From Candidatus Tectomicrobia bacterium (lineage in GTDB: Bacteria > UBA8248): DNA of 64,000 nucleotides. Positions 1 through 64,000 of the stretch are shown here, one piece after another (positions within the stretch are counted from its first letter, which is position 1; each line of letters begins with the position of its first letter). A program made the position numbers and the translations under genes. The notes below the pieces were generated by a model, which worked only from the letters and a program-made list of their open reading frames with translations, ran no database searches and was not told where the DNA came from. Where the stretch lies: the NCBI GenBank assembly GCA_016192135.1, contig JACPUR010000035.1, forward strand, positions 62,001-126,000, in the 5' to 3' direction.

Positions 1-65
1 TCATGGCCGAGGCCTCCCCCCCGGGCGAGGGGCCCTCGTTCGAGGCCGAATCCCACGGCGTCTAG
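1..65 (+). CDS. 3' end of an unidentified gene (cut by left edge)
   Basis: The frame beginning at position 3 reads through to a TAG at 63-65 and gives a 20-residue acidic, Pro/Gly-rich tail ending in SFEAESHGV. Nearly every codon has G or C in the third position, as in the real genes of this window, which suggests that this is the C-terminal end of a plus-strand gene upstream of leuS. The fragment is too short to assign a family, and an ATG at position 3 is only one possible internal Met. It could also be chance reading of G+C-rich DNA. Confidence 0.3.
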   Translation, partial: MAEASPPGEGPSFEAESHGV

Positions 66-497
66 CCCCCCGGCCGCCCATCTCGCGGCGGCATCGCACC
101 TCGCGGAGCTGGCTCCCCTCCGCTCTGGGCGAGGCAGCCGTGTTTCCCCCCTCCCTCCGGGAGGGGGTGGGGGGAGGGAAGGGGTGATCGCGCCGCCAAC
201 CTTTTCCCCCACCCTGGCCCTCCCCCGGAGGGGGAGGGTCAAGCCAACCGAGCGCATGGTCTTTCGCAAGCACGGGGCCGGGGGTGAGGGAAAGGCCGAG
301 CCGTTGAATGCCCCCTCACCCGGAGCATCCAAGCGGCCAGCCGCCTGGATGCTCCACCCTCTCCCAAGGGGAGAGGGCGAAACACGGCGGCTCGCCGGGT
401 GGAGCCGCTGCTTGCTCCCGCCGCCTTGACGCCCGGTCCGCCCCGGACCAAGATTTGCGCCTGCGCGGCTGGACGGGGCGCCTGTTGAGGACTCCGA
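66..497. other. Intergenic region upstream of leuS, repeat-rich
   Basis: No gene is supported here. The stretch holds polypyrimidine/polypurine blocks of the CCCTCC / GGAGGG type around 140-240 and a composite palindrome at 322-377. A GAGG at 486-489 sits 8 nt before the leuS start codon and is its ribosome-binding site. No convincing sigma70 promoter was seen. Confidence 0.6.
322..377. repeat. Composite palindromic intergenic repeat
   Basis: Positions 322-355 form a near-perfect palindrome: arms GGAGCATCCAAGCGG and CCGCCTGGATGCTCC with a 4-nt loop and one G-T mismatch. It is followed by a second hairpin at 357-377, CCCTCTCCC then GGGGAGAGGG. Similar CTCTCCC/GGGAGAGG blocks recur at 14.28-14.37, 30.97-31.11 and 36.39-36.48 kb, so this is a dispersed element rather than a leuS-specific leader. 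Confidence 0.6.
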
Positions 498-3116
498 ATG
501 CTCGGCGAATACAACCCCGCCTCCTACGAGGCCAAGTGGCAGGAGCGCTGGGAGCGCGAGGGCATCTTCCAGGCCCCGGACGACCCCGGCTCGAAGCCCA
601 CCTACTACTGCCTCATGATGTTCCCCTACCCCTCGGGCGACCTGCACATGGGGCACGCCTGCAACTACACGATGGGGGACGCCATCGGCCGCTACCGCCG
701 GATGCGGGGCTTCGAGGTCCTCCACCCGATGGGCTGGGACGCGCTGGGCCTCCCGGCCGAGAACGCGGCCATCCAAGCGGGAGTCCACCCGGCCGGGTGG
801 ACCCAGCGCAACATCGACAACATGCGCCGCCAGCTCCGCCTGGCCGGCCTGGCCTACGACTGGCGGCGGGAGATCTCGACCGCCCACCCCGGCTACTACC
901 GCTGGACGCAGTGGATCTTCCTCCGGATGCTCGAGCGCGGCCTGGCCTACAAGAAGGAGGCCCTCGTCAACTGGGACCCGGTGGACGAGACCGTCCTCGC
1001 CAACGAGCAGATCCACGACGGCGTCGCCTGGCGCAGCGGGGCCAAGGTGGAGAAGCGCTGGCTGAGCCAGTGGTTCCTCAAGATCACGGACTACGCCCAG
1101 CGCCTGCTCGACGATCTGGACGGCCTCCAGGGCTGGCCGGAGCACGTGAAGCAGCAGCAGCGCAACTGGCTCGGCCGCAGCGAGGGCGCGCGCATCGACT
1201 TCCGGCTCGAGGCCACGGGCGAAACCCTCTCCGTCTTCACCACCCGGCCCGACACCGTCTACGGCGTCACCTTCATGGTGTGCGCCCCCGAGCACCCCGT
1301 CATCGAGCGGCTCCTGGAGGGGAACCCCCGCGCGGCGTCCATCCGCCGGGCCGTGGAGGAGATGCGCGCCCAGAGCCAGGCCGAGCGCATGAGCGAGGAG
1401 AAGGAGAAGACCGGGGTCGAGACCGGCCACTTCATCCTCAACCCGGTGAACGGGGACCGCGTGCCCTTGCTCATCGCCGACTACGCCCTCATGGACTACG
1501 GCACGGGCATCGTCATGGGGGTGCCGGCCCACGACCAGCGGGACTTCCTCTTCGCCCGCAAGTACGGCCTCCCGGTCAAGGTGGTCATCCAGCACCCCGA
1601 GGGGGGCCTGCGCGGGGAGACGATGGCCGAGGCCTACGTCGAGGACGGCGTCATGCAGGACTCGGGGCCCTTCGACGGCCAGCCCAACCGCGAGGCCTAC
1701 CCCCGGATGATCGACTACTTCGCCGAGCGGGGCTTCGGCGCCCGCACGGTGAACTGGCGGCTCCGCGACTGGCTCATCTCCCGCCAGCGCTACTGGGGGG
1801 TGCCCATCCCCGTCCTCTATGAGGAGGACGGCTCCGTCACCCCCGTGCCGGACGGGCAGCTCCCCGTCGTCCACCCGCGCGACGTGGAGTTCACCGGCCG
1901 GGGCGGGAACCCGCTCGCCAAGGTCCCCGCCTTCGTGAACGCCGTCTCGCCCCGCACGGGAAAGCCCGCCCGCCGCGAGACGGACACGATGGACACCTTC
2001 GTGGACTCCTCCTGGTACTACCTCCGCTTCGTCTCGCCGCGGGACGAGCGCGCCGTCTTCGACTCCGGGAACGTCAACCGCTGGCTCCCCGTCTCCCAGT
2101 ACATCGGGGGCGCCGAGCACGCCGTCATGCACCTGCTCTACTCGCGCTTTTTCACCAAGGTCCTCTACGACATGGGCCTCGTCTCCTTCGAGGAGCCCTT
2201 CGAGAACCTCTTCACCCAGGGCATGGTCTGCCGCACCGCCTACCGCCTGGCCGAGGCGCGGGGGAGGGTGTGGGTGCCCTACAAGCACGTGGACGAGGGC
2301 TCTCTCACCGTGACCGCCGCCGGCCCGCCCGGCTCCTCCTACCAGGCGGGGCAGAGGGTGGTGGCCGAGATGGCCGTGATGAGCAAGTCCAAGCTGAACG
2401 GCGTCTCCATCGAGGAGTGCACCGGCCGCTTCGGCGCGGACGCGGGCCGCCTCTACACTCTCTTCATCGGTCCCCCGGAGCGCGACAAGGAGTGGCGCGA
2501 CGACGGGCTCATCGGGGTCCACCGCTTCCTCCAGCGCCTGTGGACCACCGCCTCGGAGCGCGTCGAGGCCTGGCGCGGGGCCGAGCCCTTCCGCCCAGGG
2601 GGAAACGGATCGGTCCTCTCCCCCCCGGGGCGCAGGCTCCGCCGCGACGCCCACACCGCCCTCAAGCACGTCACCGAGGTGTACGAGCGATCCTTCGCGT
2701 TCAACACCGCCGTGGCGCGCATCATGGAGCTCGCCACCTCGCTGCGGAACGAGGCGGGGGCCGAGGCCTCCGCCCAGCGCGAGGCGGCCGAGATCCTCCT
2801 CTTCTGCCTCGCCCCAATGGCTCCACACGCCGCCGAGGAGCTCTGGGCCGAGCTCGGCGCGGGGACGGGGAAGGGGAGCATCTTCCGCGAGAGCTGGCCC
2901 CGGGTGGACGAGGGGGCCATCGCCGCCGAGGAGAAGGAGTTCGCCGTCCAGGTGAACGGCAAGACCCGCCGCACCTTCACCGCCCTCCCGGACGCCCCCG
3001 AGGAGGAGCTCAAGGAGAAGGCCAGCGCCGCCGCCGCCTCCTTCCTCCAGGGGAAGCAGGTGGTCAAGCACATCGTCGTCCCCGGCAGGCTCGTCAACAT
3101 CATCGTCAAGGGCTAG
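498..3116 (+). CDS. leuS: Leucyl-tRNA synthetase
   Basis: Cytoplasmic class I aminoacyl-tRNA synthetase that charges tRNA-Leu. The 872-residue product has the usual bacterial LeuRS length. The HIGH-type signature appears as HMGH at residues 50-53, and the KMSKS-type loop as MSKSK near residues 627-631. Between them lies the CP1 editing domain, with the TTRPDT motif near residue 250. The C-terminal part carries the anticodon-binding helical domain and ends in a VNGKTR-containing LeuRS C-terminal domain. The ATG at 498 is preceded by GAGG at an 8-nt spacing. The gene is intact and stands alone; the next gene begins 580 nt downstream. Confidence 0.98.
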   Translation: MLGEYNPASYEAKWQERWEREGIFQAPDDPGSKPTYYCLMMFPYPSGDLHMGHACNYTMGDAIGRYRRMRGFEVLHPMGWDALGLPAENAAIQAGVHPAGWTQRNIDNMRRQLRLAGLAYDWRREISTAHPGYYRWTQWIFLRMLERGLAYKKEALVNWDPVDETVLANEQIHDGVAWRSGAKVEKRWLSQWFLKITDYAQRLLDDLDGLQGWPEHVKQQQRNWLGRSEGARIDFRLEATGETLSVFTTRPDTVYGVTFMVCAPEHPVIERLLEGNPRAASIRRAVEEMRAQSQAERMSEEKEKTGVETGHFILNPVNGDRVPLLIADYALMDYGTGIVMGVPAHDQRDFLFARKYGLPVKVVIQHPEGGLRGETMAEAYVEDGVMQDSGPFDGQPNREAYPRMIDYFAERGFGARTVNWRLRDWLISRQRYWGVPIPVLYEEDGSVTPVPDGQLPVVHPRDVEFTGRGGNPLAKVPAFVNAVSPRTGKPARRETDTMDTFVDSSWYYLRFVSPRDERAVFDSGNVNRWLPVSQYIGGAEHAVMHLLYSRFFTKVLYDMGLVSFEEPFENLFTQGMVCRTAYRLAEARGRVWVPYKHVDEGSLTVTAAGPPGSSYQAGQRVVAEMAVMSKSKLNGVSIEECTGRFGADAGRLYTLFIGPPERDKEWRDDGLIGVHRFLQRLWTTASERVEAWRGAEPFRPGGNGSVLSPPGRRLRRDAHTALKHVTEVYERSFAFNTAVARIMELATSLRNEAGAEASAQREAAEILLFCLAPMAPHAAEELWAELGAGTGKGSIFRESWPRVDEGAIAAEEKEFAVQVNGKTRRTFTALPDAPEEELKEKASAAAASFLQGKQVVKHIVVPGRLVNIIVKG

Positions 3117-3170
3117 GCCGCCTCCCCCGCCGGCGCGGTCGGACCAGCGGGAGGCTTTTCATGGGCTTTT

Positions 3171-3200
3171 CCCGTTAATTCCCGTTATTAAGCGTTACAA
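3171..3200. repeat. 10-bp phased repeat, GTTA type (copy 1)
   Basis: Three consecutive 10-mers, cccgttaatt, cccgttatta and agcgttacaa, repeat with a 10-bp period. Related phased runs occur at 3335-3360, 3542-3564 and 22977-23010. The helical phasing suggests a protein-binding or curved-DNA site, but the function is unknown. Confidence 0.55.
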
Positions 3201-3334
3201 CCTCCATCCTCGGCCCTGGCCGGACGCGCCCTCTGCGCATCATGGGTCTTTCTGGTTCACTATCCGTCATTAGGGTCCTCGCCCGTTTCTCCTCCTCCTC
3301 GTGGCCCGGCCGCCCCCCTTTTGATGGGCTTTTT

Positions 3335-3360
3335 CCCTCAATATCCCTCAATATCCGCGA
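3335..3360. repeat. 10-bp phased repeat (copy 2)
   Basis: Two identical 10-mers, ccctcaatat, are followed by ccgcga. The run is preceded by ttgatgggcttttt, nearly the same leader as copy 1 (tcatgggctttt). This supports duplication of a short element within the same gap. Confidence 0.5.
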
Positions 3361-3432
3361 CGGGGCCTCCCTTCCGTGCCATTTCGCGGCTCTCCGTAGG
3401 GGCGAACCTCGTGTTCGCCACCCTCCTCTGTT

Positions 3433-3465
3433 CCGTAGGGGCGATGACAAGCATCGCCCCTACGG
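3433..3465. repeat. GTAGGGGCG-family palindrome
   Basis: Perfect inverted repeat with arms CCGTAGGGGCGATG and CATCGCCCCTACGG around a 5-nt loop. A half copy (ccgtaggggcgaacc, followed by gttcgcc) lies just upstream at 3394-3419. It belongs to the most abundant dispersed repeat family of the window. Confidence 0.75.
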
Positions 3466-3541
3466 ACGAACCCGTCCCCGATCCCCGGGGCGGGCGCCCG
3501 CCCACGGGGCAAGATAGGTCCCGAAGGCGGAAAGTCCGTTA

Positions 3542-3564
3542 CCGCAATTTCCGTCAATTTCGCG
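3542..3564. repeat. 10-bp phased repeat (copy 3)
   Basis: ccgcaatttc and cgtcaatttc follow each other with a 10-bp period and end in gcgc. A tccgtta just before the run resembles copy 1. The run lies 135 nt upstream of the DUF4242 start. Confidence 0.45.
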
Positions 3565-3698
3565 CACCTTCATGCTTCCGGGGGATTTTTCGGGGAGGCG
3601 CTCGGCCGGGGAAAACCGGACTTGCATCCCCGGGGGCCGGGGCTATGATGGAAGGCCCTTCGGGGCGTCCTCTTTTTCACCGGCCGGGGAGGGAACGA

Positions 3699-3971
3699 AT
3701 GCCCAAGTACGTCATCGAGCGCGAGATCCCGGGCGCGGGCGGCTGGCCCGCCGAGAAGATGCGGGCCGTGGCCCGCAAGTCCAACGAAATCATCGCCGGG
3801 ATGAAGGGCAGGGTGCAGTGGCAGCACAGCTACGTGGTGGGGGACAAGATCTACTGCGTCTACATCGCCGAGAGCGAGGCGGCCATCCGGGAGCACGCGA
3901 AGCAGGGCGGCTTCCCCGCCAACCGCATCGAGGAGATCAGGACCGTCATCGACCCCACCACGGCGGAATGA
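3699..3971 (+). CDS. DUF4242 family small protein
   Basis: A 90-residue cytoplasmic protein that reads like the DUF4242 (ferredoxin-like fold, sometimes annotated nickel-binding) family. It starts MPKYVIEREIPG, has the central WQHSYVVGDKIYCVY strand, and ends with an I-x-E-I-x-x-V-I-D-P tail. The function of the family is not established. The ATG at 3699 follows a GGGAGGGAA ribosome site; longer upstream reading in this frame runs through repeat DNA and is not credible. The next small gene begins 11 nt after its stop, so the two are probably co-transcribed. Confidence 0.8.
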   Translation: MPKYVIEREIPGAGGWPAEKMRAVARKSNEIIAGMKGRVQWQHSYVVGDKIYCVYIAESEAAIREHAKQGGFPANRIEEIRTVIDPTTAE

Positions 3972-3982
3972 GGAGGGAAGCC

Positions 3983-4168
3983 ATGGCGAGAGGCCGCCCC
4001 ATCAGCAAGACCGAGCATGACGCCTTGGTCCAGCGCCTCCGGGACTGGATCCGGCAGGAGCAGGGCCGGGGCGTCCCGATGGAGAACATCCTCATGGCCT
4101 GCGCGGAGTGCGGCCTCATCCCCCTGCCCGAGGAGGACGAGGAGAAAGAGCCCGAGGTGACGGACTGA
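3983..4168 (+). CDS. Small acidic hypothetical protein
   Basis: A 61-residue product that I do not recognise. The ATG at 3983 is preceded by GAGGAGGGAAGCC, a strong ribosome-binding site, and lies 11 nt after the DUF4242 stop. The N-terminal half is basic and helical (KTEHDALVQRLRDWIRQE). A short CAEC pair sits mid-protein, and the C-terminus is very acidic (EEDEEKEPEVTD). No signal peptide or membrane segment is seen. A hairpin with a T-run 34-63 nt downstream probably ends the transcript. Confidence 0.65.
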   Translation: MARGRPISKTEHDALVQRLRDWIRQEQGRGVPMENILMACAECGLIPLPEEDEEKEPEVTD

Positions 4169-4201
4169 GGGGGAATCCGCTGTTTTGCGGCGAGTTCATC
4201 C

Positions 4202-4231
4202 GCGGGGCCGGCCGACCGGCCGCTTTTTTTT
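4202..4231 (+). terminator. Rho-independent terminator after the DUF4242 operon
   Basis: A G+C-rich stem (GCGGggCCGG paired with CCGGCCGC, loop ccga, a 2-nt bulge) is followed directly by eight T residues at 4224-4231. Confidence 0.65.
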
Positions 4232-4257
4232 GGGGGGGGCCGACGATTGCCCTGGCC

Positions 4258-4344
4258 GTCATTCCGAGCGAAGCGAAGAATCTCGGTGTTGTCTTTCAAC
4301 CTTATCCACGAAACCGATACCCTTCGCGAAGGGCTCAGGGTGAC
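4258..4344. repeat. GTCATTCCGA-type inverted repeat (copy 1, degenerate)
   Basis: Begins GTCATTCCGAGCGAAGCGAAG and ends with ...CTCAGGGTGAC. The left end matches the copies at 28307 and 60427 exactly in its first 9 bases; the right end is more diverged. It is probably a non-coding miniature element present at several sites. Confidence 0.55.
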
Positions 4345-4372
4345 ATCGCGGGTCCCAGGCTGTGCATGCAAT

Positions 4373-4400
4373 GTAGGGGCGTTCAATTGAACGCCCCTAC
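4373..4400. repeat. GTAGGGGCG-family palindrome, core TTCAATTGAA
   Basis: Perfect 28-nt palindrome: arms GTAGGGGCG / CGCCCCTAC around the self-complementary core TTCAATTGAA. Confidence 0.8.
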
Positions 4401-4417
4401 GGGTGGACAGGTATTCC

Positions 4418-4445
4418 GTAGGGGCGAGGCATGCCTCGCCCCTAC
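4418..4445. repeat. GTAGGGGCG-family palindrome, core AGGCATGCCT
   Basis: Perfect 28-nt palindrome with the same arms as its neighbour 17 nt upstream but a different self-complementary core, AGGCATGCCT. Confidence 0.8.
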
Positions 4446-4502
4446 AGGCTCCGGGCCGGCCGCCCCGTGGCCGAATGCCGCGGCGGATGGGGAGGCCTTG
4501 CC

Positions 4503-5114
4503 TTAAGATTTCTTCTGGCTGGCCAGACGATTCGCTCCCTGGAAAATTTCGACGAGAAAGTCGGTCCTCCGAAGATTGCGCGAGAGCTGCTTGGCGAGAG
4601 TCTTCAGCACCTTCTCCCGGAGGCCCATCGTCCCCGCCTCGAAGAAGGCTTGAGGCACGACCAGCAGCGTCGTATCCGTTTCCGTCCACGCGTTCCCGCT
4701 GCGGGAGGTGCTCTCGAGGAGCGCCATCTCGCCGAAAGTCTCGCCAGGCCTCACCCGCACCTCGCGCGTTTCCTCGTCGCCGGGCTCGATCACGACGGAG
4801 CCGCCGACGACGACGTAGAACTCCTTCGCCGCCTCCCCCTTCGAGAAAATGACATGCAGCGGCCGGAGCCTCCTCACCGCGCAAAAGCGCAGGAACTCGG
4901 CCACTTCCTCCTCATTCATGTCCGAGAAGAAGGGGCATGTCCGCATCAAGACCCTGCGGAGGACGTGTTGAAGTTCATCCTTGCCGGGACGGAGGCCTTT
5001 CGACGCGGGTTTTTGCGCCCGGGAAGCCGCGTCCTTCTCCCCATTGTCGGGCAGCGTCCTGATCTGAAGGTGCGGAGGAGAGGTTTTTAGGGTTTTCAGG
5101 TGGGTGGCACCCAT
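4503..5114 (-). CDS. Cyclic nucleotide-binding domain protein
   Basis: A 203-residue cytoplasmic protein with one CRP/FNR-type cNMP-binding beta-roll at roughly residues 60-165. The phosphate-binding cassette reads GETFGEMALLESTSRSGNA near residues 123-141, keeping the Gly-Glu and Arg that contact cyclic nucleotide. There is no helix-turn-helix after the domain, only a short helix (VLKTLAKQLSRNLRRTDFL), so it is not a classical CRP regulator. The N-terminal 55 residues look disordered and basic. GGGAG lies 9 nt before the ATG at 5114. It stands alone, and its partner or effector is not evident. Confidence 0.8.
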   Translation of the reverse strand: MGATHLKTLKTSPPHLQIRTLPDNGEKDAASRAQKPASKGLRPGKDELQHVLRRVLMRTCPFFSDMNEEEVAEFLRFCAVRRLRPLHVIFSKGEAAKEFYVVVGGSVVIEPGDEETREVRVRPGETFGEMALLESTSRSGNAWTETDTTLLVVPQAFFEAGTMGLREKVLKTLAKQLSRNLRRTDFLVEIFQGANRLASQKKS

Positions 5115-5291
5115 GGCCCCGGCTCCCAGGAGACTTGCGGCCCCAAGACAGGCGGCAGAATGAGGGGAGAAGGCTGTTCACCCCACACATCACACAAAAC
5201 CGCGGAACTCCGGGAAAATTTCCGCCCAAGTGTGAGCCGGCACACACGAATGGCCGGACGAGGAGCCTAATCCCCGTTCTTTTTCCCGGGA

Positions 5292-5369
5292 GTCATCCCG
5301 AACAAGGCGAGGAGCCTGCCTCCAAATACCTAAAGGCGGATTCCCCGGGCCTGCGGCCCTCGGAATGAC
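5292..5369. repeat. GTCATTCCGA-type inverted repeat (copy 2)
   Basis: Starts GTCATCCCGAAC and ends CCTCGGAATGAC, about 78 nt apart, with a GGATTCC block near the right end as in the other copies. It lies in the 284-nt gap between the cNMP-binding gene and the RidA-like gene. Confidence 0.6.
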
Positions 5370-5398
5370 GTCTGATGTCTCTCGATTCTGGGTTTCCC

Positions 5399-5824
5399 CT
5401 ACCCGATCACCGCGATCGCGTTCACCTCGATCAGGCACCTGGGGTCCGTCGCCAGCCGCACCACCTGCAGGGTGGTGGTGGCGGGGCGGTGCTCGCCCAG
5501 GAACTCCTTGCGCACGGCCCCCGCCTCGGCGTGGCCCTCCATGGTGGTCATGAAGGTCTGGAGGAAGACCACGTCCCGGAAGGTGGCGCCCACGGCCTCC
5601 AGGCTCCTCTTCAGGTTCTCGAGGGCCATGCGGGTCTGGGCGGGGAGGTCCCGGGGGAGGGTGTCGAACTCCTCGGGCCGGTGGGGGTGATGGTGGTAGG
5701 GGGGCGCGGCGGTCACCCCCGCGAAGTAGACGGTGGTTCCGCCCGTGGCCTTGACCGCCATGGAGTAGGGCGTCCAGACGTCCAGGTGGTTCGGCCAGTC
5801 CACGCATTCGATGGTCTTGGGCAT
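5399..5824 (-). CDS. RidA/YjgF/YER057c family protein
   Basis: A 141-residue trimeric-type RidA-superfamily protein; family members hydrolyse reactive enamines/imines or do related chemistry in the cytoplasm. The N-terminal MPKTIECVDW region, the central GFTAAPP-like strand, FRDVVFLQTFMT, and the C-terminal CLIEVNAIAVIG are typical. AAGGAG sits 6 nt before the ATG at 5824, and reading further upstream enters repeat DNA. By eye, the Arg that E. coli RidA uses (R105, in PARSCVEV) is replaced by Thr here (PATTTLQV). It may therefore belong to a Rid subgroup without classical imine deaminase activity. That alignment is from memory. Confidence 0.85.
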   Translation of the reverse strand: MPKTIECVDWPNHLDVWTPYSMAVKATGGTTVYFAGVTAAPPYHHHPHRPEEFDTLPRDLPAQTRMALENLKRSLEAVGATFRDVVFLQTFMTTMEGHAEAGAVRKEFLGEHRPATTTLQVVRLATDPRCLIEVNAIAVIG

Positions 5825-5939
5825 GAGGGGCTCCTTACGGGTGTGGAAATCCCGATTGATGTGGCTGCTTTTCCCCTCTCCCAGGGGGAGAGGGGGCATC
5901 GTCGTGCTCCTCGGGGGCGAGGCGAACGATCCGCCGCCC

Positions 5940-5967
5940 GTAGGGGCGGTTCGCGAACCGCCCCTGC
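5940..5967. repeat. GTAGGGGCG-family palindrome, core GTTCGCGAAC
   Basis: Arms GTAGGGGCG / CGCCCCTGC (one transition in the right arm) around the self-complementary core GTTCGCGAAC. This core is the commonest version in the window. Confidence 0.8.
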
Positions 5968-5988
5968 AATCGGATGCGGCCGCAGGCT

Positions 5989-6020
5989 CTGTAGGGGCGA
6001 CCGGCCGGTCGCCCCTACAG
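5989..6020. repeat. GTAGGGGCG-family palindrome, core ACCGGCCGGT
   Basis: Perfect palindrome including two further flanking bases on each side: CTGTAGGGGCG / CGCCCCTACAG around ACCGGCCGGT. The same core recurs at 60324-60351. Confidence 0.8.
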
Positions 6021-6021
6021 A

Positions 6022-6055
6022 TTCAAACACGCCACGTCCGCAGGGGCGTGTTTGA
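6022..6055. repeat. Inverted repeat TTCAAACACGCC / GGCGTGTTTGAA
   Basis: Two perfectly complementary 12-mers are separated by 10 nt that include GCAGG. It looks like a rearranged or nested GTAGGGGCG-type element. Confidence 0.6.
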
Positions 6056-6159
6056 AACCCGCTCTCTTGCCCTGTTTGTCCCCCTCCCTCCGGGAGGTCG
6101 GGCCCGCATGGGCCCGAGGGGGGAGGGAATTCTCTCCGAGGGATCTCCTCCGCTGTGCA

Positions 6160-6203
6160 ACCGGGTACATGGATGACAGATCAGACCGGGCACATGGGTG
6201 ACA
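6160..6203. mobile_element. Possible insertion-sequence end remnant
   Basis: Two 19-bp direct repeats, ACCGGGTACATGGATGACA (6160-6178) and ACCGGGCACATGGGTGACA (6185-6203), stand 25 bp apart and differ at two bases. Paired ACCGGG-ACATGG-TGACA motifs are, from memory, characteristic of the ends of IS481-like elements. No transposase reading frame is present here, so this would be a solo end left after deletion. Confidence 0.35.
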
Positions 6204-6323
6204 CTTTACTCCACCGGTTCTTGGGTCCTCCCCGGAGGGGGAGGGAGGACGCAGGCATGGAACGTCAGGGAGCGGGTTTAAAACCTGCGGCCGCACCGGC
6301 AGAGACGGACGCCCTGTCCCCCT

Positions 6324-6881
6324 CTACCCCGTGATCCCCTCCAGGGAGATGCTCTTGCCGTTCAGCTCGACCGTGCTGGTCAAGGGCACGGCGGTCCGCA
6401 CCATCTTCTCGGCGTAGCAGCCCTGCTTGGCGAGCCGGATGAGGCGCAGCACCCGGTCCTCGGGCTCGCCGGACTCCACCTTGAAGTGGGTGCGCACGGC
6501 CGTGCAGCCCGAGTCCACCGTGCCCTTGAGGACGGAGCCCCGGAGGAAGTAGTCGAACTCCACCCGGCAGCTCGCCTTGCGGAAGGGGGTCTTGGTCATG
6601 TGGGCGTACCGCCCAAGCTGGGTGAGCAGTCAGAAGCCCACCCCCATGGCCACGTAGGTGAGGGGCTGGGGGTGGCGGTCCTGGCCGCCGATGCGGGGCG
6701 GCTCGTCGCAGAAGACCTCGAAGTGGCGGTAACGGCCCACCTTGAGCTGGCCCTCCCCCTGGGTCTCGGTCTCGGCGACCATGGTGATCTCGTAGCCCTG
6801 GGGCGGGAGCTCGGGCTTGTCGATGGAGCGCTCGCCGGGGACGGCGCTCTCGTTCCAGGGATATTTCGGGCTCTCGATCAT
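6324..6881 (-). CDS. OsmC-family protein with in-frame TGA (probable selenoprotein)
   Basis: Read as one frame from ATG 6881 to the stop at 6324, this gives 185 residues with a single TGA at codon 84 (6630-6632). Both halves read as OsmC/Ohr-family sequence. Before the TGA comes HPQPLTYVAMGVGF; after it comes LLTQLGRYAHMTKTPF, then a FDYFLRGS strand and AKQGCYAEKMVRTAVPL with the second family cysteine. In OsmC proteins the first catalytic Cys lies exactly at the TGA (consensus like GGC-LT), so Sec84 is expected to form the redox pair with the later Cys. OsmC-like selenoproteins are known. A stem-loop follows at 6601-6615. GAGGAGAGGAC lies just before the ATG. Family role: thiol-dependent reduction of organic hydroperoxides or a related function. 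The alternatives are a nonsense mutation or sequence error. Confidence 0.82.
6601..6615 (-). promoter_or_regulatory. SECIS-like stem-loop of the OsmC gene
   Basis: On the minus strand, TGGGC pairs with GCCCA around the loop GGTAC. The loop begins 20 nt after the TGA at 6630-6632. Bacterial SECIS elements lie within the coding sequence just downstream of the UGA, with a G in the first two loop positions next to a U, and this hairpin fits. It also encodes residues of the protein (LGRYAH). Confidence 0.6.
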
Positions 6882-7273
6882 GCGTCCTCTCCTCGCGGAT
6901 GTGGAATGTCCTGCGGGGAGGATACCGGGCTTCCGCCGGGCTTCCAAGGCGGGCCGCCCCTCCCGCCTGCGCGGGCCGAAGCCCGCTCCCGCCTTCGCGA
7001 AGCCCGCTTCGGCGGGCGAAGGAAGGTCGGCGGGCGGAGGAAGGTCGGCGGGCGAAGGCCCGGAGGCCGCGCCATGAAAAATGGTTTGCAGTTCCCCTCC
7101 CCCTCCGGGGGAGGGCAGGGTGGGGGAGCAGCCATCCGGGCGCCCCTCCCCCCTCGGGCCCATGCGGGCCCGACCTCCCGGGGGGAGGGGGGAAGCGTCA
7201 TTGGATTTAACCGGCAGCCGTTTTCCCAAGAGGCGGGCCGCCCCTCCCGGAGGAGGGGCGGGCACGAAGAAGG
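6882..7273. other. Gap between permease 2 and the OsmC gene
   Basis: 392 nt with no supported gene. It holds an 18-bp tandem repeat (7011-7060) and two polypyrimidine/polypurine blocks at about 7093-7125 and 7141-7190. The second block has a TCGGGCCC / GGGCCCGA tip, the inverted counterpart of the element at 6080-6126. Confidence 0.6.
7011..7060. repeat. 18-bp tandem repeat, 2.7 copies
   Basis: The unit GGCGGGCGAAGGAAGGTC occurs at 7011-7028, again at 7029-7046 with one change, and partially at 7047-7060. Confidence 0.65.
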
Positions 7274-9016
7274 TCAGGCGGAGAGGGCCTCCTTGCCGGC
7301 GGCCCGGCGGAAGAGGTAGACGCACCCCAGCAGGATGAAGGTCTGGATGACCGAGAGGGTGCAGGTGAGGGCTTCGTTCTCGTACTCCTGCAGGTAGTAG
7401 ATGCCCACCGAGAGGGTCTCGGTGCCCGCGGTGTAGAGGATGAGCGACATCGGCAGCTCGCGGATGAAGATGAGGAACATGAGAATCCAGCCCGCGAAGA
7501 TTCCGGGCTTGAGGAGGGGGAGGGTGATGCGCCGCATGGTCGTCACCCAGGAGGCCCCGGCCATCCGGGAGCTCTGCTCGAGCTCCTCCGAGACGGCCAG
7601 CATGACCGAGGCCACATTGCGCTGCCCGTAGGGGAAGAAGCGCGTCACATAGCCCAGCAGGATGATCCAGATGGTCGCGTAGATGGGGGTCTTGATGTAG
7701 GTGATGAGGACCCCCACCGCGATGACGATGCCCGGGAAGCCCACGGGGATGGCGGAGAGGAAGTCCAGCAGGGCGGAGAAGCGCCCGCGCAGGCGGTGGA
7801 TCTGGAAAGAGACCACGATGCCCAGGATCATGGCCAGGGAGGCCCCGGCCAGGGAGAGGATGAGGCTGTTGAGGAGGCCGTTGGTCACGGGCTTGAAGCT
7901 GATCGGCGACCAGATGAAGAGCACCCGCTGGTAGTTCCAGAAGGAAAATTCCGACGGGATGATCTTCCCCGTCCAGATCCGGTGGAGGCTCACCACGAAG
8001 AGGGAGAGGATGGGGAGGATGACCGCGATGAAGATATAGAGGGCGTTCCAGCCGAAGGCGGCCCACTTCCAGCGGCCCAGGTCGATGAGGTTGGGCCGGA
8101 AGCCCTTGCCCGTCACGGTGGTGAACTCGCGCGGCGCGATGATGCGCCGCTGCACCCAGATGAAGGCCGCCGTGATGGCGCCGAGCGTCATGCTCATGGC
8201 CGCGCCCATCTGGTAGTTCGCCTGGTCGCCCACGGCCTTGGTGAAGATTTGGGTGGTGAGGGTTTCCCAGCCGTAGGGGGTGCCCAGCTTGAAGGGGACG
8301 CCGAACTCCCCCGCGCTCGTCACGAAGACGATGATCGCGCCCGAGAGGATGCCCGGCAGGGCGAGCGGGAGGGTGACGGTGAGGGTGGTCCGCAGGAGGC
8401 CCGCGCCCGTGGTTCGCGCGCTGTCCTCGAGGGAGGGGTCCATCCGCCGCAGCGAGCCCACCACGAAGAGGTAGACCAGCGGCGTGAAGAAAATCCCCGT
8501 CACCCACATGATGCCGAAGAGGTTGTTGACGTTGAAGATGGCCCCCTGGATGCCGAGGAGGTCGCTGGCCAGGAAGTTGAGGAGGCCGATCTGGGAAGAG
8601 GCCAGGTTGTGCCATGCGATGGCGCCCACGAAGGGGCTGAGGAAGAAGGGGATGAGGTTCAGCGCCTCCAGCCTTTCGCGCCAGGGGCAGTTCGTGCGGG
8701 CGTTGATCCAGGCGAGGGCGACTCCCATGAAGGTGGCCAGCAGGGTGGTGCCGGAGCTGATGACGAGGGTGTTGAGGAAGGCCCTCCGGATGACGTGGCC
8801 CCGGACCATCTCGCGGTAGTTGCCGAAGCCCCATTCGGTGTCGAAGCCGAGCTCATCCGGCACCAGGAAGCTGTTCACGACGAGGGAGGCGAGGGGAAGC
8901 ACCACCATGGCCGTCACGAAAAGGCTGACCAGGGAGGTGATCGCCGTTTCGGGGCGGAGGAGGCCCCTCCACCTGCGGAGCTGGAGGGCTGTCCCCCGGG
9001 CGCTCAAGATGGCCAT
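7274..9016 (-). CDS. Iron/thiamine-type ABC transporter fused permease (copy 2)
   Basis: A 580-residue inner-membrane protein with two binding-protein-dependent transport domains in one chain, as in FbpB/ThiP-type permeases. Hydrophobic segments begin near residue 26 (ITSLVSLFVTAMVVLPLASL) and continue in two blocks of about six. Each half has an EAA-type cytoplasmic loop, LEDSARTTGAGLLRTTLTVTLPL in the first half and LEQSSRMAGASWVTTMRRITLPL in the second. It lies 75 nt after the solute-binding gene at 9092-10201 and closely resembles the equally long permease at 10432-12174, so the pair is a tandem duplication. No ATPase gene is adjacent. Substrate assignment (ferric iron or a similar small ligand) rests on family resemblance only. 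Confidence 0.88.
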   Translation of the reverse strand: MAILSARGTALQLRRWRGLLRPETAITSLVSLFVTAMVVLPLASLVVNSFLVPDELGFDTEWGFGNYREMVRGHVIRRAFLNTLVISSGTTLLATFMGVALAWINARTNCPWRERLEALNLIPFFLSPFVGAIAWHNLASSQIGLLNFLASDLLGIQGAIFNVNNLFGIMWVTGIFFTPLVYLFVVGSLRRMDPSLEDSARTTGAGLLRTTLTVTLPLALPGILSGAIIVFVTSAGEFGVPFKLGTPYGWETLTTQIFTKAVGDQANYQMGAAMSMTLGAITAAFIWVQRRIIAPREFTTVTGKGFRPNLIDLGRWKWAAFGWNALYIFIAVILPILSLFVVSLHRIWTGKIIPSEFSFWNYQRVLFIWSPISFKPVTNGLLNSLILSLAGASLAMILGIVVSFQIHRLRGRFSALLDFLSAIPVGFPGIVIAVGVLITYIKTPIYATIWIILLGYVTRFFPYGQRNVASVMLAVSEELEQSSRMAGASWVTTMRRITLPLLKPGIFAGWILMFLIFIRELPMSLILYTAGTETLSVGIYYLQEYENEALTCTLSVIQTFILLGCVYLFRRAAGKEALSA

Positions 9017-9091
9017 CGGTTCCCTTTGGAGAGGAGTCCCGCCGGGGGGGTAATTCCCCCCGGCGGGATGTTCACGCGCCGAGACGATCCC

Positions 9092-10201
9092 CTACCGGAA
9101 GACCTCTTGCCATTCCTCCTGCATCTTCTTGAATTTCTTCGCGGCGCCGAGCTGGTCCTTGATGGGCAGGAGCTTCACCTTGTTGAAATCGATCATGTGC
9201 GCCTTCACGGACGCCGGGGGCTCGTAGTCCTTGAGCATGGTGTAGTAGCTGACCTCCTCCTCGGCCACGATGTCCGCCGCCTCCTTGGTCAGGAGGAAGT
9301 CCAGCCACAGCTTGGCCGCGTTGGGGTGCTTCGCCCCCTTGATGACGCCGGCCTGCTGGCCGAAGAGCACCATGCCCTCCTTATACGAACCCCACTTCAG
9401 GCTCTTGGCCAGATCGGGCTTCTCCTTGATCTTCTGGAGGGCCCGCCCCGAGAGGTTCCACATGTCCACGGCCCGCTCGCAGTTGACGACCTGCTGCATC
9501 TTCGCCTCGGTGCGGAAGGCCACGAGAGGGTCGAGGGCCTTGAGCTTCTTCCACATGGCCTTGACGTCGTAGCCGTTCTCCATCAACCCGATGGTCGTCA
9601 GCGAATAGGACTGGCTCTTCGTGACGTCGCTCGCCAGCACCTTCCCCTTCAGCTTGGGGTTGTCGATGATGTCGGCGTAGGAGGTGATGTTCACGCCCTC
9701 CATGCCAGGGCAGGAGACGTTCCAGACGGGCTGGAAGGTATAGGAGTAGGGGGCGATGAAGCGGGGGTAGTCCACGAAGATCCCCGCCTTCTTCCAGTTC
9801 TCCTCGTGCTTCTTCCAGTGGCCGCTGTCCAGGGGGAGAAAGGCGCCCTGCTTGGCGGCGCCGGCGAAGAAGCCGGGCGAGGCGACCGAGACGACGTCGA
9901 AGCTGTACTTGCCCGCCTTGATCTCCTGGCGCGCCATGGACACGGTGGGGCCCGTTCCCTTGAGGATGTGGTTCACCTTGAAGCCGCTGCCCAGGTTGTA
10001 ATGCTTGAGGAACGCGGGCCCTAGGCGCCGCATCGTGTCGTCCTTCCAGGAGGTTTCCAGGAAGATGACCTGTCCTTCCTTCTTGGCGAGCGGGATGAGC
10101 TTCTTCTCCTGGGGCGTGATTTCGGTGGCGCCCCACGCGGGCGCGGCGAGCGCCAGCAGCAGGACGGCGGAATGGATGGAACGATGCGCGGTCCACTTCA
10201 T
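9092..10201 (-). CDS. Periplasmic solute-binding protein, Fe(III)/thiamine ABC type (copy 2)
   Basis: A 369-residue secreted binding protein. The N-terminus MKWTAHRSIHSAVLLLALAA is a classical Sec signal peptide with likely cleavage after AWG. The mature protein starts ATEITPQEKKLIPLAKKEG, typical of the family-1/SBP_bac_6-like iron-binding group. It pairs with the downstream permease at 7274-9016. Its near-twin is 12260-13372, and long stretches match (KGTGPTVS, ARQEI, GGVIKGAKHPNA-type blocks). A GAGGAGGGTG site precedes the ATG. The expected role is capture of ferric iron or another small ligand in the periplasm. Confidence 0.88.
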   Translation of the reverse strand: MKWTAHRSIHSAVLLLALAAPAWGATEITPQEKKLIPLAKKEGQVIFLETSWKDDTMRRLGPAFLKHYNLGSGFKVNHILKGTGPTVSMARQEIKAGKYSFDVVSVASPGFFAGAAKQGAFLPLDSGHWKKHEENWKKAGIFVDYPRFIAPYSYTFQPVWNVSCPGMEGVNITSYADIIDNPKLKGKVLASDVTKSQSYSLTTIGLMENGYDVKAMWKKLKALDPLVAFRTEAKMQQVVNCERAVDMWNLSGRALQKIKEKPDLAKSLKWGSYKEGMVLFGQQAGVIKGAKHPNAAKLWLDFLLTKEAADIVAEEEVSYYTMLKDYEPPASVKAHMIDFNKVKLLPIKDQLGAAKKFKKMQEEWQEVFR

Positions 10202-10431
10202 GCGTGCACCCTCCTCTCCCCAGCGCGGGAGACATCCGCCCGGAAACCCGATGCCCGCTCCTTTCCCCGGCGGAGAGAAAAAAGCGGCTCAATGAAAGGA
10301 CGAAGAAATTATGACCTTTTCTTCCGAAATTTGGAAGATTCGAAGGCCCCCGGAAGGAGTTTTTTGTTATGTCAAGTAAAAACAAGGTGTTATTGAATTC
10401 GCGAGGAGCCGGAAAAGGCCGGGCGGCCCCC
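10202..10431. other. Gap between the two transporter copies
   Basis: 230 nt, A+T-richer than its surroundings around 10290-10400 (for example a TTGACA on the minus strand at 10371-10376 and CATAAT near 10310). It probably carries the promoter of the second solute-binding gene, but no -35/-10 pair with good spacing is clear. The string GGCC-gccc-GGCC-TTTT on the minus strand, just after the permease stop, could be a weak terminator. Confidence 0.35.
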
Positions 10432-12174
10432 TCAGGCGACCAGAGCCTCGCGGCCCGCGGCCTTGCGGAAGAGAAAGACGCAGCCCAGCAGGATGAGGGT
10501 TTGGACGACGGAGAGGGCGCAGGTGACGGACTCGTTCTTGTACTCCTGGAGGTAGTAGATGCCCACCGAGAGGGTTTCGGTCCCTGTCGTGTGGAGGATG
10601 AGCGACATCGGCAGTTCGCGGATGAAGATGAGGAACAGGAGCAGCCATCCCGCGAAAATGCCCGGCTTGAGCAACGGGACGGTGATGCGCCTGAGCGTCG
10701 TGGTCCAGGAGGCGCCGGAGAGGCGGGAGCTCTGCTCGAGCTCCTCCGAGACGGCCAGCATGACGGAAGCCACGTTGCGCTGTCCATAGGGGAAAAAGCG
10801 CGTCACGTAGCCCAGCAGGAGTATCCACATGGTCGCGTAGATGGGCGTCTTGATGTAGGTGAGGAGCACCCCCACCGCGATCACGATGCCCGGGAAGCCC
10901 ACGGGCAGGGCGCACAGGAAGTCCAGCGCGCCGGCAAAGCGGCCGCGCCGGCGGTGGATCTGGAACGAGATCACGATCGAGAGGACCATCCCGATCGTGG
11001 CGCCGCTGATCGCGAGGATGAAGCTGTTGATGATCCCGTTCGTCGCGGGCTTGATGCTTTCCGGCGACCAGAAGAAGAGGACCAGCTCGTAATTGATGGA
11101 GGAGAAATCGGCCGGAATGATCTTGCCTATCCAGACGCGGTGGAGGCTCACCAGGAAGATGCTGATGACGGGCAGGACCACCGCGATGAGGATGTAGAGG
11201 ACGTTCAGGCCGAAGGCGAGCCATTTCCAGCGGCCCAGGTCCACGACGGTGGGACGGAAGCCCTTTCCCGTCACGGTGGTGAACTCCCGCGGCGCGATGA
11301 TCCGCCGCTGCACCCAGATGAAGGCCGCCGTGACGACCCCCAGCGTCATGCTCATGGCCGCGCCCATGTAGCTGTTCGCCTGGTCGCCCACGGCCTTGGT
11401 GAAGATTTGGGTGGTGAGGGTTTCCCAGCCGTAGGGGGCCCCGAGCTTGAAGGGCACCCCGAACTCCCCCGCGCTCGTGACGAAGACGATGATCGTACCC
11501 GAGAGGATGCCCGGCAAGGCGAGCGGGAGCGTCACGGTGAGGGTGGTGCGCATGAGGCCCGCCCCCGCCGTGCGGGCGCTGTCCTCGAGGGAGGGGTCCA
11601 TCCGCCGCAGCGAGCCCACCACGAAGAGGTAGACCAGGGGGGTGAAGAATATTCCCGTCACCCACATGATGCCGAAGAGGTTGTTCACGTTGAAGAGAGC
11701 CCCCTCGACCCCCAGGAAATCCCACGCCAAATGGTTGAGCATGCCGACCTGAGGGGAGGCCAGGTTGTGCCAGGCGATCGCCCCCACGAAGGGACTCAGG
11801 AAGAAAGGGATGAGGTTCAGGGGCTCGAGCTTTTCGCGCCAGGGGCAGTTCGTGCGGGCGTTGACCCAGGCGAGGGAGACGCCCAGGAAGGTGGCCAGCA
11901 TGGTCGAGCCGGTGCTGACGAAGAGGGTGTTGAGCAGGGCCTTGCGGATGACGTGGCCCTGGAACATTTCCCGGTAGTTGGCCAGGCCCCACTCTGTCCC
12001 GAAGCCCAGGTCGTCGAGCACCAGGAAGCTGCTCACCACGAGGGCGAGGAGCGGGAGCAGCACCATGGCCGCGACGAGCAGGCTGACGGCCGTGTTCGTC
12101 ACCGTCTCCACGGTGAGGAGGTTCCGCCATCCCTGCAACCGTGCGGCGGCTTGCGTCGTGCTCAGGGTGGTCAT
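10432..12174 (-). CDS. Iron/thiamine-type ABC transporter fused permease (copy 1)
   Basis: Starting at ATG 12174 the product is 580 residues, the same length as its paralogue at 7274-9016, which supports this start over a 23-codon upstream extension. Two transport domains are fused, with EAA-type loops LEDSARTAGAGLMRTTLTV and LEQSSRLSGASWTTTLRRITV. It lies 85 nt downstream of the solute-binding gene 12260-13372. It is an inner-membrane channel, and the energising ATPase must come from elsewhere, possibly from the MalK-like gene at 41930-42994 or another locus. Confidence 0.88.
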   Translation of the reverse strand: MTTLSTTQAAARLQGWRNLLTVETVTNTAVSLLVAAMVLLPLLALVVSSFLVLDDLGFGTEWGLANYREMFQGHVIRKALLNTLFVSTGSTMLATFLGVSLAWVNARTNCPWREKLEPLNLIPFFLSPFVGAIAWHNLASPQVGMLNHLAWDFLGVEGALFNVNNLFGIMWVTGIFFTPLVYLFVVGSLRRMDPSLEDSARTAGAGLMRTTLTVTLPLALPGILSGTIIVFVTSAGEFGVPFKLGAPYGWETLTTQIFTKAVGDQANSYMGAAMSMTLGVVTAAFIWVQRRIIAPREFTTVTGKGFRPTVVDLGRWKWLAFGLNVLYILIAVVLPVISIFLVSLHRVWIGKIIPADFSSINYELVLFFWSPESIKPATNGIINSFILAISGATIGMVLSIVISFQIHRRRGRFAGALDFLCALPVGFPGIVIAVGVLLTYIKTPIYATMWILLLGYVTRFFPYGQRNVASVMLAVSEELEQSSRLSGASWTTTLRRITVPLLKPGIFAGWLLLFLIFIRELPMSLILHTTGTETLSVGIYYLQEYKNESVTCALSVVQTLILLGCVFLFRKAAGREALVA

Positions 12175-12259
12175 GGGCACCTGCCGCCAAGGGCTCCCCG
12201 GGGCGAGGCGGCCCGGAAGGCCGCCTCGCCCCGGGGTCGCCACGAGAGGCTTTCTCTTC

Positions 12260-13372
12260 CTACTGGAATATCTTCTGCCACTCCGCGTGCATCGCCTTGA
12301 ACTTCTTCGCCGCCGCGGTTTGATCCTTGATGGGGAGTATCTTCACCTTGTCGAAGTCGATCATGTACTTGCGGACGGACTCGGGCGGCTTGTAACCCTT
12401 GAGCATGGTGTAGAAGCTCACCTCCCCCTCGGCCACGATGTCCGCCGCCTCCTTGGTCAGGAGGAAGTCGAGGAACAGCTTGCCCGCGTTCGGGTGCTTC
12501 GCCCCCTTGATGACGCCGGCTTGCTGGCCGAAAAGGACCATACCCTCCTTATAAGTCCCCCATTTCAGCCCTTTCTCCAGTTCGGGCTTCTCGCGGATCT
12601 TCTGGAGGGCGCGGCCCGAGAGGTTCCACATGTCCACCGGACGCTCGCAGTTGATGACGAACTGCATCTTCGCCTCGGTGCGGAAGGCCACGAGAGGATC
12701 GAGCGCCTTGAGCTTGGGCCACATCCCCTTGATATCGATGCCGTTCTCGATCAGCCCGATGGTCGTGAGCGAGTACGAGGTGCTCTTCGTGACGTCGCTG
12801 ACGAGGACCTTGCCCTTGAGCTTGGGGTTGTCCGTGATATCGGCATAGGAGGTGATGTTCACCCCCTCCATGCCGGGGCAGGCCGTGTTCCAGACGGGCT
12901 GAAAGGTGTAGGAGTAGGGGGAGACGAAATGGGGATAGTCATAGTATATCCCCGCTTTCTTCCAATTCTCTTCATGGTTCTTCACGTGGCCGCTGTCCAG
13001 GGGCAGGAAGGCCCCCGCCTTGGCGGCGCCGATGAAGAAGCCCGCCGAGGCGACCGAGATGACATCGAAGGTGAACTTGCCCGCCCGGATCTCCTGGCGC
13101 GCCTGGGAGACGGTGGGGCCCGTCCCCTTCTGGATGGGAACTACCTTGAAGCCGCTTCCCAGCCCGTAGCGCTTGACGAAGGACTCCCCCAGCTTCTGCA
13201 TCGTGTCGTTGTTGAAAGATGTCTGGAGGTAAACGACGGAGCCTTCCTTCTTGGCGAGCGGAATGAGCTTCTTCTCCTGCGGCGTGATCTCGGTGGCGCC
13301 GAAGGCGGGCGAGAGAGCCAGCAGCGCGCCCAGCGGCAGGGAAAGGGAGAGGGCTCTCATTTTCCGGTTCAT
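12260..13372 (-). CDS. Periplasmic solute-binding protein, Fe(III)/thiamine ABC type (copy 1)
   Basis: A 370-residue secreted protein when started at ATG 13372, which has GGAG upstream; longer reading adds 51 codons without a signal peptide. The signal sequence MNRKMRALSLSLPLGALLALSPAFG is followed by ATEITPQEKKLIPLAKKEG, identical to the start of the mature copy 2. It is the first gene of the tandem set SBP-permease-SBP-permease. Family members bind ferric iron, thiamine or small organic ligands; the ligand is not readable from the sequence. Confidence 0.88.
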   Translation of the reverse strand: MNRKMRALSLSLPLGALLALSPAFGATEITPQEKKLIPLAKKEGSVVYLQTSFNNDTMQKLGESFVKRYGLGSGFKVVPIQKGTGPTVSQARQEIRAGKFTFDVISVASAGFFIGAAKAGAFLPLDSGHVKNHEENWKKAGIYYDYPHFVSPYSYTFQPVWNTACPGMEGVNITSYADITDNPKLKGKVLVSDVTKSTSYSLTTIGLIENGIDIKGMWPKLKALDPLVAFRTEAKMQFVINCERPVDMWNLSGRALQKIREKPELEKGLKWGTYKEGMVLFGQQAGVIKGAKHPNAGKLFLDFLLTKEAADIVAEGEVSFYTMLKGYKPPESVRKYMIDFDKVKILPIKDQTAAAKKFKAMHAEWQKIFQ

Positions 13373-13530
13373 GTCGTCGCTCCTTCTCCGGCAGTCGGTG
13401 GGAAATTCTTCTTCGCCCATTGGTGCAAAGCACCACCGGTGGACGGCGGCTTCGGCCCATCTGGGGCGGCGGACGCTCTGTATGAACGATGAGTTCAATA
13501 TGCACGGGAAGGTCTTTGCCCGCAAACGGC

Positions 13531-13562
13531 AAAAAAATCCCCCTCCCGGGAAGGGAGGGGGA
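13531..13562 (-). terminator. Rho-independent terminator of the peptidoglycan-binding gene
   Basis: On the minus strand, TCCCCCTCCC pairs with GGGAGGGGGA around a 5-nt loop and is followed by seven T residues (13531-13537). It lies 27 nt past the stop of the gene at 13589-13978. Confidence 0.75.
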
Positions 13563-13588
13563 GGAAGTCCTTGGGGCCGGGCGCGCCG

Positions 13589-13978
13589 CTACTTGCCCAT
13601 GAAGGGTTGGAGCTTCGCCATGGTTTCCTTGTCGGCGCGGCCCGTCGTCTTGAGCCCGTTCTTCTTCTGGAAGGCGCGGAGGGCACTGCGCGTCTTGCGG
13701 CCCATGACCCCGTCGGCCGGGCCGGGGTCCTCGCCCGCCTTCTTCAAGGCCGCCTGAAGGGTCATCACCTCGGGGTTGCTCTTCTTGGCGGCGTTCCGGG
13801 CGCGGGCCGGCGCCTTCTTCTGCATCTTATCTTGGGCCTTGGGGGCGGCGGGCTTCTCCTGCTGCACCGAAGGAGCGCCCTCCTGAGGCTTCTCCTGCGC
13901 CTGCGCGAATCCGGCGAGAGCGATGGCGGCGGCGAAGACGGCTGCGGTTGAAACTGAAGCCAGGCGAACGTGTTTCAT
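13589..13978 (-). CDS. Secreted peptidoglycan-binding domain protein
   Basis: A 129-residue exported protein. The signal peptide MKHVRLASVSTAAVFAAAIALAGFAQA is followed by a Gln/Lys/Pro/Ala-rich linker and then a single PG_binding_1 domain at about residues 70-129 (LQAALKKAGEDPGPADGVMGRKTRSALRAFQKKNGL). The domain binds cell-wall peptidoglycan; no catalytic domain is attached. The ATG at 13978 is chosen because it gives a clean signal peptide, with a GGAG 11 nt upstream. In-frame ATGs at 13990 and 13996 are alternatives. Confidence 0.82.
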   Translation of the reverse strand: MKHVRLASVSTAAVFAAAIALAGFAQAQEKPQEGAPSVQQEKPAAPKAQDKMQKKAPARARNAAKKSNPEVMTLQAALKKAGEDPGPADGVMGRKTRSALRAFQKKNGLKTTGRADKETMAKLQPFMGK

Positions 13979-14470
13979 GGCGGAATACATCTCCATTAGC
14001 GGCGAGTAAGGGGCATGCGGTTTCTTCCGGAAGGCGCGAGGGCCCGGGGGCGGGCGCTCGAAGTTCCAGGCCGAGCCACGAACGCGGATGGACATTCCCT
14101 CCGGCCGCATCTGACGCCGAACTCCTAGCGGCGGCCCCGCCGCGGGCGCGCCCGGGGGCGCAGAGCCCGCGGACGGCAGTCGAATCTCCTCATTCTACTT
14201 CAACAACGAAAGGGCGCGCGGGGAAAAATTGCATGATTTCACCTGAAACCGGAAGGCATTATCATTACCTCCCTCCATCGCTTCGCTCCCTCCCCCCCAG
14301 GGAGCGGAAGGGTTTGCGCTCTCCCCCTGTTTTTCAGGGTCCCCAAACTGGCCCGCCAGTTTGGGAGGAGGGGGGAGCTTTTGGGGGGTGGTGTTGAGGT
14401 GGATAGACATTCCACATCCGGCGAAGCCGGCCCGGCCGCCGCCCGGCCTCGCCGCAAGGGAGGGGAGACG
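13979..14470. other. Divergent intergenic region with a palindromic repeat
   Basis: 492 nt between the divergent peptidoglycan-binding gene and the beta-propeller gene. No gene is supported. It contains a CCTCC/GGAGCGG block from 14272 and the hairpin at 14341-14365. A GGGAGGGGAGACG ribosome site for the next gene ends the region. No clear promoter pair was identified. Confidence 0.5.
14341..14365. repeat. Polypyrimidine-flanked hairpin, core AAACTGG/CCAGTTT
   Basis: CCCCAAACTGG and CCAGTTTGGG pair around cccg. On its opposite strand the element at 31060-31083 is the same sequence with the core changed to GAACCGG/CCGGTTC, so both arms changed together. Confidence 0.6.
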
Positions 14471-15439
14471 ATGGGGCTGAGAATCGCGGTTGCGGCCGTG
14501 CTCCTGGCGCTGGGAGCCGCCGCCGGGGGTGAGGCAGGTGCGGCGAAGGTGGAGATGCAGTCTTACCCCGTGCCCAAGGGTGCCCATCCGCACGATGTGG
14601 CCCCCGCCGCCGGTGGCGGGGTCTGGTACACCGCCCAGCACCAGGGGGCCCTGGGCTGGCTCGACCCGAAGACGGGCAGGACCGAGCACATCCCCCTCGG
14701 CGGGGGGTCCGCACCCCACGGGGTGATCGTCGGGCCGGACGGCGCTCCCTGGGTCACCGACAGCGGCCTGAACGCCATCGTGCGGGTAGACCCCAAGACG
14801 CGCGCGGTGAAGCGCTACCCGCTCGCCGGCCGGGGCTACGCCAACCTGAACACCGCCGCCTTCGACGGCCGGGGCGTCCTCTGGTTCACGGGCCAGAACG
14901 GGGTGTACGGCAGCGTCGACCCCAGGACGGGGCAGGTGAAGGTCTATGACGCGCCCAAGGGGCGCGGCCCCTACGGCATCGCCGCGACGCCGGACGGCTC
15001 CGTCTACTACGTCTCGCTGGCGGGGAGCTATCTCGCCCGCATCGATACCGGGACGGGCGCGGCCGAGGTGATCGAGCCCCCGACGCCGGAGCAGGGGGCG
15101 CGGCGGGTATGGTCCGATTCCAAGGGGAGGCTCTGGATCAGTGAGTGGAACAGCGGGAACGTGAGCCGCTTCGACCCGAAGACGAAGGGGTGGAAGGTGT
15201 GGAAACTCCCGGGCGAGAGCCCGCGCGCCTATTCGGTCTACGTGGACGAAAGGGACATCGTCTGGCTCACCGACTTCTCGGCCAACGCCGTCGTCCGCTT
15301 CGATCCGGAGACGGAGAAATTCCAGGCCTTCCCGAGCCCGCGCCCCGGGGCGCGCGTCCGCCAGATGCTGGGCCGCCCGGGGGAGGTGTGGGCGCCCGAG
15401 TCGGGGACGGATCACCTCGTCGTCCTGCGGACCCGGTGA
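14471..15439 (+). CDS. Secreted Vgb-like beta-propeller protein (streptogramin-lyase family)
   Basis: A 322-residue protein with a signal peptide (MGLRIAVAAVLLALGAAAGGEAGA) followed by repeated blades of the type 'DG-WVT/WFTD-x-N-x-I-x-R-x-DP'. Examples are GAPWVTDSGLNAIVRVDPKT, GVLWFTGQNG, GRLWISEWNSGNVSRFDPKT and DIVWLTDFSANAVVRFDPET. These are hallmarks of the virginiamycin B lyase-like fold. Most family members in environmental bacteria are periplasmic proteins of unknown function, so antibiotic cleavage should not be assumed. GGGAGGGGAGACG precedes the ATG. Confidence 0.82.
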   Translation: MGLRIAVAAVLLALGAAAGGEAGAAKVEMQSYPVPKGAHPHDVAPAAGGGVWYTAQHQGALGWLDPKTGRTEHIPLGGGSAPHGVIVGPDGAPWVTDSGLNAIVRVDPKTRAVKRYPLAGRGYANLNTAAFDGRGVLWFTGQNGVYGSVDPRTGQVKVYDAPKGRGPYGIAATPDGSVYYVSLAGSYLARIDTGTGAAEVIEPPTPEQGARRVWSDSKGRLWISEWNSGNVSRFDPKTKGWKVWKLPGESPRAYSVYVDERDIVWLTDFSANAVVRFDPETEKFQAFPSPRPGARVRQMLGRPGEVWAPESGTDHLVVLRTR

Positions 15440-15528
15440 GTGGGGTCCGAAATTCGCATGCGGAAAGCGCTTGCAGAGCGGACGAGATGAGGGCATATTT
15501 CGGATAGAAACGTCCGGTATATGGAGAC

Positions 15529-15753
15529 ATGCCCATGCCCCCATCCGACAAGCAGGCCCTCGAATCTTGCTGCCCCTACCGGGAGGACTCCGAGGAAGAA
15601 GGAATCCTCTGCTTCGACCCCTGGCTGGACGAGTACGCCAAGCCTCCCGAGAACATCATCGAGGGCTGGTGCAAGGGCGACCATCTGCACTGTCCCGTCT
15701 ACACGGGCTTCCAGCGGAGCGTGGCGCTCCGGACCGGGGGCCAGCTTCCCTAG
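15529..15753 (+). CDS. Small Cys-rich protein (first of tandem pair)
   Basis: A 74-residue protein that I do not recognise. Cysteines fall in the order CC-P-Y-R ... G-I-L-C-F-D-P ... PP ... W-C-x5-C-P. The following gene shows the same spacing pattern (see 15777-16013), so this is a real small family and not chance. No signal peptide is evident, suggesting a cytoplasmic metal-binding or redox role. The ATG at 15529 has GGAGAC immediately before it; ATG 15535, with better spacing, is an alternative start. Confidence 0.65.
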   Translation: MPMPPSDKQALESCCPYREDSEEEGILCFDPWLDEYAKPPENIIEGWCKGDHLHCPVYTGFQRSVALRTGGQLP

Positions 15754-15776
15754 CCCGCTCCTGCCAGGAGGCCGTC

Positions 15777-16013
15777 ATGATCCCGGGTCCGGAGGCGTTC
15801 GAGGCGGCGCGGGAGCCGGCGAACCGGATGAACCTGGGTTGCCCCTTCCGGGTGGACTTCCCGGGAGAGGGGTTCCTTTGCTTCGAGCCCATGGGGCGGA
15901 CGCTGCGGCCCCCGGTGGATGACGCTTGGTGCGGCCGGGACCCGCTCCGATGCCCCGCTTGCCAAGCCTCCCTGCAGGCCCTCCGGATGATGCTGCTGCG
16001 GCGCTGCGCCTGA
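15777..16013 (+). CDS. Small Cys-rich protein (second of tandem pair)
   Basis: A 78-residue paralogue of the preceding gene. It has GCPFR ... GFLCFEP ... RPPVDDAWCGRDPLRCPAC, against CCPYR ... GILCFDP ... KPPENIIEGWCKGDHLHCP upstream. It adds a second C-x2-C at the end and finishes with a basic MMLLRRCA tail. CAGGAGGCCGTC before ATG 15777 is a strong ribosome site, and the gap between the genes is 23 nt, so they form a two-gene operon. Function unknown; the four to six conserved Cys suggest a bound metal. Confidence 0.65.
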   Translation: MIPGPEAFEAAREPANRMNLGCPFRVDFPGEGFLCFEPMGRTLRPPVDDAWCGRDPLRCPACQASLQALRMMLLRRCA

Positions 16014-16022
16014 TCGATTCCC

Positions 16023-16760
16023 CTACTCCGCCAGCATCCGCACCGGCAGGAGCGTCTTGCGCAGGCGGAATTTCACCACCGAGTGGCGCTCGATGTGCGC
16101 CATCGCCTCCTCGACCGAGTCCGTGACGAGGATGAGGTCGAGGTCCGTGGGCGAGATGGTTCCCTCTCCCGCCATCTCCTTGAGGAGCCCGAGAAGGGGC
16201 TCCCAGTAGTGCCGCCCCATCAGGACGATGGGGAAGTCCTGGATCTTCCCGCACTGGATCAGGGTATACGCCTCGAACAGCTCGTCCAGCGTCCCGATGC
16301 CGCCCGGCATCACGACGAAGGCGTAGGAGTACTTGAAAAGGAAGACCTTCCGGATGAAGAAGTAGCGGATGGTCACCCAGTGGTCGAGGTAGGCGTTCGG
16401 CTTCTGCTCGTGGGGGAGCTGGACGTTGCATCCGACCGAGCGGCCGCCGCCTTCCTTGGCCCCCCGGTTGGCGGCCTCCATGAGACCGCTCCCGCCCCCC
16501 GTCATCACCGTGAAGCCCAGCTTCACGATCTCGCGGCCCACCTCGCGCGCCAGCTCATAGTAGGGGTGCCCCTCCTGGATGCGGGCCGAGCCGAAGACCG
16601 TCACGCAAGGGCCCAGGAAATGGAGCTTTCGGAGCCCCCGCACGAACTCCAACGCCACGCGGAAAAGAAAGGCCGCCTCCCATTTCCGGGAGTGCGGCCC
16701 TTCGAGGAACGCCTTCTCGTCCAGCTTTTGGCCGTCTTGGGTGCCGAGCAACCCTTTCAA
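16023..16760 (-). CDS. LOG family protein (Rossmann fold, TIGR00730-type)
   Basis: A 245-residue cytoplasmic protein of the LOG/lysine-decarboxylase-like family. Family members act as nucleotide 5'-monophosphate nucleosidases (cytokinin riboside 5'-monophosphate phosphoribohydrolase). The hallmarks are VTVFGSARIQEGHPYYE, TGGGSGLMEAANRGAKEGGG and the catalytic PGGIGTLDELFE near residues 151-162. The N-terminal 45 residues are an extension seen in larger bacterial LOG proteins. It lies 18 nt downstream of the DsbA-like gene on the same strand. Confidence 0.9.
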   Translation of the reverse strand: MKGLLGTQDGQKLDEKAFLEGPHSRKWEAAFLFRVALEFVRGLRKLHFLGPCVTVFGSARIQEGHPYYELAREVGREIVKLGFTVMTGGGSGLMEAANRGAKEGGGRSVGCNVQLPHEQKPNAYLDHWVTIRYFFIRKVFLFKYSYAFVVMPGGIGTLDELFEAYTLIQCGKIQDFPIVLMGRHYWEPLLGLLKEMAGEGTISPTDLDLILVTDSVEEAMAHIERHSVVKFRLRKTLLPVRMLAE

Positions 16761-16778
16761 CGGGCGCCTCCCGCGGGG

Positions 16779-17528
16779 CTACTTCCCGGCCCGCGCCTCC
16801 TGGATCAAGCCGGCGAGGTCCGCCTCCTCCATGGCGCCCGGGATGAGCTTCTTCCCGACGACGAAGGCCGGCGTCCCCCGGATGGCGAGCGCCTGCGCCA
16901 GGGCGAAGTTCTTCTGCAGGATCGCCTCGATCTCGGGCGCCGCCATGTCCTTCTTCAGTCGCTCGGAGTCGAGCCCCACCGAGGCCGCCGTCTCGAGAAT
17001 CTCCGCCTCGCTGAACGAGCCCCCGCCCGACATGAGGGCGTTGTGGAAGGCGACGTACTTTCCCTGGGCGCGTGAGGCGAGGGCGGCCCGGGCCGCGAGG
17101 ACCGAGGGCGGACCCAGGATGGGGAACTCCTTGTAGATGATGCGAACCTTGGCGTCCTTCTTGAGGACGTTCTCCACCGCCGGGTGCACCTTCCGGCAGT
17201 AGCCGCAGCGGTAGTCGAAGAACTCGACGATGGTCACGTCCCCCTGGGGATTCCCGCCCACGGGCGCCTCGGCGTCGTTGTAGAGCGGGCCCTGGTTCTG
17301 GCCGAGCGCCTGGTGCGCGGCCGCCGTCTGGGCGGCCTCCCGCTTTTGCTCGAGCGACGCGATGGCCTCGGCGATGACTTCGGGGTTCTTGAGGAGGTAC
17401 TGGCGGACGATGCGCTCGACGTCCGCCTCGCCGCCCGGAGTCCCCGAGAGCCTCCAGACGAGCAGGGAGCCCAGGACGATCAGGATCACGAGGGTGGCGG
17501 CCGTGGTGAAGGTCAGGCGGTTCTTCAT
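16779..17528 (-). CDS. DsbA/ScsC-like thiol:disulfide oxidoreductase, membrane-anchored
   Basis: A 249-residue protein. One N-terminal hydrophobic segment (LTFTTAATLVILIVLGSLLVW) acts as signal anchor and is followed by a helical region (VERIVRQYLLKNPEVIAEAIASLEQKRE) typical of ScsC/Com1-like proteins. The thioredoxin-fold DSBA domain carries the active site CGYC in FFDYRCGYCRKVHP. A GTPAFVVG cis-Pro loop lies near the end. It probably oxidises or isomerises disulfides in periplasmic proteins. ATG 17528 is chosen over a GTG six codons upstream; GAGG lies 11 nt before it. Confidence 0.9.
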   Translation of the reverse strand: MKNRLTFTTAATLVILIVLGSLLVWRLSGTPGGEADVERIVRQYLLKNPEVIAEAIASLEQKREAAQTAAAHQALGQNQGPLYNDAEAPVGGNPQGDVTIVEFFDYRCGYCRKVHPAVENVLKKDAKVRIIYKEFPILGPPSVLAARAALASRAQGKYVAFHNALMSGGGSFSEAEILETAASVGLDSERLKKDMAAPEIEAILQKNFALAQALAIRGTPAFVVGKKLIPGAMEEADLAGLIQEARAGK

Positions 17529-17701
17529 GGACGGGATTTTCCTCACTGGGGGAATGCGCGCCGCCCGCGGCGGCCGGATAGAGAATGGGCGGGGAAACCC
17601 CCGGAGTCAAGGCGGCGGCGGGCATGCTACAATGGCGGCTTCGCGGCCATGCCATCGGTCCAGCGGGAGGCGCCGCCTCTCAAGACAGGGGGAGGGTAGA
17701 T

Positions 17702-18211
17702 ATGCCCTGCTTCGTCAAGCGTGTCGGCCACATCGGTATCCACGTGAAGGACGTGGGGCGCTCGATCCAGTTCTACCGCGAGGTCCTCGGCCTGAAGCTC
17801 ACGGGCAAGTGGGGCCCGCCCGACTTCCGCCGCCCCATCTGCTTCATGCGCTGCGGCGACATGCACCACGACCTCGTGTTCTTCGAGCTGGCGGAGGACG
17901 CGCGCAAGGCCGGCATCCCCCTCGGCGACTCCGAAAAGCGCACCCAGGCCGGGCTCCACCACATCGCCTTCGAGGCCCACGACCGGGAGACCTGGCTCGA
18001 GGCCCTCCAGCACGTCCGGGGAAAGGGCATCCAGCTCGTTTCGGGGCCCTACACCCACGGCCCCGAGGGCTCGGACGGGGACAGCTTCGTGGGCGGCAGC
18101 GGGAGCCACGCCTTCTACTTCCTCGACCCCGACGAGAACCGCATCGAGATCTACTGCTGGATGATGCGGGTCAGCCGGCCCAGCATCGCCGCGCCCGCGC
18201 CGGACCTGTAG
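17702..18211 (+). CDS. VOC (glyoxalase/extradiol dioxygenase-like) family protein
   Basis: A 169-residue single vicinal-oxygen-chelate protein with two beta-alpha-beta-beta-beta modules. Expected metal ligands are His in GHIGIHV (about residue 9), His in GLHHIAFE (about residue 86), and Glu in NRIEIYCW (about residue 150). The DPDENRIEIYC end resembles catechol-2,3-dioxygenase/fosfomycin-resistance-like members. The substrate cannot be read from the sequence. GGGGGAGGGTAGAT precedes ATG 17702; longer upstream frames are not supported. Confidence 0.85.
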   Translation: MPCFVKRVGHIGIHVKDVGRSIQFYREVLGLKLTGKWGPPDFRRPICFMRCGDMHHDLVFFELAEDARKAGIPLGDSEKRTQAGLHHIAFEAHDRETWLEALQHVRGKGIQLVSGPYTHGPEGSDGDSFVGGSGSHAFYFLDPDENRIEIYCWMMRVSRPSIAAPAPDL

Positions 18212-18244
18212 GGAAAAACAAGCCTTCCGGGGCGGATATTCCCC

Positions 18245-18272
18245 GCAGGGGCGTTCAATCGGGCGCCCCTGC
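18245..18272. repeat. GTAGGGGCG-family palindrome (imperfect)
   Basis: Arms GCAGGGGCG / CGCCCCTGC. Both arms carry the same compensated change at the second base pair. The inner TTCAATCGGG no longer pairs perfectly. It lies in the 88-nt gap between the VOC gene and the Ldh2-type gene. Confidence 0.7.
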
Positions 18273-18299
18273 GCTTGCTCGTGCACGGAGAGATCCCGC

Positions 18300-19352
18300 A
18301 TGCCCTCCGATTCCCCCCGCGTCTTTCCCGCCGGCGCCCTGCGCGGCTTGGTGGAGCGCCTGTTCGCGGCCGCGGGCTGCGGGCCGGAGGACGCGGCCGT
18401 GGCGGCCGACGTCCTGCTGGAGGCCGACCTGCGCGGCTACGGCACGCACGGCCTCCTCCGGCTGCCCATGATGATCCGGCGCATCCAGTCCGGCATGATC
18501 GACCCGAGGGCGCGCCCCCGGGTGACGGAGGAGCGCGAGGCCAGCGCCCTGGTGGACGCCGGCCGTGCGCTGGGCCCGGTGGGCGTCCTCTACGGGGCGC
18601 GCTTGGCCGCCCGCAAGGCCGCGCGCGCCGGCTGCTGCGCGGTCGGGGTGGTGAACGCCGACCACATCTGCATGGCGGGCTACTACGCCGAGCACATCGC
18701 CCGGGAGGGCCTGGCGGGCCTCCTGATGGGCGTGGTGCAGCCCCTGGTCCATCCGCTCGGGGGCGGCGAGCGCGTGCTGGGCACGAACCCCCTCGCCATC
18801 GCCCTTCCGGGTGAGGACGGCCGGCCCCTCCTCCTCGACTTCGCCACGAGCGAGATCGCCTTCGGCTCCGTCCTCCGGGCGAAGGCCCGGGGGGAGAGAC
18901 TCCCGCCCGGGGCGGCCGTCGGGCCGGACGGCCGGCCCACGACCGATCCGGCCGAGGCGGCGGCGGGCGCGGTCGCCCCCTTCGGCGGGCACCGGGGCTA
19001 CGGCCTGTCGCTCTTCATGGGGCTGCTGGCGGGCCCTCTCCTCGGGGCCAAGGTGGGGAAGCCCCTGGGCCAGGCCGTCCGCGAGGGGCGCTACGACAAG
19101 GGGGAGCTCCTCATCGCCATCGACCCCGCCGCCTTCGGCGACCCCGGGGAATTCCGCCGGGCCGCCGCCGTCCACATCCGGGAAGTGAAAGGCTCGCGAA
19201 AGGCGCCCGGGGCCCCGGAAATCCGCATCCCCGGCGAGCGCGGCTTCGCCGAGCGCGAACGCCGCCTGCGCGAGGGCGTTCCCATCGACGCGGCCGTCTG
19301 GGCGGAGGTCGCCTCCCTCGCCGGGGAGCTGAAAGTTTCTCTTCCCGGATAG
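18300..19352 (+). CDS. Malate/L-lactate dehydrogenase-family (Ldh2) oxidoreductase
   Basis: A 350-residue NAD(P)-dependent 2-hydroxyacid dehydrogenase of the Ldh2/MDH2 family (not the classical Rossmann malate dehydrogenase). Recognisable blocks are ADLRGYGTHGLLRLP with the conserved His, NADHICMAGYYAEHIARE, GTNPLAIALP, LLLDFATSEIAFGS and GHRGYGLSLFMGLLAG. The C-terminal IPGERGFAERERRLREGV is also typical. The substrate may be malate, lactate, ureidoglycolate or another hydroxyacid. Confidence 0.9.
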   Translation: MPSDSPRVFPAGALRGLVERLFAAAGCGPEDAAVAADVLLEADLRGYGTHGLLRLPMMIRRIQSGMIDPRARPRVTEEREASALVDAGRALGPVGVLYGARLAARKAARAGCCAVGVVNADHICMAGYYAEHIAREGLAGLLMGVVQPLVHPLGGGERVLGTNPLAIALPGEDGRPLLLDFATSEIAFGSVLRAKARGERLPPGAAVGPDGRPTTDPAEAAAGAVAPFGGHRGYGLSLFMGLLAGPLLGAKVGKPLGQAVREGRYDKGELLIAIDPAAFGDPGEFRRAAAVHIREVKGSRKAPGAPEIRIPGERGFAERERRLREGVPIDAAVWAEVASLAGELKVSLPG

Positions 19353-19457
19353 CTTTCTCCGCTTCCCTCTTGAGAAGTACGCATCTCCCGGCGGATAATG
19401 CGCGCCGGTTCCCTTTCTTTAACTCGTTCGGCAGGGGCTCTCTGGAGGGTGACGGGC

Positions 19458-20852
19458 ATGCGGCGCATGCGGTGGGCGGCACTGTGCGGGTTGGCGTTCT
19501 TGCTCTGGATGTTTTCCGTCCCGGCCTGGGGCCAGACGGCGGAGGAGTGGTTCCGCCGGGGGAGGGAGGCCACCTCGCCCGACGACCAGATCCGCTACTA
19601 CACCGAGTATCTCCGCCTCCGCCCGGACGACTACGTCGGCTACAACAACCGGTGCATCGCCTACCGGGCGAAGAAGCTCACCGACCTCGCCCTGGCCGAC
19701 TGCAACCGGTCGGTGCAGATGAAGTCCGACTTCGCCCTGGCCTACAACAACCGGGGCAACGTCTACCTGGACAAGGGGCAGTTCGACCTGGCCATCGCGG
19801 ACTACTCCAGGTCCATCCAGCTGGACCGGAACTACGCCCTGGCCTACAACAACCGCGGCGTCGCCTACCACGACAAGAAGATGCACGACCTCGCGCTCTC
19901 CGATCTCACCGAGGCCATCCGGCTCGATGGCGGCAAGCCTCTCTACCACCGCAACCGCGGCCGCCTCCAGATCGACCGGAAGAACTATCCGGCGGCCATC
20001 GAGGATATGAACCGCGCCATCCAGATGGAGCCGGGCGAAGCCTACAACTTCTACCACCGGGGGCGCGCCCGCGAGCTGGCCAAGATGACCGACGAGGCCA
20101 TCCAGGACTACACCCAGGCCATCCGCCTGAACCCCTCCGACACCTACTTCAACCGCAACCGCGGCTACCTGTACCTGGACAAGGAGCTGTACGACCTGGC
20201 CGTCGCGGATTACAACAAGCACCTGGGCGCCGTGCCGGACGACCACGTCTCCTTCAACAACCGGGCCGTCGCCTACGAGAACAAGGGGCAGATCGACCTC
20301 GCTCTCGCCGACTACGCCAAGGCCGCCCAGATCAACCCCAAGTACGCCCTCCCGCACCGCAACCGGGGGCGGATCTTCCAGGGCCGCAAGCAGTACGACC
20401 TGGCGGTCATCGAGTACACCAAGGCCTTCGAGCGCGACCCGAAGGACATCTCCTCCGTCCGCTGGCGCGCCCAGAGCTACAAGGCCATGAAGCGCTGGGA
20501 GGAGGCCCGGAACGATTTCGAGAAGGCCTACCAGGCCGATCCCGCGAGCGCCGCGGCCAACAACTCCCTCGCCTGGTTCCTCGCCACCTGCCCGGGGCCC
20601 GCCTCCTGCCGCAACGGCAAGCGCGCCGTCGAGCACGCCCTGAAGGCCGTGGGACTTGATTACAGTGCCTCCTACATGGACACCCTCGCCGCCGCCTACG
20701 CCGAGGACGGGCGGTGGGAGGACGCCGTGCGGACCCAGGAGCAGGCCGTCGCCATGCTGCGCCAGCAGAAGGCGAGCGAGAAGCGCATCGCCGACTACCA
20801 GACGCGCGCCGACCTCTTCAAGAAGAAGAAGCCCCACCGGGAGGCGGAGTGA
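19458..20852 (+). CDS. Secreted TPR-repeat protein (large paralogue)
   Basis: A 464-residue exported protein. The signal peptide is MRRMRWAALCGLAFLLWMFSVPAWG, followed by about ten consecutive tetratricopeptide repeats of the form 'A-x-x-D-x-x-x-A-I-x-L-x-P-x-x-x-A-Y-N-N-R-G'. The C-terminal block, SLAWFLATCPGPASCRNGKRAVEHALKA, occurs at the end of many TPR proteins of environmental bacteria. It is probably a periplasmic protein-interaction scaffold. ATG 19458 has GGAGG 9 nt upstream; a 20-codon longer reading lacks a ribosome site. A shorter paralogue follows after 38 nt. Confidence 0.85.
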   Translation: MRRMRWAALCGLAFLLWMFSVPAWGQTAEEWFRRGREATSPDDQIRYYTEYLRLRPDDYVGYNNRCIAYRAKKLTDLALADCNRSVQMKSDFALAYNNRGNVYLDKGQFDLAIADYSRSIQLDRNYALAYNNRGVAYHDKKMHDLALSDLTEAIRLDGGKPLYHRNRGRLQIDRKNYPAAIEDMNRAIQMEPGEAYNFYHRGRARELAKMTDEAIQDYTQAIRLNPSDTYFNRNRGYLYLDKELYDLAVADYNKHLGAVPDDHVSFNNRAVAYENKGQIDLALADYAKAAQINPKYALPHRNRGRIFQGRKQYDLAVIEYTKAFERDPKDISSVRWRAQSYKAMKRWEEARNDFEKAYQADPASAAANNSLAWFLATCPGPASCRNGKRAVEHALKAVGLDYSASYMDTLAAAYAEDGRWEDAVRTQEQAVAMLRQQKASEKRIADYQTRADLFKKKKPHREAE

Positions 20853-20890
20853 AGGGAGGGGCTTGCGGCCCATGCGGAGGAGGGCTGGGC

Positions 20891-21664
20891 ATGAAACGGC
20901 TTTGGCTCGTCATGCTGGCGGTTGCGGTCGTCGTGGGCGTTTCCGCCCCGGCCTGGGGCCAGACGGCGGAGGAGCTGTGGCGGAAGGCGCAGGAGACGCA
21001 GTCCTACGAGGCTCAGATCCGCTACTACACGGAATACATCCGCCTGAGGCCGGAAAGCTACGCTGCCTACACCAACCGGGGGAGCGCCTACGGACGCAGG
21101 GGTCTTTACGATCTTGCCGTTGCGGACCACACAAAGGCAATCCAGTTGAAGCCGGATTACATACTGGCTTACAGCAACCGGGCCGCGATGTACAAGAGGC
21201 TGAGGCTCCTGGACCTGGCTCTCGCGGACATCGCGAAAGTGCTCCAGAGGGAGCCGAATCATGTTTTCTCTCTCAGCAACCAGGCGGAAATCTATTTGAT
21301 GAAGAAGCTTTACCTTCAGGCGCTCGCGGCGCAAGAGAAGGTGGTTCGGCTGGCGCCCGAGGACTCCGCGGCGAACAACTTCCTCGCCTGGTTCCTCGCC
21401 ACCTGCCCCGGGCCGCCAAGCTGCCGGGACGGAAAACGCGCCGTGGAGATCGCCATCAAGTCGGTCCGCCTGAGGTGGGATGAGTACAACTTGGACACCC
21501 TGGCCGCGGCCTACGCCGAGGCGGGACGCTTCGAGGACGCCGTCAAGACCCAGCAGCAGGCCATCGACCTCCTCCGCCAGAAGAAGGCGGGCGAGGTACG
21601 CATCGCCAGTTATGAAAAGCGATTGAACCTTTACCTGCAGAGGAAGCCCTATAGGGACAACTAG
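20891..21664 (+). CDS. Secreted TPR-repeat protein (short paralogue)
   Basis: A 257-residue exported protein whose start (signal peptide ending SAPAWG, then QTAEELWRKAQET) and end (FLAWFLATCPGPPSCRDGKRAVEIA) match the preceding gene almost residue for residue. It has only about four TPR units between them. It therefore arose by duplication followed by loss of internal repeats, or the long copy expanded. Codon G+C at third positions is lower in the middle (21100-21340) than in neighbouring genes. It is probably co-transcribed with the upstream paralogue. Confidence 0.85.
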   Translation: MKRLWLVMLAVAVVVGVSAPAWGQTAEELWRKAQETQSYEAQIRYYTEYIRLRPESYAAYTNRGSAYGRRGLYDLAVADHTKAIQLKPDYILAYSNRAAMYKRLRLLDLALADIAKVLQREPNHVFSLSNQAEIYLMKKLYLQALAAQEKVVRLAPEDSAANNFLAWFLATCPGPPSCRDGKRAVEIAIKSVRLRWDEYNLDTLAAAYAEAGRFEDAVKTQQQAIDLLRQKKAGEVRIASYEKRLNLYLQRKPYRDN

Positions 21665-21689
21665 TTTTGCATCCAGTCAGGAGGCCCCC

Positions 21690-22961
21690 GTGCCCCGGCC
21701 GCACTACGATGCCCCGCCCCGCGCGGGGGACACGATGATCCCCTACGGCCAAGAGCCATCGAGGCTCGCGGGCCCCCGCCCCGAGATGAAGAAGAACACC
21801 CGCCTCGTGGGCCACACGGACTTGGACGGCTGGGGGGACACCTTCCAGATCCAGGTGCGGGACGGGGTGGCCTACGTCGCCGCCTCGGGCGCCCTGGGCC
21901 ACAACGGCATGACCGTCCTGGACGTCTCGGACCCCTCGAGGCCCCGGGTGGTCCACCGCATCGTGGACCGGCCGAGCGCCCGCACCCATAAGCTGCTCCT
22001 CGTCGAGGACGCCCTCTACACCAACAGCGAGAAGGTGCCCGGCATCGACGACCCCGAGGCCGTCGGGGGGATGCGTATCTTCGACCTCGGCGACCGCAGG
22101 AAGCCCCGCTTCGTGAACTGGATCGAGGGGGAGGGCCGGGGGGTCCACCGGCCCATCCACGACCGGGAGCGGAAGCTCCTCTACTGCTCGGCCTTCAAGG
22201 AGGGCTGCCGGGGCAAGGTGATGAACATCTACGACGTGCGCGACCCCTTCAAGCCCGAGCTCCTGAGCCAGTCCTGGATCGAGGGCCAGAACGAGGGGGC
22301 GGGGGAGAAGCCCTCGTGGGATTTCGAGCAGGTGGGCTGGGGCTGCTGGCTCCACGAGGCCAACCCCTGGGGGAACTACGCCACCTGCGGCTTCTGGAAC
22401 GGGGGCATCGCCCTCTTCGACACCTCCGATCCCCGGCGGCCCCGGTTCCTCTGGCGCCACAACCCCCACGAGACCCACGGTTGGCCGGGCGCCTACCACA
22501 CCTTCCTCGTGCCCCCGGGCGGGGAGTTCGCCGTGGTGACGACCGAGTGCGTCACCATGAACTGCGCCCACCCGCCCGCCTTCGTCACCTTCTACGACAT
22601 GCGGAACCCGCTGCATCCGCTCCCCATCAGCACCTACCACCCCGCCGAGATCGACCCCGTCTCCATGCGCCCCCGGGACATGAGCTGGTGCGAGACGGGC
22701 GCCCGTTACGGGGCCCACAACGTCTGGCTCGACATGCGGCGCGACGACCTCGTCTACATCGTCTGGTACAACGGCGGCCTCCGCATCATCGACTGGTCCA
22801 ACCCCTTCCGGCCCAAGGAAGCCGGTTACTACGTCCCCGCCGGGAACGCCGAGAAGTTCTGCCCCCAGTCCAACGACGTCTTCGTGGACCGCGCCACCGG
22901 CCTCGCCTATGTCGGCGACCGCTGGGGCCTGGGGATGCACATCGTCGAGTACACGGGCTAG
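21690..22961 (+). CDS. LVIVD-repeat beta-propeller protein
   Basis: A 423-residue protein built of LVIVD-type repeats: 'GVAYVAAS...GMTVLDVSDPSRPRVV', 'GGMRIFDLGDRRKPRFV', 'VMNIYDVRDPFKPELL', 'GGIALFDTSDPRRPRFL', 'GGLRIIDWSNPFRPKE'. There is no signal peptide at the chosen GTG start (21690), which has CAGGAGG 5 nt upstream. Several His/Cys residues (HEANPWG, HETHGWPGAYH, CVTMNCAH) are conserved-looking and could bind metal. The biochemical role is unknown. Confidence 0.8.
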   Translation: MPRPHYDAPPRAGDTMIPYGQEPSRLAGPRPEMKKNTRLVGHTDLDGWGDTFQIQVRDGVAYVAASGALGHNGMTVLDVSDPSRPRVVHRIVDRPSARTHKLLLVEDALYTNSEKVPGIDDPEAVGGMRIFDLGDRRKPRFVNWIEGEGRGVHRPIHDRERKLLYCSAFKEGCRGKVMNIYDVRDPFKPELLSQSWIEGQNEGAGEKPSWDFEQVGWGCWLHEANPWGNYATCGFWNGGIALFDTSDPRRPRFLWRHNPHETHGWPGAYHTFLVPPGGEFAVVTTECVTMNCAHPPAFVTFYDMRNPLHPLPISTYHPAEIDPVSMRPRDMSWCETGARYGAHNVWLDMRRDDLVYIVWYNGGLRIIDWSNPFRPKEAGYYVPAGNAEKFCPQSNDVFVDRATGLAYVGDRWGLGMHIVEYTG

Positions 22962-22976
22962 ACATTCCACGTAAGC

Positions 22977-23010
22977 CGTTCTTATAATTTCGGTTAATCT
23001 GGCGTTTCGT
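22977..23010. repeat. 10-bp phased repeat, GTTAAT type (copy 4)
   Basis: Consecutive 10-mers cttataattt, cggttaatct and ggcgtttcgt resemble the run at 3171-3200 (cccgttaatt, cccgttatta, agcgttacaa), including the closing GCGTT. The run lies 65-98 nt upstream of the PAS protein start, a plausible promoter or operator position. Confidence 0.5.
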
Positions 23011-23074
23011 GTGCTGGGTGCTTGGAAACTCGTCTTCCGCTCCGCGCCAGAGGAGCGCGCGAAGGAGGCCGCTG

Positions 23075-23848
23075 ATGGGGGGATGCGGTCCGGAGGTGAA
23101 GCAGACGGCGGAGCCTGCCCGGCGCCAGGAGCGCATGCTCAGGCGCGCCGAGCAGCTCGCCGGGATGGGGAGCTGGCACTGGGAGATCGGGACCAACACC
23201 CTCATCTGGTCGGACGAGCTCTGCCGGATCTACGGATTGGAGCCCGGAACCGCGCTCTCCTATGAGGTCTTCATCAACCGGATTCATCCCGACGACCGGG
23301 CCCGGGTCCACGCGGCCGTGGCCGCCGCGCTGGAATCGGGCAAGCCGTTCCGGCATCAGGAGCGGATCATCCGCCCCGACGGCCAGATGCGCGTGCTCGA
23401 CTCCCAGGCCGAAGTGGAGCGGGACGAAGCCGACCGGCCGGTTTCGATGTTCGGGCTCTGCCGCGACATCACGGAGGAGGTGCGGGCGCGAGACGCCTTG
23501 CTGGAGAGGGAACGGCGGTTCGCCAAGCTGTTCCATGCCAGCCCGGTGGCCACGGCTCTCACCACCCTCGCGGAGGGCCGCTTCGTGGACGTCAACGCCC
23601 GGTTCCTGGACATCACCGGCTACAGCCGTGAGGAGCTCCTCGGCCTCGCCCCGCAGGTGCTGCGCCTTTGGTCCCCGCCGGAGGACCGCGAGGGGTTCCT
23701 GGCCAGGCTGCGCGAGGCGGGCACGCTCCGCGAGAGCACGGTGAGCTACTTGGACCGTACCGGCAACGAGCGCCGGGCGCTCGCTGCGGTGGAGCTGGTC
23801 GAGATCGACGGCGAAGACTGCCTGCTCACCCTGCTCTGGCGCACCTGA
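23075..23848 (+). CDS. PAS-PAS protein lacking an output domain
   Basis: A 257-residue cytoplasmic protein with two PAS modules. The first is a PAS_3-type domain at about 25-130 (MGSWHWEIGTNTLIWSDELCRIYGL ... RVLDSQAEVERDEADRPVSMFGLCRDITEE). A short coiled linker (ARDALLERERRFAKLFHAS) follows. The second PAS is at about 150-257 (ALTTLAEGRFVDVNARFLDITGYSREELLG ...). The chain stops right after the second PAC motif, where a histidine kinase, GGDEF or other output would normally begin, and nothing downstream continues the frame. AAGGAGG lies upstream of ATG 23075. It may be a stand-alone sensor acting on a partner, or a truncated gene. Confidence 0.8.
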   Translation: MGGCGPEVKQTAEPARRQERMLRRAEQLAGMGSWHWEIGTNTLIWSDELCRIYGLEPGTALSYEVFINRIHPDDRARVHAAVAAALESGKPFRHQERIIRPDGQMRVLDSQAEVERDEADRPVSMFGLCRDITEEVRARDALLERERRFAKLFHASPVATALTTLAEGRFVDVNARFLDITGYSREELLGLAPQVLRLWSPPEDREGFLARLREAGTLRESTVSYLDRTGNERRALAAVELVEIDGEDCLLTLLWRT

Positions 23849-23921
23849 ATGCGCCTTCCTGTGCGGCGCCGCCCGTTCATGAAGGAGTCTCTTTCAATCG
23901 GGCCGACCGAAAGGCTACTTC

Positions 23922-25196
23922 CTAATTCCCCTCCCTCCCCGCCGGCCGGTACATGAAGAGCGCGAGGAAGAAGCTGGCGCCCAGCCCCGCCAGGATGAAG
24001 CTGAAGGGGATGAGGTAGCTCCCCGTCCGGTCGAAGAGCAGCCCCGCCAGCGGCGGCCCGAGGGCCCCGCCCAGCCCGAAGGCGATCTCCAGCAGGCTCA
24101 TCACCGCCCCGAAGGAGCGCCCCCCGAAGCTGTCCGCCGCCATGGCGGAGTGGCAGGTGCCCATCGCGCCCGTCCCGATCCCGTAGACCAGGGCGAAGAG
24201 CCAGGCCAGCCAGGCCGGGCTCCCCATCGGGGGGATGAGGAGGAGGAGGGCGAGGCCCGCCACCGAGATGGCGACGGCGATTGCCTGGGCCTGCTGGCGG
24301 CCGAGGCGGTCGCTCGCCCAGCCCAGCGTCATGCTCCCGATCATGCGGATGGCCCCCATCGAGCCGAAGATGAGGGCGGCGAAGGCGGTCGAGAAGCCCG
24401 CGTCCGTCAGGTAGAGGGCGAGCTGGCTCAGGACGGTGTTGTTGTTCACCCCGATGAAGAAGACGATGAGGGCTAGCGCCCAGAAGTTGCGCTCCCGCCG
24501 GACCGAGGCCAGTACCTGGCGCAGGGGGACGGAATGGCCCGGGGCGGGCGGGGCGGGGGTGCCCTCGCGGCGGGGCAGCCCGTCCAGGGACTGGCCCACG
24601 TCCTCGGGCCGGTCGCGCAGGAGGAGCCAGAGCACCGGGGCGAAGCCCGCCAGCACGAGGAGGCCGAAGGCTAGGTAGGCCGCCCGCCAGCCCGCCCCCG
24701 CGATCAGGCGCTCGATCGCGGGGATGAGGAGGAGGATGCCGATCCCGCTCCCCGAGAGGGCGATGCCCGTGGCGGCCCCCCGCTTGCGCTGGAACCAGCG
24801 GGGCATCATGGCGCTGTTCAGGGCGAAGCCGCTCATCGCCGCCCCAACTCCCAGGAAAAGGCCGGTGAAGACGTACACGTGCCAGAGGGAGGAGACGAAG
24901 AAGCCGAGGGCAAGCCCCATCCCCACCAGGGCCGATCCCCAGGGGACCACGGAGCGCGGGCCCTTCCGGTCGAAGAGGCTCCCGACGAAGGGGCAGATGA
25001 GGGCGTAGGTGGCGAGCATCAGGGCGTAGGCCCCGCCCAGCGCCCCCCGGCCCCAGCCGAACTCGGCGATGAGGGGCACCTGGTAGATGGCGAAGGAGAA
25101 GCGGGCCGTGATGGTGAAGGCCATGGTCCAGAACGCCAGGGCCACGATGACCCAGCCGTAGTAGAAGGGGAGGGTCAGGGGAGGGCGGCCGGGCAC
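23922..25196 (-). CDS. MFS transporter (oxalate:formate antiporter-like)
   Basis: A 424-residue inner-membrane protein with about twelve hydrophobic segments. The opening LPFYYGWVIVALAFWTMAFT and the loop GSLFDRKGPRSVVPWGSALVGMG are typical of the OFA/monocarboxylate branch of the major facilitator superfamily. A long basic central loop (RDRPEDVGQSLDGLPRREG) divides the halves. It probably carries a small carboxylate; the location next to glcDEF makes glycolate or a similar acid possible, but this is inference. It is divergently placed from glcD. Confidence 0.85.
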   Translation of the reverse strand: MPGRPPLTLPFYYGWVIVALAFWTMAFTITARFSFAIYQVPLIAEFGWGRGALGGAYALMLATYALICPFVGSLFDRKGPRSVVPWGSALVGMGLALGFFVSSLWHVYVFTGLFLGVGAAMSGFALNSAMMPRWFQRKRGAATGIALSGSGIGILLLIPAIERLIAGAGWRAAYLAFGLLVLAGFAPVLWLLLRDRPEDVGQSLDGLPRREGTPAPPAPGHSVPLRQVLASVRRERNFWALALIVFFIGVNNNTVLSQLALYLTDAGFSTAFAALIFGSMGAIRMIGSMTLGWASDRLGRQQAQAIAVAISVAGLALLLLIPPMGSPAWLAWLFALVYGIGTGAMGTCHSAMAADSFGGRSFGAVMSLLEIAFGLGGALGPPLAGLLFDRTGSYLIPFSFILAGLGASFFLALFMYRPAGREGN

Positions 25197-25235
25197 GGTG
25201 TCTCCTATGAAATCTCAATTCACGGCATCCGGCCC

Positions 25236-25289
25236 CGCCCCTCCCCCAATCCCTCCCCTTAACCAAGGGGAGGGATTGGGGGAGGGGCG
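25236..25289. repeat. Perfect 25-bp inverted repeat
   Basis: Arms begin CGCCCCTCCCCCAATCCC and end with its exact complement; both arms are 25 nt with an AACC loop. It is a polypyrimidine/polypurine hairpin that stands between the divergent MFS and glcD genes. Confidence 0.75.
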
Positions 25290-25307
25290 AATCGTTCCGC
25301 GTGGTCT

Positions 25308-25335
25308 GTAGGGGCGGTTCGCGAACCGCCCCTAT
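25308..25335. repeat. GTAGGGGCG-family palindrome, core GTTCGCGAAC
   Basis: Arms GTAGGGGCG / CGCCCCTAT around GTTCGCGAAC. It is a member of the dispersed family, 19 nt from the perfect 25-bp inverted repeat. Confidence 0.8.
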
Positions 25336-25452
25336 GGATGGCAGGGTGACCGCCGTTTCCTTGGGGATGCCCCGCCCCCGCTTGGGCCCACCCGGACGGC
25401 GGGCTATAATCCATCCGATCGGGCAGGATTTCCAGCCGGACAGGGGCGTTCC

Positions 25453-26901
25453 GTGGACCAGGCCACCCTCATCCAGAAGCTCACCGAGGCCGTGGGGGCC
25501 GACTACATCCACACCGACCCGGTGGCGCTCAGGGCCTACGACTGCGACGCCCTGACCATCTACAAGGGCCAGCCCTCGGCCGTCGTCCTCCCGGGGAGCA
25601 CGGAGGAGGTCCAGCGGGTGGTGCGGCTGTGCCGGGAGGCGGGGGTGCCCCTCATCCCGAGGGGCGCGGGCACCTGCCTCTCGGGCGGAGCCACGCCCGC
25701 GCCGGGAGGCGTGCTGGCCGTCTTCGTGCGGATGAACCGTATCATCGAGATCGACTACGAGAACCGCCTCGCGCGCGTCCAGCCGGGGGTGGTGAACCTC
25801 CACCTCTCTCGCGAGACGCTGCCGCGCGGCTTCCACTACGCCCCCGATCCCTCCAGCCAGATGGCCTGCACCATCGGCGGGAACGCCGCCGAGAACTCGG
25901 GCGGCGCCCACTGCCTCAAGTACGGGATGACCACCAACCACATCCAGGGCATGACGGTGGTGCTGGGCTCGGGGGACGCCGTCCATCTGGGCGCCGACGG
26001 GGACGAGACCCCAGGGCTCGACCTGCGCGGCTTCTTCGTCGGCTCGGAGGGCACCTTCGCCGCCATCACCGAGCTGACCGTGCGCCTCACCCCGAACCCG
26101 GAGGGGGTGCGCACCATGCTCGCCTGCTTCAAGGAGGTGGGGGACGCCTGCCGCACCGTGAGCGAAGTGATCGCCGCCGGAGCCGTGCCCGCCGCGATGG
26201 AGCTCATGGACCGCTACACCATCGAGGCGGTCGAGAAGGTGATGCAGGCGGGCTATCCCCGGGACGCGGGTGCTGTCCTGCTGATCGAGCTGGACGGCCT
26301 GCCCTCCTCCATCCGGCCCCTCGAGAAGATCATCCGCGACATCTGCATGAAGAACGGCTGCGCCACCTTCCGGCTGGCCCAGAGCGAGGCCGAGCGCGAG
26401 AGCCTCTGGATGGGCCGCAAGAAGGCCTTCGGCGCCTTCGGGGCCATCGCCCCGGCCTACTACTGCCTGGACGGCACCGTGCCCCGCTCGAAGCTCGCCG
26501 AGGTGATCGACGAGTTCGACCGCATCGCCGCCCGCTACGGGCTTCGCATCACCAACGTCTTCCACGCCGGGGACGGCAGCCTCCATCCCAACGTCCTCTT
26601 CGACGACCGCGTGCCGGGCGAGACCGAGCGGGCCGTCGAGTGCGGGGCGGAGGTGCTGCGGGCCTGCATCCGGGCGGGCGGGGTGCTCTCCGGCGAGCAC
26701 GGCATCGGCATCGAGAAAAAGCGCGAGATGCGCGACCAGTTCGACGCCGCGACCCTCGGCATCATGGAGCGGGCCCGGGAGGCCGTGGACCCGGACGGCA
26801 TGTTCAACCCCGGGAAGATTCTGCCCGGAGGAGAGGTGGAGTTCCCCATCTGCGACGCCAGCCAAGGGGTGGCCCGCATGGCCGCCGCCTTCACCAAGTA
26901 G
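25453..26901 (+). CDS. glcD: Glycolate oxidase subunit GlcD (FAD-linked)
   Basis: A 482-residue FAD-binding oxidoreductase (PCMH-type FAD domain followed by the FAD-oxidase C-terminal domain) that oxidises glycolate or D-2-hydroxyacids. FAD-binding blocks include LIPRGAGTCLSGGATP and CTIGGNAAENSGGAHCLKYG with GSEGTFAAITELTVRL. The C-terminal half has TNVFHAGDGSLHPN and LSGEHGIGIEKKREM, whose His residues are typical of this family. GTG 25453 is used, preceded by CAGGGG. It is the first gene of glcD-glcE-glcF, with glcE starting 5 nt after its stop. Confidence 0.93.
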   Translation: MDQATLIQKLTEAVGADYIHTDPVALRAYDCDALTIYKGQPSAVVLPGSTEEVQRVVRLCREAGVPLIPRGAGTCLSGGATPAPGGVLAVFVRMNRIIEIDYENRLARVQPGVVNLHLSRETLPRGFHYAPDPSSQMACTIGGNAAENSGGAHCLKYGMTTNHIQGMTVVLGSGDAVHLGADGDETPGLDLRGFFVGSEGTFAAITELTVRLTPNPEGVRTMLACFKEVGDACRTVSEVIAAGAVPAAMELMDRYTIEAVEKVMQAGYPRDAGAVLLIELDGLPSSIRPLEKIIRDICMKNGCATFRLAQSEAERESLWMGRKKAFGAFGAIAPAYYCLDGTVPRSKLAEVIDEFDRIAARYGLRITNVFHAGDGSLHPNVLFDDRVPGETERAVECGAEVLRACIRAGGVLSGEHGIGIEKKREMRDQFDAATLGIMERAREAVDPDGMFNPGKILPGGEVEFPICDASQGVARMAAAFTK

Positions 26902-26906
26902 CCCGC

Positions 26907-28280
26907 ATGGCCGCCTCGCTCGACGCCTTCGCCCGCGCCGTGGAGGCCGATACCGGCGACCCCTCCCTTCTCTCGGGGGATGGGACGGGCATGTACGTCC
27001 TGGGGGGCCGGATGCCCTTCCTCGTCGCCCGGCCCGCGAGCCACGAGGCGGTGCTGAGCGTCCTCGCCCGGGCCAGCGAGGGGAGCCTCGGCGTCGTCCC
27101 CTGGGGCGGGGGCACGAGCCGCAGGGCGGGCTATCCCCCCGAGCGGTACGACGTGGCCCTCTCGACCGAGCGCCTCTCGGCGGCGGTGGATTTTCTCTGC
27201 GACGACCTCACCGCCGTCGTCCAGCCCGGCATGACCATCGAGTCGCTGAACCGGCTCACCCGGCCCGAGGGGCAGACGGCGGGCCTCGATCCCGCGAACC
27301 CGGGGAAGGCCACGGTGGGCGGCACCGTCTTCGCCGAACGGTCGGGCCCCCAGCGCGTGCGCTGGGGGAGGGCGAGGGACCGGGTGATGCGGCTCAAGGT
27401 GGCGCTGCCGGACGGCTCCTCCCACACCTACGGCGCCCTGGTGGTGAAGAACGTGACGGGCTACGACATGAACCGCCTCCTGGCCGGTAGCTGGGGCACC
27501 CTCGCGGTGGCGACCGAGCTGGCCATCCGCCTCTACAAGGCGCCCGAGCGCTCGGGCGCGCGCGCGGCCGGCTTCGGCACCGCCGGGGAGGCCTTCCGGG
27601 CGGCGCGGCGCCTGATGGCCCTCCCGCTCCATCCCCTGTGGGTCGAGGTGCTGGACGCGGGGCGCATCGAGGCGCTGGGGGAGCGGTATTTCCTCCCGGG
27701 CCCCTGGTGCCTCGCCGCCGCCTTCGGGGACTTCGAGGAGGGCCTGGCCGAGGCGCTCCGCCGCTTCGAGGACCTCCTGGGCCGGGAGGGGGGCCGGGAG
27801 CTCGCCCGCCTGGACGAGGAGGAGACGGCCCGCCTGGGCGCCGCCCTGGCGGACCAGCCGGGCGGGGACTTCGCCCGCGAGGAGTCGCTCGCGGTGCGGG
27901 CCTCGGGCCGGGCGGACCAGCTCCCCCGCTTCGCCCGCGCGGCGGAGGAGGCGGCCGGGAAGGGCGGCTTCCGCCGCGCGGTCGCCGCCCACGCCGGGAG
28001 CGGGGTGCTCCGGGCCTGGCTCGCCCCCCGGGAGCGGGGCGTCGAGCCCCGGGCGGCCTGGGACGCCTTCGCCTCCCTCTGCCGGGCGGGGGCCGATCCG
28101 GCGGCGGGCCGGTTCGTCCACGTGCGACTCGACGGCGGCCCCACCTCCCTGCGGGAGCAGATTCCCGTCTGGGGGGAGGACGCCCTCGATCCCGCCGCGC
28201 TGGTCCTCATGCGCCGCTTGAAGCGCGAGTACGACCCGACCCGCACCCTGAGCCCCGGGCGGTTCGTGGGGCGGCTGTAG
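26907..28280 (+). CDS. glcE: Glycolate oxidase subunit GlcE (FAD-binding)
   Basis: A 457-residue partner of GlcD with a PCMH-type FAD-binding domain: VVPWGGGTSRRAG, AVVQPGMTIESLN, GLDPANPGKATVGGTV, ALVVKNVTGYDMNRLLAGSWGTLAVATELAIRLY. The C-terminal part is poorly conserved and ends LKREYDPTRTLSPGRFVGRL. It is longer than E. coli GlcE (about 350 residues), through an enlarged middle region at about residues 200-400. The start is ATG 26907, 5 nt after glcD. A 235-nt repeat-filled gap separates it from glcF. Confidence 0.9.
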   Translation: MAASLDAFARAVEADTGDPSLLSGDGTGMYVLGGRMPFLVARPASHEAVLSVLARASEGSLGVVPWGGGTSRRAGYPPERYDVALSTERLSAAVDFLCDDLTAVVQPGMTIESLNRLTRPEGQTAGLDPANPGKATVGGTVFAERSGPQRVRWGRARDRVMRLKVALPDGSSHTYGALVVKNVTGYDMNRLLAGSWGTLAVATELAIRLYKAPERSGARAAGFGTAGEAFRAARRLMALPLHPLWVEVLDAGRIEALGERYFLPGPWCLAAAFGDFEEGLAEALRRFEDLLGREGGRELARLDEEETARLGAALADQPGGDFAREESLAVRASGRADQLPRFARAAEEAAGKGGFRRAVAAHAGSGVLRAWLAPRERGVEPRAAWDAFASLCRAGADPAAGRFVHVRLDGGPTSLREQIPVWGEDALDPAALVLMRRLKREYDPTRTLSPGRFVGRL

Positions 28281-28306
28281 GAAAAAAGGGGACGAAGACT
28301 GAAGAT

Positions 28307-28381
28307 GTCATTCCGAGGGCCGAAGGCCCGAGGAATCTGTTGTTGGTTCAAAAGCAGATTCCTCGCTGCGCTCGGAATGAC
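28307..28381. repeat. GTCATTCCGA-type inverted repeat (copy 3)
   Basis: Ends GTCATTCCGAG and CTCGGAATGAC are exact complements 53 nt apart. Inside, AGGAATCTG and CAGATTCCT form a second exact inverted pair. This is the cleanest copy and defines the family: a long stem with nested arms and about 75 nt total length. Confidence 0.75.
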
Positions 28382-28464
28382 ATCGCACATGGAAGGGCGG
28401 TGGGATGTTGTGGTAGGGGCGAGGCTTGCTTCGCCCGTGCGGATGCGGATATGGCACACCTGAT

Positions 28465-28492
28465 GTAGGAACGGTTCGCGAACCGCCCCTAC
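28465..28492. repeat. GTAGGGGCG-family palindrome, core GTTCGCGAAC
   Basis: The left arm is mutated to GTAGGAACG; the right arm CGCCCCTAC is intact; the core is GTTCGCGAAC. It lies 23 nt upstream of the glcF start. Confidence 0.7.
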
Positions 28493-28515
28493 AGATTCAA
28501 AATCAGGCGGGACAA

Positions 28516-29859
28516 ATGGCAATAGCGACCGAGAGCAAAACGGCCGAGGCCTCCAACCCCCTCTCCGGCCCCCTGGGCCCGGACCGGGAGATGATCCAGC
28601 GCTGCATCCACTGCGGCCTGTGCACCACGAGCTGCCCGACCTTCGCCCTGCTGGGGAACGAGATGGACTCCCCGCGCGGGCGCATCTACCTCATGCGCAT
28701 GGTGGTGGACGGGGAGATGGCGGTGAACGCCACGGTGCTGAAGCATCTCGACCGCTGCCTCGACTGCCGGGCCTGCGAGACGGCCTGTCCCTCGGGGGTG
28801 AAGTACGGCTCCCTGATCGAGGCGGCGCGCGAGGGGTTGGAGAAGGTGCGGGAGCGGCCTCTTGGGGTGCGGCTGCTGCGGCGCTTCCTTTTCCGGTGGC
28901 TCCTGCCGAACCGTGCCCTGCTCGCCTTCGCGGCGGCGGGGACGCGTCTCTACCAGCGCACCTTCCTGCGCCCGCTCCTGCTCGGACTCGGCCTGATCCC
29001 TGAGAAGCTCGCGCGCCTCGAGCCCATGATGCCCGAAGCGCCCCCCCTCTCCTCGATGCTCCCGCTCCCCTCGGAGATCCCGGCCATCGGGGAGGAGAGG
29101 ACACGCGTGGCCTTCTTCGGGGGCTGCCTCCAGTCGGCCCTCTTCGGGGACGTGAACCGCGCCGCCGTGCGGGCCCTCGCCGCGAACGGGGCGCGGGTGA
29201 GCATCCCGGCGGCGCAGACCTGCTGCGGGGCGCTCCAGGCCCACGCCGGGGACCGGGAAACGGCCCGCCTCCTCGCCCGGCAGAACCTCGAGGCCATCGA
29301 TCCCTCCCAGTTCGACGCCATCGTGCTCGCCGTCTCGGGCTGCGGGGCCATGCTGCACGAGTACGGGGCGCTCCTGGCGCGCGACCCCGCCTTCGCCCGA
29401 CGCGCCCGGGCCTTCAGCGAGAAGGTGATGGACGTGACGGTCTTCCTCTCCCGCATCCAGCTCCGCAAGGCTCCCCATCCCGAGCCCCAGCGGGTGGCCT
29501 ACCACCACCCCTGCCACCTCTACCACGCCATGAAGGTGCGCCAGGAGCCCCTGAAGGTGCTGGAGGCGGTCGGGAACGTGGAGACGGTGCCCTTAAAGGA
29601 AAGCGACTGGTGCTGCGGCTCGGCGGGGAGCTACAACCTGACCCAGACCGAGCTCTCCATGCGCCTGCTGGACCGCAAGATGGGCCACGTCGAGGCCTCG
29701 GGGGCGCCGGTGGTCTGCACCGGGAACCCCGGCTGCCAGATCCAGATCACCTACGGCGCCCGGGAGCGGGGGATGGACCTGCGCGTCGTCCACCCCGTCG
29801 TGCTCCTGGACGAGGCCTACCGCGCCGCGGGCTTCTACGAGGGCGCGGCGCTGCCCTAG
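28516..29859 (+). CDS. glcF: Glycolate oxidase iron-sulfur subunit GlcF
   Basis: A 447-residue iron-sulfur protein that passes electrons from GlcDE towards the quinone pool. Two 4Fe-4S motifs are seen, CIHCGLCTTSCP at about residues 30-41 and CLDCRACETACP near 83-94. Two CCG-type cysteine-rich domains follow: the first includes AAQTCCGALQAHAGD and the second ESDWCCGSAGSYNL, with HHPCHLYHAMKVR between. Length and domain order match GlcF. ATG 28516 is used; upstream reading goes through a repeat. This completes glcDEF despite the repeat-filled gap before it. Confidence 0.93.
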   Translation: MAIATESKTAEASNPLSGPLGPDREMIQRCIHCGLCTTSCPTFALLGNEMDSPRGRIYLMRMVVDGEMAVNATVLKHLDRCLDCRACETACPSGVKYGSLIEAAREGLEKVRERPLGVRLLRRFLFRWLLPNRALLAFAAAGTRLYQRTFLRPLLLGLGLIPEKLARLEPMMPEAPPLSSMLPLPSEIPAIGEERTRVAFFGGCLQSALFGDVNRAAVRALAANGARVSIPAAQTCCGALQAHAGDRETARLLARQNLEAIDPSQFDAIVLAVSGCGAMLHEYGALLARDPAFARRARAFSEKVMDVTVFLSRIQLRKAPHPEPQRVAYHHPCHLYHAMKVRQEPLKVLEAVGNVETVPLKESDWCCGSAGSYNLTQTELSMRLLDRKMGHVEASGAPVVCTGNPGCQIQITYGARERGMDLRVVHPVVLLDEAYRAAGFYEGAALP

Positions 29860-29921
29860 AAAAAAGAGCGATTATCTACCCCCTGGGGACTGTGCTTTCA
29901 TCTGTCTTGAGGAGCCACCGG

Positions 29922-30932
29922 ATGCCCGTCGCCGCAGCGCGCAAAGCCTCCCCGGCCATCGAGGCCAAGGAACACTTCATCCCCTCGCTGGACAAGGGGA
30001 TCACCGTCCACTTGTGGGAGAAGCGGCCGAGGGGCAAGCGGCGCTTCGGCCCGGAGGCGGCGCTGCTCCTCGTCCACGGCCGGGTGGCTCCGGGCCCCGT
30101 CGCCTTCGATCTCAAGGTGCCGGGCTACTCCTGGATGGACTTCATCGCCTCCCGGGGCTTCGACGTTTTCACCCTCTCGGTGCGGGGCTTCGGGAAATCC
30201 ACCTGGCCGAAGGTCATGCGCGAGGACCCGGCCGGGAAGCCGCCCGCCATCCGGGGGAAGGAGGCGGTGCGGGACATCGCGGCGGCCGTGCGCTTCATCT
30301 GCGAGCGCAGGGAGGTGGACCGCGTCAATATCCTCGGCCGCTCGTGGGGGACCACCCTCTCGCCGCTCTTCGCCACCCAGGAGCCCGCGCGGGTGGGGAA
30401 GCTCGTCCTCTACGCCCCCTACTACGCCTTCGACGACCCCCGCCGCCGGGCGGCTTTCGAGGACCCGGCCCGGCCCGGCCGCTTCGACGCCCGCCGCGGG
30501 GCCTGGATGTGGAACACGCGGGAGAACATGGAGCGGCGCTGGTGGGGGCACATTTCCGGCACGGCCCACCACAAGTGGCGGGAGCCGCGGGTGGTCGACG
30601 CGTACTGGAAGTCCCTCCTCGCCAACGATCCGGAAGGGGCGAAGCGCCGGCCGCCCGCCCAGCGCCTGCCGAATGGCTCGCTGGCCGACCTCTACGACCG
30701 GGCCTCCAACGTCCCCCTCTACGACGCGGCGAAGGTCCGGTGCCCGGTCCTCCTCATCCGGGGGACGCAGGACGGCGCCTCGGCCGATCCCGAGGCCCTG
30801 GGCCTCTTCCACGCGCTGCGCAACAGTTGGGGGAAGCGCTACGTCATCCTCGAGGACGGCACCCATTTCATGGAGCTCGAGAAGCGCCGGATGGAGCTTC
30901 TGAACGAGGTGCAGCACTTCCTGGAGGAGTAG
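29922..30932 (+). CDS. Alpha/beta hydrolase
   Basis: A 336-residue alpha/beta-hydrolase fold protein without a signal peptide. The oxyanion region LLLVHGRVAPGP and the strand DVFTLSVRGFGKST are followed by the nucleophile elbow GRSWG (Ser near residue 141). The acid is probably Asp in LIRGTQDGAS and the base His in EDGTHFMELEK. A large lid lies between about residues 165 and 270. The substrate is unknown. The GAGGAGCCACCG site fixes ATG 29922. The gene follows glcF by 62 nt and might share its transcript. Confidence 0.85.
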   Translation: MPVAAARKASPAIEAKEHFIPSLDKGITVHLWEKRPRGKRRFGPEAALLLVHGRVAPGPVAFDLKVPGYSWMDFIASRGFDVFTLSVRGFGKSTWPKVMREDPAGKPPAIRGKEAVRDIAAAVRFICERREVDRVNILGRSWGTTLSPLFATQEPARVGKLVLYAPYYAFDDPRRRAAFEDPARPGRFDARRGAWMWNTRENMERRWWGHISGTAHHKWREPRVVDAYWKSLLANDPEGAKRRPPAQRLPNGSLADLYDRASNVPLYDAAKVRCPVLLIRGTQDGASADPEALGLFHALRNSWGKRYVILEDGTHFMELEKRRMELLNEVQHFLEE

Positions 30933-30971
30933 GGGGACGAGACGTCCGGTTTCGGACGGGTTCGGCATTTC

Positions 30972-31110
30972 TCCCTCTCCCTATGGGAGAGGGCAGGGGT
31001 GAGGGAGGATTTGGCGCCGCGTGTGGCCGTTCCCTCACCCCCCGTCCCCTCTCCCTCCTCCCGAACCGGCGGGCCGGTTCGGGGACCCGAAAAGACGGGG
31101 AGAGAGGAGC
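30972..31110. repeat. Composite polypyrimidine/polypurine repeat with variable tip
   Basis: Contains CTCTCCC/GGGAGAGG hairpins and, at 31060-31083, the palindrome CCCGAACCGG-cggg-CCGGTTCGGG. Read on the minus strand, 31058-31105 matches 14325-14370 apart from compensated changes in the palindrome arms. It occupies most of the 262-nt gap before the M48 gene. Confidence 0.6.
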
Positions 31111-31194
31111 CTGGAAGAAGAGGGATCGCCGAGGCAGGAAGTTCTCGGGTGCAGCTCGCTGAGGCTTTGGAAAGGCCGCCGGGAGGAACTCCCC

Positions 31195-31974
31195 ATGTTC
31201 CACCGCCTGCTGGCATTCGTCCTCGCCGCTTTTCTCGCTCTCCCCCTGCTGGGCGGGTGCGTCCGTTCCGAGCTGACGGGCAGGCAACAGCTCCTCATTC
31301 TCCCTCCCTCCTCCGAGCAGGAGATGGGCCTCACGGCCTGGCAGGAGCTCCTCAAGAAGCATAAGATTAACCGCGATCCGCGGATCAACGCGATGGTGCG
31401 GCGCGTCCTCGGCCGCATCGCGGGCGCCACGGGGCAGACCGGCTACAAATGGGAATTCGCCGTCATCGAGGACCGGACGCCCAACGCCTTCGCGCTCCCG
31501 GGCGGGAAGGTGGGAGTTCACACTGGCATCCTTCCCTACACCCGGGACGAAACGGGCCTGGCCGCCGTCATCGGGCACGAGGTGGCCCACGTGATCGCCC
31601 GCCACGGCGGGGAGCGGGTTAGCCAGCAGCTCCTGGTGAACCTCGGGCTGGCCGCCGTCGAGGCCGGCATGTCGGGCGGAGACCCCGCGATGGTGCGGCA
31701 GGTGACGGGCCTCCTGGGAGCGGGGGCCTCGGTTGGCCTCATCCTGCCCTTCTCGCGCAGCCACGAGTCCGAGGCGGACCGCCTGGGGCTCATCTACATG
31801 GCAAAGGCCGGCTACGACCCCCGCGCCGCCGTGGACTTCTGGCGCCGGATGCAGCAAGCCGGGCGGGGAAAGGGCAAGCCGCCGGAATTCCTCTCGACCC
31901 ATCCGTCGGATGAGACCCGCATCCGCCAGCTCCAGCAGTGGCTCCCCGAGGCGATGCGGAATTATCGGCCGTGA
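31195..31974 (+). CDS. M48-family zinc metallopeptidase, lipoprotein (LoiP/BepA-like)
   Basis: A 259-residue envelope protease. The N-terminal MFHRLLAFVLAAFLALPLLGGC is a lipoprotein signal with Cys at residue 22. The zinc site is HEVAH at about residues 128-132 (VIGHEVAHVIARHGGE), with the third ligand Glu in ESEADRLGLIYMAKAGYD near residue 192. The product resembles single-domain M48C lipoproteins without TPR repeats, which degrade misfolded periplasmic or outer-membrane proteins. The GGGAGGAACTCCCC site precedes ATG 31195. Confidence 0.92.
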   Translation: MFHRLLAFVLAAFLALPLLGGCVRSELTGRQQLLILPPSSEQEMGLTAWQELLKKHKINRDPRINAMVRRVLGRIAGATGQTGYKWEFAVIEDRTPNAFALPGGKVGVHTGILPYTRDETGLAAVIGHEVAHVIARHGGERVSQQLLVNLGLAAVEAGMSGGDPAMVRQVTGLLGAGASVGLILPFSRSHESEADRLGLIYMAKAGYDPRAAVDFWRRMQQAGRGKGKPPEFLSTHPSDETRIRQLQQWLPEAMRNYRP

Positions 31975-32014
31975 CGACCGGGGAAATCAGGAAATTAATT
32001 AAGTTAAATCCTTT

Positions 32015-32043
32015 TTGCGCCTGATTTTTCCGGCATTTCTAAC
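32015..32043 (+). promoter_or_regulatory. Possible sigma70-type promoter of the cytochrome cluster
   Basis: TTGCGC (32015-32020) and TCTAAC (32038-32043) are separated by 17 nt. They lie in the only markedly A+T-rich stretch nearby (31980-32090), about 150 nt before the first cytochrome gene. The match to consensus is moderate. Confidence 0.3.
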
Positions 32044-32195
32044 TGGTGAATTTCGTTAGGATGGAATATATTTTTTCCGTTCGGCCTTCCGTAAAAGCAC
32101 CGTCTCCCTTCGCGCACAAAATTCAGGCTCTGGCCGCCTCGCCTTCACGGCGCCAGGGTGTCCTCATCCGTGCGTGTCATGAAGGGGGGGAGCCT

Positions 32196-33359
32196 ATGTC
32201 AGGGGGTGCACGCGGACTGGTGAAATACACGTTGGGCTGTCTGCTCGCGGGGGGCCTGCTCCTTCCGGCCTGGGCGGAGGCGCAGCCGAAGGAAGAGAAA
32301 AAGGCACAGCCGAAGTACGTCGGCTCTCAGGTCTGCGTCACCTGCCACCAAGCGCAGCAAAACGACTGGGTGGCCTCGGGGCACCCCTACAAGCTGCGCA
32401 AGGCCGAGGACGCCCGCAGGGCGGGCCTGCCCCTGCCCGGCGGCTACACGTGGGATGACATCAGCTACGTCATCGGGGGCCGGAACTGGAAGCTCCGCTA
32501 CGTCGACAAGCAGGGCTACATCATCACGTCCACGGGCGTCATGCCCGACGCCAAGCGCGACATATTCTCCCTGAAGGACGTGAAGCGCGGCACGCCCGGA
32601 AAGAACCAGTTCAACCTCAAGGACGGGACCTGGAGCAATTATCACCCGGGCCAGAAGAACCTTAAGTACGACTGCGGCGCCTGCCACACGACCGGATACA
32701 GCAAGGAAGGCCATCAGGACGGGATGCCCGGCATCGTGGGGACCTGGGCGGAGCCCGGGGTCGGGTGCGAGGCTTGCCACGGGCCCGGCGGGGACCACGT
32801 CGGCGGGAAGGGCTACAAGGGCAACATCCAAGTCCGCCCCGATAAGGCCATGTGCGGCCAGTGCCACATCCGGGGGAAGGCGGACACCATCCCCGCCTCC
32901 GGCGGATTCATCCAGCACCACGAGCAGTACAACGAGCTCCTGGCGAACAAGCACAAGGCGCTCGACTGCGTCACCTGCCATAAGCCCCACGTGAGCGCCA
33001 AGTTCAAGGACGGCCTCAAGGTGCAGTGTGAGAGCTGCCATCCGAAGCAGGCGGCCGATTATAAGGGCAGCATGATGCAGCTCGGCGGCGTTAAGTGCGC
33101 GGATTGCCACATGGCGCGGGCGACCAAGACGGCCATCCAGAAAGGTCCGCACGAGGCGGACATCCGGGCGCACCTCTTCAAGATCAGCCTCGACCCGGCG
33201 GCGAGCATGTTCACGCCGGACGGCAAGTTCGCGAAAGGTTTCCTCACGGTCGAGTATGCCTGTCTCGCCTGCCACGGCGGCAGGACCAAGGAATGGGCGA
33301 TGGATGCCACCAAGAAGGGGATTCACGGCTACGGCAAAGCCGTCGCCGGAAAGAAATAG
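32196..33359 (+). CDS. Octahaem c-type cytochrome (cytochrome c554-like)
   Basis: A 387-residue periplasmic multihaem cytochrome. After a signal peptide (GLVKYTLGCLLAGGLLLPAWAEA) there are eight CxxCH haem sites in order: CVTCH, CGACH, CEACH, CGQCH, CVTCH, CESCH, CADCH and CLACH. The segment YVGSQVCVTCHQAQQNDWVASGH with a following WDDISYVIGG is characteristic of the cytochrome c554/c' multihaem family. ATG 32196 is chosen for the signal peptide and the GGGGGGAGCCT site. It is followed by a membrane 9-haem cytochrome and a cytochrome b, so the three probably form an electron-transfer chain to or from quinone. The terminal substrate is unknown. Confidence 0.9.
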   Translation: MSGGARGLVKYTLGCLLAGGLLLPAWAEAQPKEEKKAQPKYVGSQVCVTCHQAQQNDWVASGHPYKLRKAEDARRAGLPLPGGYTWDDISYVIGGRNWKLRYVDKQGYIITSTGVMPDAKRDIFSLKDVKRGTPGKNQFNLKDGTWSNYHPGQKNLKYDCGACHTTGYSKEGHQDGMPGIVGTWAEPGVGCEACHGPGGDHVGGKGYKGNIQVRPDKAMCGQCHIRGKADTIPASGGFIQHHEQYNELLANKHKALDCVTCHKPHVSAKFKDGLKVQCESCHPKQAADYKGSMMQLGGVKCADCHMARATKTAIQKGPHEADIRAHLFKISLDPAASMFTPDGKFAKGFLTVEYACLACHGGRTKEWAMDATKKGIHGYGKAVAGKK

Positions 33360-33587
33360 CTAAGCGCTTTCCTTCTTCGGCCCGCCGTGGCGGGGTTTCC
33401 CCGCCCGGCGGGCCGCCGCGCTTGCGGCGGTTTCATCCCGAGCGGCCGCCTCGCGAGAAGAAAACACGCATTTCGGTTGCGGGGGTCCGGTTTCCGCCCT
33501 ATTTTTGATCCGGTTCGGCCTTCCCCGCTTCGGGCGCCTCTCCGCAAGTTCGCCAGAGATTACAGGCCGTCTCTGAAGGGGGCTTCA

Positions 33588-34928
33588 TTGCCGAGGGAAC
33601 GAACCATTTTCAAGCGCTTCCCGGGCGGGAGTCCCGCCCCGGCCGGAATCTACCTGGAAGGGTGGTGGGAGCCGCCGATCTTTCAAGATGGAGGGGGCCG
33701 GTCCTTGCCCGGCCCCGCCGATCGAATCTTCCGCCGAATCCCTCCCCTGGCCGCGCTCCTGATCTCCCCCGTGCTCGGCACCGTCTTCGTCCTCGGCTTC
33801 ATCTTCCTCACCCTGGCCGCGATGGCGATCATCCCCGTGAAGCTCATCCGCAGGGGACGGGGCGGCCGCGCGGCGGGCCTCTTCCTGGCGGGCGCCGTCC
33901 TGCTGGGGGGGCCGGCAGCCTGGGGACAGGCGGTGTCGAACGAGATGTGCATCAACTGCCACAAGCTGCCGCTGCAGATGAAGCTGAAGGACGGCTCCAG
34001 CGTCTCCCTTCAGATTCCCGCCGCGGACTTCGGAAAGTCCGCGCACGGGAGTCTCCTGCTGTGCACGGCCTGCCACACCGATATCAAGAAGGTGCCCCAC
34101 GACAAGCTTGAGTTCGAGGACCGGCGCGCTCTCAGCCTCCACTACAGCAGGGCGTGCACCTCCTGCCACGGCGGAAAGTTCAAGGAATTCCAGGAAGGGA
34201 TCCACTGGCGCCTCCTCTCCGCAGGCGACCGCCGGGCGCCCCTGTGCGCGGACTGCCACGGCGCGCACGCGATCACCAAGGGAGGAGTCGCCAAGGGCTT
34301 CACCCCCCAGGCCTGCGCGAAGTGCCACGAGAAGCCCTACCGGCAATACGAGACCAGCGTTCATGGGCGGGGGCTCATCCAGAACGGGGCCAAGGATGTG
34401 CCCGGCTGCTCCACCTGCCATCCCTCCCACACGGGGCAGGACCCCCGGAAGATGGAGTTCCGCATCAACATTCCCCAGCTATGCGCCGACTGCCATCAAA
34501 ACAAGCCGCTGATGGAGAAATACGGCCTCTCCTCTCAGGTCGTCTCGACTTATCTTGAGGATTTTCACGGTGCCTCGATCAGCCTCTACCGCGAGCAGCG
34601 GAACCTTCCCCCGCGCCTGACGGCGGTCTGCACCGATTGCCACGGCATCCACGACATCTTGCGGGTGAAGGACCCGGATTCGAAGGTCGTGCGCGAAAAC
34701 CTGATGCGGACCTGCCAGAAGTGCCACCCGGACGCCTCGCTCAATTTCCCGGCGAGCTGGCTCTCGCACTATCCGCCGAGCACGACGCGCTATCCCTTGG
34801 TGTTCTTCCTCCGGCTGTTCTATTTCATCTTTGTCCCGGCGATCATCGCCTGCATGCTCTTCCACGTCGGGCTCGACTTCGCCGCCGAGCTCCGCGCCCG
34901 GCGGCGGTCCCGGAAGGAGCGGGCATGA
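33588..34928 (+). CDS. Membrane-bound nonahaem c-type cytochrome
   Basis: About 446 residues with nine CxxCH sites: CINCH, CTACH, CTSCH, CADCH, CAKCH, CSTCH, CADCH, CTDCH and CQKCH. Before the first haem are two hydrophobic segments (LAALLISPVLGTVFVLGFIFLTLAAMAI and AAGLFLAGAVLLGGPAAWG). After the last haem comes a C-terminal transmembrane helix (YPLVFFLRLFYFIFVPAIIACMLFHVGL). The start is uncertain: TTG 33588 has GAAGGGGG 6 nt upstream, and ATG 33822 would keep only the second segment. The stop overlaps the start of the cytochrome b gene (ATGA), so the two are translationally coupled. It resembles quinol-linked multihaem modules. Confidence 0.85.
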   Translation: MPRERTIFKRFPGGSPAPAGIYLEGWWEPPIFQDGGGRSLPGPADRIFRRIPPLAALLISPVLGTVFVLGFIFLTLAAMAIIPVKLIRRGRGGRAAGLFLAGAVLLGGPAAWGQAVSNEMCINCHKLPLQMKLKDGSSVSLQIPAADFGKSAHGSLLLCTACHTDIKKVPHDKLEFEDRRALSLHYSRACTSCHGGKFKEFQEGIHWRLLSAGDRRAPLCADCHGAHAITKGGVAKGFTPQACAKCHEKPYRQYETSVHGRGLIQNGAKDVPGCSTCHPSHTGQDPRKMEFRINIPQLCADCHQNKPLMEKYGLSSQVVSTYLEDFHGASISLYREQRNLPPRLTAVCTDCHGIHDILRVKDPDSKVVRENLMRTCQKCHPDASLNFPASWLSHYPPSTTRYPLVFFLRLFYFIFVPAIIACMLFHVGLDFAAELRARRRSRKERA

Positions 34929-35686
34929 TGCCGCCGGAGGAGAAGGACGTGCGGGAGGAGGAGGGCTCCGTGCTGCGGTTCACGAGGAGGCAGCGGCTGG
35001 AGCATCACATCATGGCCGCCCTGTTCATCCTGCTGACGGTGACGGGCCTGCCACAGAAGTTCTCCGACGCCTTCTGGGCGGGCTCCGTGGTGCGGCTGAT
35101 CGGCGACCTGGACCTGATGCGCTGGCTCCACCGGATGGCGGGTTTCGCCTTCGGCGGCTTCACCGTCTATTTCCTGGTCTTCGCGTCGCTCGACGTCCTC
35201 CGGGGGCGGGCGGCCCTCTCCATGGCCCCCTTCCTCTCGGACCTGAGGGAGGTCTATCGCGGCCTCCTGTGGGCCGCCGGGCTGGGGCCGCGGCCGGCCG
35301 CCGGGCGCTTCGATTACCGGGAGAAGCTCGAGTTCTGGGGAATGCTCCTGGGGAGCGGCGTCATGATCCTGACCGGACTGATCCTCTACTTCCCGATTCA
35401 GGCCACCCGCTGGCTGCCCGGCCAGGTCATCCCCGTTGCCAAGACGGCGCACAGCTACGAGGCCATGCTGGCCCTCATGGTGATCGTCGTCTGGCACCTC
35501 TACAACGCCATGTTCCGGCCCGGCGTGTTCCCTCTGGACACCACGATCATCCACGGGCGCATGAGCCTCGGGCGCCTGCGGGAAGAGCACCCGCTCGAGT
35601 TCGAGCGCCTGTTTCCGGAGAAGGCCGCCGAGGAGGGCGAGGAAGAACGCCCGGCCCGCGGCGCCTCCGATCCCAGCCCCGCCTGA
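34925..35686 (+). CDS. Cytochrome b (b561/formate dehydrogenase gamma-like) membrane subunit
   Basis: A 253-residue integral membrane protein with about four helices. Candidate haem-b ligands are His in RLEHHIMAALFIL (about residues 26-27), LHRMAGFAFGGF, KTAHSYEAMLALM and IVVWHLYNAMF. These positions match the di-haem cytochrome b/b6-type subunit found in formate dehydrogenase and hydrogenase gamma chains. It begins at ATG 34925, overlapping the preceding cytochrome stop, and its charged C-terminal tail is cytoplasmic. It probably exchanges electrons between quinones and the two multihaem cytochromes encoded just upstream. Confidence 0.87.
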   Translation: MMPPEEKDVREEEGSVLRFTRRQRLEHHIMAALFILLTVTGLPQKFSDAFWAGSVVRLIGDLDLMRWLHRMAGFAFGGFTVYFLVFASLDVLRGRAALSMAPFLSDLREVYRGLLWAAGLGPRPAAGRFDYREKLEFWGMLLGSGVMILTGLILYFPIQATRWLPGQVIPVAKTAHSYEAMLALMVIVVWHLYNAMFRPGVFPLDTTIIHGRMSLGRLREEHPLEFERLFPEKAAEEGEEERPARGASDPSPA

Positions 35687-35826
35687 GGTCCGCCCGCCCC
35701 GGGGATTGGATGGTGAGCGGCGCCCGCCGCTTGCCAGCCGCCCGGAAGCGAGCAATCATGCCGGCTCCGGACGCCGGGCCCCCGGGCGCGGCGGGCGTTC
35801 CCTTCATCTTCCATGCAGGAGGCACC

Positions 35827-36276
35827 ATGGCGATCAAGGCCCCGACGAAGCGCCGGTGGGCGCTGGTGGATTCGACGGCGATCGGAGTCGACAAGAAGTA
35901 CGAGCCCCCTCTCATCATCGCCTGGGGAGTGGACAGCCACGCGGTGGGCACCCAGACCATCACCATGGGCCGCACCATCATCCCCCCCAAGGCCCGGAAC
36001 CAGCGCCACTACCACGTCTGCGACGCCACCTTCTATATCGTGCGGGGGCCCATCGTCGTGTGGATGGGAGAGGAGAAGGAGGAGCACACCGTCCCCACCG
36101 GCACTTTCGTTTACGCGGCGGCGGGCGAGATCCACGGCCTCTATAACCCGAGCGAGACCGAGGACGCCGAGCTCATCTTCACGTACGGCAACTGCCCGAA
36201 CCGGGATGCCGCGCGAACTATCTATGTGGAGGAGGCGTGGCAGGAAGAGGACAAGCGGGATCGCATCCCGAAGTAG
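35827..36276 (+). CDS. Cupin-domain protein
   Basis: A 149-residue single cupin. Metal-binding motif 1 is partly present as RNQRHYHVCDATFYIVRG (His residues in HYH), and motif 2 as GTFVYAAAGEIHGLYNPS. The protein is cytoplasmic (no signal peptide) and the substrate is unknown. GCAGGAGGCACC sets ATG 35827. It lies 140 nt after the cytochrome b gene and ends at a strong terminator, so it may be the last gene of the cytochrome transcript. Confidence 0.82.
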   Translation: MAIKAPTKRRWALVDSTAIGVDKKYEPPLIIAWGVDSHAVGTQTITMGRTIIPPKARNQRHYHVCDATFYIVRGPIVVWMGEEKEEHTVPTGTFVYAAAGEIHGLYNPSETEDAELIFTYGNCPNRDAARTIYVEEAWQEEDKRDRIPK

Positions 36277-36293
36277 GCATCGGACGAACCAAG

Positions 36294-36324
36294 AAAAGCC
36301 GGCCCTTCGGGGCCGGCTTTTCTT
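36294..36324 (+). terminator. Rho-independent terminator after the cytochrome/cupin cluster
   Basis: AAAAGCCGGCCC and GGGCCGGCTTTT form a perfect stem around a TTCG tetraloop, followed by a short T-rich tail. It lies 17 nt after the cupin stop. Confidence 0.85.
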
Positions 36325-36506
36325 GTGGGTCCTAAACACATTACTTTCTGGTCAACGTACGTGTGAAAAAGTGATGACTGAGGTTTTTTTTTCCCCTCAC
36401 CCGGAGGGGAGGGCCAGGGTGGGGGAAGGATTTATAGCGCCGATAGATTCTCCCTCCCCCAGCCCCTTCCCGGAGGGAGGGGGAAAGTCTCAGGCTGTGC
36501 GGCGGT

Positions 36507-37043
36507 TCAATTCAGCAGCGTCACGAGCTCCAGGAGCTGGCGCTTGAGAGTCTCCTCGTCCGCCGCCCGCCGGACGGCGCCGAGAATCTCGCTCGCGGCT
36601 TTCCCGTGCTCGCTGCGCTTCAGGTAGATGCGCGCGAGGTTCGTGTAGGGGAAGTGACGGGGATCATACCGAGGCGCCCGCTTTGCCTTCTCCAGCCACT
36701 CGATGGCCTGCTCCAGATCGCCCAACTGCATCAGATAGCAGCCGATGTCGTTGTAAGGATTCCCGAAATCGGGGTCGACCTCGATGGCGAGATGGCACTC
36801 CTCGATGGCCTCCTCGAGCCTGCCCTGCTTGCTGTACATCCAGCCCAGGTAGGTGTGGGCGTCCGCGGTGGGATGGTAGGCGAGAGAATTCTTGTACAGC
36901 TCGACCGCCCGATCGATTCTACCTCTCCGGTGCGCGCTTTCCGCCTCCGCCAGCAGCTCCAGGGCCTTTCTCAGCTCGGGATTCACCCGGGACTCTTCCC
37001 AGTATTTTTCCTCGAACGACATGGTAGGGAAGCTCTCTTGCAT
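36507..37043 (-). CDS. TPR-repeat protein (cytoplasmic)
   Basis: A 178-residue protein with three to four tetratricopeptide repeats: AVELYKNSLAYHPTADAHTYLGWMY, AIEECHLAIEVDPDFGNPYNDIGCYLM and AIEWLEKAKRAPRYDPRHFPYTNLARIYL. There is no signal peptide, so it is likely a cytoplasmic adaptor. AGGGAGGG lies 9 nt before ATG 37043; a GTG two codons upstream is the alternative. A promoter-like TTGACA/TAACAT pair is found 56-83 nt upstream. Confidence 0.82.
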   Translation of the reverse strand: MQESFPTMSFEEKYWEESRVNPELRKALELLAEAESAHRRGRIDRAVELYKNSLAYHPTADAHTYLGWMYSKQGRLEEAIEECHLAIEVDPDFGNPYNDIGCYLMQLGDLEQAIEWLEKAKRAPRYDPRHFPYTNLARIYLKRSEHGKAASEILGAVRRAADEETLKRQLLELVTLLN

Positions 37044-37098
37044 GGTCACTGCCCTCCCTTGCGTCCGAAACCCGGCGGTGGATTTCAGACCTTATTCA

Positions 37099-37126
37099 AT
37101 GTTAACGCGCCCGGCCCGGCTGTCAA
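37099..37126 (-). promoter_or_regulatory. Sigma70-type promoter of the cytoplasmic TPR gene
   Basis: On the minus strand, TTGACA (37126-37121) and TAACAT (37104-37099) stand 16 nt apart, 56 nt before the start codon. The -35 box is a perfect match, and the -10 box matches at four of six positions. Confidence 0.5.
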
Positions 37127-37174
37127 GAAAGGCTCGTACGGGGAAGAGGGGGAGGGAAATCCCCGACCCAATGG

Positions 37175-37208
37175 AAAAAAAGCGCCCCAGCCGGACGGCC
37201 GGGGCGCC
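37175..37208 (-). terminator. Rho-independent terminator of the c'-type cytochrome gene
   Basis: On the minus strand, GGCGCCCCGGCCG pairs with CGGCTGGGGCGC around a short loop and is followed by seven T residues (37175-37181). It starts 17 nt after the stop of the gene at 37225-37707. Confidence 0.8.
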
Positions 37209-37224
37209 GCGCGCGTGAGCGCCT

Positions 37225-37707
37225 TCACTTTTTCGGGGGCGGCTTCCGGTATGTCCGGTGACAGCCTCCGCAGGTTCCCTGAACGTTCTTCAGGGCCGCC
37301 TCGGCGCCGTTCCTGTCGCCTGCCCGCAGGACCACCGCCAGCGAGGCGGCGGCGGTCCCGAGGTTCCTGGCCTTCTGATCGAAGTCCGCCTTGTTCTCCC
37401 AGATGACGGGGAGGGCGGTCGTCTGGCCCTCCAGGACTCTCTCCTTGAAAGCGTCAGGGATTCGCCGGGCCGATTGGGAAAGTGCATCAGCGGACTTGGC
37501 CGCGTCGGCGAGCCTGTTCTCCTTCATGGCCGCCTGAATGGCCCGGATGTTGCGCGGGTGGCTCTGCATCAGGTCCTTGCGGGCCTTCACCTGCGGATTC
37601 TCGTAGCCGATCAATTCGGCGAAGGAGAAGTCCTTCGTACATCCCGCGAGCAGCCCCACCGCCGCGACGAGGGCGGCGAGGGTGAAACCGGCACGCAGAC
37701 TCTTCAT
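37225..37707 (-). CDS. Cytochrome c'-like lipoprotein
   Basis: A 160-residue protein with a lipoprotein signal (MKSLRAGFTLAALVAAVGLLAGC, Cys at residue 23) and a four-helix-bundle cytochrome c' layout. A single haem site lies near the C-terminus, CGGCH at residues 146-150 in the typical CxxCHxxYR context. Membrane-anchored c'-type cytochromes carry single electrons or bind NO. The position 1.5 kb from the multihaem cluster, on the opposite strand, suggests but does not show a functional link. Confidence 0.85.
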   Translation of the reverse strand: MKSLRAGFTLAALVAAVGLLAGCTKDFSFAELIGYENPQVKARKDLMQSHPRNIRAIQAAMKENRLADAAKSADALSQSARRIPDAFKERVLEGQTTALPVIWENKADFDQKARNLGTAAASLAVVLRAGDRNGAEAALKNVQGTCGGCHRTYRKPPPKK

Positions 37708-37969
37708 CAGCCTTGATCTCCTCTGATATACGGGACAACGCGCGCCCCTGCCGGAGGCGTCCCGGCGGGGTGAAAAAGGCCGCGGCGGATGCGTGCTGGG
37801 TGCCGGAGTGAGAACACCCGGGCGCCGGAAAAAGTTCCGGGGCGGCCCCATTTCCGCTTGGCTGCCCGACGGAGAACGATTAAGATTTCCCATTCTTGCT
37901 TGCGGAAATGGCTTCGAGGCCGGCTCGCCGGCCGTGAGGCGCGCTTTCAATCGGAGCGGGAGGTCTCTC

Positions 37970-38845
37970 ATGTCCGACCCCAGGAGGGCGAAGTTCCGGG
38001 AGCTGCTCGGCCGGCGGGGGGTCACCCTCGTCCCGGGCGCGCACGACGCCCTCACGGCCCGGCTCATCGAGGCCAAGGGCTTCGAGGCGGTCTATATGAC
38101 CGGCGGGGGCACCTCCGTCGCCCTGACCGGCCTGCCGGACAACGGCCTGGTCACCGCCTCGGAGACGGTGATGAACGCGCGCTACATCGCGGATTCGGTT
38201 TCCATCCCCCTCATCGTAGACGCCGATACCGGCTACGGCAATGCCGTCAACGCGGTCCGCACCATCCGCGATCTGGACCGGGCCGGGGCCGCCTGCGTCC
38301 AGATCGAGGATCAGGTTTCGCCCAAGCGGTGCGGGCACCTTCCCGGGAAGGAAGTGGTGAGCCGCGCCGAGTTCGTCGGCAAGATCCGGGCCGTCGCCGA
38401 TCACCGGCCCGACCCGGCGCTGGCGATCATGGCCCGCACCGACGCCCGGGCGACCTTCGGCTTCGAGGAGGCCGTAGTCCGGGGGAACGAGGCCCTGAAG
38501 GCGGGGGCCGACCTGGTGTTCATCGAGGCGCTCGAGTCGGCCGAGGAGTTCGCAGAGTACGCCCGCCGCTGCCCGGGACCCCTGCTCGCGAACATGACGG
38601 AGTTCGGGAAGACGCCCCTCATCCCGGCGGAGGAGTTCGGGCGGATGGGCTACCGCTTCGTGATCTTCCCCGCGAGCGCCCTGCGGGTCATGCTGCGCGC
38701 GGCGGCCGAGCTCCTCGACGAGATCCGGGAGAAGGGCACCCAAGCCGCGTACCTGGACCGGATGATGACCCGCGCGGAGCTGTACGACCTCATCGATTAC
38801 GACGCCTATCACCGGATCGAAGCCCGCTACCTGCCCCGGGACTGA
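37970..38845 (+). CDS. Isocitrate lyase/PEP mutase family protein
   Basis: A 291-residue TIM-barrel enzyme of the ICL/PEPM superfamily, close in length to 2-methylisocitrate lyase (PrpB). Features are GAHDALTARLIEAKGFEAVYMTGGG at the start, the metal-binding VDADTGYGN, the catalytic KRCGH near residues 118-122 and IMARTDARATFGFEEAV. The K-R-C-G-H loop is consistent with C-C bond lyase activity, but oxaloacetate decarboxylase-like or dimethylmalate-lyase-like members share it. No methylcitrate-cycle partner is adjacent, so the substrate is open. GGGAGG precedes ATG 37970. Confidence 0.87.
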   Translation: MSDPRRAKFRELLGRRGVTLVPGAHDALTARLIEAKGFEAVYMTGGGTSVALTGLPDNGLVTASETVMNARYIADSVSIPLIVDADTGYGNAVNAVRTIRDLDRAGAACVQIEDQVSPKRCGHLPGKEVVSRAEFVGKIRAVADHRPDPALAIMARTDARATFGFEEAVVRGNEALKAGADLVFIEALESAEEFAEYARRCPGPLLANMTEFGKTPLIPAEEFGRMGYRFVIFPASALRVMLRAAAELLDEIREKGTQAAYLDRMMTRAELYDLIDYDAYHRIEARYLPRD

Positions 38846-38994
38846 TATCCCGCGGCCCGAATCCCGGCTTTCCTTCCCTCCGGTTTTCCGCCAAAATGCG
38901 GGCATTAAGCCCATGCACACGAAGGGAGAAGCTCCACCGGGAGGCAACCCATTCGCGTCCGGCTTTGCATCCATCCGAATGAGGAGAAATGCCG

Positions 38995-40059
38995 ATGAGG
39001 AATTCCTTGCTGAGTCTCGCCGCCGCGCTGGCGCTGGCGGCCGGCGCGGCGGCCCCGGCGGGCGCCGCCGTCTCGCCCGAGGAGGAGAAGCTCTACCGGG
39101 AGGCCAAGAAGGAAGGGGAGGTGGACTTCCGGGGGCCGACCGAGCGGACTTCCTTCATCAACGTCGCACGGGCATGGTCGAAGCGCTATCCCGACGTGAA
39201 GCTGAAGTATTCGCGCAACCCGACGGGGAGGCTCGTCAAGGCCATCGAGGCGGAATTCCGGGCCGGAAAGCTCACCCACGAGGTGGTCCACGTCACCGAC
39301 CCCGTGATCCTGGTCAAATGGAAGAAGCAAGGGAGGCTGCTCTCCTACAAGAGCCCCTACTATGCCGACTACGAGCCGCAGTACCTCGACAAAGACTTCA
39401 CCTTCGCGGCCATGGGCGTCACCCCCATGCTCCCCCTCGTGAACAAGAAGTACGTCGAGAGCATCGGCATGAAGCCCGGCGACTTCAAGTGCTACAAGGA
39501 CTTCCTAAACCCGAAATTCTCCGGCAAGCAGGTGGTCACCCACGCCAACGCCGGCGGGACCGCCCTTTTTGCCGCCATGCGAATGACCGAGCTCTTCGGC
39601 TGGGAGTTCCATGAAACCCTGCGTAAGCACAACATCCTGCTCGGGGCGACAGCGGGCGTGACCACGAGCATGGTCATCAAGGGCGAGCGGCCGGTGACCT
39701 ACGCGGTGACGGGCTACCGCGCCCTGGAGCACGGGCAGGATCCCAAGAAGGGCGTGTTCACCTTCTGGCCCTGCGAGGGCGCGGTGATGATCAACTTCGC
39801 GATGACCATCCTCAAGGAGGGCGCCGCCAGGCATCCCAACGCCGCCAGGCTCCTGGTGACGTGGCTCTCCTCGAAGGAGGGCCAGGAGAACATCGTCGAG
39901 CACGCGCACTTCTTCAGCGGCCGCAAGGACGTGAAGCCGGTGCCCGGCGCCCAGCCGCTGCACACGTACAAGAACCTGTGGTGGCCCGACCTCGAGAAGG
40001 CCATCCAAGAGCACGATCCGTTCCTGAAGAAGTTTGATCAGGTGTACGGGCTGAAGTAG
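38995..40059 (+). CDS. Periplasmic solute-binding protein of a complete ABC importer (Fe(III)-type)
   Basis: A 354-residue exported binding protein (signal peptide MRNSLLSLAAALALAAGAAAPAGA). The mature part begins AVSPEEEKLYREAKKEGEV and includes the iron-transport-family blocks VTDPVILVKWKKQGRLLSY and GYRALEHGQDPKKGVFTFWPCEG. It is only distantly like the duplicated pair at 9-13 kb. ATG 38995 is preferred because GAGGAG lies 8 nt upstream; ATG 38989 would leave only 2 nt. It is followed by its permease and ATPase in one operon. Confidence 0.88.
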   Translation: MRNSLLSLAAALALAAGAAAPAGAAVSPEEEKLYREAKKEGEVDFRGPTERTSFINVARAWSKRYPDVKLKYSRNPTGRLVKAIEAEFRAGKLTHEVVHVTDPVILVKWKKQGRLLSYKSPYYADYEPQYLDKDFTFAAMGVTPMLPLVNKKYVESIGMKPGDFKCYKDFLNPKFSGKQVVTHANAGGTALFAAMRMTELFGWEFHETLRKHNILLGATAGVTTSMVIKGERPVTYAVTGYRALEHGQDPKKGVFTFWPCEGAVMINFAMTILKEGAARHPNAARLLVTWLSSKEGQENIVEHAHFFSGRKDVKPVPGAQPLHTYKNLWWPDLEKAIQEHDPFLKKFDQVYGLK

Positions 40060-40126
40060 CTCCGGCCGCGCGCCGCCCCCGGCCTCCGCCGGGGGCGGCG
40101 GGGCGCCCAGGCAGGACGGAGGCTGC

Positions 40127-41926
40127 ATGGAGGCGATATCCGCCCCCGCGGGATGGCTGGCGGACCGGGCGGCCCAATGGAGAAACGAGCCCGGCAAGTT
40201 CGCCGCGATGGCGCTGACGGCCTCGTTCCTGGCCGCCCTCATCGCCTACCCCTTCCTGACCCTTTTCGTCATGAGCCTTCAGCACCCGGAGACGGGCGCC
40301 TGGACGATCTCAAGCTACGTCCGCATCTTCACCGAGGAGAGCTTCCGGGACGCGTTCATCCGCTCGATCTGGCTCAGCCTCATCGTCACCTTCTTCTCGC
40401 TCATTCTCGGCATCCCCATGGCCTTCGGGGTCTCGCGCACGCGGATGCCCTTCCGGGAGCTCGTGCGAAGCCTCACCGGCATCGCCTTCATCATCCCGAG
40501 CTTCATCGGGGCGGTGGGCTGGATCTTCCTGCTCGGGGAGAACCAGGGGGACATCAACCGCTTGGTGCGCTGGATCGTCAACCCCTTCCTGGCGGAGCCG
40601 ATCGAGAGCGGCCCCTTCACGGTCTTCTCCTTCTGGGGTTTGGCCTTCGTCCTGGTCCTGCATTTTTTCCCGTTCGTCTTCTATTCCGTGAGCGCCTCGC
40701 TCGACAACATGGACCCCTCCTACGAGGAGGCGGGGAGCATGGTGGGGGCGGGGAGGCTCCTGACCGTGCTGCGGATCACCCTCCCCATGGCGGCCCCCGC
40801 CATCGTGTCGGGCGCCATCATGGTCTTCCTGGAGACGCTGGCGGCGTTCGGCGCCCCCCAGGTCATCGGCGTTCCCGCCCGGTTTCACGTTCTGACGACG
40901 CGCATCTACAACCTGTTCGAGCCGCCGCCGAACTTCGCCATGGCGACGGCGCTGGCCTCTCCGCTCATCGTCATCACGGCGGGGGCGCTGTGGCTTCAGC
41001 GGCGCATCCTGTCCCGGCGGCAGTACGTGACGGTGGGCGGCAAGGCCACCGCCCCCGCGCCCATGGACATCGGGCGGTGGCGCTACGTCCTGAGCGGGTT
41101 CTCCATGCTCGTGGTGTTCGTCTCGGTGGGGGCGCCGATGTACGCCATCTTCGCCACCTCCGTGACGGAGGTGTGGGGGCGGCCGCTCTTCACCGGGCTC
41201 TTCCCGCCGGCCGCCGGCGGCTTCTCCTTGACGCACTACGAGCAGCTCTTCGACCCCGCCCTGGCCAACTGCGATCTTCCCGGCGGCTACATCGTCACCG
41301 AGGCCATATGCGCCGTCTACAACAGCATGTGGCTCTCGGCGGTGGCGGCCACCCTCATCCTCCTGCTGGCGGTGGTGTCGGCCTACATCGTCGAGCGCTC
41401 GGGAATCGATGGGAGGGGCGCGCTGACCGGCCTCATCATGATGACCTTCGCCTTCCCCTCCGTGGCGCTGGCCGTGGGGCTCTACGTGGGCTACCTGAGG
41501 CTCGAGTGGCTGCCCGTCTTCGGCACCATGATGATGTTCATCCTGGCCTACATCACGCGCTACATCGCCTTCGCCTTCATTTTCGTGCGGAATACGATGA
41601 AGCAGGTGGGCCCCGAGATGGAGGAGGCGGGCCGCATGGTGGGGGCGGGGTGGACGCGGACCACCTGGAGCATCTCGGTGCCCCTGCTCAAGAGCGGCCT
41701 GTGGATCGGCTGGACGCTCGTCTTCGCCGTCCTGCTCCGTGAGCTGCCCCTCACCATCATGCTGAACGTCCAGGGGGCGCAGACCATGGCGGTGCGCATC
41801 CTGCTTTTCATCGAGGACGGCCTCCTCGAGCGCGCCGCCGCGATGTGCATCATCATCATCGTGGCCTCGGTCGGGGCGACGTGGCTCGTCCGGAGGTTCG
41901 CCGGGAAATCCGTAATGGAGGTGTGA
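40127..41926 (+). CDS. ABC transporter fused permease (FbpB-type)
   Basis: A 599-residue inner-membrane protein with two transport domains. EAA-type loops are YEEAGSMVGAGRLLTVLRITLPM in the first half and MEEAGRMVGAGWTRTTWSISVPLL in the second. About twelve hydrophobic segments are seen, starting with KFAAMALTASFLAALIAYPFL. A GGACGGAGGCTGC site precedes ATG 40127. The ATPase gene begins 3 nt after its stop, so the complex is co-expressed. Confidence 0.9.
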   Translation: MEAISAPAGWLADRAAQWRNEPGKFAAMALTASFLAALIAYPFLTLFVMSLQHPETGAWTISSYVRIFTEESFRDAFIRSIWLSLIVTFFSLILGIPMAFGVSRTRMPFRELVRSLTGIAFIIPSFIGAVGWIFLLGENQGDINRLVRWIVNPFLAEPIESGPFTVFSFWGLAFVLVLHFFPFVFYSVSASLDNMDPSYEEAGSMVGAGRLLTVLRITLPMAAPAIVSGAIMVFLETLAAFGAPQVIGVPARFHVLTTRIYNLFEPPPNFAMATALASPLIVITAGALWLQRRILSRRQYVTVGGKATAPAPMDIGRWRYVLSGFSMLVVFVSVGAPMYAIFATSVTEVWGRPLFTGLFPPAAGGFSLTHYEQLFDPALANCDLPGGYIVTEAICAVYNSMWLSAVAATLILLLAVVSAYIVERSGIDGRGALTGLIMMTFAFPSVALAVGLYVGYLRLEWLPVFGTMMMFILAYITRYIAFAFIFVRNTMKQVGPEMEEAGRMVGAGWTRTTWSISVPLLKSGLWIGWTLVFAVLLRELPLTIMLNVQGAQTMAVRILLFIEDGLLERAAAMCIIIIVASVGATWLVRRFAGKSVMEV

Positions 41927-41929
41927 CCG

Positions 41930-42994
41930 GTGTCCACGCTGGTCCTTCAGGGAGTGAGCAAGAGCTACGGCGAGGTCCGCGCGGTCCGCGACTTCAACCT
42001 CGAGGTGAAGTCCGGGGAGTCCGTGGTCTTCCTGGGGCCGAGCGGCTGCGGCAAGACGACCACCCTCCGCATGATCGCGGGCTTCATCCAGCCGGACGCG
42101 GGCGAGATCCGCATGGACGGGGAGCTGGTCGCCTCCGCCCGCTTCTCCATGCCGCCCGACAGGCGCAGCTTCGCCATGGTGTTCCAGAACTACGCCGTCT
42201 GGCCCCATATGACCGTGGCCGAGAACCTCGCCTTCGGCCTCACGCTCCGCAAGCTCTCCAAGGCCGAGATCGGGCGGCGGGTGGGGCGCGCCCTGGAACT
42301 CGTCCAGATGAGCGCCCTGGGCGGCCGGCTGCCCAGCGCCCTCTCGGGCGGCCAGCAGCAGCGCGTGGCCCTGGCCCGCGCCCTTGTGCTCGAGCCCAAG
42401 CTCCTCCTCCTGGACGAGCCCCTCTCCAACCTCGACGCCACCCTGCGCGAGGAGATGCGCTTCGAGATCAAGCACCTCCAGCGCCGGCTCGGCATCACGA
42501 GCATCTACGTCACCCACGACCAGGAAGAGGCCATGGTGGTCGGGGACCGCATCGTCGTCATGCGCCACGGCAAGGAGGAGCAGATCGGCTCGCCCGAGGA
42601 CATCTACCGCCGCTCGGCCACCGAGTTCGTCGCCACCTTCGTCGGGCTCGCCAACACCCTCGAGGCCCGCGTCGCGGAAGGCGAGGGCCTGGTGGACGCG
42701 GGGCTGGGGGCGCCGCTCCGGGTGACGGGCCGGCCGGAAGGCCGGGCCGCCGGCGAGGCCATCCGGGTGGCCATCCGGCCCGAGGGCATCACCCTCAACC
42801 CCCCGGACGGCGGACCCAACTGCTTCGAGGCCTCAGTAAGCGAGCGCTACTTCCTCGGCGAGGTCCTGGACCTCCGCCTCCGCGTGGGCTCCCGCACGCT
42901 GCGCGCCCGGGTGCGGAGCGTGGCGGCCGTCAGCGAAGGAGACGCGGTCCGCATCCACATCAACCCCGAGCTGTGCCAGGTGTTGGGGGGGTAG
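41930..42994 (+). CDS. ABC transporter ATPase (FbpC/MalK-like)
   Basis: A 354-residue cytoplasmic ATPase. Walker A is GPSGCGKT (residues 36-43), the signature LSGGQQQRVALARAL (near 137-151), Walker B LLLLDEPLSNLD (near 160-171), and the switch His in YVTHDQEEAMVV. A C-terminal TOBE domain follows from about residue 270 (AIRVAIRPEGITLN). GTG 41930 is the start, supported by GGAGGTG at a 9-nt spacing. It energises the adjacent permease and is the only importer ATPase in the window, so it could also serve the ATPase-less duplicated transporters. Confidence 0.93.
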   Translation: MSTLVLQGVSKSYGEVRAVRDFNLEVKSGESVVFLGPSGCGKTTTLRMIAGFIQPDAGEIRMDGELVASARFSMPPDRRSFAMVFQNYAVWPHMTVAENLAFGLTLRKLSKAEIGRRVGRALELVQMSALGGRLPSALSGGQQQRVALARALVLEPKLLLLDEPLSNLDATLREEMRFEIKHLQRRLGITSIYVTHDQEEAMVVGDRIVVMRHGKEEQIGSPEDIYRRSATEFVATFVGLANTLEARVAEGEGLVDAGLGAPLRVTGRPEGRAAGEAIRVAIRPEGITLNPPDGGPNCFEASVSERYFLGEVLDLRLRVGSRTLRARVRSVAAVSEGDAVRIHINPELCQVLGG

Positions 42995-43096
42995 GGAGGG
43001 ACCGCTGGAAGGAAATGGGCTTCGCCGCCGCGCCGCTCTACCTGCACTTCAACCGGGCGCTGATTTCGGCGGGGAGGGTTTCGTAGGGATTCGCGT

Positions 43097-43324
43097 TTAA
43101 AGCATCCCCAGGAAGTCATCCAGTTCGATTTCGGCTTGTTTGAGGATGTGAGCTAGGGTCGAGCGCTTGACAGGGCGGTGGGCAGGGACGACCAGCTTCA
43201 AGAGGTGTTCCCCCTCACGCTTTTGAAGCCGGATATGGCTCCCCCGTTGCCTCACGACAATCCACCCTGTCCGTTGAAGGGCACGGACTACCTGGACATA
43301 CGAAAGGCTGGGGACCCGCGTCAA
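43097..43324 (-). CDS. hicA: HicA-type toxin (mRNA interferase)
   Basis: A 75-residue HicA/YcfA family protein with the double-stranded RNA-binding-like fold. The catalytic His lies in the RQRGSHIRLQK segment, and VPAHRPVKRSTLAHILKQAEI is typical of the second half. The reading frame begins with TTG at 43324, overlapping the hicB stop (TTGA), so translation is coupled to the antitoxin. HicA toxins cleave mRNA and tmRNA. The order antitoxin-then-toxin is the less common arrangement of hic loci but is well known. Confidence 0.88.
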   Translation of the reverse strand: MTRVPSLSYVQVVRALQRTGWIVVRQRGSHIRLQKREGEHLLKLVVPAHRPVKRSTLAHILKQAEIELDDFLGML

Positions 43325-43524
43325 AGAACGAGTTCCATCACTTTGGCTTTTTCGGCCGGGAGGGCGTCATCCTCGGCAGATTCCAGATAAAGCTCGATGG
43401 CCTCGCGGATGTTGGCGAGGGCCTCCTCCTCGGTCTCCCCTTCGCTGACGCAGCCGGGGAGGGAGGGGGCATAGACCGTGAAGCCGCCTTCATCGCTGGG
43501 TTCGAGAATGATCTTGAGTTTCAT
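43321..43524 (-). CDS. hicB: HicB-type antitoxin
   Basis: A 67-residue HicB family protein with the partial RNase H-like fold: MKLKIILEPSDEGGFTVYAPSLPGCVSEGETEEEALANIREAI. There is no C-terminal helix-turn-helix or ribbon-helix-helix, so this short form may neutralise the toxin without binding DNA itself. The ATG at 43524 has AAGGGG about 10 nt upstream. It overlaps hicA. Confidence 0.88.
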   Translation of the reverse strand: MKLKIILEPSDEGGFTVYAPSLPGCVSEGETEEEALANIREAIELYLESAEDDALPAEKAKVMELVL

Positions 43525-43598
43525 GGCCGCAGTCCCCTTCTTGGCAAGCCTAACTTTTTTTATTCTACCGCAATTCCAGGCGGGACAGGGGTTGCGAT

Positions 43599-44453
43599 TT
43601 ACTCCGTGAACTCGGGCTCGATCCTCCTGGGCACGATCCCCGCCTCGTACGCCCTTCGCAGGAGAACGCGGACCGCCTCCTTGCCCCGCTCGCCGTAGCC
43701 CCGCGTCCAGTCGTTCACGTACATCCCGACGAAGCGGTCCGCCTTCTCCCGGGGGAGGTCACGCGCGTAGCGCATGGCGTGGTCGAGGGCCTCTTCCCGG
43801 TGGTCGAGGGCGTAGGCGATGCTCGCCGAGAGCAGCCGGCTCACCTCGCGCACCGCCTCGGGGCCCAGGTCCTTCCGGATGACGTTGCCGCCCAAGGGCA
43901 GGGGCAGGCCCGTCTCCTTCTTCCACCAGGCGCCCAGGTCCTCGACGAGGTGGAAGCCCTCCTCCGCGTAGGTGAGCTGGCCCTCGTGGATGAGGAGGCC
44001 GCAGGGCACGGAGCCCCCCGCCACCTCCTCCATGATCCGGTCGAAGGGGACGACGCGGTGTTGGGGCTCGGCTCCTCCCAGGTAGAGCCGGAGCGCGAGG
44101 TAGGCCGTGGTGAGGAGGCCCGGGACGGCGATCTCCGCGCCCCGCACCTCCTCCTTCACCATGGGCCGGCGCGCGACGAGGACGGGGCCGTAGCCATCCC
44201 CGAAGCTCGCCCCGTGGGGGAGGATGGCGTAGCGGTCCGCGAGGTGGCAGTAGGCGTGGAAGCTCACCGCGCTGACCTCGTAGGTCCCCTCGAAGGCGGC
44301 CCGGTTCAGCGTCTCGATGTCCCGGAGCTCGTGAACGAACTCATAGCGCCCGGTGCCGATCTTGCCGTTGGCGAGGGCGTGGAACATGAAGGCGTCGTCC
44401 GAGTCCGGGCTGTGGGCGACGCGGATGGTCCTTGGCGCGTCCTTCGCCCTCAT
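43599..44453 (-). CDS. MqnD-like (MqnA/MqnD/SBP-like) protein
   Basis: A 284-residue protein of the futalosine-pathway MqnA/MqnD fold. The opening RVAHSPDSDDAFMFHALANGKI corresponds to the 'SPCPNDTFxFxAL' signature of 1,4-dihydroxy-6-naphthoate synthase (MqnD), and the internal VPGLLTTAYLALRLYLG and CGLLIHEGQLTY blocks also fit. If genuine MqnD it acts in menaquinone synthesis in the cytoplasm, but no other mqn gene is nearby and the D-x-D variant of the signature is unusual. It overlaps the upstream M42 peptidase gene by 4 nt. Confidence 0.75.
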   Translation of the reverse strand: MRAKDAPRTIRVAHSPDSDDAFMFHALANGKIGTGRYEFVHELRDIETLNRAAFEGTYEVSAVSFHAYCHLADRYAILPHGASFGDGYGPVLVARRPMVKEEVRGAEIAVPGLLTTAYLALRLYLGGAEPQHRVVPFDRIMEEVAGGSVPCGLLIHEGQLTYAEEGFHLVEDLGAWWKKETGLPLPLGGNVIRKDLGPEAVREVSRLLSASIAYALDHREEALDHAMRYARDLPREKADRFVGMYVNDWTRGYGERGKEAVRVLLRRAYEAGIVPRRIEPEFTE

Positions 44454-45589
44454 CCGAACGCGCTCCGGCTCCGGCCCTTGTAGTCCCGGGCGAGGACGGG
44501 GAAGTCGCCCTCCGCCACGCGGCGGATGAGGGCGCCCAGGAGGGCGGAGAGGGCCTCGAGGTCGGACTCGAGGAACATCTCGACCGGAGAGTGCGCGAAG
44601 CGCCGGGGGAGGTTGAGGTTCACCACCGGGAGCCCGCCCGGCAGGGATCGGCTCAGGGTGGCGGCATCGGTGAAGGTGTTGGCGACGGCGTCCTCCTGGA
44701 GAGGGGCGCCCGCGGCCCGGGCCGTCTCCTTCACCCACTCCGCGAGGGGGGCCGGGGCGATGTGGCCGAGGAAGGTGATCGGGTGGTGGTCGTAGCGGCG
44801 GAGGGCGGGCCCGGCGCCCATCCGGAGCGCCTGGCCGTCCGGGGTGCCGGCGGGGCCTCCGGCCAGGACGGTGTCGAGGACGATGGCGAGATCGGGCGGG
44901 TGGCCCCCCATGGTGTGGGTCACGTTCAGGACGGAGGCGCCGCGCGAGCCGAGCTCCTCCTGGACGCAGAAGGCGGCGGTGAGCTTGAGGCGGCCGGCGA
45001 GGGGTCCCGCGTTCAGGAAGGCCTCGGCGCAGAGGGCGCAGCCCGAGCGGTTGTCCACCGCCTTGGACTTCCAGGCGCCTCCTGGCATGCCCGCGAAGGG
45101 GCCGTGGAAGACCCCGAGGGTGCCCGGCCCGATGCCGAGCTTCCGGACGGCCGCGCCGTCCAGCCCGCCCACCTCGATCCACATCTGGGCGGGGGTGGGG
45201 TGCTGGTCGCCGGAGAGGAACTGCTGATGCCCGCCCGCGATGTGGACGATGCCCCGGTGGAGGGAGCCGTCCGGCGCGAGGAGGTCGATCTCCCGGCCCG
45301 GGAAAACCGCGTTCGCCAGCAGCCCCGCCTTGTCGAAGCGCACCGCCCCGCCCGGCTCCACCCCGGTCACGACGACGGCCACCTCGTCCATGTGGCACTG
45401 GAGGAGCAGGTGGGGCGCGCCCTCGCTCCCTAGCCGCTGGGCGAGGAGGTTGCCGAAGGCGTCCTGGCGCAGGCGGTCCGCATGGGGCAGGAGGATCGCC
45501 GCGATGGCCTCGCGCACCGCCTCCTCGCGCCCCGGCGGGCCCGGGAGGGCGCAGAGCGCCCGCAGGCGCTCGATGAGGGGGGAGGGCAT
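44450..45589 (-). CDS. M42-family metallopeptidase (glutamyl aminopeptidase/endoglucanase-like)
   Basis: A 379-residue cytoplasmic di-metal peptidase. Expected ligands are His in LLQCHMDEVAVVV (about residue 66), Asp in KSKAVDNRSG, Glu-Glu in VQEELGSRGA, Asp in AIVLDTVLAGG, and a late His (RRFAHSPVEMF). The inserted PDZ-like domain runs about residues 75-155. M42 enzymes form large tetrahedral complexes that trim peptides. It overlaps the MqnD-like gene by ATGA and is preceded by the cyclase gene after an 8-nt gap, making a three-gene operon. Confidence 0.87.
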   Translation of the reverse strand: MPSPLIERLRALCALPGPPGREEAVREAIAAILLPHADRLRQDAFGNLLAQRLGSEGAPHLLLQCHMDEVAVVVTGVEPGGAVRFDKAGLLANAVFPGREIDLLAPDGSLHRGIVHIAGGHQQFLSGDQHPTPAQMWIEVGGLDGAAVRKLGIGPGTLGVFHGPFAGMPGGAWKSKAVDNRSGCALCAEAFLNAGPLAGRLKLTAAFCVQEELGSRGASVLNVTHTMGGHPPDLAIVLDTVLAGGPAGTPDGQALRMGAGPALRRYDHHPITFLGHIAPAPLAEWVKETARAAGAPLQEDAVANTFTDAATLSRSLPGGLPVVNLNLPRRFAHSPVEMFLESDLEALSALLGALIRRVAEGDFPVLARDYKGRSRSAFG

Positions 45590-45597
45590 GGCCGGGC

Positions 45598-46269
45598 TCA
45601 GTCCACGATGGCGATCGCGCGGGCGGGGGCCGCCTCGGCGTCCGCAATCTTGATCGGAAGGGCCATCATGAAGAAGCGCTCCTTCTTGACCTTATCCAGG
45701 TTGTCCAGGCCCTCGATGAGGACGACGCCCGCCCCGAGCATGACGTGGTGCACCTTGAACTCGGTCGAGTCGAAGTCGGTGCGGCGGGCGTCGTACTCCT
45801 CGAAGAAGTCGAAGGCGATGGCCTTGGGCTTGCGCGCGACCAGCCATTTGGCGGCGGAGACATCGATGTAGGGGGACTTGGTGTAGTACTCGAGCGTGCC
45901 GAACATCTTGCGGCCCCAGTCGGTGCGCACCACGATGATGTCCCCGGCGCGGCACTTCTTCTCGTGCTTCTCGAGGTGGGCCGCTTTGATCACCGCGTTG
46001 GGCTTGCCCATCGAGGTGACGTCGAGCATGACGGCCTCGCCCATGTAGAGCTGGAAGTCGATGGCCCCGACGGTGGGGGCGCCCTTCACGACGTGCAGGG
46101 GGCTGTCCACGTGGGTGCCGGTGTGGGCGCTGAGCTCGAGCCAGGTGGCCTGCCAGTGGTGGGAATAGGGCCCCCGGTAGGCGGTGGTGTGCTTCACCTT
46201 CTGGGGGACGCCCGGGGGGATGGGGACGCCGCTCTTGATCTCGCAGCTGATGTCGATGTAGCGGGGCAT
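45598..46269 (-). CDS. Cyclase family protein (kynurenine formamidase-like)
   Basis: A 223-residue metal-dependent hydrolase of the cyclase/KynB superfamily. The signature HTGTHVDSPLHVV, with two His and an Asp that bind the metal, lies near residues 49-61. The C-terminal part keeps FDFFEEYDARRTDF and HHVMLGAGVVLIEGLDNLD. Family members hydrolyse N-formylkynurenine or other amide/cyclic substrates. AAGGAGGCTGTC precedes ATG 46269. It is the first gene of the cyclase-M42-MqnD-like operon. Confidence 0.87.
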   Translation of the reverse strand: MPRYIDISCEIKSGVPIPPGVPQKVKHTTAYRGPYSHHWQATWLELSAHTGTHVDSPLHVVKGAPTVGAIDFQLYMGEAVMLDVTSMGKPNAVIKAAHLEKHEKKCRAGDIIVVRTDWGRKMFGTLEYYTKSPYIDVSAAKWLVARKPKAIAFDFFEEYDARRTDFDSTEFKVHHVMLGAGVVLIEGLDNLDKVKKERFFMMALPIKIADAEAAPARAIAIVD

Positions 46270-46439
46270 GACAGCCTCCTTGTGGATATGCGCGCGCCCG
46301 AGCCACTGGCCGGCTTATGAGCGCCAATCTTGGCACGCACGCACGCTTCTGCCAAGCCTCCCGGCCTGTTCAGGCGCCCGGCCAGGAGGCGTATGATGGT
46401 TCCCGGAGGCGTCCGCCCGGACGCCCGAAAGGAGGCTGC

Positions 46440-47000
46440 ATGCAATCGCCGGAAATGACGGGTCCCGAGGGTCCCGCCCCCGAGATACGGTTCGAGGACG
46501 GCGGGGGAAGCCCCGTTCCGCTCTCCTCGCTGTGGAAGCAGGGACCCCTCGCGCTCGTCTTCATGCGCCACCTGGGGTGAATTTTCTGCCGGGAGCAGGT
46601 GGCGCAGTTGCGCCGCGCGTGGCCGCTGTTCCAGGACAAGAAGATCCGGGTGGTCGCCGTGAGCCCGGCGGAGGGGGCCGCCGCCGAGGCGGTGTGCGGG
46701 ATGCTGGGCTCTCCCTTCATCTGCCTGGGGGATCCGGCCGGAAAGGCATACGACGCCTTCGGCCTCGTTCAGGCCGAGGTCTCGCAGTTGATTAACTTCC
46801 GCACCTTCTCGCGCGGCCTCTGGGCCATGCTGCGCGGGCACAGACATGGCCAGACCATCGGCGACCGCTCGCGCCTGCCGGGCGCCTTCATCATCGACGG
46901 GGAGGGGACGATCCGCTGGGGGCGCCGGGGGCGGGATGCGGCCGATCATCCCACGGCGCAGGACCTGCTCAACGCCTGGGATGGGATCCAGCGGGCGTGA
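46440..47000 (+). CDS. Peroxiredoxin-like (AhpC/TSA) protein with in-frame TGA (probable selenoprotein)
   Basis: Reading from ATG 46440 to the stop ending at 47000 gives 186 residues with one TGA at codon 47 (46578-46580). The context is ALVFMRHLG-TGA-IFCREQVAQLRR. Cys homologues of this AhpC/TSA-like family read '(F)LRHFGCPFCREHVAQLR', so the TGA replaces the first Cys of the CxxC redox motif, giving UxxC. Downstream of the TGA the frame continues with family features: VVAVSPAEGAAAE, CLGDPAGKAYDAFGL, RGHRHGQTIGD, LPGAFIIDGEGTIRW, RDAADHP. AAGGAGG lies 4 nt before the ATG. A stem-loop lies at 46601-46614. Expected role: Sec-dependent thiol peroxidase or reductase. A nonsense mutation is the alternative. 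Its last 32 nt overlap the convergent hydrolase gene. Confidence 0.85.
46601..46614 (+). promoter_or_regulatory. SECIS-like stem-loop of the peroxiredoxin-like gene
   Basis: GGCGC and GCGCC form a 5-bp stem around the loop AGTT. The loop begins 26 nt after the TGA ending at 46580. The G at loop position 2 followed by U, and the distance, agree with the known bacterial SECIS pattern. A weaker alternative hairpin (CTGC-GCAG, 46586-46607) overlaps it. Confidence 0.6.
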
Positions 47001-48039
47001 GGAGGGGCGCCGCTAGCTTCTCGGGCCGTCCCACCGTATGCAGCGGGACCGGTTCGGGGCAGGGGGGGAGGGCCCCGTATCCGCCCGGAGAGCATCCGCG
47101 GCGCAGCGCGGCCACCACCCGGCGCTCCAGGAATTCCACCAGATAGCTCACCGCCTGCTGGCCGGGCGAGGGGTCCAGGCTGAACATGAAGTCGTGGTTC
47201 GCCCGGGGGAGAAGCACCAGGTCGGCCGGGATGTTCCTCTCCCGGAGCGCCCCATGATATTCCCGCGCCTGCTGATAGGGGATCCAGGCGTCCCTCCGCC
47301 CATGGAGGAGAAGGACGGGGGAACGGACCTTCCCGATGAGGGCCTGCGGGTCCTGCCGGGCGAACCACTGGTGCCAGAGCCGGCCATCCTCGTCGGCGAA
47401 ATAGTAGGAGAGCCGGATGTCCCAGGTGTCCATGAGGGGCCGGAAGCGATAGCCGCCGTAGAAGGAGACGATGCCCGCCACCTTCCCCGGCCGCCGCGCG
47501 GCCACCTGAAAGGCGTAGCTCCCTCCCAGGCTGAAGCCGACGAGCGTCACCCCGCCCCCCTCGCAGCGCGGGTGCGCCGCCAGGGTGTCCACCCCGCGGG
47601 CCATGTCCTCGAGCAGGAAATGGAAGCGCTCGACCCGCTCGGGAAAGGGGCGCATCCCTTCCTTCAGGTTCACCATCCGGGCCGAATAATAGTTAATGTA
47701 GAGGACGCCGTACCCCAACCGGGCCAGCTGCAGGGCGTAAGGCCGGTAGGACCGCCAGAAGCCGATCTGCCCGTGCAGGAAGAGCAGGCAGGGGCTCTTG
47801 GCGGGCGCCGAGGCCCCGGCAGGAAGGGCCATGTAGCCCTCGATGGGCAAGCCGTCCGGGCTGGCGTAGCGGAAGGGCTGCAATTCCCCTTCATGCCGGG
47901 GCGGGGGAGGCAGCTTGACGTTCCCGGCCGGCGGAAACAGCGCGCACCCTCCGGCGAGAAGCAGGGCGGCCAGGAGGGCCGGCCGGTGGCCCCCACTGCG
48001 CTTCCAGGGAGTGCGCGGTGCGTTCGCTCGGATTGTCAA
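46969..48039 (-). CDS. Dienelactone-hydrolase-like alpha/beta hydrolase, lipoprotein
   Basis: A 356-residue exported hydrolase. The N-terminus has a basic stretch, then ALLAALLLAGGC with a lipobox Cys near residue 32. The catalytic core shows LLFLHGQIGFWRSY, the nucleophile elbow GFSLGG (Ser near residue 173), Asp in LLLHGRRDAWIP and His in LPRANHDFMF, in the order of the DLH family. The start is TTG 48039 with an AGGCGGG about 4 nt upstream, so it is somewhat uncertain. The 3' end overlaps the convergent peroxiredoxin-like gene by 32 nt. The substrate is unknown. Confidence 0.82.
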   Translation of the reverse strand: MTIRANAPRTPWKRSGGHRPALLAALLLAGGCALFPPAGNVKLPPPPRHEGELQPFRYASPDGLPIEGYMALPAGASAPAKSPCLLFLHGQIGFWRSYRPYALQLARLGYGVLYINYYSARMVNLKEGMRPFPERVERFHFLLEDMARGVDTLAAHPRCEGGGVTLVGFSLGGSYAFQVAARRPGKVAGIVSFYGGYRFRPLMDTWDIRLSYYFADEDGRLWHQWFARQDPQALIGKVRSPVLLLHGRRDAWIPYQQAREYHGALRERNIPADLVLLPRANHDFMFSLDPSPGQQAVSYLVEFLERRVVAALRRGCSPGGYGALPPCPEPVPLHTVGRPEKLAAPLLTPAGSHPRR

Positions 48040-48196
48040 TATCCCGCCTGCTAGATGGCCCGGTGCAGCGCCGTAAGCTGAAGTTCATCTTAGGTGCGTC
48101 GAAAGAGCGGCGTCAAACCCGGGAAAGGCCTGAGTTTGACCCTCTCCAAATCCCCGTGCTAGCTTCCGCCCTTCTGCTCCCATGGAGGGATGGAAA

Positions 48197-48886
48197 GTGG
48201 ACATCCTCTTGAGCGTGGTCATCCCCTGCTACAACGAGGAAGCCACCATCCGGCAGGTCGTGGAACGGGTGAAGGCCGTCCCGCTCTCCCTGGAGATCAT
48301 CGTGGTGGACGATGGCAGCACGGACGGGACGCGCGGCGTCCTGGCCGGGCTGGAGGGGGATGGGGTCCGCATCCTTCACCAGCCGGAGAACGGGGGAAAA
48401 GGCGCCGCCCTGGCGGCGGGTTTCGCGGCCGCGCGCGGGGACGTGCTGGTCGTCCAGGACGCCGACTTGGAATACGACCCCGCCGACCTTCCCGATCTCC
48501 TCGGGCCCATCCAGAGGGGGGTGGCGGACGTAGTTTACGGCAGCCGCTTCGGCGGAAGGCCCCAGCGCGTCCACATGTTCTGGCACAAGGTGGGCAACCG
48601 CTGCCTCACCTTCCTGACCAACCTTCTCTTCAACACCACCCTGACCGACATGGAGACGGGCTACAAGATGTTCCGGCGGGAGGTCATCGCGGGCATCACC
48701 CTGCGCTCGCGCCGTTTCGACGTCGAGCCCGAGCTCACCGCCAAGATCTTCAAGGCGAAGCGGTGGCGGGTGTACGAGGTGCCCATCTCCTACTACGGCC
48801 GCTCCTACGACGAGGGGAAGAAGATCACCTGGCGGGACGGCGCCGTCGCCATGTGGACCCTGCTGCGCTACCGCTTCTGGGACTGA
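48197..48886 (+). CDS. Family 2 glycosyltransferase (polyprenyl-phosphate sugar transferase-like)
   Basis: A 229-residue GT-A fold enzyme. The start LLSVVIPCYNEEATI, the nucleotide-binding IIVVDDGSTDGT and the metal-binding DXD-type VVQDADLEYDP place it with DPM1/ArnC-like dolichol- or undecaprenyl-phosphate mannosyl/glucosyltransferases. There is no C-terminal membrane domain. GTG 48197 is preferred because GGAGG (48184-48188) is 8 nt upstream; an in-frame ATG at 48182 would place that site inside the gene. The GNAT gene starts 5 nt after its stop. Confidence 0.88.
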   Translation: MDILLSVVIPCYNEEATIRQVVERVKAVPLSLEIIVVDDGSTDGTRGVLAGLEGDGVRILHQPENGGKGAALAAGFAAARGDVLVVQDADLEYDPADLPDLLGPIQRGVADVVYGSRFGGRPQRVHMFWHKVGNRCLTFLTNLLFNTTLTDMETGYKMFRREVIAGITLRSRRFDVEPELTAKIFKAKRWRVYEVPISYYGRSYDEGKKITWRDGAVAMWTLLRYRFWD

Positions 48887-48891
48887 ACGCC

Positions 48892-49680
48892 ATGCCGCTC
48901 CATCCCGTGCTCCACCCGGCGGGAGCCCCCTTCGACGCTTTTCTACGGAAGCATCATCCCCAGAGCCTCCGCATGCGCGGCACGCTGGCCGAGTCGGGCG
49001 GCGCCTTCCCCGTCTGGACGGACAATCCGGCCGCGCCCAGGCTCGCCGTCCACGCCGCGCAGCGGAAGTGGCTCCTGCCGGTGGGCGATCCCGATGCGGT
49101 ACTCGCCCATCTGGATGATCTTGACGCCCTCTCGGCCGAGGTGAACCGGGGGAGCGAGGACGAGGGCCTCCTGAAGCTGGCGTCGATCCCGCCCCCCCTG
49201 CGGGACGCCTTGGCGGCCTCGCGCCCCCTGGTCCGCCAGTCCCCCTGCGGCCTCTATACCCTTCGGAGGGAGGACTTCCGCCCCTTCCGGGAGGGGCCGC
49301 CGGTGGAGACGCTGCGGGAGGAGGATGCCCCCCTCCTCGCCCGGCTGAGCGAGTACGGGCACGACGTCGCGTACTGCCTGGAACGCATCCGCGGCGCCCC
49401 CACCGCGGCCGTCCGGATTGAAGGCGCCCTGGCTTCCTTCATGATCGTCCACGCCAGCGGGGACATCGGCATGCTGCGGACGCTGGACGCTTACCGCAAC
49501 CGGCGGCTCGCGCGCGCCGTGGTCACGGCCATGGTGGAGCGGCAGTGGGCGCGGGGCAGGGAGGTCTTCTGCTACATCGTGGACGGGAACACGGCCTCGG
49601 AGCGGGTCTTCTTGAACCTGGGCTTTCGGCGGGCCGCGGACGTGGCGTGGGCCGTCTTCGGCCCTCCGGAGGGCGGCTGA
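48892..49680 (+). CDS. GNAT-family N-acetyltransferase-like protein
   Basis: A 262-residue protein whose last ~110 residues fit the GNAT/FR47 fold. The segment ASFMIVHASGDIGMLRTLDAYRNRRLARAVVTAMVE carries the acetyl-CoA-binding R/Q-x-x-G/A-type loop in altered form (YRNRRLA), and FCYIVDGNTASERVFLNLGFRRA is the typical last part. The N-terminal 150 residues are not recognisable. It is likely translated with the preceding glycosyltransferase. The acceptor is unknown. Confidence 0.75.
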   Translation: MPLHPVLHPAGAPFDAFLRKHHPQSLRMRGTLAESGGAFPVWTDNPAAPRLAVHAAQRKWLLPVGDPDAVLAHLDDLDALSAEVNRGSEDEGLLKLASIPPPLRDALAASRPLVRQSPCGLYTLRREDFRPFREGPPVETLREEDAPLLARLSEYGHDVAYCLERIRGAPTAAVRIEGALASFMIVHASGDIGMLRTLDAYRNRRLARAVVTAMVERQWARGREVFCYIVDGNTASERVFLNLGFRRAADVAWAVFGPPEGG

Positions 49681-49683
49681 GGC

Positions 49684-50169
49684 TCAGCGCGTGGCGAAGA
49701 GCATGTACTCGCGCCGGCGCGCCTCAAGGAAATTCACGAGCTGGAGCCGCTGCGCATCCCGGGGCCCCGCGCCCGCCGCCCTGCGGAGCGCTTCCACCTC
49801 GTGGGCGAGGCGCTCGGCCTCGGCCAGGGCCTGATCCGTGAGGGAGAGAAGCGCGATGTAGTCTCGGAGCTGGTTCTCGAGGACGCGCTTGCGCTCGAAG
49901 ATGTCGCTCCCTGCCGTGCGAAGCTGAAGGTCGGCGTTGGTTTCCTTGATCAGCCCCCTCAGGGTGTCGAGTTTCTTCCGGATCTCCTTCGCCTGGGCCT
50001 CGCGGGCCCGCCGCTCCTCCTCGGCGCGCTTGCGGGCATCCTCGGGTTTCTCGGCCGGCGGCTGGTTCCCGGGCGGCGCGGGAGGCGCGGCGGGCCCCGC
50101 CAGGACGGGGAAGGGCGCCAGGGCCAGGCTCAGCGCCAGGAGGCAGGCGAGGCGGAGGGGATGAGGCAT
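49684..50169 (-). CDS. Secreted coiled-coil protein of unknown function
   Basis: A 161-residue exported protein. The signal peptide MPHPLRLACLLALSLALAPFPVLA is followed by a Pro-rich stretch (GPAAPPAPPGNQPPAEKPED) and then about 115 residues of charged heptad-like helix (RKRAEEERRAREAQAKEIRKKLDTL ... QALAEAERLAHEVEALRR). It resembles periplasmic coiled-coil adaptor proteins, but I assign no family. It converges with the GNAT gene 3 nt away. Confidence 0.7.
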   Translation of the reverse strand: MPHPLRLACLLALSLALAPFPVLAGPAAPPAPPGNQPPAEKPEDARKRAEEERRAREAQAKEIRKKLDTLRGLIKETNADLQLRTAGSDIFERKRVLENQLRDYIALLSLTDQALAEAERLAHEVEALRRAAGAGPRDAQRLQLVNFLEARRREYMLFATR

Positions 50170-50224
50170 GTCTTTTCTCCCGGGGGAAGGTCTCGGGGAA
50201 TATTAGCCCCGGGCGGGGGACGGC

Positions 50225-51460
50225 TCAACCGCGCGATGCCTGCCGCGCGGGCGCGGCCTTCCTCGGGAGGAGGAGGGAGAGGAGGAAGCTCACCACGAGG
50301 AAGCCTGGCAGGATCCAGAAGGCGCTGTGGAGCCCCACCTGCTCGGCCACCTTCGAGATGGGATAGACCGAGAAGCTCGCCATCCCCCAGGCCACTCCCA
50401 GCATCATGGAGCTCGCGAAGCCGCGGTTGTTGGGCATCATCTCCTGCGCGTAGGCGATGCCCACCCCCATCATCAGGTACATGCTGATCCCGACCGCGGC
50501 GAGGATGGCCATGCCCAGGCCGGGGGGCGAGGCGAGGAACGCCGAAAGGCTGAGGAAGGAGAGGACCTGCGCGGTGACGACGATGGTCCGCATGCCGATG
50601 CGATCGGCCAGGACGCCGCCGAGCATCACCCCCAGGCCGCCGAAGAAGAGTAGGATGGCGTTCGCCGTCCCGCCTTGCCAAAGCCCCAGCCCCCGCTCCA
50701 CGTAAAGGGTCGGGAGGAAGCCCATCAGGTTGATGTTCACCATGGCGCGGCAGAACGTGATGCCGGTCAGGATGACGAGTGGAAGCCCGGCCTCCCGCAG
50801 GGACGCCTGCAGGCCCCGAAGGAGGGAAGGGCCGCCCGCCCCAATTTGAACGGCCGCAGGCGGGTCGGGCAGACCCCAGCGCACCGCCAGCGCGGCGCCC
50901 ACGGCGATCAGCGCATAGACCCAAAGCCACTCCATCCCGAACGTCCCCGCCACCCCGATGGCCACAAGGGGGCCGAAGGAGAAGCCGAGCCGCCCTCCCG
51001 TCACGAAGGCGCTCACGGCCAGCCCCTTGTACCGCTGGCTCAGGTTGCTCGCCCGCAGGGACATGTCGGGATGGCAGAGGCCCGCCATGCAGCCCCCGAA
51101 GAGGACGGCCACGCCCACGAGGGTGTAGCTCGGCGCCCAGCCGATGGCGGTCATGGCGAAGGCGCTCCCGCCCAGCCCCACGACGAGCCAGGGGAGGCGG
51201 GGCCAGCGGTCCACCACTACGGCGGTGAGGGGCTGGGCGAATGCGTTGCTCAGCGAGAGAGTGGTGACGAGCAGCCCCGCCTGGCTCAGGGAGAGCTGGA
51301 ACTTCTCGCGGAGGAGAGGAAGCAGCGGCGAGAGCATGCTGACGAGGCTGTCCACCACGAAGTGCGCAAAGACCAGGATGGCCATCGCCGCCCAGGGAAA
51401 GGACTCGGCGGCGGGGGCGGGCCCGGCGGGGGAGACGCCTACGAGGTTCGCCTGGGTCAT
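50225..51460 (-). CDS. MFS transporter (second of coupled pair)
   Basis: A 411-residue major-facilitator protein with about twelve hydrophobic segments. The MFS loop-2/3 signature is degenerate (TAVVVDRWPRLPWLVVGLG). The N-terminus FPWAAMAILVFAHFVVDSLVSMLSPLLPLLREKFQLSLSQAGLL resembles fosmidomycin-resistance (Fsr)-like and related transporters. Its ATG overlaps the stop of the MFS gene at 51457-52662 (ATGA), so the two are translated together. Confidence 0.85.
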   Translation of the reverse strand: MTQANLVGVSPAGPAPAAESFPWAAMAILVFAHFVVDSLVSMLSPLLPLLREKFQLSLSQAGLLVTTLSLSNAFAQPLTAVVVDRWPRLPWLVVGLGGSAFAMTAIGWAPSYTLVGVAVLFGGCMAGLCHPDMSLRASNLSQRYKGLAVSAFVTGGRLGFSFGPLVAIGVAGTFGMEWLWVYALIAVGAALAVRWGLPDPPAAVQIGAGGPSLLRGLQASLREAGLPLVILTGITFCRAMVNINLMGFLPTLYVERGLGLWQGGTANAILLFFGGLGVMLGGVLADRIGMRTIVVTAQVLSFLSLSAFLASPPGLGMAILAAVGISMYLMMGVGIAYAQEMMPNNRGFASSMMLGVAWGMASFSVYPISKVAEQVGLHSAFWILPGFLVVSFLLSLLLPRKAAPARQASRG

Positions 51461-52662
51461 GCCGTCTCTCCGGCCAGCTTCGCCTGGGGGCGCAGCCGCT
51501 CGCGGTGCAGGAGAATGGCCACGACCCCTCCCGCCGCGAACATCAGCGCGTAGAACAGGAAAACGAGGCGGAGCCCGAACGACTGGGCCACGAGGCCTCC
51601 GATGATGGGCGAGAGCGTGCTCGCGCCCTCATTCATACCATAGATGAGGCCCACCGAGCTTGAGCGCTGGCGCTCCTCCACCAGCTCCGTCCCCACGGCC
51701 AGCACCAGGCTCGGCACCGGCGTGAGCAGGACGCCGACGGAGGCCACGGCGAGGAGCAGCGCCGGCACCGAGTTGACCCACGACAGGCTCGACAGGGCCG
51801 CCGCCGTCATGAAGGTCATGACCACGATGAAGATGGTGCGGTTCCCGCCGAGCCGGTCCGACCATTGGCCCACGAAGAGGGTGGCCACCGTGCCCAGCAC
51901 GAAATAGCCGCTCAGGATCCATCCCGCCTGCCGGACGTCGTAGCCGAAGGACTGGGTCAGGAGGAGGGGGAGGAAGGTCATCAGCCCCCGGAAGCCGGTG
52001 ATGCGGAAGGTCGAGAGCGTCACCAGCAGCATGAGGCGCCGGTTCCGGAACAGGGCGCCGATGGTGGAGCGGGCCGCCTGCCGCATGGCCTGCCCCTGAG
52101 AACCCTGGTCCCGGAAGCGGAGCCAGATGAGGGCGGCCCAGACGAGGCCTGGAAGGACGAGCACCTGGACGGCCGCCTGCCAGCTCATCAGGTAGGCGGT
52201 GAGCCATCCCACCAGGGCCGGGGTGACGATGTGCCCGACATCGCCCCCGCCGTTGAAGATGGCCATGGTGAAGCCCCGGCGGCCCGGAAGCTCCCGCGTG
52301 ATCAGCGAGACGGCGGGAGGATGGTAGGCGGCGCTCCCCAGGCCGCTGATGAAGCCGAGCAGGAGCAGCAGTCGGTAGCTCCCCGCGTAGGCGTAGAAGA
52401 GGACGGGCAGGGCCTGGATGAGATGGGAGAGAGCCAAAACGGTGCGCCAGCGGCCGGTATAGTCGGCGAGGAAAGAGAAGGGAAACTGGAAGAGGCTGTT
52501 CGAGAGTGAATAGGCCGAAACAAGGATGCCCGCCTCGACGTAGCTGAGATCGTACTCCTTCACGATGAGCGGGAGCACGGGGATGAGGAGGTACATGTAA
52601 AAGGAGTTGAGGCCATGGCTGGCGGAGAGGGCGAACAGGTTGAATTTCTTTTTGGCGTCCAT
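51457..52662 (-). CDS. MFS transporter (first of coupled pair)
   Basis: A 401-residue major-facilitator protein starting MDAKKKFNLFALSASHGLNSFYMYLLIPVLPLIVKEYDLSYVEAG. The loop FLADYTGRWRTVLALSHLIQALP stands for the conserved loop between helices 2 and 3, and about twelve hydrophobic segments are seen. The start at 52662 gives a normal N-terminus; ATG 52698 is possible. It also resembles the Fsr-like group, so the pair may be ancient paralogues. Confidence 0.84.
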   Translation of the reverse strand: MDAKKKFNLFALSASHGLNSFYMYLLIPVLPLIVKEYDLSYVEAGILVSAYSLSNSLFQFPFSFLADYTGRWRTVLALSHLIQALPVLFYAYAGSYRLLLLLGFISGLGSAAYHPPAVSLITRELPGRRGFTMAIFNGGGDVGHIVTPALVGWLTAYLMSWQAAVQVLVLPGLVWAALIWLRFRDQGSQGQAMRQAARSTIGALFRNRRLMLLVTLSTFRITGFRGLMTFLPLLLTQSFGYDVRQAGWILSGYFVLGTVATLFVGQWSDRLGGNRTIFIVVMTFMTAAALSSLSWVNSVPALLLAVASVGVLLTPVPSLVLAVGTELVEERQRSSSVGLIYGMNEGASTLSPIIGGLVAQSFGLRLVFLFYALMFAAGGVVAILLHRERLRPQAKLAGETA

Positions 52663-52776
52663 CCGCGATTCGGCCTCGGGCACTGCGAGAGGCGGCATTG
52701 TCGTCGGGGGCCCGGCGCGCGTCAACGCCGGTGGGATACTTTGCGCCGGGGTGGAACCCACCGCCGGTTTTTCCGT

Positions 52777-52803
52777 GGGGGGCGCACGGCCGTGCGCCCC
52801 TGC
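52777..52803. repeat. Palindrome GGGGGCGCACGGCCGTGCGCCCC-like
   Basis: Arms GGGGCGCACG and CGTGCGCCCC pair perfectly around GC. It is similar in build to the GTAGGGGCG family but with the outer GTA lost. It lies between the divergent MFS and methyltransferase genes. Confidence 0.55.
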
Positions 52804-52891
52804 GAAGACAGGAACGGAAGCCCCGGCCGGGTTTCGGGCCCCTCCTTTCCTGGTATCCTCCGGAGCGGGATGTCCGGTTTCGGGAGGCTAC

Positions 52892-53710
52892 GTGGCCCAG
52901 CCGCCGCGCTTCGATGAGAAAGCCGCCCGCCGCGTCGAGGCGGTCTACACCACGCCGGACGTGGCCGGCCAGCGGGCCCTCGTCCTGGAGGCGCTGGGGC
53001 TCAGGCCCGGGGAGCGCGTCCTGGACGTGGGGGTGGGCCCGGGTTTCCTGGCCCGGGAGATGGCCGGGGCCGTGGGGCCCGGGGGCTCGGTCGAGGGAGT
53101 GGACGTGAGCCCCGCCATGCTGGAGCTGGCCCGGGCGCGGCTGGAGGGCTTGCCGTGCGCCTCCCTGCGGGAGGGGGACGCTCTTCACCTGCCATTCGGC
53201 GATGAGGAGTTCGACGCCGCGGCGGCCATCCAGGTGTATGAGTACGTGAAGGAGATCGATCGGGCGCTCGCCGAGCTTTTCCGGGTGCTGGGCCCAGGGG
53301 GCCGGGCGGCCATCCTGGACACGGACTGGGGCTCCCTCGTCTGGCGAGCGCGGGACGGCGAGCGGGCGCGCCGCGTCATGGAGGCCTGGGACGAGCACCT
53401 GGCCGACCCCCACCTGCCGCGCACCCTCTCGGGCCGGCTGAGAAGGGCGGGGTTCGATATCCTCCGCCGGGAGGCGGTGCCCATCCTCAACCCCGAGTAC
53501 AATCCGGGCACTTACAGCGCAGGGATGATCGGCCTCATCGTCCCCTTCGTCATCGGCCGCCGGGGCGTCACCAAGGAGGAGGCCAAGGCCTGGGCCGAGG
53601 ACCTCAAGGCTCTGGGCGAACGAGGGGGGTACTTTTTCAGCCTCAACCGCTATCTCTTCCTCGTCCGCAAGCCGGGCGGGGCGCAGCGCGCGCAAGCGGA
53701 ATCTTCCTAA
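52892..53710 (+). CDS. SAM-dependent methyltransferase (UbiE/COQ5-like)
   Basis: A 272-residue class I methyltransferase. Motif I is VLDVGVGPGFLAREMA near residues 47-62; the acidic residue ending strand 2 is in VEGVDVSPAMLELARARL; and LPFGDEEFDAAAAIQVYEYV and LGPGGRAAILDTDWGSLVW represent motifs II-III. The substrate is unknown; ubiquinone/menaquinone or small-molecule methylation is possible. GTG 52892 is fixed by GGGAGG 6 nt upstream. The cupin gene follows after 14 nt. Confidence 0.87.
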   Translation: MAQPPRFDEKAARRVEAVYTTPDVAGQRALVLEALGLRPGERVLDVGVGPGFLAREMAGAVGPGGSVEGVDVSPAMLELARARLEGLPCASLREGDALHLPFGDEEFDAAAAIQVYEYVKEIDRALAELFRVLGPGGRAAILDTDWGSLVWRARDGERARRVMEAWDEHLADPHLPRTLSGRLRRAGFDILRREAVPILNPEYNPGTYSAGMIGLIVPFVIGRRGVTKEEAKAWAEDLKALGERGGYFFSLNRYLFLVRKPGGAQRAQAESS

Positions 53711-53724
53711 AGGAGCGGACGGTC

Positions 53725-54057
53725 ATGCCTGTGTACAGCTGGAAGGACGTGCCGGAGAAGCAGCTCAACAACATCGTGCGGGGGCGCATCGTCCAGACCA
53801 AGAACGTCATGGCCTGCCGCATCACCGCCCCCCAGGGGGGGAAGGTCAAGACCCACACCCACCCCTTCGACCAGATCACCCATCTGCTGCGCGGGAAGTT
53901 CCTCTGGCAGATCGAGGGGGAGGAGCCCCGCATCGTCCAGGCCGGGGACGTGCTGGTGCTCCCGGCCGGCACCCCGCACGGGGGCGAGGTGCTCGAGGAG
54001 GCGGAGTACATCGACATCTTCTCCCCGCCCAACCCGGATTTCGGTTGGGATAAGTAG
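53725..54057 (+). CDS. Small cupin-domain protein
   Basis: A 110-residue single-domain cupin. Motif 1 is seen as GGKVKTHTHPFDQITHLLRGK (three His and a Gln/His as metal ligands) and motif 2 as VQAGDVLVLPAGTPHGGEVLEE. The length is close to the minimal cupin fold. It may be an isomerase, decarboxylase or ligand sensor; the function is not determinable. A terminator follows. Confidence 0.85.
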   Translation: MPVYSWKDVPEKQLNNIVRGRIVQTKNVMACRITAPQGGKVKTHTHPFDQITHLLRGKFLWQIEGEEPRIVQAGDVLVLPAGTPHGGEVLEEAEYIDIFSPPNPDFGWDK

Positions 54058-54087
54058 TCGGAATGCAGGAATGAGCAGAGAAAGAAG

Positions 54088-54122
54088 CGGGGCGGTCGTC
54101 TGGCCGACCCGCCTCTTTTTTC
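54088..54122 (+). terminator. Rho-independent terminator after the methyltransferase-cupin pair
   Basis: GGGGCGGTCG pairs with CGACCcGCCTC (one bulged base, loop tctggc) and is followed by a T-run at 54115-54122. Confidence 0.7.
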
Positions 54123-54134
54123 GCTTGGCTTGCC

Positions 54135-54842
54135 TCAGTCCAGCATCGCGACGGCGCGGATGGGGGAGCCGGTGCCGCCCTTGAGCTTCAAGGGCAGGCC
54201 GATGAAGGTGAAGCGCTTGCCCACGAGGCGCTTGGGGATGACGAGGTTCTCGGTGTTGAGCATGTTGCGCTCCCTGCACACCTGGTGGGCGGGGTAGGGC
54301 TCGTCCGCGTCCGGCGTCATGGTGACCGGGTTCTCGATGGTAAAGGGCTCGCAGCCCACGTTCCCCACGCCATGGTCGGCCAAGTACTCGGCCCCCTTGC
54401 GGCTCAGGCCGGCGAACTCGGTCCACCACTTGTCCTTGTCGTGGAACCACTTCTCATAGTGCCCCGAGTGGTAGAGGAAGGTGTCGCCCTTCTCGATCTT
54501 CAAGCCGTGGCGCTTGAGCTCGGCCTCGATGTGCTCGGGCTCGATGAAGGTGCGCGCGGGGATATTGGAGAAGTCCACGCACAGGCCCCCCGTCACGAAG
54601 CGGGCGAGGGGGAGCTGGTCGATGGAGGGGGAGCCGGGCGCCGGGTTGAAGTGGTTGATGGCGTCCACGTGGGTCGAACTGTGATCGGAGAGCTTGAAGG
54701 ACATCGCCATGAAGGAGAACTTGCCCTTGAAGCGCTTCGAGGACTCCTCGTGCGTCATCATCGGCGCGATTTCGGGGGTGGGGTGGAAGGGCCGGGCGTA
54801 GCCTCCGGGGGCGATGGTCTGGGCGAGGTCGATCAGCTCCAC
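54135..54842 (-). CDS. Cyclase family protein (second copy in window)
   Basis: A 235-residue cyclase/KynB-superfamily hydrolase that differs strongly from the one at 45598-46269. The metal motif is SDHSSTHVDAINHFN near residues 52-66, and the segments CEPFTIENPVTMTPD and FTFIGLPLKLKGGTGSPIRAVAMLD are typical of the larger cyclase group. A GTG at 54842 (VELIDLAQTI) is chosen because AAGGAG lies 7 nt before it; no ATG gives a better start. The product is cytoplasmic and the substrate unknown. Confidence 0.83.
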   Translation of the reverse strand: MELIDLAQTIAPGGYARPFHPTPEIAPMMTHEESSKRFKGKFSFMAMSFKLSDHSSTHVDAINHFNPAPGSPSIDQLPLARFVTGGLCVDFSNIPARTFIEPEHIEAELKRHGLKIEKGDTFLYHSGHYEKWFHDKDKWWTEFAGLSRKGAEYLADHGVGNVGCEPFTIENPVTMTPDADEPYPAHQVCRERNMLNTENLVIPKRLVGKRFTFIGLPLKLKGGTGSPIRAVAMLD

Positions 54843-54898
54843 AATTCTTCTCCTTAAAATTGAACAGTGCGGATGTGACGGGGGGTCGCCTTTCATCC

Positions 54899-54926
54899 GC
54901 AGGGGCGGTTCGCGAACCGCCCCTGC
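54899..54926. repeat. GTAGGGGCG-family palindrome, core GTTCGCGAAC
   Basis: Perfect 28-nt palindrome with compensated outer change: arms GCAGGGGCG / CGCCCCTGC around GTTCGCGAAC. It lies between the cyclase gene and the oxidoreductase gene. Confidence 0.8.
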
Positions 54927-54998
54927 GCGGGACAGATCTTCAAAACGCCCTCGCATGCGGCCGGAACCGGGATTCGCCGCGCGGCCGCCCGGCGGGCC

Positions 54999-56585
54999 TC
55001 AAATCCTGGGCGCCGAAACCGGCTTCCACGTCCGCTTGAGCTTCAAATCCTCCGCGATGGCGTTGGCGCAGTTGTAGCCGGGCGCGCCGGTGACGGCCCC
55101 GCCCACGTGGGAGCTCGACCCGCACAGGTAGAGGCCCTTCACCGGGGTGCGGAATTGGCTCACCTTGGGGTGGGGCCGGTTGAAGCCGAGCTGCTCGGGG
55201 ATGTAGGCCCCGACGTGGTGGCTGGCCCGCGGCATGTTGGCGTTGCCCTTGGCGATGTCGTAGGGGGTGTAGAGGTAGCTGCCCAGGATGTTGCTCTTGT
55301 TGACGTTCGGGGCGTAGGCCTGCCACGCCTTGATGAACTCCTGGGTGAGCTCCTTGCGGTGCCTGTCCCATCCCTTGGCCCCCTCGCCGTTCAGCTCGTA
55401 GGGGGCGAAGGGCCACCAGAAGCCCACGTGGGCGCCCTCGGGGGCGTAGCTTGGCTCGAAGAGGCTGTTGCTGCCGCCGTTCCCCATGAGGCGGGGCAGA
55501 TCGTTCCTGTGGATGTCCTCGAAGCACTCGTCGATCTCTTCGGTCGTGTCCGCGCCCCAGAAGATGTTGAAGGTCCTGTTGATGTCGGGTTCGAACTTGG
55601 CCGCCTTGAAGTCCGGAGCCTTCTTGAGGGCGAGGTGGATGGTGCACAGGGCGTGGGAGGCCCACTTATATTTCTTGGCAGCGGCCGAGAGCTCCTTGCC
55701 GAGGTGGCTCTCCCCCGCGAGCTGGACGGTCAGGGGCCAGTTCACCCCGCTCGCGACGAACTTCCCGGCCTGGAGTCTCGTGCCGTCGTCCAGCGCCACG
55801 CCGGTGGCCTCGCCGCCGCGGACCGCGATCTCCCTGACTGCGGCGTCCGTGAAGACCTTGCCTCCGCCCTGGACGATGACGCGCTCCAGGGCGCGGGCGA
55901 AGTTGGCGCTGCCGCCCACCGGCAGCCCGAAGTTGGCGATGCGCGAGAAGATGCGAGGAAAGAAGATCCCCGTCTTGGGCGTATTCTCCAGGGTGAAGGA
56001 GCCCAGGAAGAGCTTGAAGAGCACCCGCAGCCGCTCGTCCTCGAAGTGCTGGTCCACCGCCTCGTACATGCTGAGGTCGTTGTACGCCCAGAACTCGCGG
56101 CCCAGCGGGCCCGAGAAGCGTTCGGCCATCTCGTCCGGCGGGAGGGGCGCGCAGTACATGAACGAGGTGATGATGTCGAGCATGCCCTCGGTGAACTTGA
56201 CGTGGAGCTCGCGGTAGGTTTTCGCGTCCTTCTTGTTGAGGCGGGCGATGGACTTGACCGTCTTCTCCACGTCGCGGTGGATGACGAAGCCCGTGCCGTC
56301 GCGGAAGACGCACCCCTGCTGCTGCTCGGGATAGACGAGGGCGAGGCCGTACTTGTGCAGTTCCAGGTCGTCGAGGATGGGGGAGCGGTCCAGTCCGACG
56401 TAGTAGTTCGAGTGGAGGTTGTGCTTGAAGCCGGGGAGCGTCACCTCGCGGGTCGAGCAGCCCCCGCCGATGACGCTGGCGCGCTCCAGCACGGCCACCT
56501 TCATCCCCGCCTTCGCCAGGTAGGCGCCGCAGACGAGGCTGTTGTGCCCGCCGCCGATCAAGATTCCGTCGAATGCTTCGGACAT
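54999..56585 (-). CDS. Phytoene desaturase-like NAD(P)/FAD-dependent oxidoreductase
   Basis: A 528-residue flavoprotein of the CrtI/amine-oxidase-like superfamily. The N-terminal dinucleotide-binding motif is FDGILIGGGHNSLVCGAYLAKAGMKVAVLER followed by GGGCSTREVTLPGFKHN. The C-terminal FAD-contacting segment is VKGLYLCGSSSHVGGAVTGAPGYNCANAIAEDL. Homologues of this length (often called pyridine nucleotide-disulfide oxidoreductase domain-containing protein 2) are common beside non-carotenoid genes, so carotenoid synthesis should not be assumed. AAGGAG lies 9 nt before ATG 56585. Confidence 0.87.
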   Translation of the reverse strand: MSEAFDGILIGGGHNSLVCGAYLAKAGMKVAVLERASVIGGGCSTREVTLPGFKHNLHSNYYVGLDRSPILDDLELHKYGLALVYPEQQQGCVFRDGTGFVIHRDVEKTVKSIARLNKKDAKTYRELHVKFTEGMLDIITSFMYCAPLPPDEMAERFSGPLGREFWAYNDLSMYEAVDQHFEDERLRVLFKLFLGSFTLENTPKTGIFFPRIFSRIANFGLPVGGSANFARALERVIVQGGGKVFTDAAVREIAVRGGEATGVALDDGTRLQAGKFVASGVNWPLTVQLAGESHLGKELSAAAKKYKWASHALCTIHLALKKAPDFKAAKFEPDINRTFNIFWGADTTEEIDECFEDIHRNDLPRLMGNGGSNSLFEPSYAPEGAHVGFWWPFAPYELNGEGAKGWDRHRKELTQEFIKAWQAYAPNVNKSNILGSYLYTPYDIAKGNANMPRASHHVGAYIPEQLGFNRPHPKVSQFRTPVKGLYLCGSSSHVGGAVTGAPGYNCANAIAEDLKLKRTWKPVSAPRI

Positions 56586-56860
56586 GGGTGAAAACTCCTT
56601 CCCGCATCCGGGGCCGGGGCGAGGGCCGCATCCTCCCGGCCGCGGGAGGATGCGAGTGGATTTGATCGTGTCAACGGGGATAATTTGCCCCAAGTCCGGC
56701 CCTGGCACAACCGGTCCGAAAAAGGGCGAGGCCGGGTGTGAAGAGGGCCACAGGAGCCGATGTGAGGGAAGCCACTGGCGGCCGGATTTTCCTTTCGCTT
56801 TCGGGTGACGATAATATATACAGGCCCGATCTTTCCGGCTCGGGGGCGGAGGGGACGGCG

Positions 56861-57187
56861 GTGCTGACCACGCTGCGGAAAACCATCGGACGGCTGGCTC
56901 TTGTCGGAGGGGCGGGCCTGCTCGTCTTTCAGGTTGTGCAGTGGAGACAGCAGGGCATCTGGACGGCCTTCCCTCTGGGCATCCTCCTGGAAGGCTTCAT
57001 GCGCCTCATCGGGACGCTGATGGGAATGCTGCCCTTCGTCACTCCGGAAGGCGTCGAGATGTTCCTCTACTTCGACATTTCCCAACTTCCCGGCGTCCTG
57101 CACCGCTTCTTCCTCGTCCTTCCTCTGTCGGGTTTTCTCCTGGTCCTGGGCTATTTCTGCTTGAGATGGGAAAAATACCTGGGATAG
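56861..57187 (+). CDS. Small membrane protein of unknown function
   Basis: A 108-residue protein with two hydrophobic segments, LALVGGAGLLVFQVVQW (about 12-28) and VLHRFFLVLPLSGFLLVLGYFCL (about 80-102). An amphipathic middle region lies between them (TAFPLGILLEGFMRLIGTLMGMLPFV). GTG 56861 is preferred because GGAGGGG lies 6 nt upstream. Upstream in-frame extension to ATG 56738 adds 41 hydrophilic residues with no ribosome site. I do not recognise the family. Confidence 0.6.
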   Translation: MLTTLRKTIGRLALVGGAGLLVFQVVQWRQQGIWTAFPLGILLEGFMRLIGTLMGMLPFVTPEGVEMFLYFDISQLPGVLHRFFLVLPLSGFLLVLGYFCLRWEKYLG

Positions 57188-57240
57188 GGTAAGCGATTGA
57201 TTTGAATTCGTTTGCCGTCGCGGGGCGCCGCCGAAAAACC

Positions 57241-57269
57241 TTGACTCCCCGCCTCCGAATTTTTATATT
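57241..57269 (+). promoter_or_regulatory. Strong sigma70-type promoter of the 32-codon ORF
   Basis: TTGACT (57241-57246) and TATATT (57264-57269) are separated by exactly 17 nt in an otherwise G+C-rich region, with an A+T-rich extended -10. The next start codon with a ribosome site is at 57320, about 45 nt beyond the expected transcription start. Confidence 0.65.
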
Positions 57270-57319
57270 GGTATTGGAAGCACGGACATCGTCATGCGCG
57301 CGACAAGAGGAGGATCTTC

Positions 57320-57418
57320 ATGGCCAATGGCATGATGATGGCTCCAACGATGAAGATAGTGCGAAAGGTGCTGAAGGCGCCTTTCGGGCGGAAGAGGGTC
57401 CTCAAGAATCCGGAGTAA
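57320..57418 (+). CDS. 32-residue cationic small protein
   Basis: The frame ATG 57320 to TAA 57416-57418 encodes 32 residues. The first part is Met-rich (MANGMMMAPTMK, five Met in eleven residues) and the rest strongly basic (KIVRKVLKAPFGRKRVLKNPE, nine Lys/Arg). GAGGAGG (57307-57313) lies 6 nt before the ATG, and a consensus-like promoter lies just upstream. It is shorter than standard gene-calling limits. The basic amphipathic stretch suggests membrane, ribosome or nucleic-acid association. I do not recognise it, and coding is inferred from signals only. Confidence 0.55.
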   Translation: MANGMMMAPTMKIVRKVLKAPFGRKRVLKNPE

Positions 57419-57581
57419 GGGCCCTGGTGCGCGGTCGCTGGCCGCACTGTGGGCCGCCGGAAAAGTCAGCGGGAAGGACGGCCGCCTTCCGAGTGTCGCT
57501 CGAGAGGGCGTGTCGCTAAGATGAGACGAGAGGCCGGGCATCCGGCCTGGGAGTCCGGCGAAGCTCCGGACCCACGAAAAG

Positions 57582-57617
57582 AAAAAAAGCGGCGCCGCGA
57601 GGCGCCGCTTCTTTTTT
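57582..57617. terminator. Bidirectional rho-independent terminator
   Basis: AAGCGGCGCC and GGCGCCGCTT form a perfect 10-bp stem around GCGA, with A7 on the left (57582-57588) and T6 on the right (57612-57617). It can end the small-ORF transcript on the plus strand and the cupin gene on the minus strand. Confidence 0.85.
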
Positions 57618-57638
57618 GGGCGATCGCTTGCGCGGCGC

Positions 57639-58040
57639 CTAGTGGCCCTTCTGGGCCTCCGCCGTCCGCTGCCGGATGGCGTCGGTGGTGTAGAGATGCC
57701 GGTCCTTGGCCAGATCGGTGTTGAAGACGGGGCAGAAGACCTCGAGCAGCATGCCCGGCTCGTGGGTCGTCATCCGGAGCATGTGCATCGCGCCCTTGGG
57801 GACGTGCACCACGTCGCCCGGGCGCAGGATGCGCGTGTCGCCCTCGAGCGTGAACTCCCACTCCCCCGCCTGGATGTAGAAGAACTCCTCGTGGTCGGGA
57901 TGGTTGTGGGGCTTCGTGGGCGTGCCGCCCGGCTCCATGATGAGGTGCTGCATCTGCATGTTGTCGCCGAAGATGCGGCGGTGGGCCGCCCCGGGACGGT
58001 CATGGGAGAGGGGAAGTAGGTCCCAGTTGTAGAACGCCAT
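57639..58040 (-). CDS. Cupin-domain protein (ectoine-synthase/quercetinase-like size)
   Basis: A 133-residue single cupin. Motif 1 is TPTKPHNHPDHEEFFYIQAGEWEF (His-x-His plus Glu), and motif 2 is LRPGDVVHVPKGAMHMLRM. Both are intact, so metal binding is likely. AGGAGGAATTGGA sits before ATG 58040. The bidirectional terminator lies 22 nt after its stop, so it is a single-gene unit. The substrate is unknown. Confidence 0.86.
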   Translation of the reverse strand: MAFYNWDLLPLSHDRPGAAHRRIFGDNMQMQHLIMEPGGTPTKPHNHPDHEEFFYIQAGEWEFTLEGDTRILRPGDVVHVPKGAMHMLRMTTHEPGMLLEVFCPVFNTDLAKDRHLYTTDAIRQRTAEAQKGH

Positions 58041-58163
58041 TCCAATTCCTCCTTGCTTGCGGAAATCCGCTCGGGAGCGGCTTAAGAGGGGGCGATGATA
58101 GCCCCACTCCCCGGAGGAAGAAAAGCGCCGCTCGCGTTTTCCGCGATGCGGAAGCGGGAAATC

Positions 58164-58601
58164 CTATTCGGGCGTCAGCTCGAGGGTGTGGATGCCCCGG
58201 GTGTACTGGTGGGGCCGGAGGGAGCGCCCGGGGGGGAGGAAGGCGTATCCCAGCCGGCGGCCATCCGCTCCCAGGACGGCGTAGAGCCGCATCGGAGCGA
58301 GGCGCCTGGCCAGCACGGGCAGCCGCTCCGCGCCCGTCTCCCCCGAGACGTAGCGGGCCGGGTTCAGGAGCAGGTGGAGGGGCTCGGCGAGGTCCTCGGC
58401 GAGGACGGCCACGCGCTCGGTCGTCTCCCGGGTTTCGAGCAGATACTCCGCGTAGAAGAGGCGGTCGCGGTAGAGCTGCTCGTCCAGGGGCGGCATGGGC
58501 TCGAGGCGGACGTTGTCGCGGGCCAGGAGGCCGGCGCCGCCGCACCCGGCGGGCGCGGCCAGCAGGAGCCCGGCCAGGATGAGGGCGCCGATGTATCCCA
58601 C
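58164..58601 (-). CDS. Lipoprotein of unknown function
   Basis: A 145-residue protein with a lipoprotein signal (MGYIGALILAGLLLAAPAGC with GTG as start, Cys at residue 20). GGAGGAAGACG lies just upstream of GTG 58601, which settles the start. The mature part is helical, with LYRDRLFYAEYLLETRETTERVAVLAEDL, and ends HQYTRGIHTLELTPE. No family is recognised. It is divergently oriented from pepA, 165 nt away. Confidence 0.72.
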   Translation of the reverse strand: MGYIGALILAGLLLAAPAGCGGAGLLARDNVRLEPMPPLDEQLYRDRLFYAEYLLETRETTERVAVLAEDLAEPLHLLLNPARYVSGETGAERLPVLARRLAPMRLYAVLGADGRRLGYAFLPPGRSLRPHQYTRGIHTLELTPE

Positions 58602-58766
58602 CGTCTTCCTCCGTCTCGGGCGCGCGCGGAAAGCTCCTCTACTCTTCCACAAACCGGCCCGCGAAGGAAGGCCCGCCGGTGGCGGCCCGCCCCTGCTTCC
58701 GCTAGACTGCCGCCCCGGCCCGCGAGAGCGGCGCTTGCCTGCCCGAATCCCCAGAGGAGAGTCCGC

Positions 58767-60311
58767 ATGCGATTTTCCGTTGCGTCGGGCGACGGATGGT
58801 CCCAGGGCACCGACGCGATCATCCTTCCCATCGCCGAGAAGGCGAAGAACGACCGCCTCGACAAGGCGCTCGGCGGCGCGCTCTCCGCGCTGGCCCGGCG
58901 CGGCGTGTTCGAGGGCAAGGCCGGCCAGGTGCACGCCCTGCGGGTCCCCTCGCGCGGGGGCAGGCGCGGGCCCGAGGTGGCGGTGCTGGCCGGACTGGGG
59001 AAGGCCGGGGAGGCGACGCAGGAGACGGTCCGCCGCGCCCTGGGCTCGGCCGGCAGGCGCGCCCGGAGCGAGGGTGCCCGGAGCGTGGCCGTTTCCCTGG
59101 ACGGCGCGGTGGGCGGAGGTCTGGGGGCGGAGGAGGCCGCCCGGGCGGCGGCGGAGGGGCTGGCGCTCGGCCTCTACCGGATGGAGCGCTTCAAGGGCGC
59201 GAAGAGCCGGGAGAAGCTCGCCAAGGAGCGCATGGAGCGGGCCGTCCTCTGCGGCGGAAGGGGCATCTCCCGGTCCGCCATGAGCCGGGGGATGCGGCTC
59301 GGGCAGATCCTGGCCGAGGGCACGGCCGTGGCGCGCGACCTGGTGAACACCCCGAGCAACGAGAAGCGCCCGCCCGACCTCGCCGCCGAGGTGCGGCGCA
59401 TCGCGCGCAAGGCGGGGCTCAGGTGCACCGTCCTGGACGGCCGCCAGCTCGCCAGGCTCAAGATGGGGGCCCTCCTGGCCGTCGCGCGCGGGAGCTCCGC
59501 CCCGGCCCGCGTGTTCGTCCTGGAATACCGGCCCGGCCGGAGCTCGTCCAGGCCCATCGCGTTCGTGGGGAAGGGCGTCACCTTCGACACGGGGGGCATC
59601 TCCATCAAGCCCAGCTCGGGCCTCGAGCTCATGACCACCGACATGAGCGGAGCGGCCGCCGTGGTGGGGGCCATGGTCTGCGTCGCGCGCCTCAAGCCCC
59701 GGGTGCCCGTCGTCGGAGTGGGGGCCCTGGTCGAGAACATGCTGGGCGCGGACGCCACCCGCCCCGGCGACATCGTGCGCGCCATGAGCGGCACCACCGT
59801 CGAGATCCACAACACCGACGCCGAGGGGAGGCTCGTCCTGGCCGACGCCCTCCACTACACCAAGACGCGCTTTAAGCCCCAGTGCATGATCGACCTCGCC
59901 ACCCTGACCGGGGCCTGCGTCGTGGCCCTGGGCGAAAAGCTCACGGGGCTCTACGCCACCCACGACGAGATGCGGGAGCGCATGATGCGGCTCGGGGAGG
60001 AGACGGGGGATAGGCTGTGGCACATGCCCCTCTACCCCGAGTTCGGCGACATGATGAAGGGAAAGCTCGCCGATCTCTGCAACATCTCCGGAGGGCGCTA
60101 CGGCGGGGCGAACACGGCGGCGGCCTTCCTCCAGCATTTCGCCGAGGGCACCCCCTGGGTCCACCTCGACATCGCGGGCCCGGCCCACACCTCGAAGGAG
60201 GAGCCCTACCGCCCCGCCGGGGGCACCGGGGTGGGGGTGCGGCTCCTGGCCGAGCTCGCCCGCACCTGGACCAGCCTCCCCAAGCAGAAGGGCAAGGCCT
60301 TCGGGACGTGA
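58767..60311 (+). CDS. pepA: Leucyl aminopeptidase (M17 family)
   Basis: A 514-residue cytoplasmic di-zinc aminopeptidase. The N-terminal macro-like domain (about 1-170) is followed by the catalytic domain, with Lys/Asp ligands in FVGKGVTFDTGGISIKP (about residues 267-283) and MTTDMSGAAAV. The family signature NTDAEGRL begins at residue 349, with the catalytic Arg in AEGR. The C-terminal HLDIAGPAHTSKE is also typical. GAGGAGAGTCCGC precedes ATG 58767. It processes peptides in protein turnover, and in some bacteria PepA also binds DNA. Confidence 0.95.
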   Translation: MRFSVASGDGWSQGTDAIILPIAEKAKNDRLDKALGGALSALARRGVFEGKAGQVHALRVPSRGGRRGPEVAVLAGLGKAGEATQETVRRALGSAGRRARSEGARSVAVSLDGAVGGGLGAEEAARAAAEGLALGLYRMERFKGAKSREKLAKERMERAVLCGGRGISRSAMSRGMRLGQILAEGTAVARDLVNTPSNEKRPPDLAAEVRRIARKAGLRCTVLDGRQLARLKMGALLAVARGSSAPARVFVLEYRPGRSSSRPIAFVGKGVTFDTGGISIKPSSGLELMTTDMSGAAAVVGAMVCVARLKPRVPVVGVGALVENMLGADATRPGDIVRAMSGTTVEIHNTDAEGRLVLADALHYTKTRFKPQCMIDLATLTGACVVALGEKLTGLYATHDEMRERMMRLGEETGDRLWHMPLYPEFGDMMKGKLADLCNISGGRYGGANTAAAFLQHFAEGTPWVHLDIAGPAHTSKEEPYRPAGGTGVGVRLLAELARTWTSLPKQKGKAFGT

Positions 60312-60323
60312 GGGGGGAAAAAT

Positions 60324-60351
60324 GTAGGGGCGACCGGCCGGTCGCCCCTAC
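60324..60351. repeat. GTAGGGGCG-family palindrome, core ACCGGCCGGT
   Basis: Perfect palindrome with arms GTAGGGGCG / CGCCCCTAC and core ACCGGCCGGT, identical to the copy at 5989-6020. It lies 12 nt after the pepA stop and may act as a terminator-like stem. Confidence 0.8.
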
Positions 60352-60376
60352 AGACGTGAAGAGCCATTGATTTCCT

Positions 60377-60404
60377 GTAGGGGCGGTTCGTGAACCGCCC
60401 CTAC
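60377..60404. repeat. GTAGGGGCG-family palindrome, core GTTCGTGAAC
   Basis: Arms are intact; the core GTTCGTGAAC carries one uncompensated transition from the common GTTCGCGAAC. Confidence 0.78.
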
Positions 60405-60426
60405 TTCTTTCGCTTGCCCGATGCTT

Positions 60427-60506
60427 GTCATTCCGAACGAAGCGCGGGATCTACGTTTCACGCCACTCGCGAAGATTCCTTCGTCGCTGCGCTCCCTCGG
60501 AATGAC
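60427..60506. repeat. GTCATTCCGA-type inverted repeat (copy 4)
   Basis: Ends GTCATTCCGAAC and CTCGGAATGAC lie about 80 nt apart, with an internal GGGATCT and AGATTCC pair. It lies in the 215-nt gap between convergent pepA and the CitE-like gene. Confidence 0.7.
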
Positions 60507-60526
60507 ATGGTGCCATTGTTGAAAAA

Positions 60527-61438
60527 TTACCTCCCCTTGATCGTCCGCGCCCTTGCCAGCACCCTCTCGGCGTGCTTGGCCATGGCCACGTCCACCATCT
60601 TCCCCTTGTAGGTCACGGCGCCCAGGCCCGCCTTCGTGCCTTCCCCGAGGGCCTGCATCATCCCCTCGTAGTAGTCCACCTCGGCCGGGCTGGGGGAGAA
60701 GACCTCGTTGAAGATGGCGATCTGCTTGGGGTGGATGGCCGCCTTGCCGGTGTAGCCCAACTGCCTGGCGAGGGCGGCGTCGGCCCGGCAGCCCGCCTCG
60801 TCGTCGAGCCGCATGTAGACGCCGTCCGTGGGGTGGGGCATCCCCGCCGCGCGGGCGTCCGTCAGGGCCTTGCTGCGGGCGTAGAGGAGGGTGACGCCGT
60901 CCGGGGACCAGGTGGCGCCCAGGTCCCGGCAGAGGTCGGCGTCCTCGGCGCTGCCGAAGTTGATGCCCACCACGCGCGGGACGGCCGTGCACATCTCGTA
61001 GCAGTTGACCACTCCCTTGGCGCTCTCGATCTGGAGGATAATCCCGATGCCCCCCGCCTCGAGGCTCCGGTCCTTCTCCAACCGGGTGAGGATGGCGTCC
61101 GCCGTCCGGGCGTCGGCCGCGCTCTCGGGCTTGGGGAGGAAGATGGCGTCCAGGCCCGCGACGGCGACGGCCTCCAGGTCCTTCTCCAGCATTCCGGTTT
61201 CGACCGCGTTCACCCGCACCAGGGTGGTGAGGGGGGCGCCGGGGGCCTTCTTGAGCCCGGGGATGGCCTGGGCCACGAGCTCGCGGGCCTTCTGCTTCTG
61301 GGCCGGGGCGACCGAGTCCTCCAGGTCGTAGAGGGCCCCGTCGGCGCCCGAGGAGGGGGCCTTGGCGACCATCTTCTCGTTGCTGCCGGGGGTGAAGAGC
61401 ATGGAGCGGAGCGGCGTGGTGACGAGGGGTCGTGCCAT
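60527..61438 (-). CDS. CitE-like HpcH/HpaI aldolase/citrate lyase family protein
   Basis: A 303-residue TIM-barrel lyase of the CitE/malyl-CoA lyase group. The start LRSMLFTPGSNEKMVAKAPSSGADGALYDLEDSVAP is diagnostic; metal and CoA-site blocks include LVRVNAVETG, IFLPKPESA, IILQIESAKGVVN, INFGSAEDADLC and GKAAIHPKQI. The stand-alone form (no CitD/CitF nearby) suggests a malyl-CoA, citramalyl-CoA or related lyase/thioesterase. It is the last gene of the E1alpha-E1beta-E2 operon, 5 nt after the E2 stop, which is an unusual partner for a 2-oxoacid dehydrogenase. Confidence 0.88.
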   Translation of the reverse strand: MARPLVTTPLRSMLFTPGSNEKMVAKAPSSGADGALYDLEDSVAPAQKQKARELVAQAIPGLKKAPGAPLTTLVRVNAVETGMLEKDLEAVAVAGLDAIFLPKPESAADARTADAILTRLEKDRSLEAGGIGIILQIESAKGVVNCYEMCTAVPRVVGINFGSAEDADLCRDLGATWSPDGVTLLYARSKALTDARAAGMPHPTDGVYMRLDDEAGCRADAALARQLGYTGKAAIHPKQIAIFNEVFSPSPAEVDYYEGMMQALGEGTKAGLGAVTYKGKMVDVAMAKHAERVLARARTIKGR

Positions 61439-61443
61439 GAGGA

Positions 61444-62796
61444 TTAAGACTCCAAATGAGAGAGATCCATCCCTTCGAGCGCGCTGCGGACGGCGGCGGC
61501 GAAGCGGCCCGCCGCCATGCCGTCGTTCGCCCGGTGGTCGAACGACAACGAGAGCGTCATCAGGGGAAGGAGGCCGATCCCTCCGCCGGGCAGGGCCGCC
61601 GCGCGCGGCGCGATCAGGCCCGTCCCGATGATGGCCGCCTCGGGCGGGTTGAGGAGGGGGATGCCCCCCCGGGCCCCCGAGGCGCCGAAGTTGGTGAGGG
61701 TGAGAGTGCCGCCCCCCATGTCGTCGGGGGTGAGCCCCCCCGAGCGGGCGCGGGCGCCCAGGCCGTCGACCGCCCGGACGAGGTCCACGAAGCCCATCCG
61801 GTCGATCTCCCGCAGGACGGGTACCACGAGCCCCTCGGGCGTGTCCACGGCGATCCCGAGGTTGACGTAGCGCGCCACGTGCAGCTCGTCCCCCTCGAAG
61901 CGGGCGTTCAGCCGCGCGTGGGCGGGGTCGCGCAGGGCGTGGACGATGGCCAGGGCGAGGAAGGGCGTGTAGCTGAGCGAGGCCCCGTGCCCCTCCCGGA
62001 AGCGCTCCTTGTGGGCCTCGCGCCAGGCGGCGATGCGGCTCATGTCCACGTCCATCCACAGGCTCGCCTGGGGGATAGCCGCCGAGCGCGAGAGGTTCTC
62101 GGCGATGCGCCGGCGGAGGCGGGTCAGGGGCTCCCGCCGCTCACGGGGCTTCCCTTCCTCCGCCAGGGGGCGGAAGAGGAGCCTCACCGAGGGCGCGGCG
62201 GAGCCCCCCGCCTCGATGAAGCGCTCCACGTCCCGCGCCGTCACCCGGCCCCCCGCCCCCGTGCCGGGGAGGCCGAGGATCGTCCCCAGCGGGATGCCGT
62301 GCTCCGCCGCGAGGCGCTGCACGCGGGGGGAGAGCCATTTTCCTTGGCTATCGGGCGCCGCTTGCCGCGCTTGGGGAGCGGCGGGCCTCGACGGGGCGGG
62401 GGACACGGCGGGGGCTTGGCGCGGCGGGAGCGGGGCCACGGGGGCCACCCAGTCCCCCTCCGGCTGCTTGGGGGGGCCGGAGGCTTTCGGTGCGGCGCCT
62501 CCGGCCGGGGCCTTCGGCGCGGGGGAGGTCTCGGGAGGCGCGTCGGGGATCTCTTCTTCCGTTTCCAGCAGGGCGAGCACCTCGCCCACCGGGACGGTGG
62601 CGTCCGGAGCGACCAGGACCTCCTTCAGCACCCCGTCCGCCGGGCTCTCGACCTCGAACTCCACCTTATCGCTCTCGGCGGAGAGGAGAGGCTCTCCCTT
62701 CGCCACGCGATCTCCCGCCGCCTTCTTCCACTCGACCACGGTGCTCTCGTGAACGCTCGTGCCCATGCGCGGCATGCGGATGCGGGCGATGGGCAT
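61444..62796 (-). CDS. 2-oxoacid dehydrogenase E2 (dihydrolipoamide acyltransferase)
   Basis: A 450-residue E2 component. The single N-terminal lipoyl domain has its lipoyl-lysine in SDKVEFEV (residue 44). A Pro/Ala-rich linker follows, then a peripheral subunit-binding domain (SPRVQRLAAEHGIPLGTILGLPGTGAGGRVTARDVE) and the acyltransferase domain ending with the catalytic LSFDHRANDGMAAGRF (His near residue 421). Together with the adjacent E1beta and E1alpha it forms a pyruvate, acetoin or branched-chain oxoacid dehydrogenase complex. ATG 62796 is preferred to a GTG four codons upstream. Confidence 0.92.
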   Translation of the reverse strand: MPIARIRMPRMGTSVHESTVVEWKKAAGDRVAKGEPLLSAESDKVEFEVESPADGVLKEVLVAPDATVPVGEVLALLETEEEIPDAPPETSPAPKAPAGGAAPKASGPPKQPEGDWVAPVAPLPPRQAPAVSPAPSRPAAPQARQAAPDSQGKWLSPRVQRLAAEHGIPLGTILGLPGTGAGGRVTARDVERFIEAGGSAAPSVRLLFRPLAEEGKPRERREPLTRLRRRIAENLSRSAAIPQASLWMDVDMSRIAAWREAHKERFREGHGASLSYTPFLALAIVHALRDPAHARLNARFEGDELHVARYVNLGIAVDTPEGLVVPVLREIDRMGFVDLVRAVDGLGARARSGGLTPDDMGGGTLTLTNFGASGARGGIPLLNPPEAAIIGTGLIAPRAAALPGGGIGLLPLMTLSLSFDHRANDGMAAGRFAAAVRSALEGMDLSHLES

Positions 62797-62897
62797 GGGG
62801 GGCTCCACCTTTTCGCAAATCGGGCGATAGGGCCGAGGGAGACTGCCTCCGGCGCGCCGGGGCGCCTTACTCGCAGGGGTGCATCCGCCGATTTCCC

Positions 62898-62925
62898 GCA
62901 GGGGCGGTTCGCGAACCGCCCCTCC
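62898..62925. repeat. GTAGGGGCG-family palindrome, core GTTCGCGAAC
   Basis: Arms GCAGGGGCG / CGCCCCTCC around GTTCGCGAAC. It is inserted in the 185-nt gap between the E1beta and E2 genes of one operon. Confidence 0.75.
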
Positions 62926-62981
62926 GAAAAGCGCCTCGCGCCTCGCGTGCGCCCGTTTGCCCGCCGCCCGGCCATGCGCCG

Positions 62982-63980
62982 CTAGAACGCGGCCAGTTCC
63001 CGGAGCGCCCCGACGACCTGGGCGGTGCCGGGGAGATACGCCTTCTCGAGCGGCGGGCTGAGGGGCACGGGGCAGTCCGGCGCGCCGACGCGGCGGATGG
63101 GGGCGTCCAGGTGCTCGAACACCTCCTCCGCGATGAGCGCGGCGATCTCTCCGCCGACCCCGCCCCTCTTGCGGGCCTCGTGGAGGATGAGGAGCTTGCC
63201 CGTCTTCTTCACGCTCCGGAGGATGGCCTCCTTGTCCATGGGGACGAGGGTGCGAAGGTCGATGACCTCGGCCGAGACGCCCTCCCTCTCCAGCACCTGG
63301 GCGGCCTCGAGGGCCTCGAGGACGCTGGTCCCGAAGGTGAGGAGGGTCAGATCTTCGCCCTCGCGCAGGGTGCGCGCCTGGCCGAAGGGCACGGTGTAGT
63401 CGCCCTCCGGAACGTCGATCTGGAGCTGGGGAGGGAGATCCGCCGGCCGGTAGTTGTAGAACTTCTTGTACTCCATGAAGATGACGGGATTGTCGTCCCG
63501 GATGGCCTGCTTGAGCATCCCCTTGGCGTCGTAGGCGGTGGCCGGGGCGACTATCTTCAAGCCGGGCGTGCCGAAGAACCAGCTCTCGGGATTCACGCTG
63601 TGGTAAGGGCCCCCGCTCACGAGAGCCGCCGAGGGGAGGCGCAGGACGATGGGGACGGGGCCCATCCGCCGGTAGTGGTTCCCGGCGGCGAAGTCCACGA
63701 TCATCTTGAAGGCCTCGGTCACGAAGTCCGCGAACTGGTACTCCACCACGGGCCGCATCCCCGCCAGGGCGGCGCCGATGGCGGCGCCGGTGAAGCCGGC
63801 CTCGCTCAAGGGGGCGTCCACCACCCGGTCGCGCCCGAAGTGCTGCTGGAATCCCTTGGTGATGTAGAAGGCGCCCCCGCCCAGGCCGATGTCCTCCCCG
63901 ACGAGGAATACCCGCTCGTCGCGCTCCATCTCCTCCCAGAGCGCGGCGCTCAAGGCCTCCCGGTAGGTGATGAGGCTCAT
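62982..63980 (-). CDS. 2-oxoacid dehydrogenase E1 beta subunit
   Basis: A 332-residue transketolase-like beta subunit: ITYREALSAALWEEMERDERVFLVGEDIGLGGGAFYITKGFQQHFG at the start, DAPLSEAGFTGAAIGAALAGMRPVVEYQFADF around the thiamine diphosphate site, and LLILHEARKRGGVGGEIAALIAEEVFEHLDAPIRRVGAPDCPVP at the end. It pairs with an E1alpha subunit whose last codons are visible at the right edge. It catalyses oxidative decarboxylation of a 2-oxoacid and passes the acyl group to E2. The substrate is not determined. Confidence 0.94.
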   Translation of the reverse strand: MSLITYREALSAALWEEMERDERVFLVGEDIGLGGGAFYITKGFQQHFGRDRVVDAPLSEAGFTGAAIGAALAGMRPVVEYQFADFVTEAFKMIVDFAAGNHYRRMGPVPIVLRLPSAALVSGGPYHSVNPESWFFGTPGLKIVAPATAYDAKGMLKQAIRDDNPVIFMEYKKFYNYRPADLPPQLQIDVPEGDYTVPFGQARTLREGEDLTLLTFGTSVLEALEAAQVLEREGVSAEVIDLRTLVPMDKEAILRSVKKTGKLLILHEARKRGGVGGEIAALIAEEVFEHLDAPIRRVGAPDCPVPLSPPLEKAYLPGTAQVVGALRELAAF

Positions 63981-64000
63981 TCGGCGAACACTCCCTCCGC
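63977..64000 (-). CDS. Probable 3' end of 2-oxoacid dehydrogenase E1 alpha (cut by right edge)
   Basis: On the minus strand the last bases read AEGVFAE and then TGA (63977-63979). The stop overlaps the ATG of the E1beta gene (ATGA). E1alpha chains commonly end in a short acidic '...VFA' tail, and the gene order alpha-beta-E2 is standard, so this is most likely the E1alpha C-terminus. Only seven codons are in the window. Confidence 0.45.
   Translation of the reverse strand, partial: AEGVFAE

Follow-up and report, generated by a model that had tools for sequence, protein, structure and literature searches.

The question raised by this locus is whether a gene of the OsmC family that is interrupted by a TGA at its redox cysteine encodes a selenoprotein. 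The locus is found within the window, which is the whole 64-kb stretch of DNA that was analyzed and which belongs to a genome of 3.92 Mb (41 contigs, 96.8% complete). The initial annotation had described a single frame that runs from an ATG at 6881 through one TGA at codon 84 to a stop at 6324, and the same frame was obtained when the sequence was re-read. The features of the gene are as follows.

6881-6324, minus strand: putative Sec-containing OsmC-like gene of 185 residues, with Sec at position 84 and TAG as the stop codon.
6632-6630, minus strand: in-frame TGA at codon 84, where OsmC has its first redox Cys.
6417..6419, minus strand: TGC codon 155, which encodes the second (presumed resolving) Cys and does not vary across the alignment of 50 homologues.
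6885..6894, minus strand: GAGGAGAGGA, a run resembling a ribosome-binding site 5' of the ATG, recognized by eye.
6599-6324, minus strand: spurious ATG open reading frame of 91 residues 3' of the TGA, which an automatic gene caller would be expected to report.

The residues flanking the TGA are YVAMGVGF-U-LLTQL, and the motif of the second cysteine, AKQGC(155)YAEK, was found intact as previously claimed. Third-position GC is 0.98 on both sides of the TGA, which is the signature of a real gene. The ATG was accepted as the start because it is preceded by the GAGGAGAGGA run and because the distance from the ATG to the Sec codon is nearly equal in homologues. It had been anticipated that an automatic caller would split the gene. 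Both fragments exist, namely the frame that ends at the TGA and the 91-residue frame at 6599-6324, and the annotation is corrected here to one Sec-OsmC gene that automatic callers would break into two.

The gene is solitary. On its upstream side an ABC permease gene ends at a distance of 393 bases, and on its downstream side a RidA-family gene lies approximately 500 bases away. An ABC transporter pair (permease and substrate-binding protein) is present in two tandem, apparently duplicated copies at 7274-13525 of the minus strand, and the same arrangement precedes the Sec-OsmC orthologue of the relative L073. In the relative from the same genus, the orthologue likewise comes after ABC transporter genes. 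When the gene neighborhoods of distant homologues were compared, no conserved partner gene that would name a substrate was detected. A scan of the 64-kb window for other genes read through TGA provided none that was convincing among the top-ranked candidates. The candidate at 41924, which joins two genes, is explained by the normal stop of a permease gene and the start of an ABC-ATPase gene after it.

The OsmC-family assignment of the initial annotation was borne out by two profile models. The NCBIfam model NF041052 (OsmC_like_Se) gave 168.4 bits against a cut-off of 95 over residues 40-175, a stretch that spans the Sec position, and the Pfam OsmC model gave 44.3 against a cut-off of 27.5. In the alignment of 50 sequences, G82, F83, U84, L85, L86, T87, Q88, R91, and C155 are invariant. 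The product is predicted to have the OsmC fold. In the AlphaFold2 model (pLDDT of 94) the protein is a single domain in which helix 73-96 contains U84, and C155 falls at the junction of helices 141-154 and 156-164. The top 32 solved entries that were obtained in a structure search with this model are all OsmC/Ohr or OsmC-like proteins (Z of 10.8-14.3).

These data bear on the reading in which translation truly terminates at the TGA and a second, separate product is initiated at the ATG at 6599. A frame of 91 residues does begin with an ATG approximately 30 bases downstream of the TGA, but conservation is continuous past the TGA, and the invariant ULLTQ segment and Arg91 precede this ATG. The model also folds as one domain, with U84 within a helix. 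Two products are therefore very improbable.

The genes for selenocysteine synthesis and insertion, which had been proposed as a check, were sought in the same genome. SelA (540 bits) and SelB (389 bits) are encoded close together on contig C15, and a tRNA-Sec with the anticodon TCA (74.8 bits) is encoded on contig C28. The gene selD was sought in three ways in this 96.8%-complete assembly and was not found. One SelD match on contig C13 was identified by eye as ThiL, adjoining ThiE. SelD was found in 13 of the 16 family genomes searched, including both relatives of the same genus, and its gene carries an in-frame TGA of its own. Of the 18 SelD matches over the cut-off (L074-L091), which come from this family and several further lineages, 17 are themselves read through a TGA. 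Two genes that neighbor selD in the sister genomes have only 36-40% matches in the genome of the window. Since these neighbors have no close orthologue here, the whole block appears to be missing, which fits either a gap in the assembly or loss of the block. The look-up of the machinery was thus positive for selA, selB, and tRNA-Sec(UCA), and selD was the one component not found in the assembly.

The same machinery argues against the possibility that UGA is read as another amino acid, through a reassigned code or by near-cognate read-through, for example as Trp. The frame is open through the TGA, as such decoding would also require. However, tRNA-Sec, SelA, and SelB are present in the genome, and the residue aligned with this position in relatives is Cys and never Trp. 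In addition, 28 of the 59 long frames of the window with coding-like third-position GC, some of them shadow frames, end at TGA. Insertion of an amino acid other than Sec is accordingly a highly unlikely explanation.

The TGA was examined across homologues by an alignment of the column in question. It is found at the position of codon 84 in each of the 80 distinct close homologues that were read, which were drawn from records of Tectomicrobia, Nitrospinota, Betaproteobacteria, and SAR202/Dehalococcoidia. Distant OsmC proteins have TGC in the Sec column (7/7), and Cys is again present in this column in the nearest Cys forms, from five other genomes. The TGA therefore occupies the position of the first catalytic Cys, as had been claimed. 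In a survey of 386 genomes, one TGA is present in all 75 matches above 100 bits, and none is present in the five matches at 92-95 bits. As far as it has been sampled, and judged by its codons, the NF041052-type branch of OsmC is Sec-only.

Three Sec-OsmC paralogues, each with one TGA, are encoded in the genome of the window, the other two at 59 and 51% identity to the gene described here. Several further TGA-bearing OsmC genes are present in each of the two relatives from the same genus, and at least 10 Sec-OsmC paralogues are carried by the sister genome G008 (contigs C7, C20, C56, C72, C79, C88, and C120). In several genomes a tandem Sec-OsmC pair (L133, L071, L072) stands beside genes that were named by eye as aquaporin-like (MIP) and hydroxyacid dehydrogenase. 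A hydroxyacid dehydrogenase match on contig C17 that appeared to contain one TGA was rejected, as this TGA is its normal end.

A stem-loop with G and U in its loop had been reported to begin 15 nucleotides past the TGA, and it was found at this place.

6615-6601, minus strand: SECIS-like hairpin TGGGCG-GTA-CGCCCA of 6 bp with a GUA loop, with base 15 downstream of the TGA as its first base.

Folding added a sixth G-C pair to the initial TGGGC-GGTAC-GCCCA arrangement and left a GUA triloop. The full 5-bp stem is kept in 54 of 79 genes, compared with 1.2 expected from synonymous recoding, in which the amino acids were fixed and the codons were redrawn from the usage of the same genes. With codons counted after the TGA, the second base of codon 6 pairs with the third base of codon 9 in 79/79 genes, where 10,000 shuffles gave a mean of 52.9 and a maximum of 65. 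Changes of the middle base switch codon 6 between Ala, Ser or Thr, Gly, and Glu or Lys. The base at position 3 of codon 9, which is synonymous in nearly all of the genes (Ala), tracks the codon 6 base as C-G, G-C, A-T, or G-T. Parsimony on the family tree places about five changes of this pair, and the paired-trait test had 2-4 pairs. The support from covariation thus appears real but not large, as the independent events are few. The Arg at codon 7 after the TGA is encoded by CGG in 79/79 genes, compared with 28% elsewhere in the same genes. No SECIS model matched the hairpin in an Rfam search. Bacterial SECIS elements are poorly represented in Rfam, and this result was therefore not counted against the hairpin. 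On this comparative evidence, the hairpin is an RNA element under selection.

An ordinary Cys-type OsmC gene whose TGC or TGT became TGA, either by nonsense mutation or through a sequencing error, is refuted by conservation and has a negligible probability, since, even though distant OsmC proteins have Cys at the Sec place and TGA is one base from TGC, the TGA recurs in all 80 homologues, from independent assemblies, and in every paralogue of the genome, and is followed by RNA under constraint.

The selenoprotein interpretation of the initial annotation is therefore supported. Taken jointly, it is very probable that the gene encodes an NF041052-family selenoprotein in which UGA84 is translated as Sec by means of the hairpin, with an OsmC fold and most likely the activity of a selenol peroxidase/reductase. 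Actual insertion of Sec, a Sec-Cys redox cycle, and the type of substrate are what we infer from the evidence above. The UGA at codon 84 would be decoded by tRNA-Sec(UCA) carried by SelB, and the hairpin 15 nucleotides downstream would hold SelB at the UGA codon. Sec84 would be positioned in the central helix, where it may be exposed to solvent, with Cys155 as its partner. The selenol of Sec84 would attack a hydroperoxide or similar electrophile, Cys155 would resolve Sec84 with formation of a selenenylsulfide, and a dithiol reductant would recycle the selenenylsulfide.

For a member of the OsmC family, the natural reading is a selenol peroxidase/reductase with C155 as the resolving residue. 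By analogy, the enzyme would probably reduce hydroperoxides, or electrophiles related to them, in a thiol- or selenol-dependent reaction. In Ohr enzymes, a catalytic Glu is found ten residues ahead of the first Cys, as part of an Arg/Glu/Cys peroxidatic triad. Leu74 stands at what we take to be this position. The substrate may therefore differ from the classical organic hydroperoxides.

Less expected than family membership is the presence in sister genomes of two other OsmC lineages with a TGA at the same place. The second lineage (HAG-U-GLYTLLG ... CPIHNTL) has a TGA at the first Cys in 7/7 sequences from sister genomes (L117, L118, L119, L120, L122, L171, and L172) and scores 59 bits on NF041052, below the cut-off of 95. 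In most of these sequences, visual inspection showed a hairpin-like CGCTGCT-GGG-AGCAGCG downstream of the TGA. The third form (LGA-U-MMSN ... GCRIHNTL) likewise has a TGA at the first Cys and is represented by a single example (L121:643-1068, minus strand; 42.7 bits on NF041052). A tree with all Sec-OsmC forms as one clade was weakly rejected (p-AU of 0.027, with long branches). We lean slightly toward the view that the OsmC fold in this bacterial family acquired Sec on more than one occasion, each time at the same cysteine. If so, OsmC would be a repeated target of the Cys-to-Sec change, with expansion of paralogues. In Tectomicrobia- and Nitrospinota-like bacteria, one branch of OsmC very probably uses Sec, with several paralogues per genome and no close Cys form found in this analysis, and Sec-OsmC is a convenient family for asking what Sec contributes beyond Cys in OsmC enzymes.

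The OsmC-like selenoprotein family was described in 2005 from three sequences of the Sargasso Sea metagenome (Zhang et al. 2005, PMC1088965) and has been catalogued with the motif UxxT (PMC13188914, PMC9312934). The precedent cited in the initial annotation for OsmC-like selenoproteins is thus present both in the curated NF041052 model and in the published UxxT family (PMC1088965, PMC13188914). Among the papers searched, none names both Tectomicrobia and a selenoprotein. Compared by description, the Sargasso Sea protein likewise has Sec, a bacterial-type hairpin that follows the UGA, and the UxxT motif, which reads U-L-L-T in the present gene; those examples are marine, whereas the gene described here is from a Tectomicrobia-like genome. 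The fold and the two redox positions are common to the Cys-type OsmC/Ohr hydroperoxide reductases (Pfam PF02566), which have Cys where Sec is found here; identity to the solved members is approximately 10-24%. The best sequence match among solved structures is the OsmC-like protein from Jannaschia (PDB 3cje; E of 1.7e-14), in which both Cys residues align with U84 and C155, and Cys again stands at the Sec position. From NF041052, the "OsmC-related (seleno)protein", no difference was found, and the Tectomicrobia gene is a further member of this previously described Sec-OsmC family rather than a new form.

Follow-up and report, generated by a model that had tools for sequence, protein, structure and literature searches.

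The window, a 64,000-nucleotide stretch of DNA, carries on its plus strand a gene (46440-47000) for a SelL-related, peroxiredoxin-like protein whose frame, running from an ATG at 46440 to a terminal TGA stop at 46998-47000, holds a sole internal stop, a TGA at codon 47 (46578-46580), and is otherwise open. Read through this codon, the product is 186 amino acids long, with a predicted selenocysteine (Sec) at residue 47 in the context ...ALVFMRHLG-U-IFCREQVAQLRR..., and it matches the family NF040769. The TGA occupies the first position of a UxxC motif (U47-I-F-C50), and the second is held by TGC (46587-46589, plus strand) encoding Cys50, the presumed resolving cysteine. The ATG is preceded by the leader AAAGGAGGCTGC, a strong ribosome-binding site; a Shine-Dalgarno-like AGGAGG, read directly from the sequence, lies just 5' of the start at 46430-46435 of the same strand. 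No obvious signal peptide was found in the read-through protein. The divergent neighbour on the minus strand (45598-46269), named from its own sequence alone, is cyclase/kynurenine-formamidase-like. A minus-strand frame antisense to the gene (46194-46949) was discounted as an artefact of high GC content. The positions given in an earlier note on this DNA for the ATG, the TGA at codon 47, the end of the frame and a downstream hairpin all proved correct.

Searching 290 genomes for homologues with the NF040769 profile, we found one in-frame TGA in every same-family orthologue (seven other genomes: G001, G002, G007, G008, G010, G012 and G014) and likewise in six genomes of distant lineages (G156, G100, G048, G167, G189 and G272). 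The codon position is identical in all 13 other carriers and is followed by xxC. The terminal stop at the equivalent place varies among the relatives (TAA/TAG or TGA), whereas the internal codon is always TGA and never TAA or TAG. The remaining homologues have Cys at this position, among them those of named MAGs from Chloroflexota and Armatimonadota. In the joined-frame alignment the column of residue 47 is Cys or TGA throughout and that of Cys50 is invariant, which upholds the claim of the earlier note that the TGA stands at the first redox Cys (RHLG-U-IFC-REQ). Homologues with neither residue at this place, one of the objections raised there, were thereby excluded, and so was another, a miscalled base, since 13 other, separately assembled genomes share the TGA. 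The cyclase-like neighbour, 76-93% identical, adjoins the TGA gene in five relatives (G002, G014, G012, G010 and G007), indicating orthology of the TGA genes with conserved synteny. Comparison of seven family sequences gave dN/dS values of 0.09-0.38 downstream of the TGA; the coding part 3' of this codon is under purifying selection. Extra damage was seen in two incomplete assemblies, a TAA in G010 and a frameshift in G001. In a tree of 27 homologues built with the Sec codon masked, the gene's own family forms one supported Sec clade, and at least five Sec/Cys changes are required across the tree; because its deep branches are weak, we claim no direction for these changes.

Downstream of the TGA lies a putative bacterial SECIS hairpin, GTGGCGC-AGTT-GCGCCGC (46599-46616, plus strand; loop 46606-46609), whose core GGCGC-AGTT-GCGCC spans 46601-46614, just as the earlier note had described it. 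The published bSECIS model calls for a loop of 3-9 nt with a G in positions 1-2, a stem of 4-16 bp, a distance of 16-37 nt from the UGA and a minimum free energy of -7.5 or below (PMC13188914). The hairpin agrees with the model in every respect, having an AGUU loop with G second, a full stem of 7 bp, a distance of 25 nt from the TGA to where the loop begins, and an energy of -12.3 kcal/mol when folded alone. Judged on this one sequence, it stands out only a little: some 5% of synonymous recodings reach its stability, and 2% match it in the number of pairs in place. Because a few percent of recodings match it, the case for a SECIS element is carried by conservation in relatives and not by this sequence alone. 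Of the 13 TGA homologues, 12 retain the stem with its AGTT loop at an unchanged distance from the TGA, and the Cys homologues mostly lack it; mean fold energies are -12.7 for the 13 TGA homologues versus -5.1 for 26 Cys homologues. Stem covariation was 0.282 versus 0.144 in shuffles (0 of 500) and at most 0.161 in slid controls; 86.8% of the cells in the TGA-homologue stem were paired, and double-change cells numbered eight. In one distant homologue (G189, L035) replacement of a G-C pair with A-U keeps the SECIS-like stem paired while changing the protein from Arg to Cys (AQLR to AQLC). The exception is G048 (L031), in which the TGA is present, the conserved hairpin is absent at that position and no SelA match was found; this may be a decaying case or an incomplete bin. 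An Rfam search of the region gave no family above its threshold, a result that does not count against a SECIS element because sequence similarity among bacterial SECIS elements is low.

The read-through protein matched NF040769 (NCBIfam, SelL-related redox protein) at 136.2 bits, over the curated cut-off of 120 (8.4e-40; profile positions 2-172 of 173), and Pfam AhpC-TSA at 1.2e-14; it missed the gathering cut-off of AhpC-TSA_2 (PF13911), scoring 25.7 against 27 bits. An AlphaFold2 model made from an input alignment of 22 sequences has a thioredoxin-like fold (pLDDT 94.8), in which residue 47 is predicted to lie immediately before a helix at 48-59, as does the catalytic Cys of CxxC proteins. 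The nearest solved structure, both by sequence profile (3.7e-19) and by fold, is human prostamide/prostaglandin F synthase. We concluded that the gene is a member of the catalogued family NF040769, and that family and mechanism are already known (PMC2398784, PMC9312934, PMC13188914). The reading of the gene as a UxxC selenoprotein, put forward in the earlier note, is strongly supported; with its family catalogued before, the gene is not an unusual event.

The source genome (an assembly of 3.92 Mb, 96.8% complete) encodes SelA and SelB, which adjoin each other on contig 15 and are both over their curated cut-offs, and a tRNA-Sec of 74.8 bits (cut-off 47). A profile search of the assembly found no SelD over its cut-off; a SelD-like match at C13:54341 was rejected because it is under the cut-off, has a thiE-like frame beside it and resembles ThiL. 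Thus the machinery that the earlier note had proposed to look for is present as far as SelA, SelB and tRNA-Sec are concerned, while SelD is missing from the assembly, where a gap is likely. The selD gene, itself with an in-frame TGA, is present in both other members of the genus and in most of the family. Two genes were taken near selD in G002: one is without a match in the source assembly and the other has only paralogues of at most 40% identity. As these genes are missing too, a gap is more likely than loss of selD alone, and the absence of selD is probably an effect of the assembly. G007 is likewise without SelD over the cut-off despite having SelA, again probably through a gap. Among the 13 other TGA carriers, nine have SelA over the cut-off and nine a strong tRNA-Sec (>70 bits), a tally that rises to 10 of 13 over the cut-off only if G048, with a best score of 50 bits, is counted. 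Profile searches found no full-length SelA in G012 (98% complete) or G010 and none at all in G001, and no tRNA-Sec over the cut-off was found in G156 (99% complete). Most carriers without a SelA or tRNA-Sec match are incomplete assemblies, G156 and G012 being otherwise.

Two further TGA genes were found in this genome. An OsmC-related gene on the minus strand of the window (6327-6932; NF041052, 168 bits versus a cut-off of 95) has an in-frame TGA at 6632-6630 in the context ...YVAMGVGF-U-LLTQ..., with a GC-rich short-loop hairpin downstream. It is probably the second TGA event of the window that the earlier note had mentioned, which is then an OsmC-related (seleno)protein, also of a catalogued family. 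The third, a Prx-like gene on contig 3 (G000:C3, 12914-13156; L060:1915-2157), was detected as a TGA-bearing profile match reading FYRGHF-U-GHCQRQ, has a perfect GCAGCTC-GTG-GAGCTGC hairpin just 3' of the TGA, and has TGA-bearing matches of the same size in most genomes of the family. The organism is therefore likely to have several selenoproteins.

An ordinary peroxiredoxin-like gene with CxxC that had suffered a nonsense mutation, or been misread in sequencing, could give a similar picture, for TGA is one base away from TGC and TGT and two of the TGA homologues have further breaks (the TAA of G010 and the frameshift of G001). What refutes this account is the persistence of the TGA from genome to genome: 13 others, distant lineages among them, share it, and none has TAA or TAG in its place. 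The account also runs against the purifying selection downstream and the association of the hairpin with TGA, not Cys; the chance that it is right is negligible. The conserved frame 3' of the TGA means that something reads through, which would also be expected if a changed genetic code or a suppressor made TGA be read as Trp or Cys. However, TGA terminates genes of the window, including the selenoprotein gene itself (46998-47000) and a permease ending at 41926, the SelA and SelB frames are without internal stops, and there is a SECIS-like hairpin together with machinery dedicated to Sec, leaving such recoding hardly credible.

The lack of selD in a 96.8% complete assembly might also mean that this gene was lost, that the machinery is non-functional in the species and that the protein is now made only in truncated form. 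We regard this as very improbable, given that the two other members of the genus and most of the family have selD, that genes near the G002 selD are also absent from the source assembly, as a gap would give, and that the selenoprotein gene is still intact with its hairpin. It is equally improbable that the species decodes UGA as Sec without a SelD of its own, with selenophosphate from another source or from an unrecognised synthetase.

Together, the conserved TGA at a redox Cys, the constraint beyond it, the SECIS-like RNA, SelA, SelB and tRNA-Sec, and the predicted fold strongly support the Sec reading, and we are highly confident that the gene encodes a thioredoxin-fold, SelL-related (PRXL2-like) oxidoreductase whose codon 47, UGA, is read as Sec; Sec insertion, catalytic cycle and substrate are what we infer for it. 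SelB with Sec-tRNA(Sec) would bind the hairpin 25 nt downstream and deliver Sec at the UGA, placing the U47-I-F-C50 motif at the N-terminus of a helix. The Sec47 selenolate may then attack an oxidised substrate, such as a peroxide or a disulfide, Cys50 would resolve the intermediate as a selenenylsulfide, and a thioredoxin-type reductant would reduce the latter.

Automatic annotation would end the protein at residue 46 or begin it at GTG 46599, and in either case the active site would be lost. Correct annotation is merited: it gives a multi-selenoprotein bacterial lineage a clean SelL-related UxxC selenoprotein, backed by evolutionary evidence and accompanied by a SECIS-like element that covaries, and makes the choice of Sec versus Cys in the NF040769 family testable. 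The interest is modest and the general picture unchanged.

The motif of SelL is UxxU. SelL proper thus needs two Sec, unlike the present gene, which has one TGA (U47..C50). The SelL found in aquatic animals and in marine bacteria combines a thioredoxin fold of Prx-like type with a Sec residue in its redox motif (PMC2397514, PMC2398784) and has a diselenide bond (PMC2397514); because the motif here is UxxC, a selenenylsulfide is expected in place of the diselenide. Classical peroxiredoxins are marked by a PxxxT/SxxC active site and peroxidase activity, whereas the motif here reads RHLGUxxC. ResA, TlpA and BCP-PrxQ have the thioredoxin-like fold in common with this protein, with weaker matches than human prostamide/prostaglandin F synthase; ResA is a membrane-anchored extracytoplasmic reductase. 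The human synthase (9us9, 9usa) has CxxC at the equivalent place, the pair being named by the structure of its C44S/C47S double mutant, but it carries Cys and not Sec and is only ~17% identical to this protein, so that its substrate is not transferable. The prokaryotic selenoproteome catalogue contains a Prx-like thiol:disulfide oxidoreductase (PF00578, UxxC/UxxU) (PMC13188914, PMC9312934), and Prx-like UxxC families were described in PMC2398784. That oxidoreductase and this gene share the AhpC-TSA domain, the UxxC motif and a bSECIS, putative here, directly downstream; the exact catalogue subfamily is uncertain because NF040769 is not named in the catalogue (PMC13188914, PMC9312934). At the same active-site position the NF040769 members of this analysis have either TGA or Cys, and this gene, with its UxxC motif and one Sec, shows no essential difference from that family.
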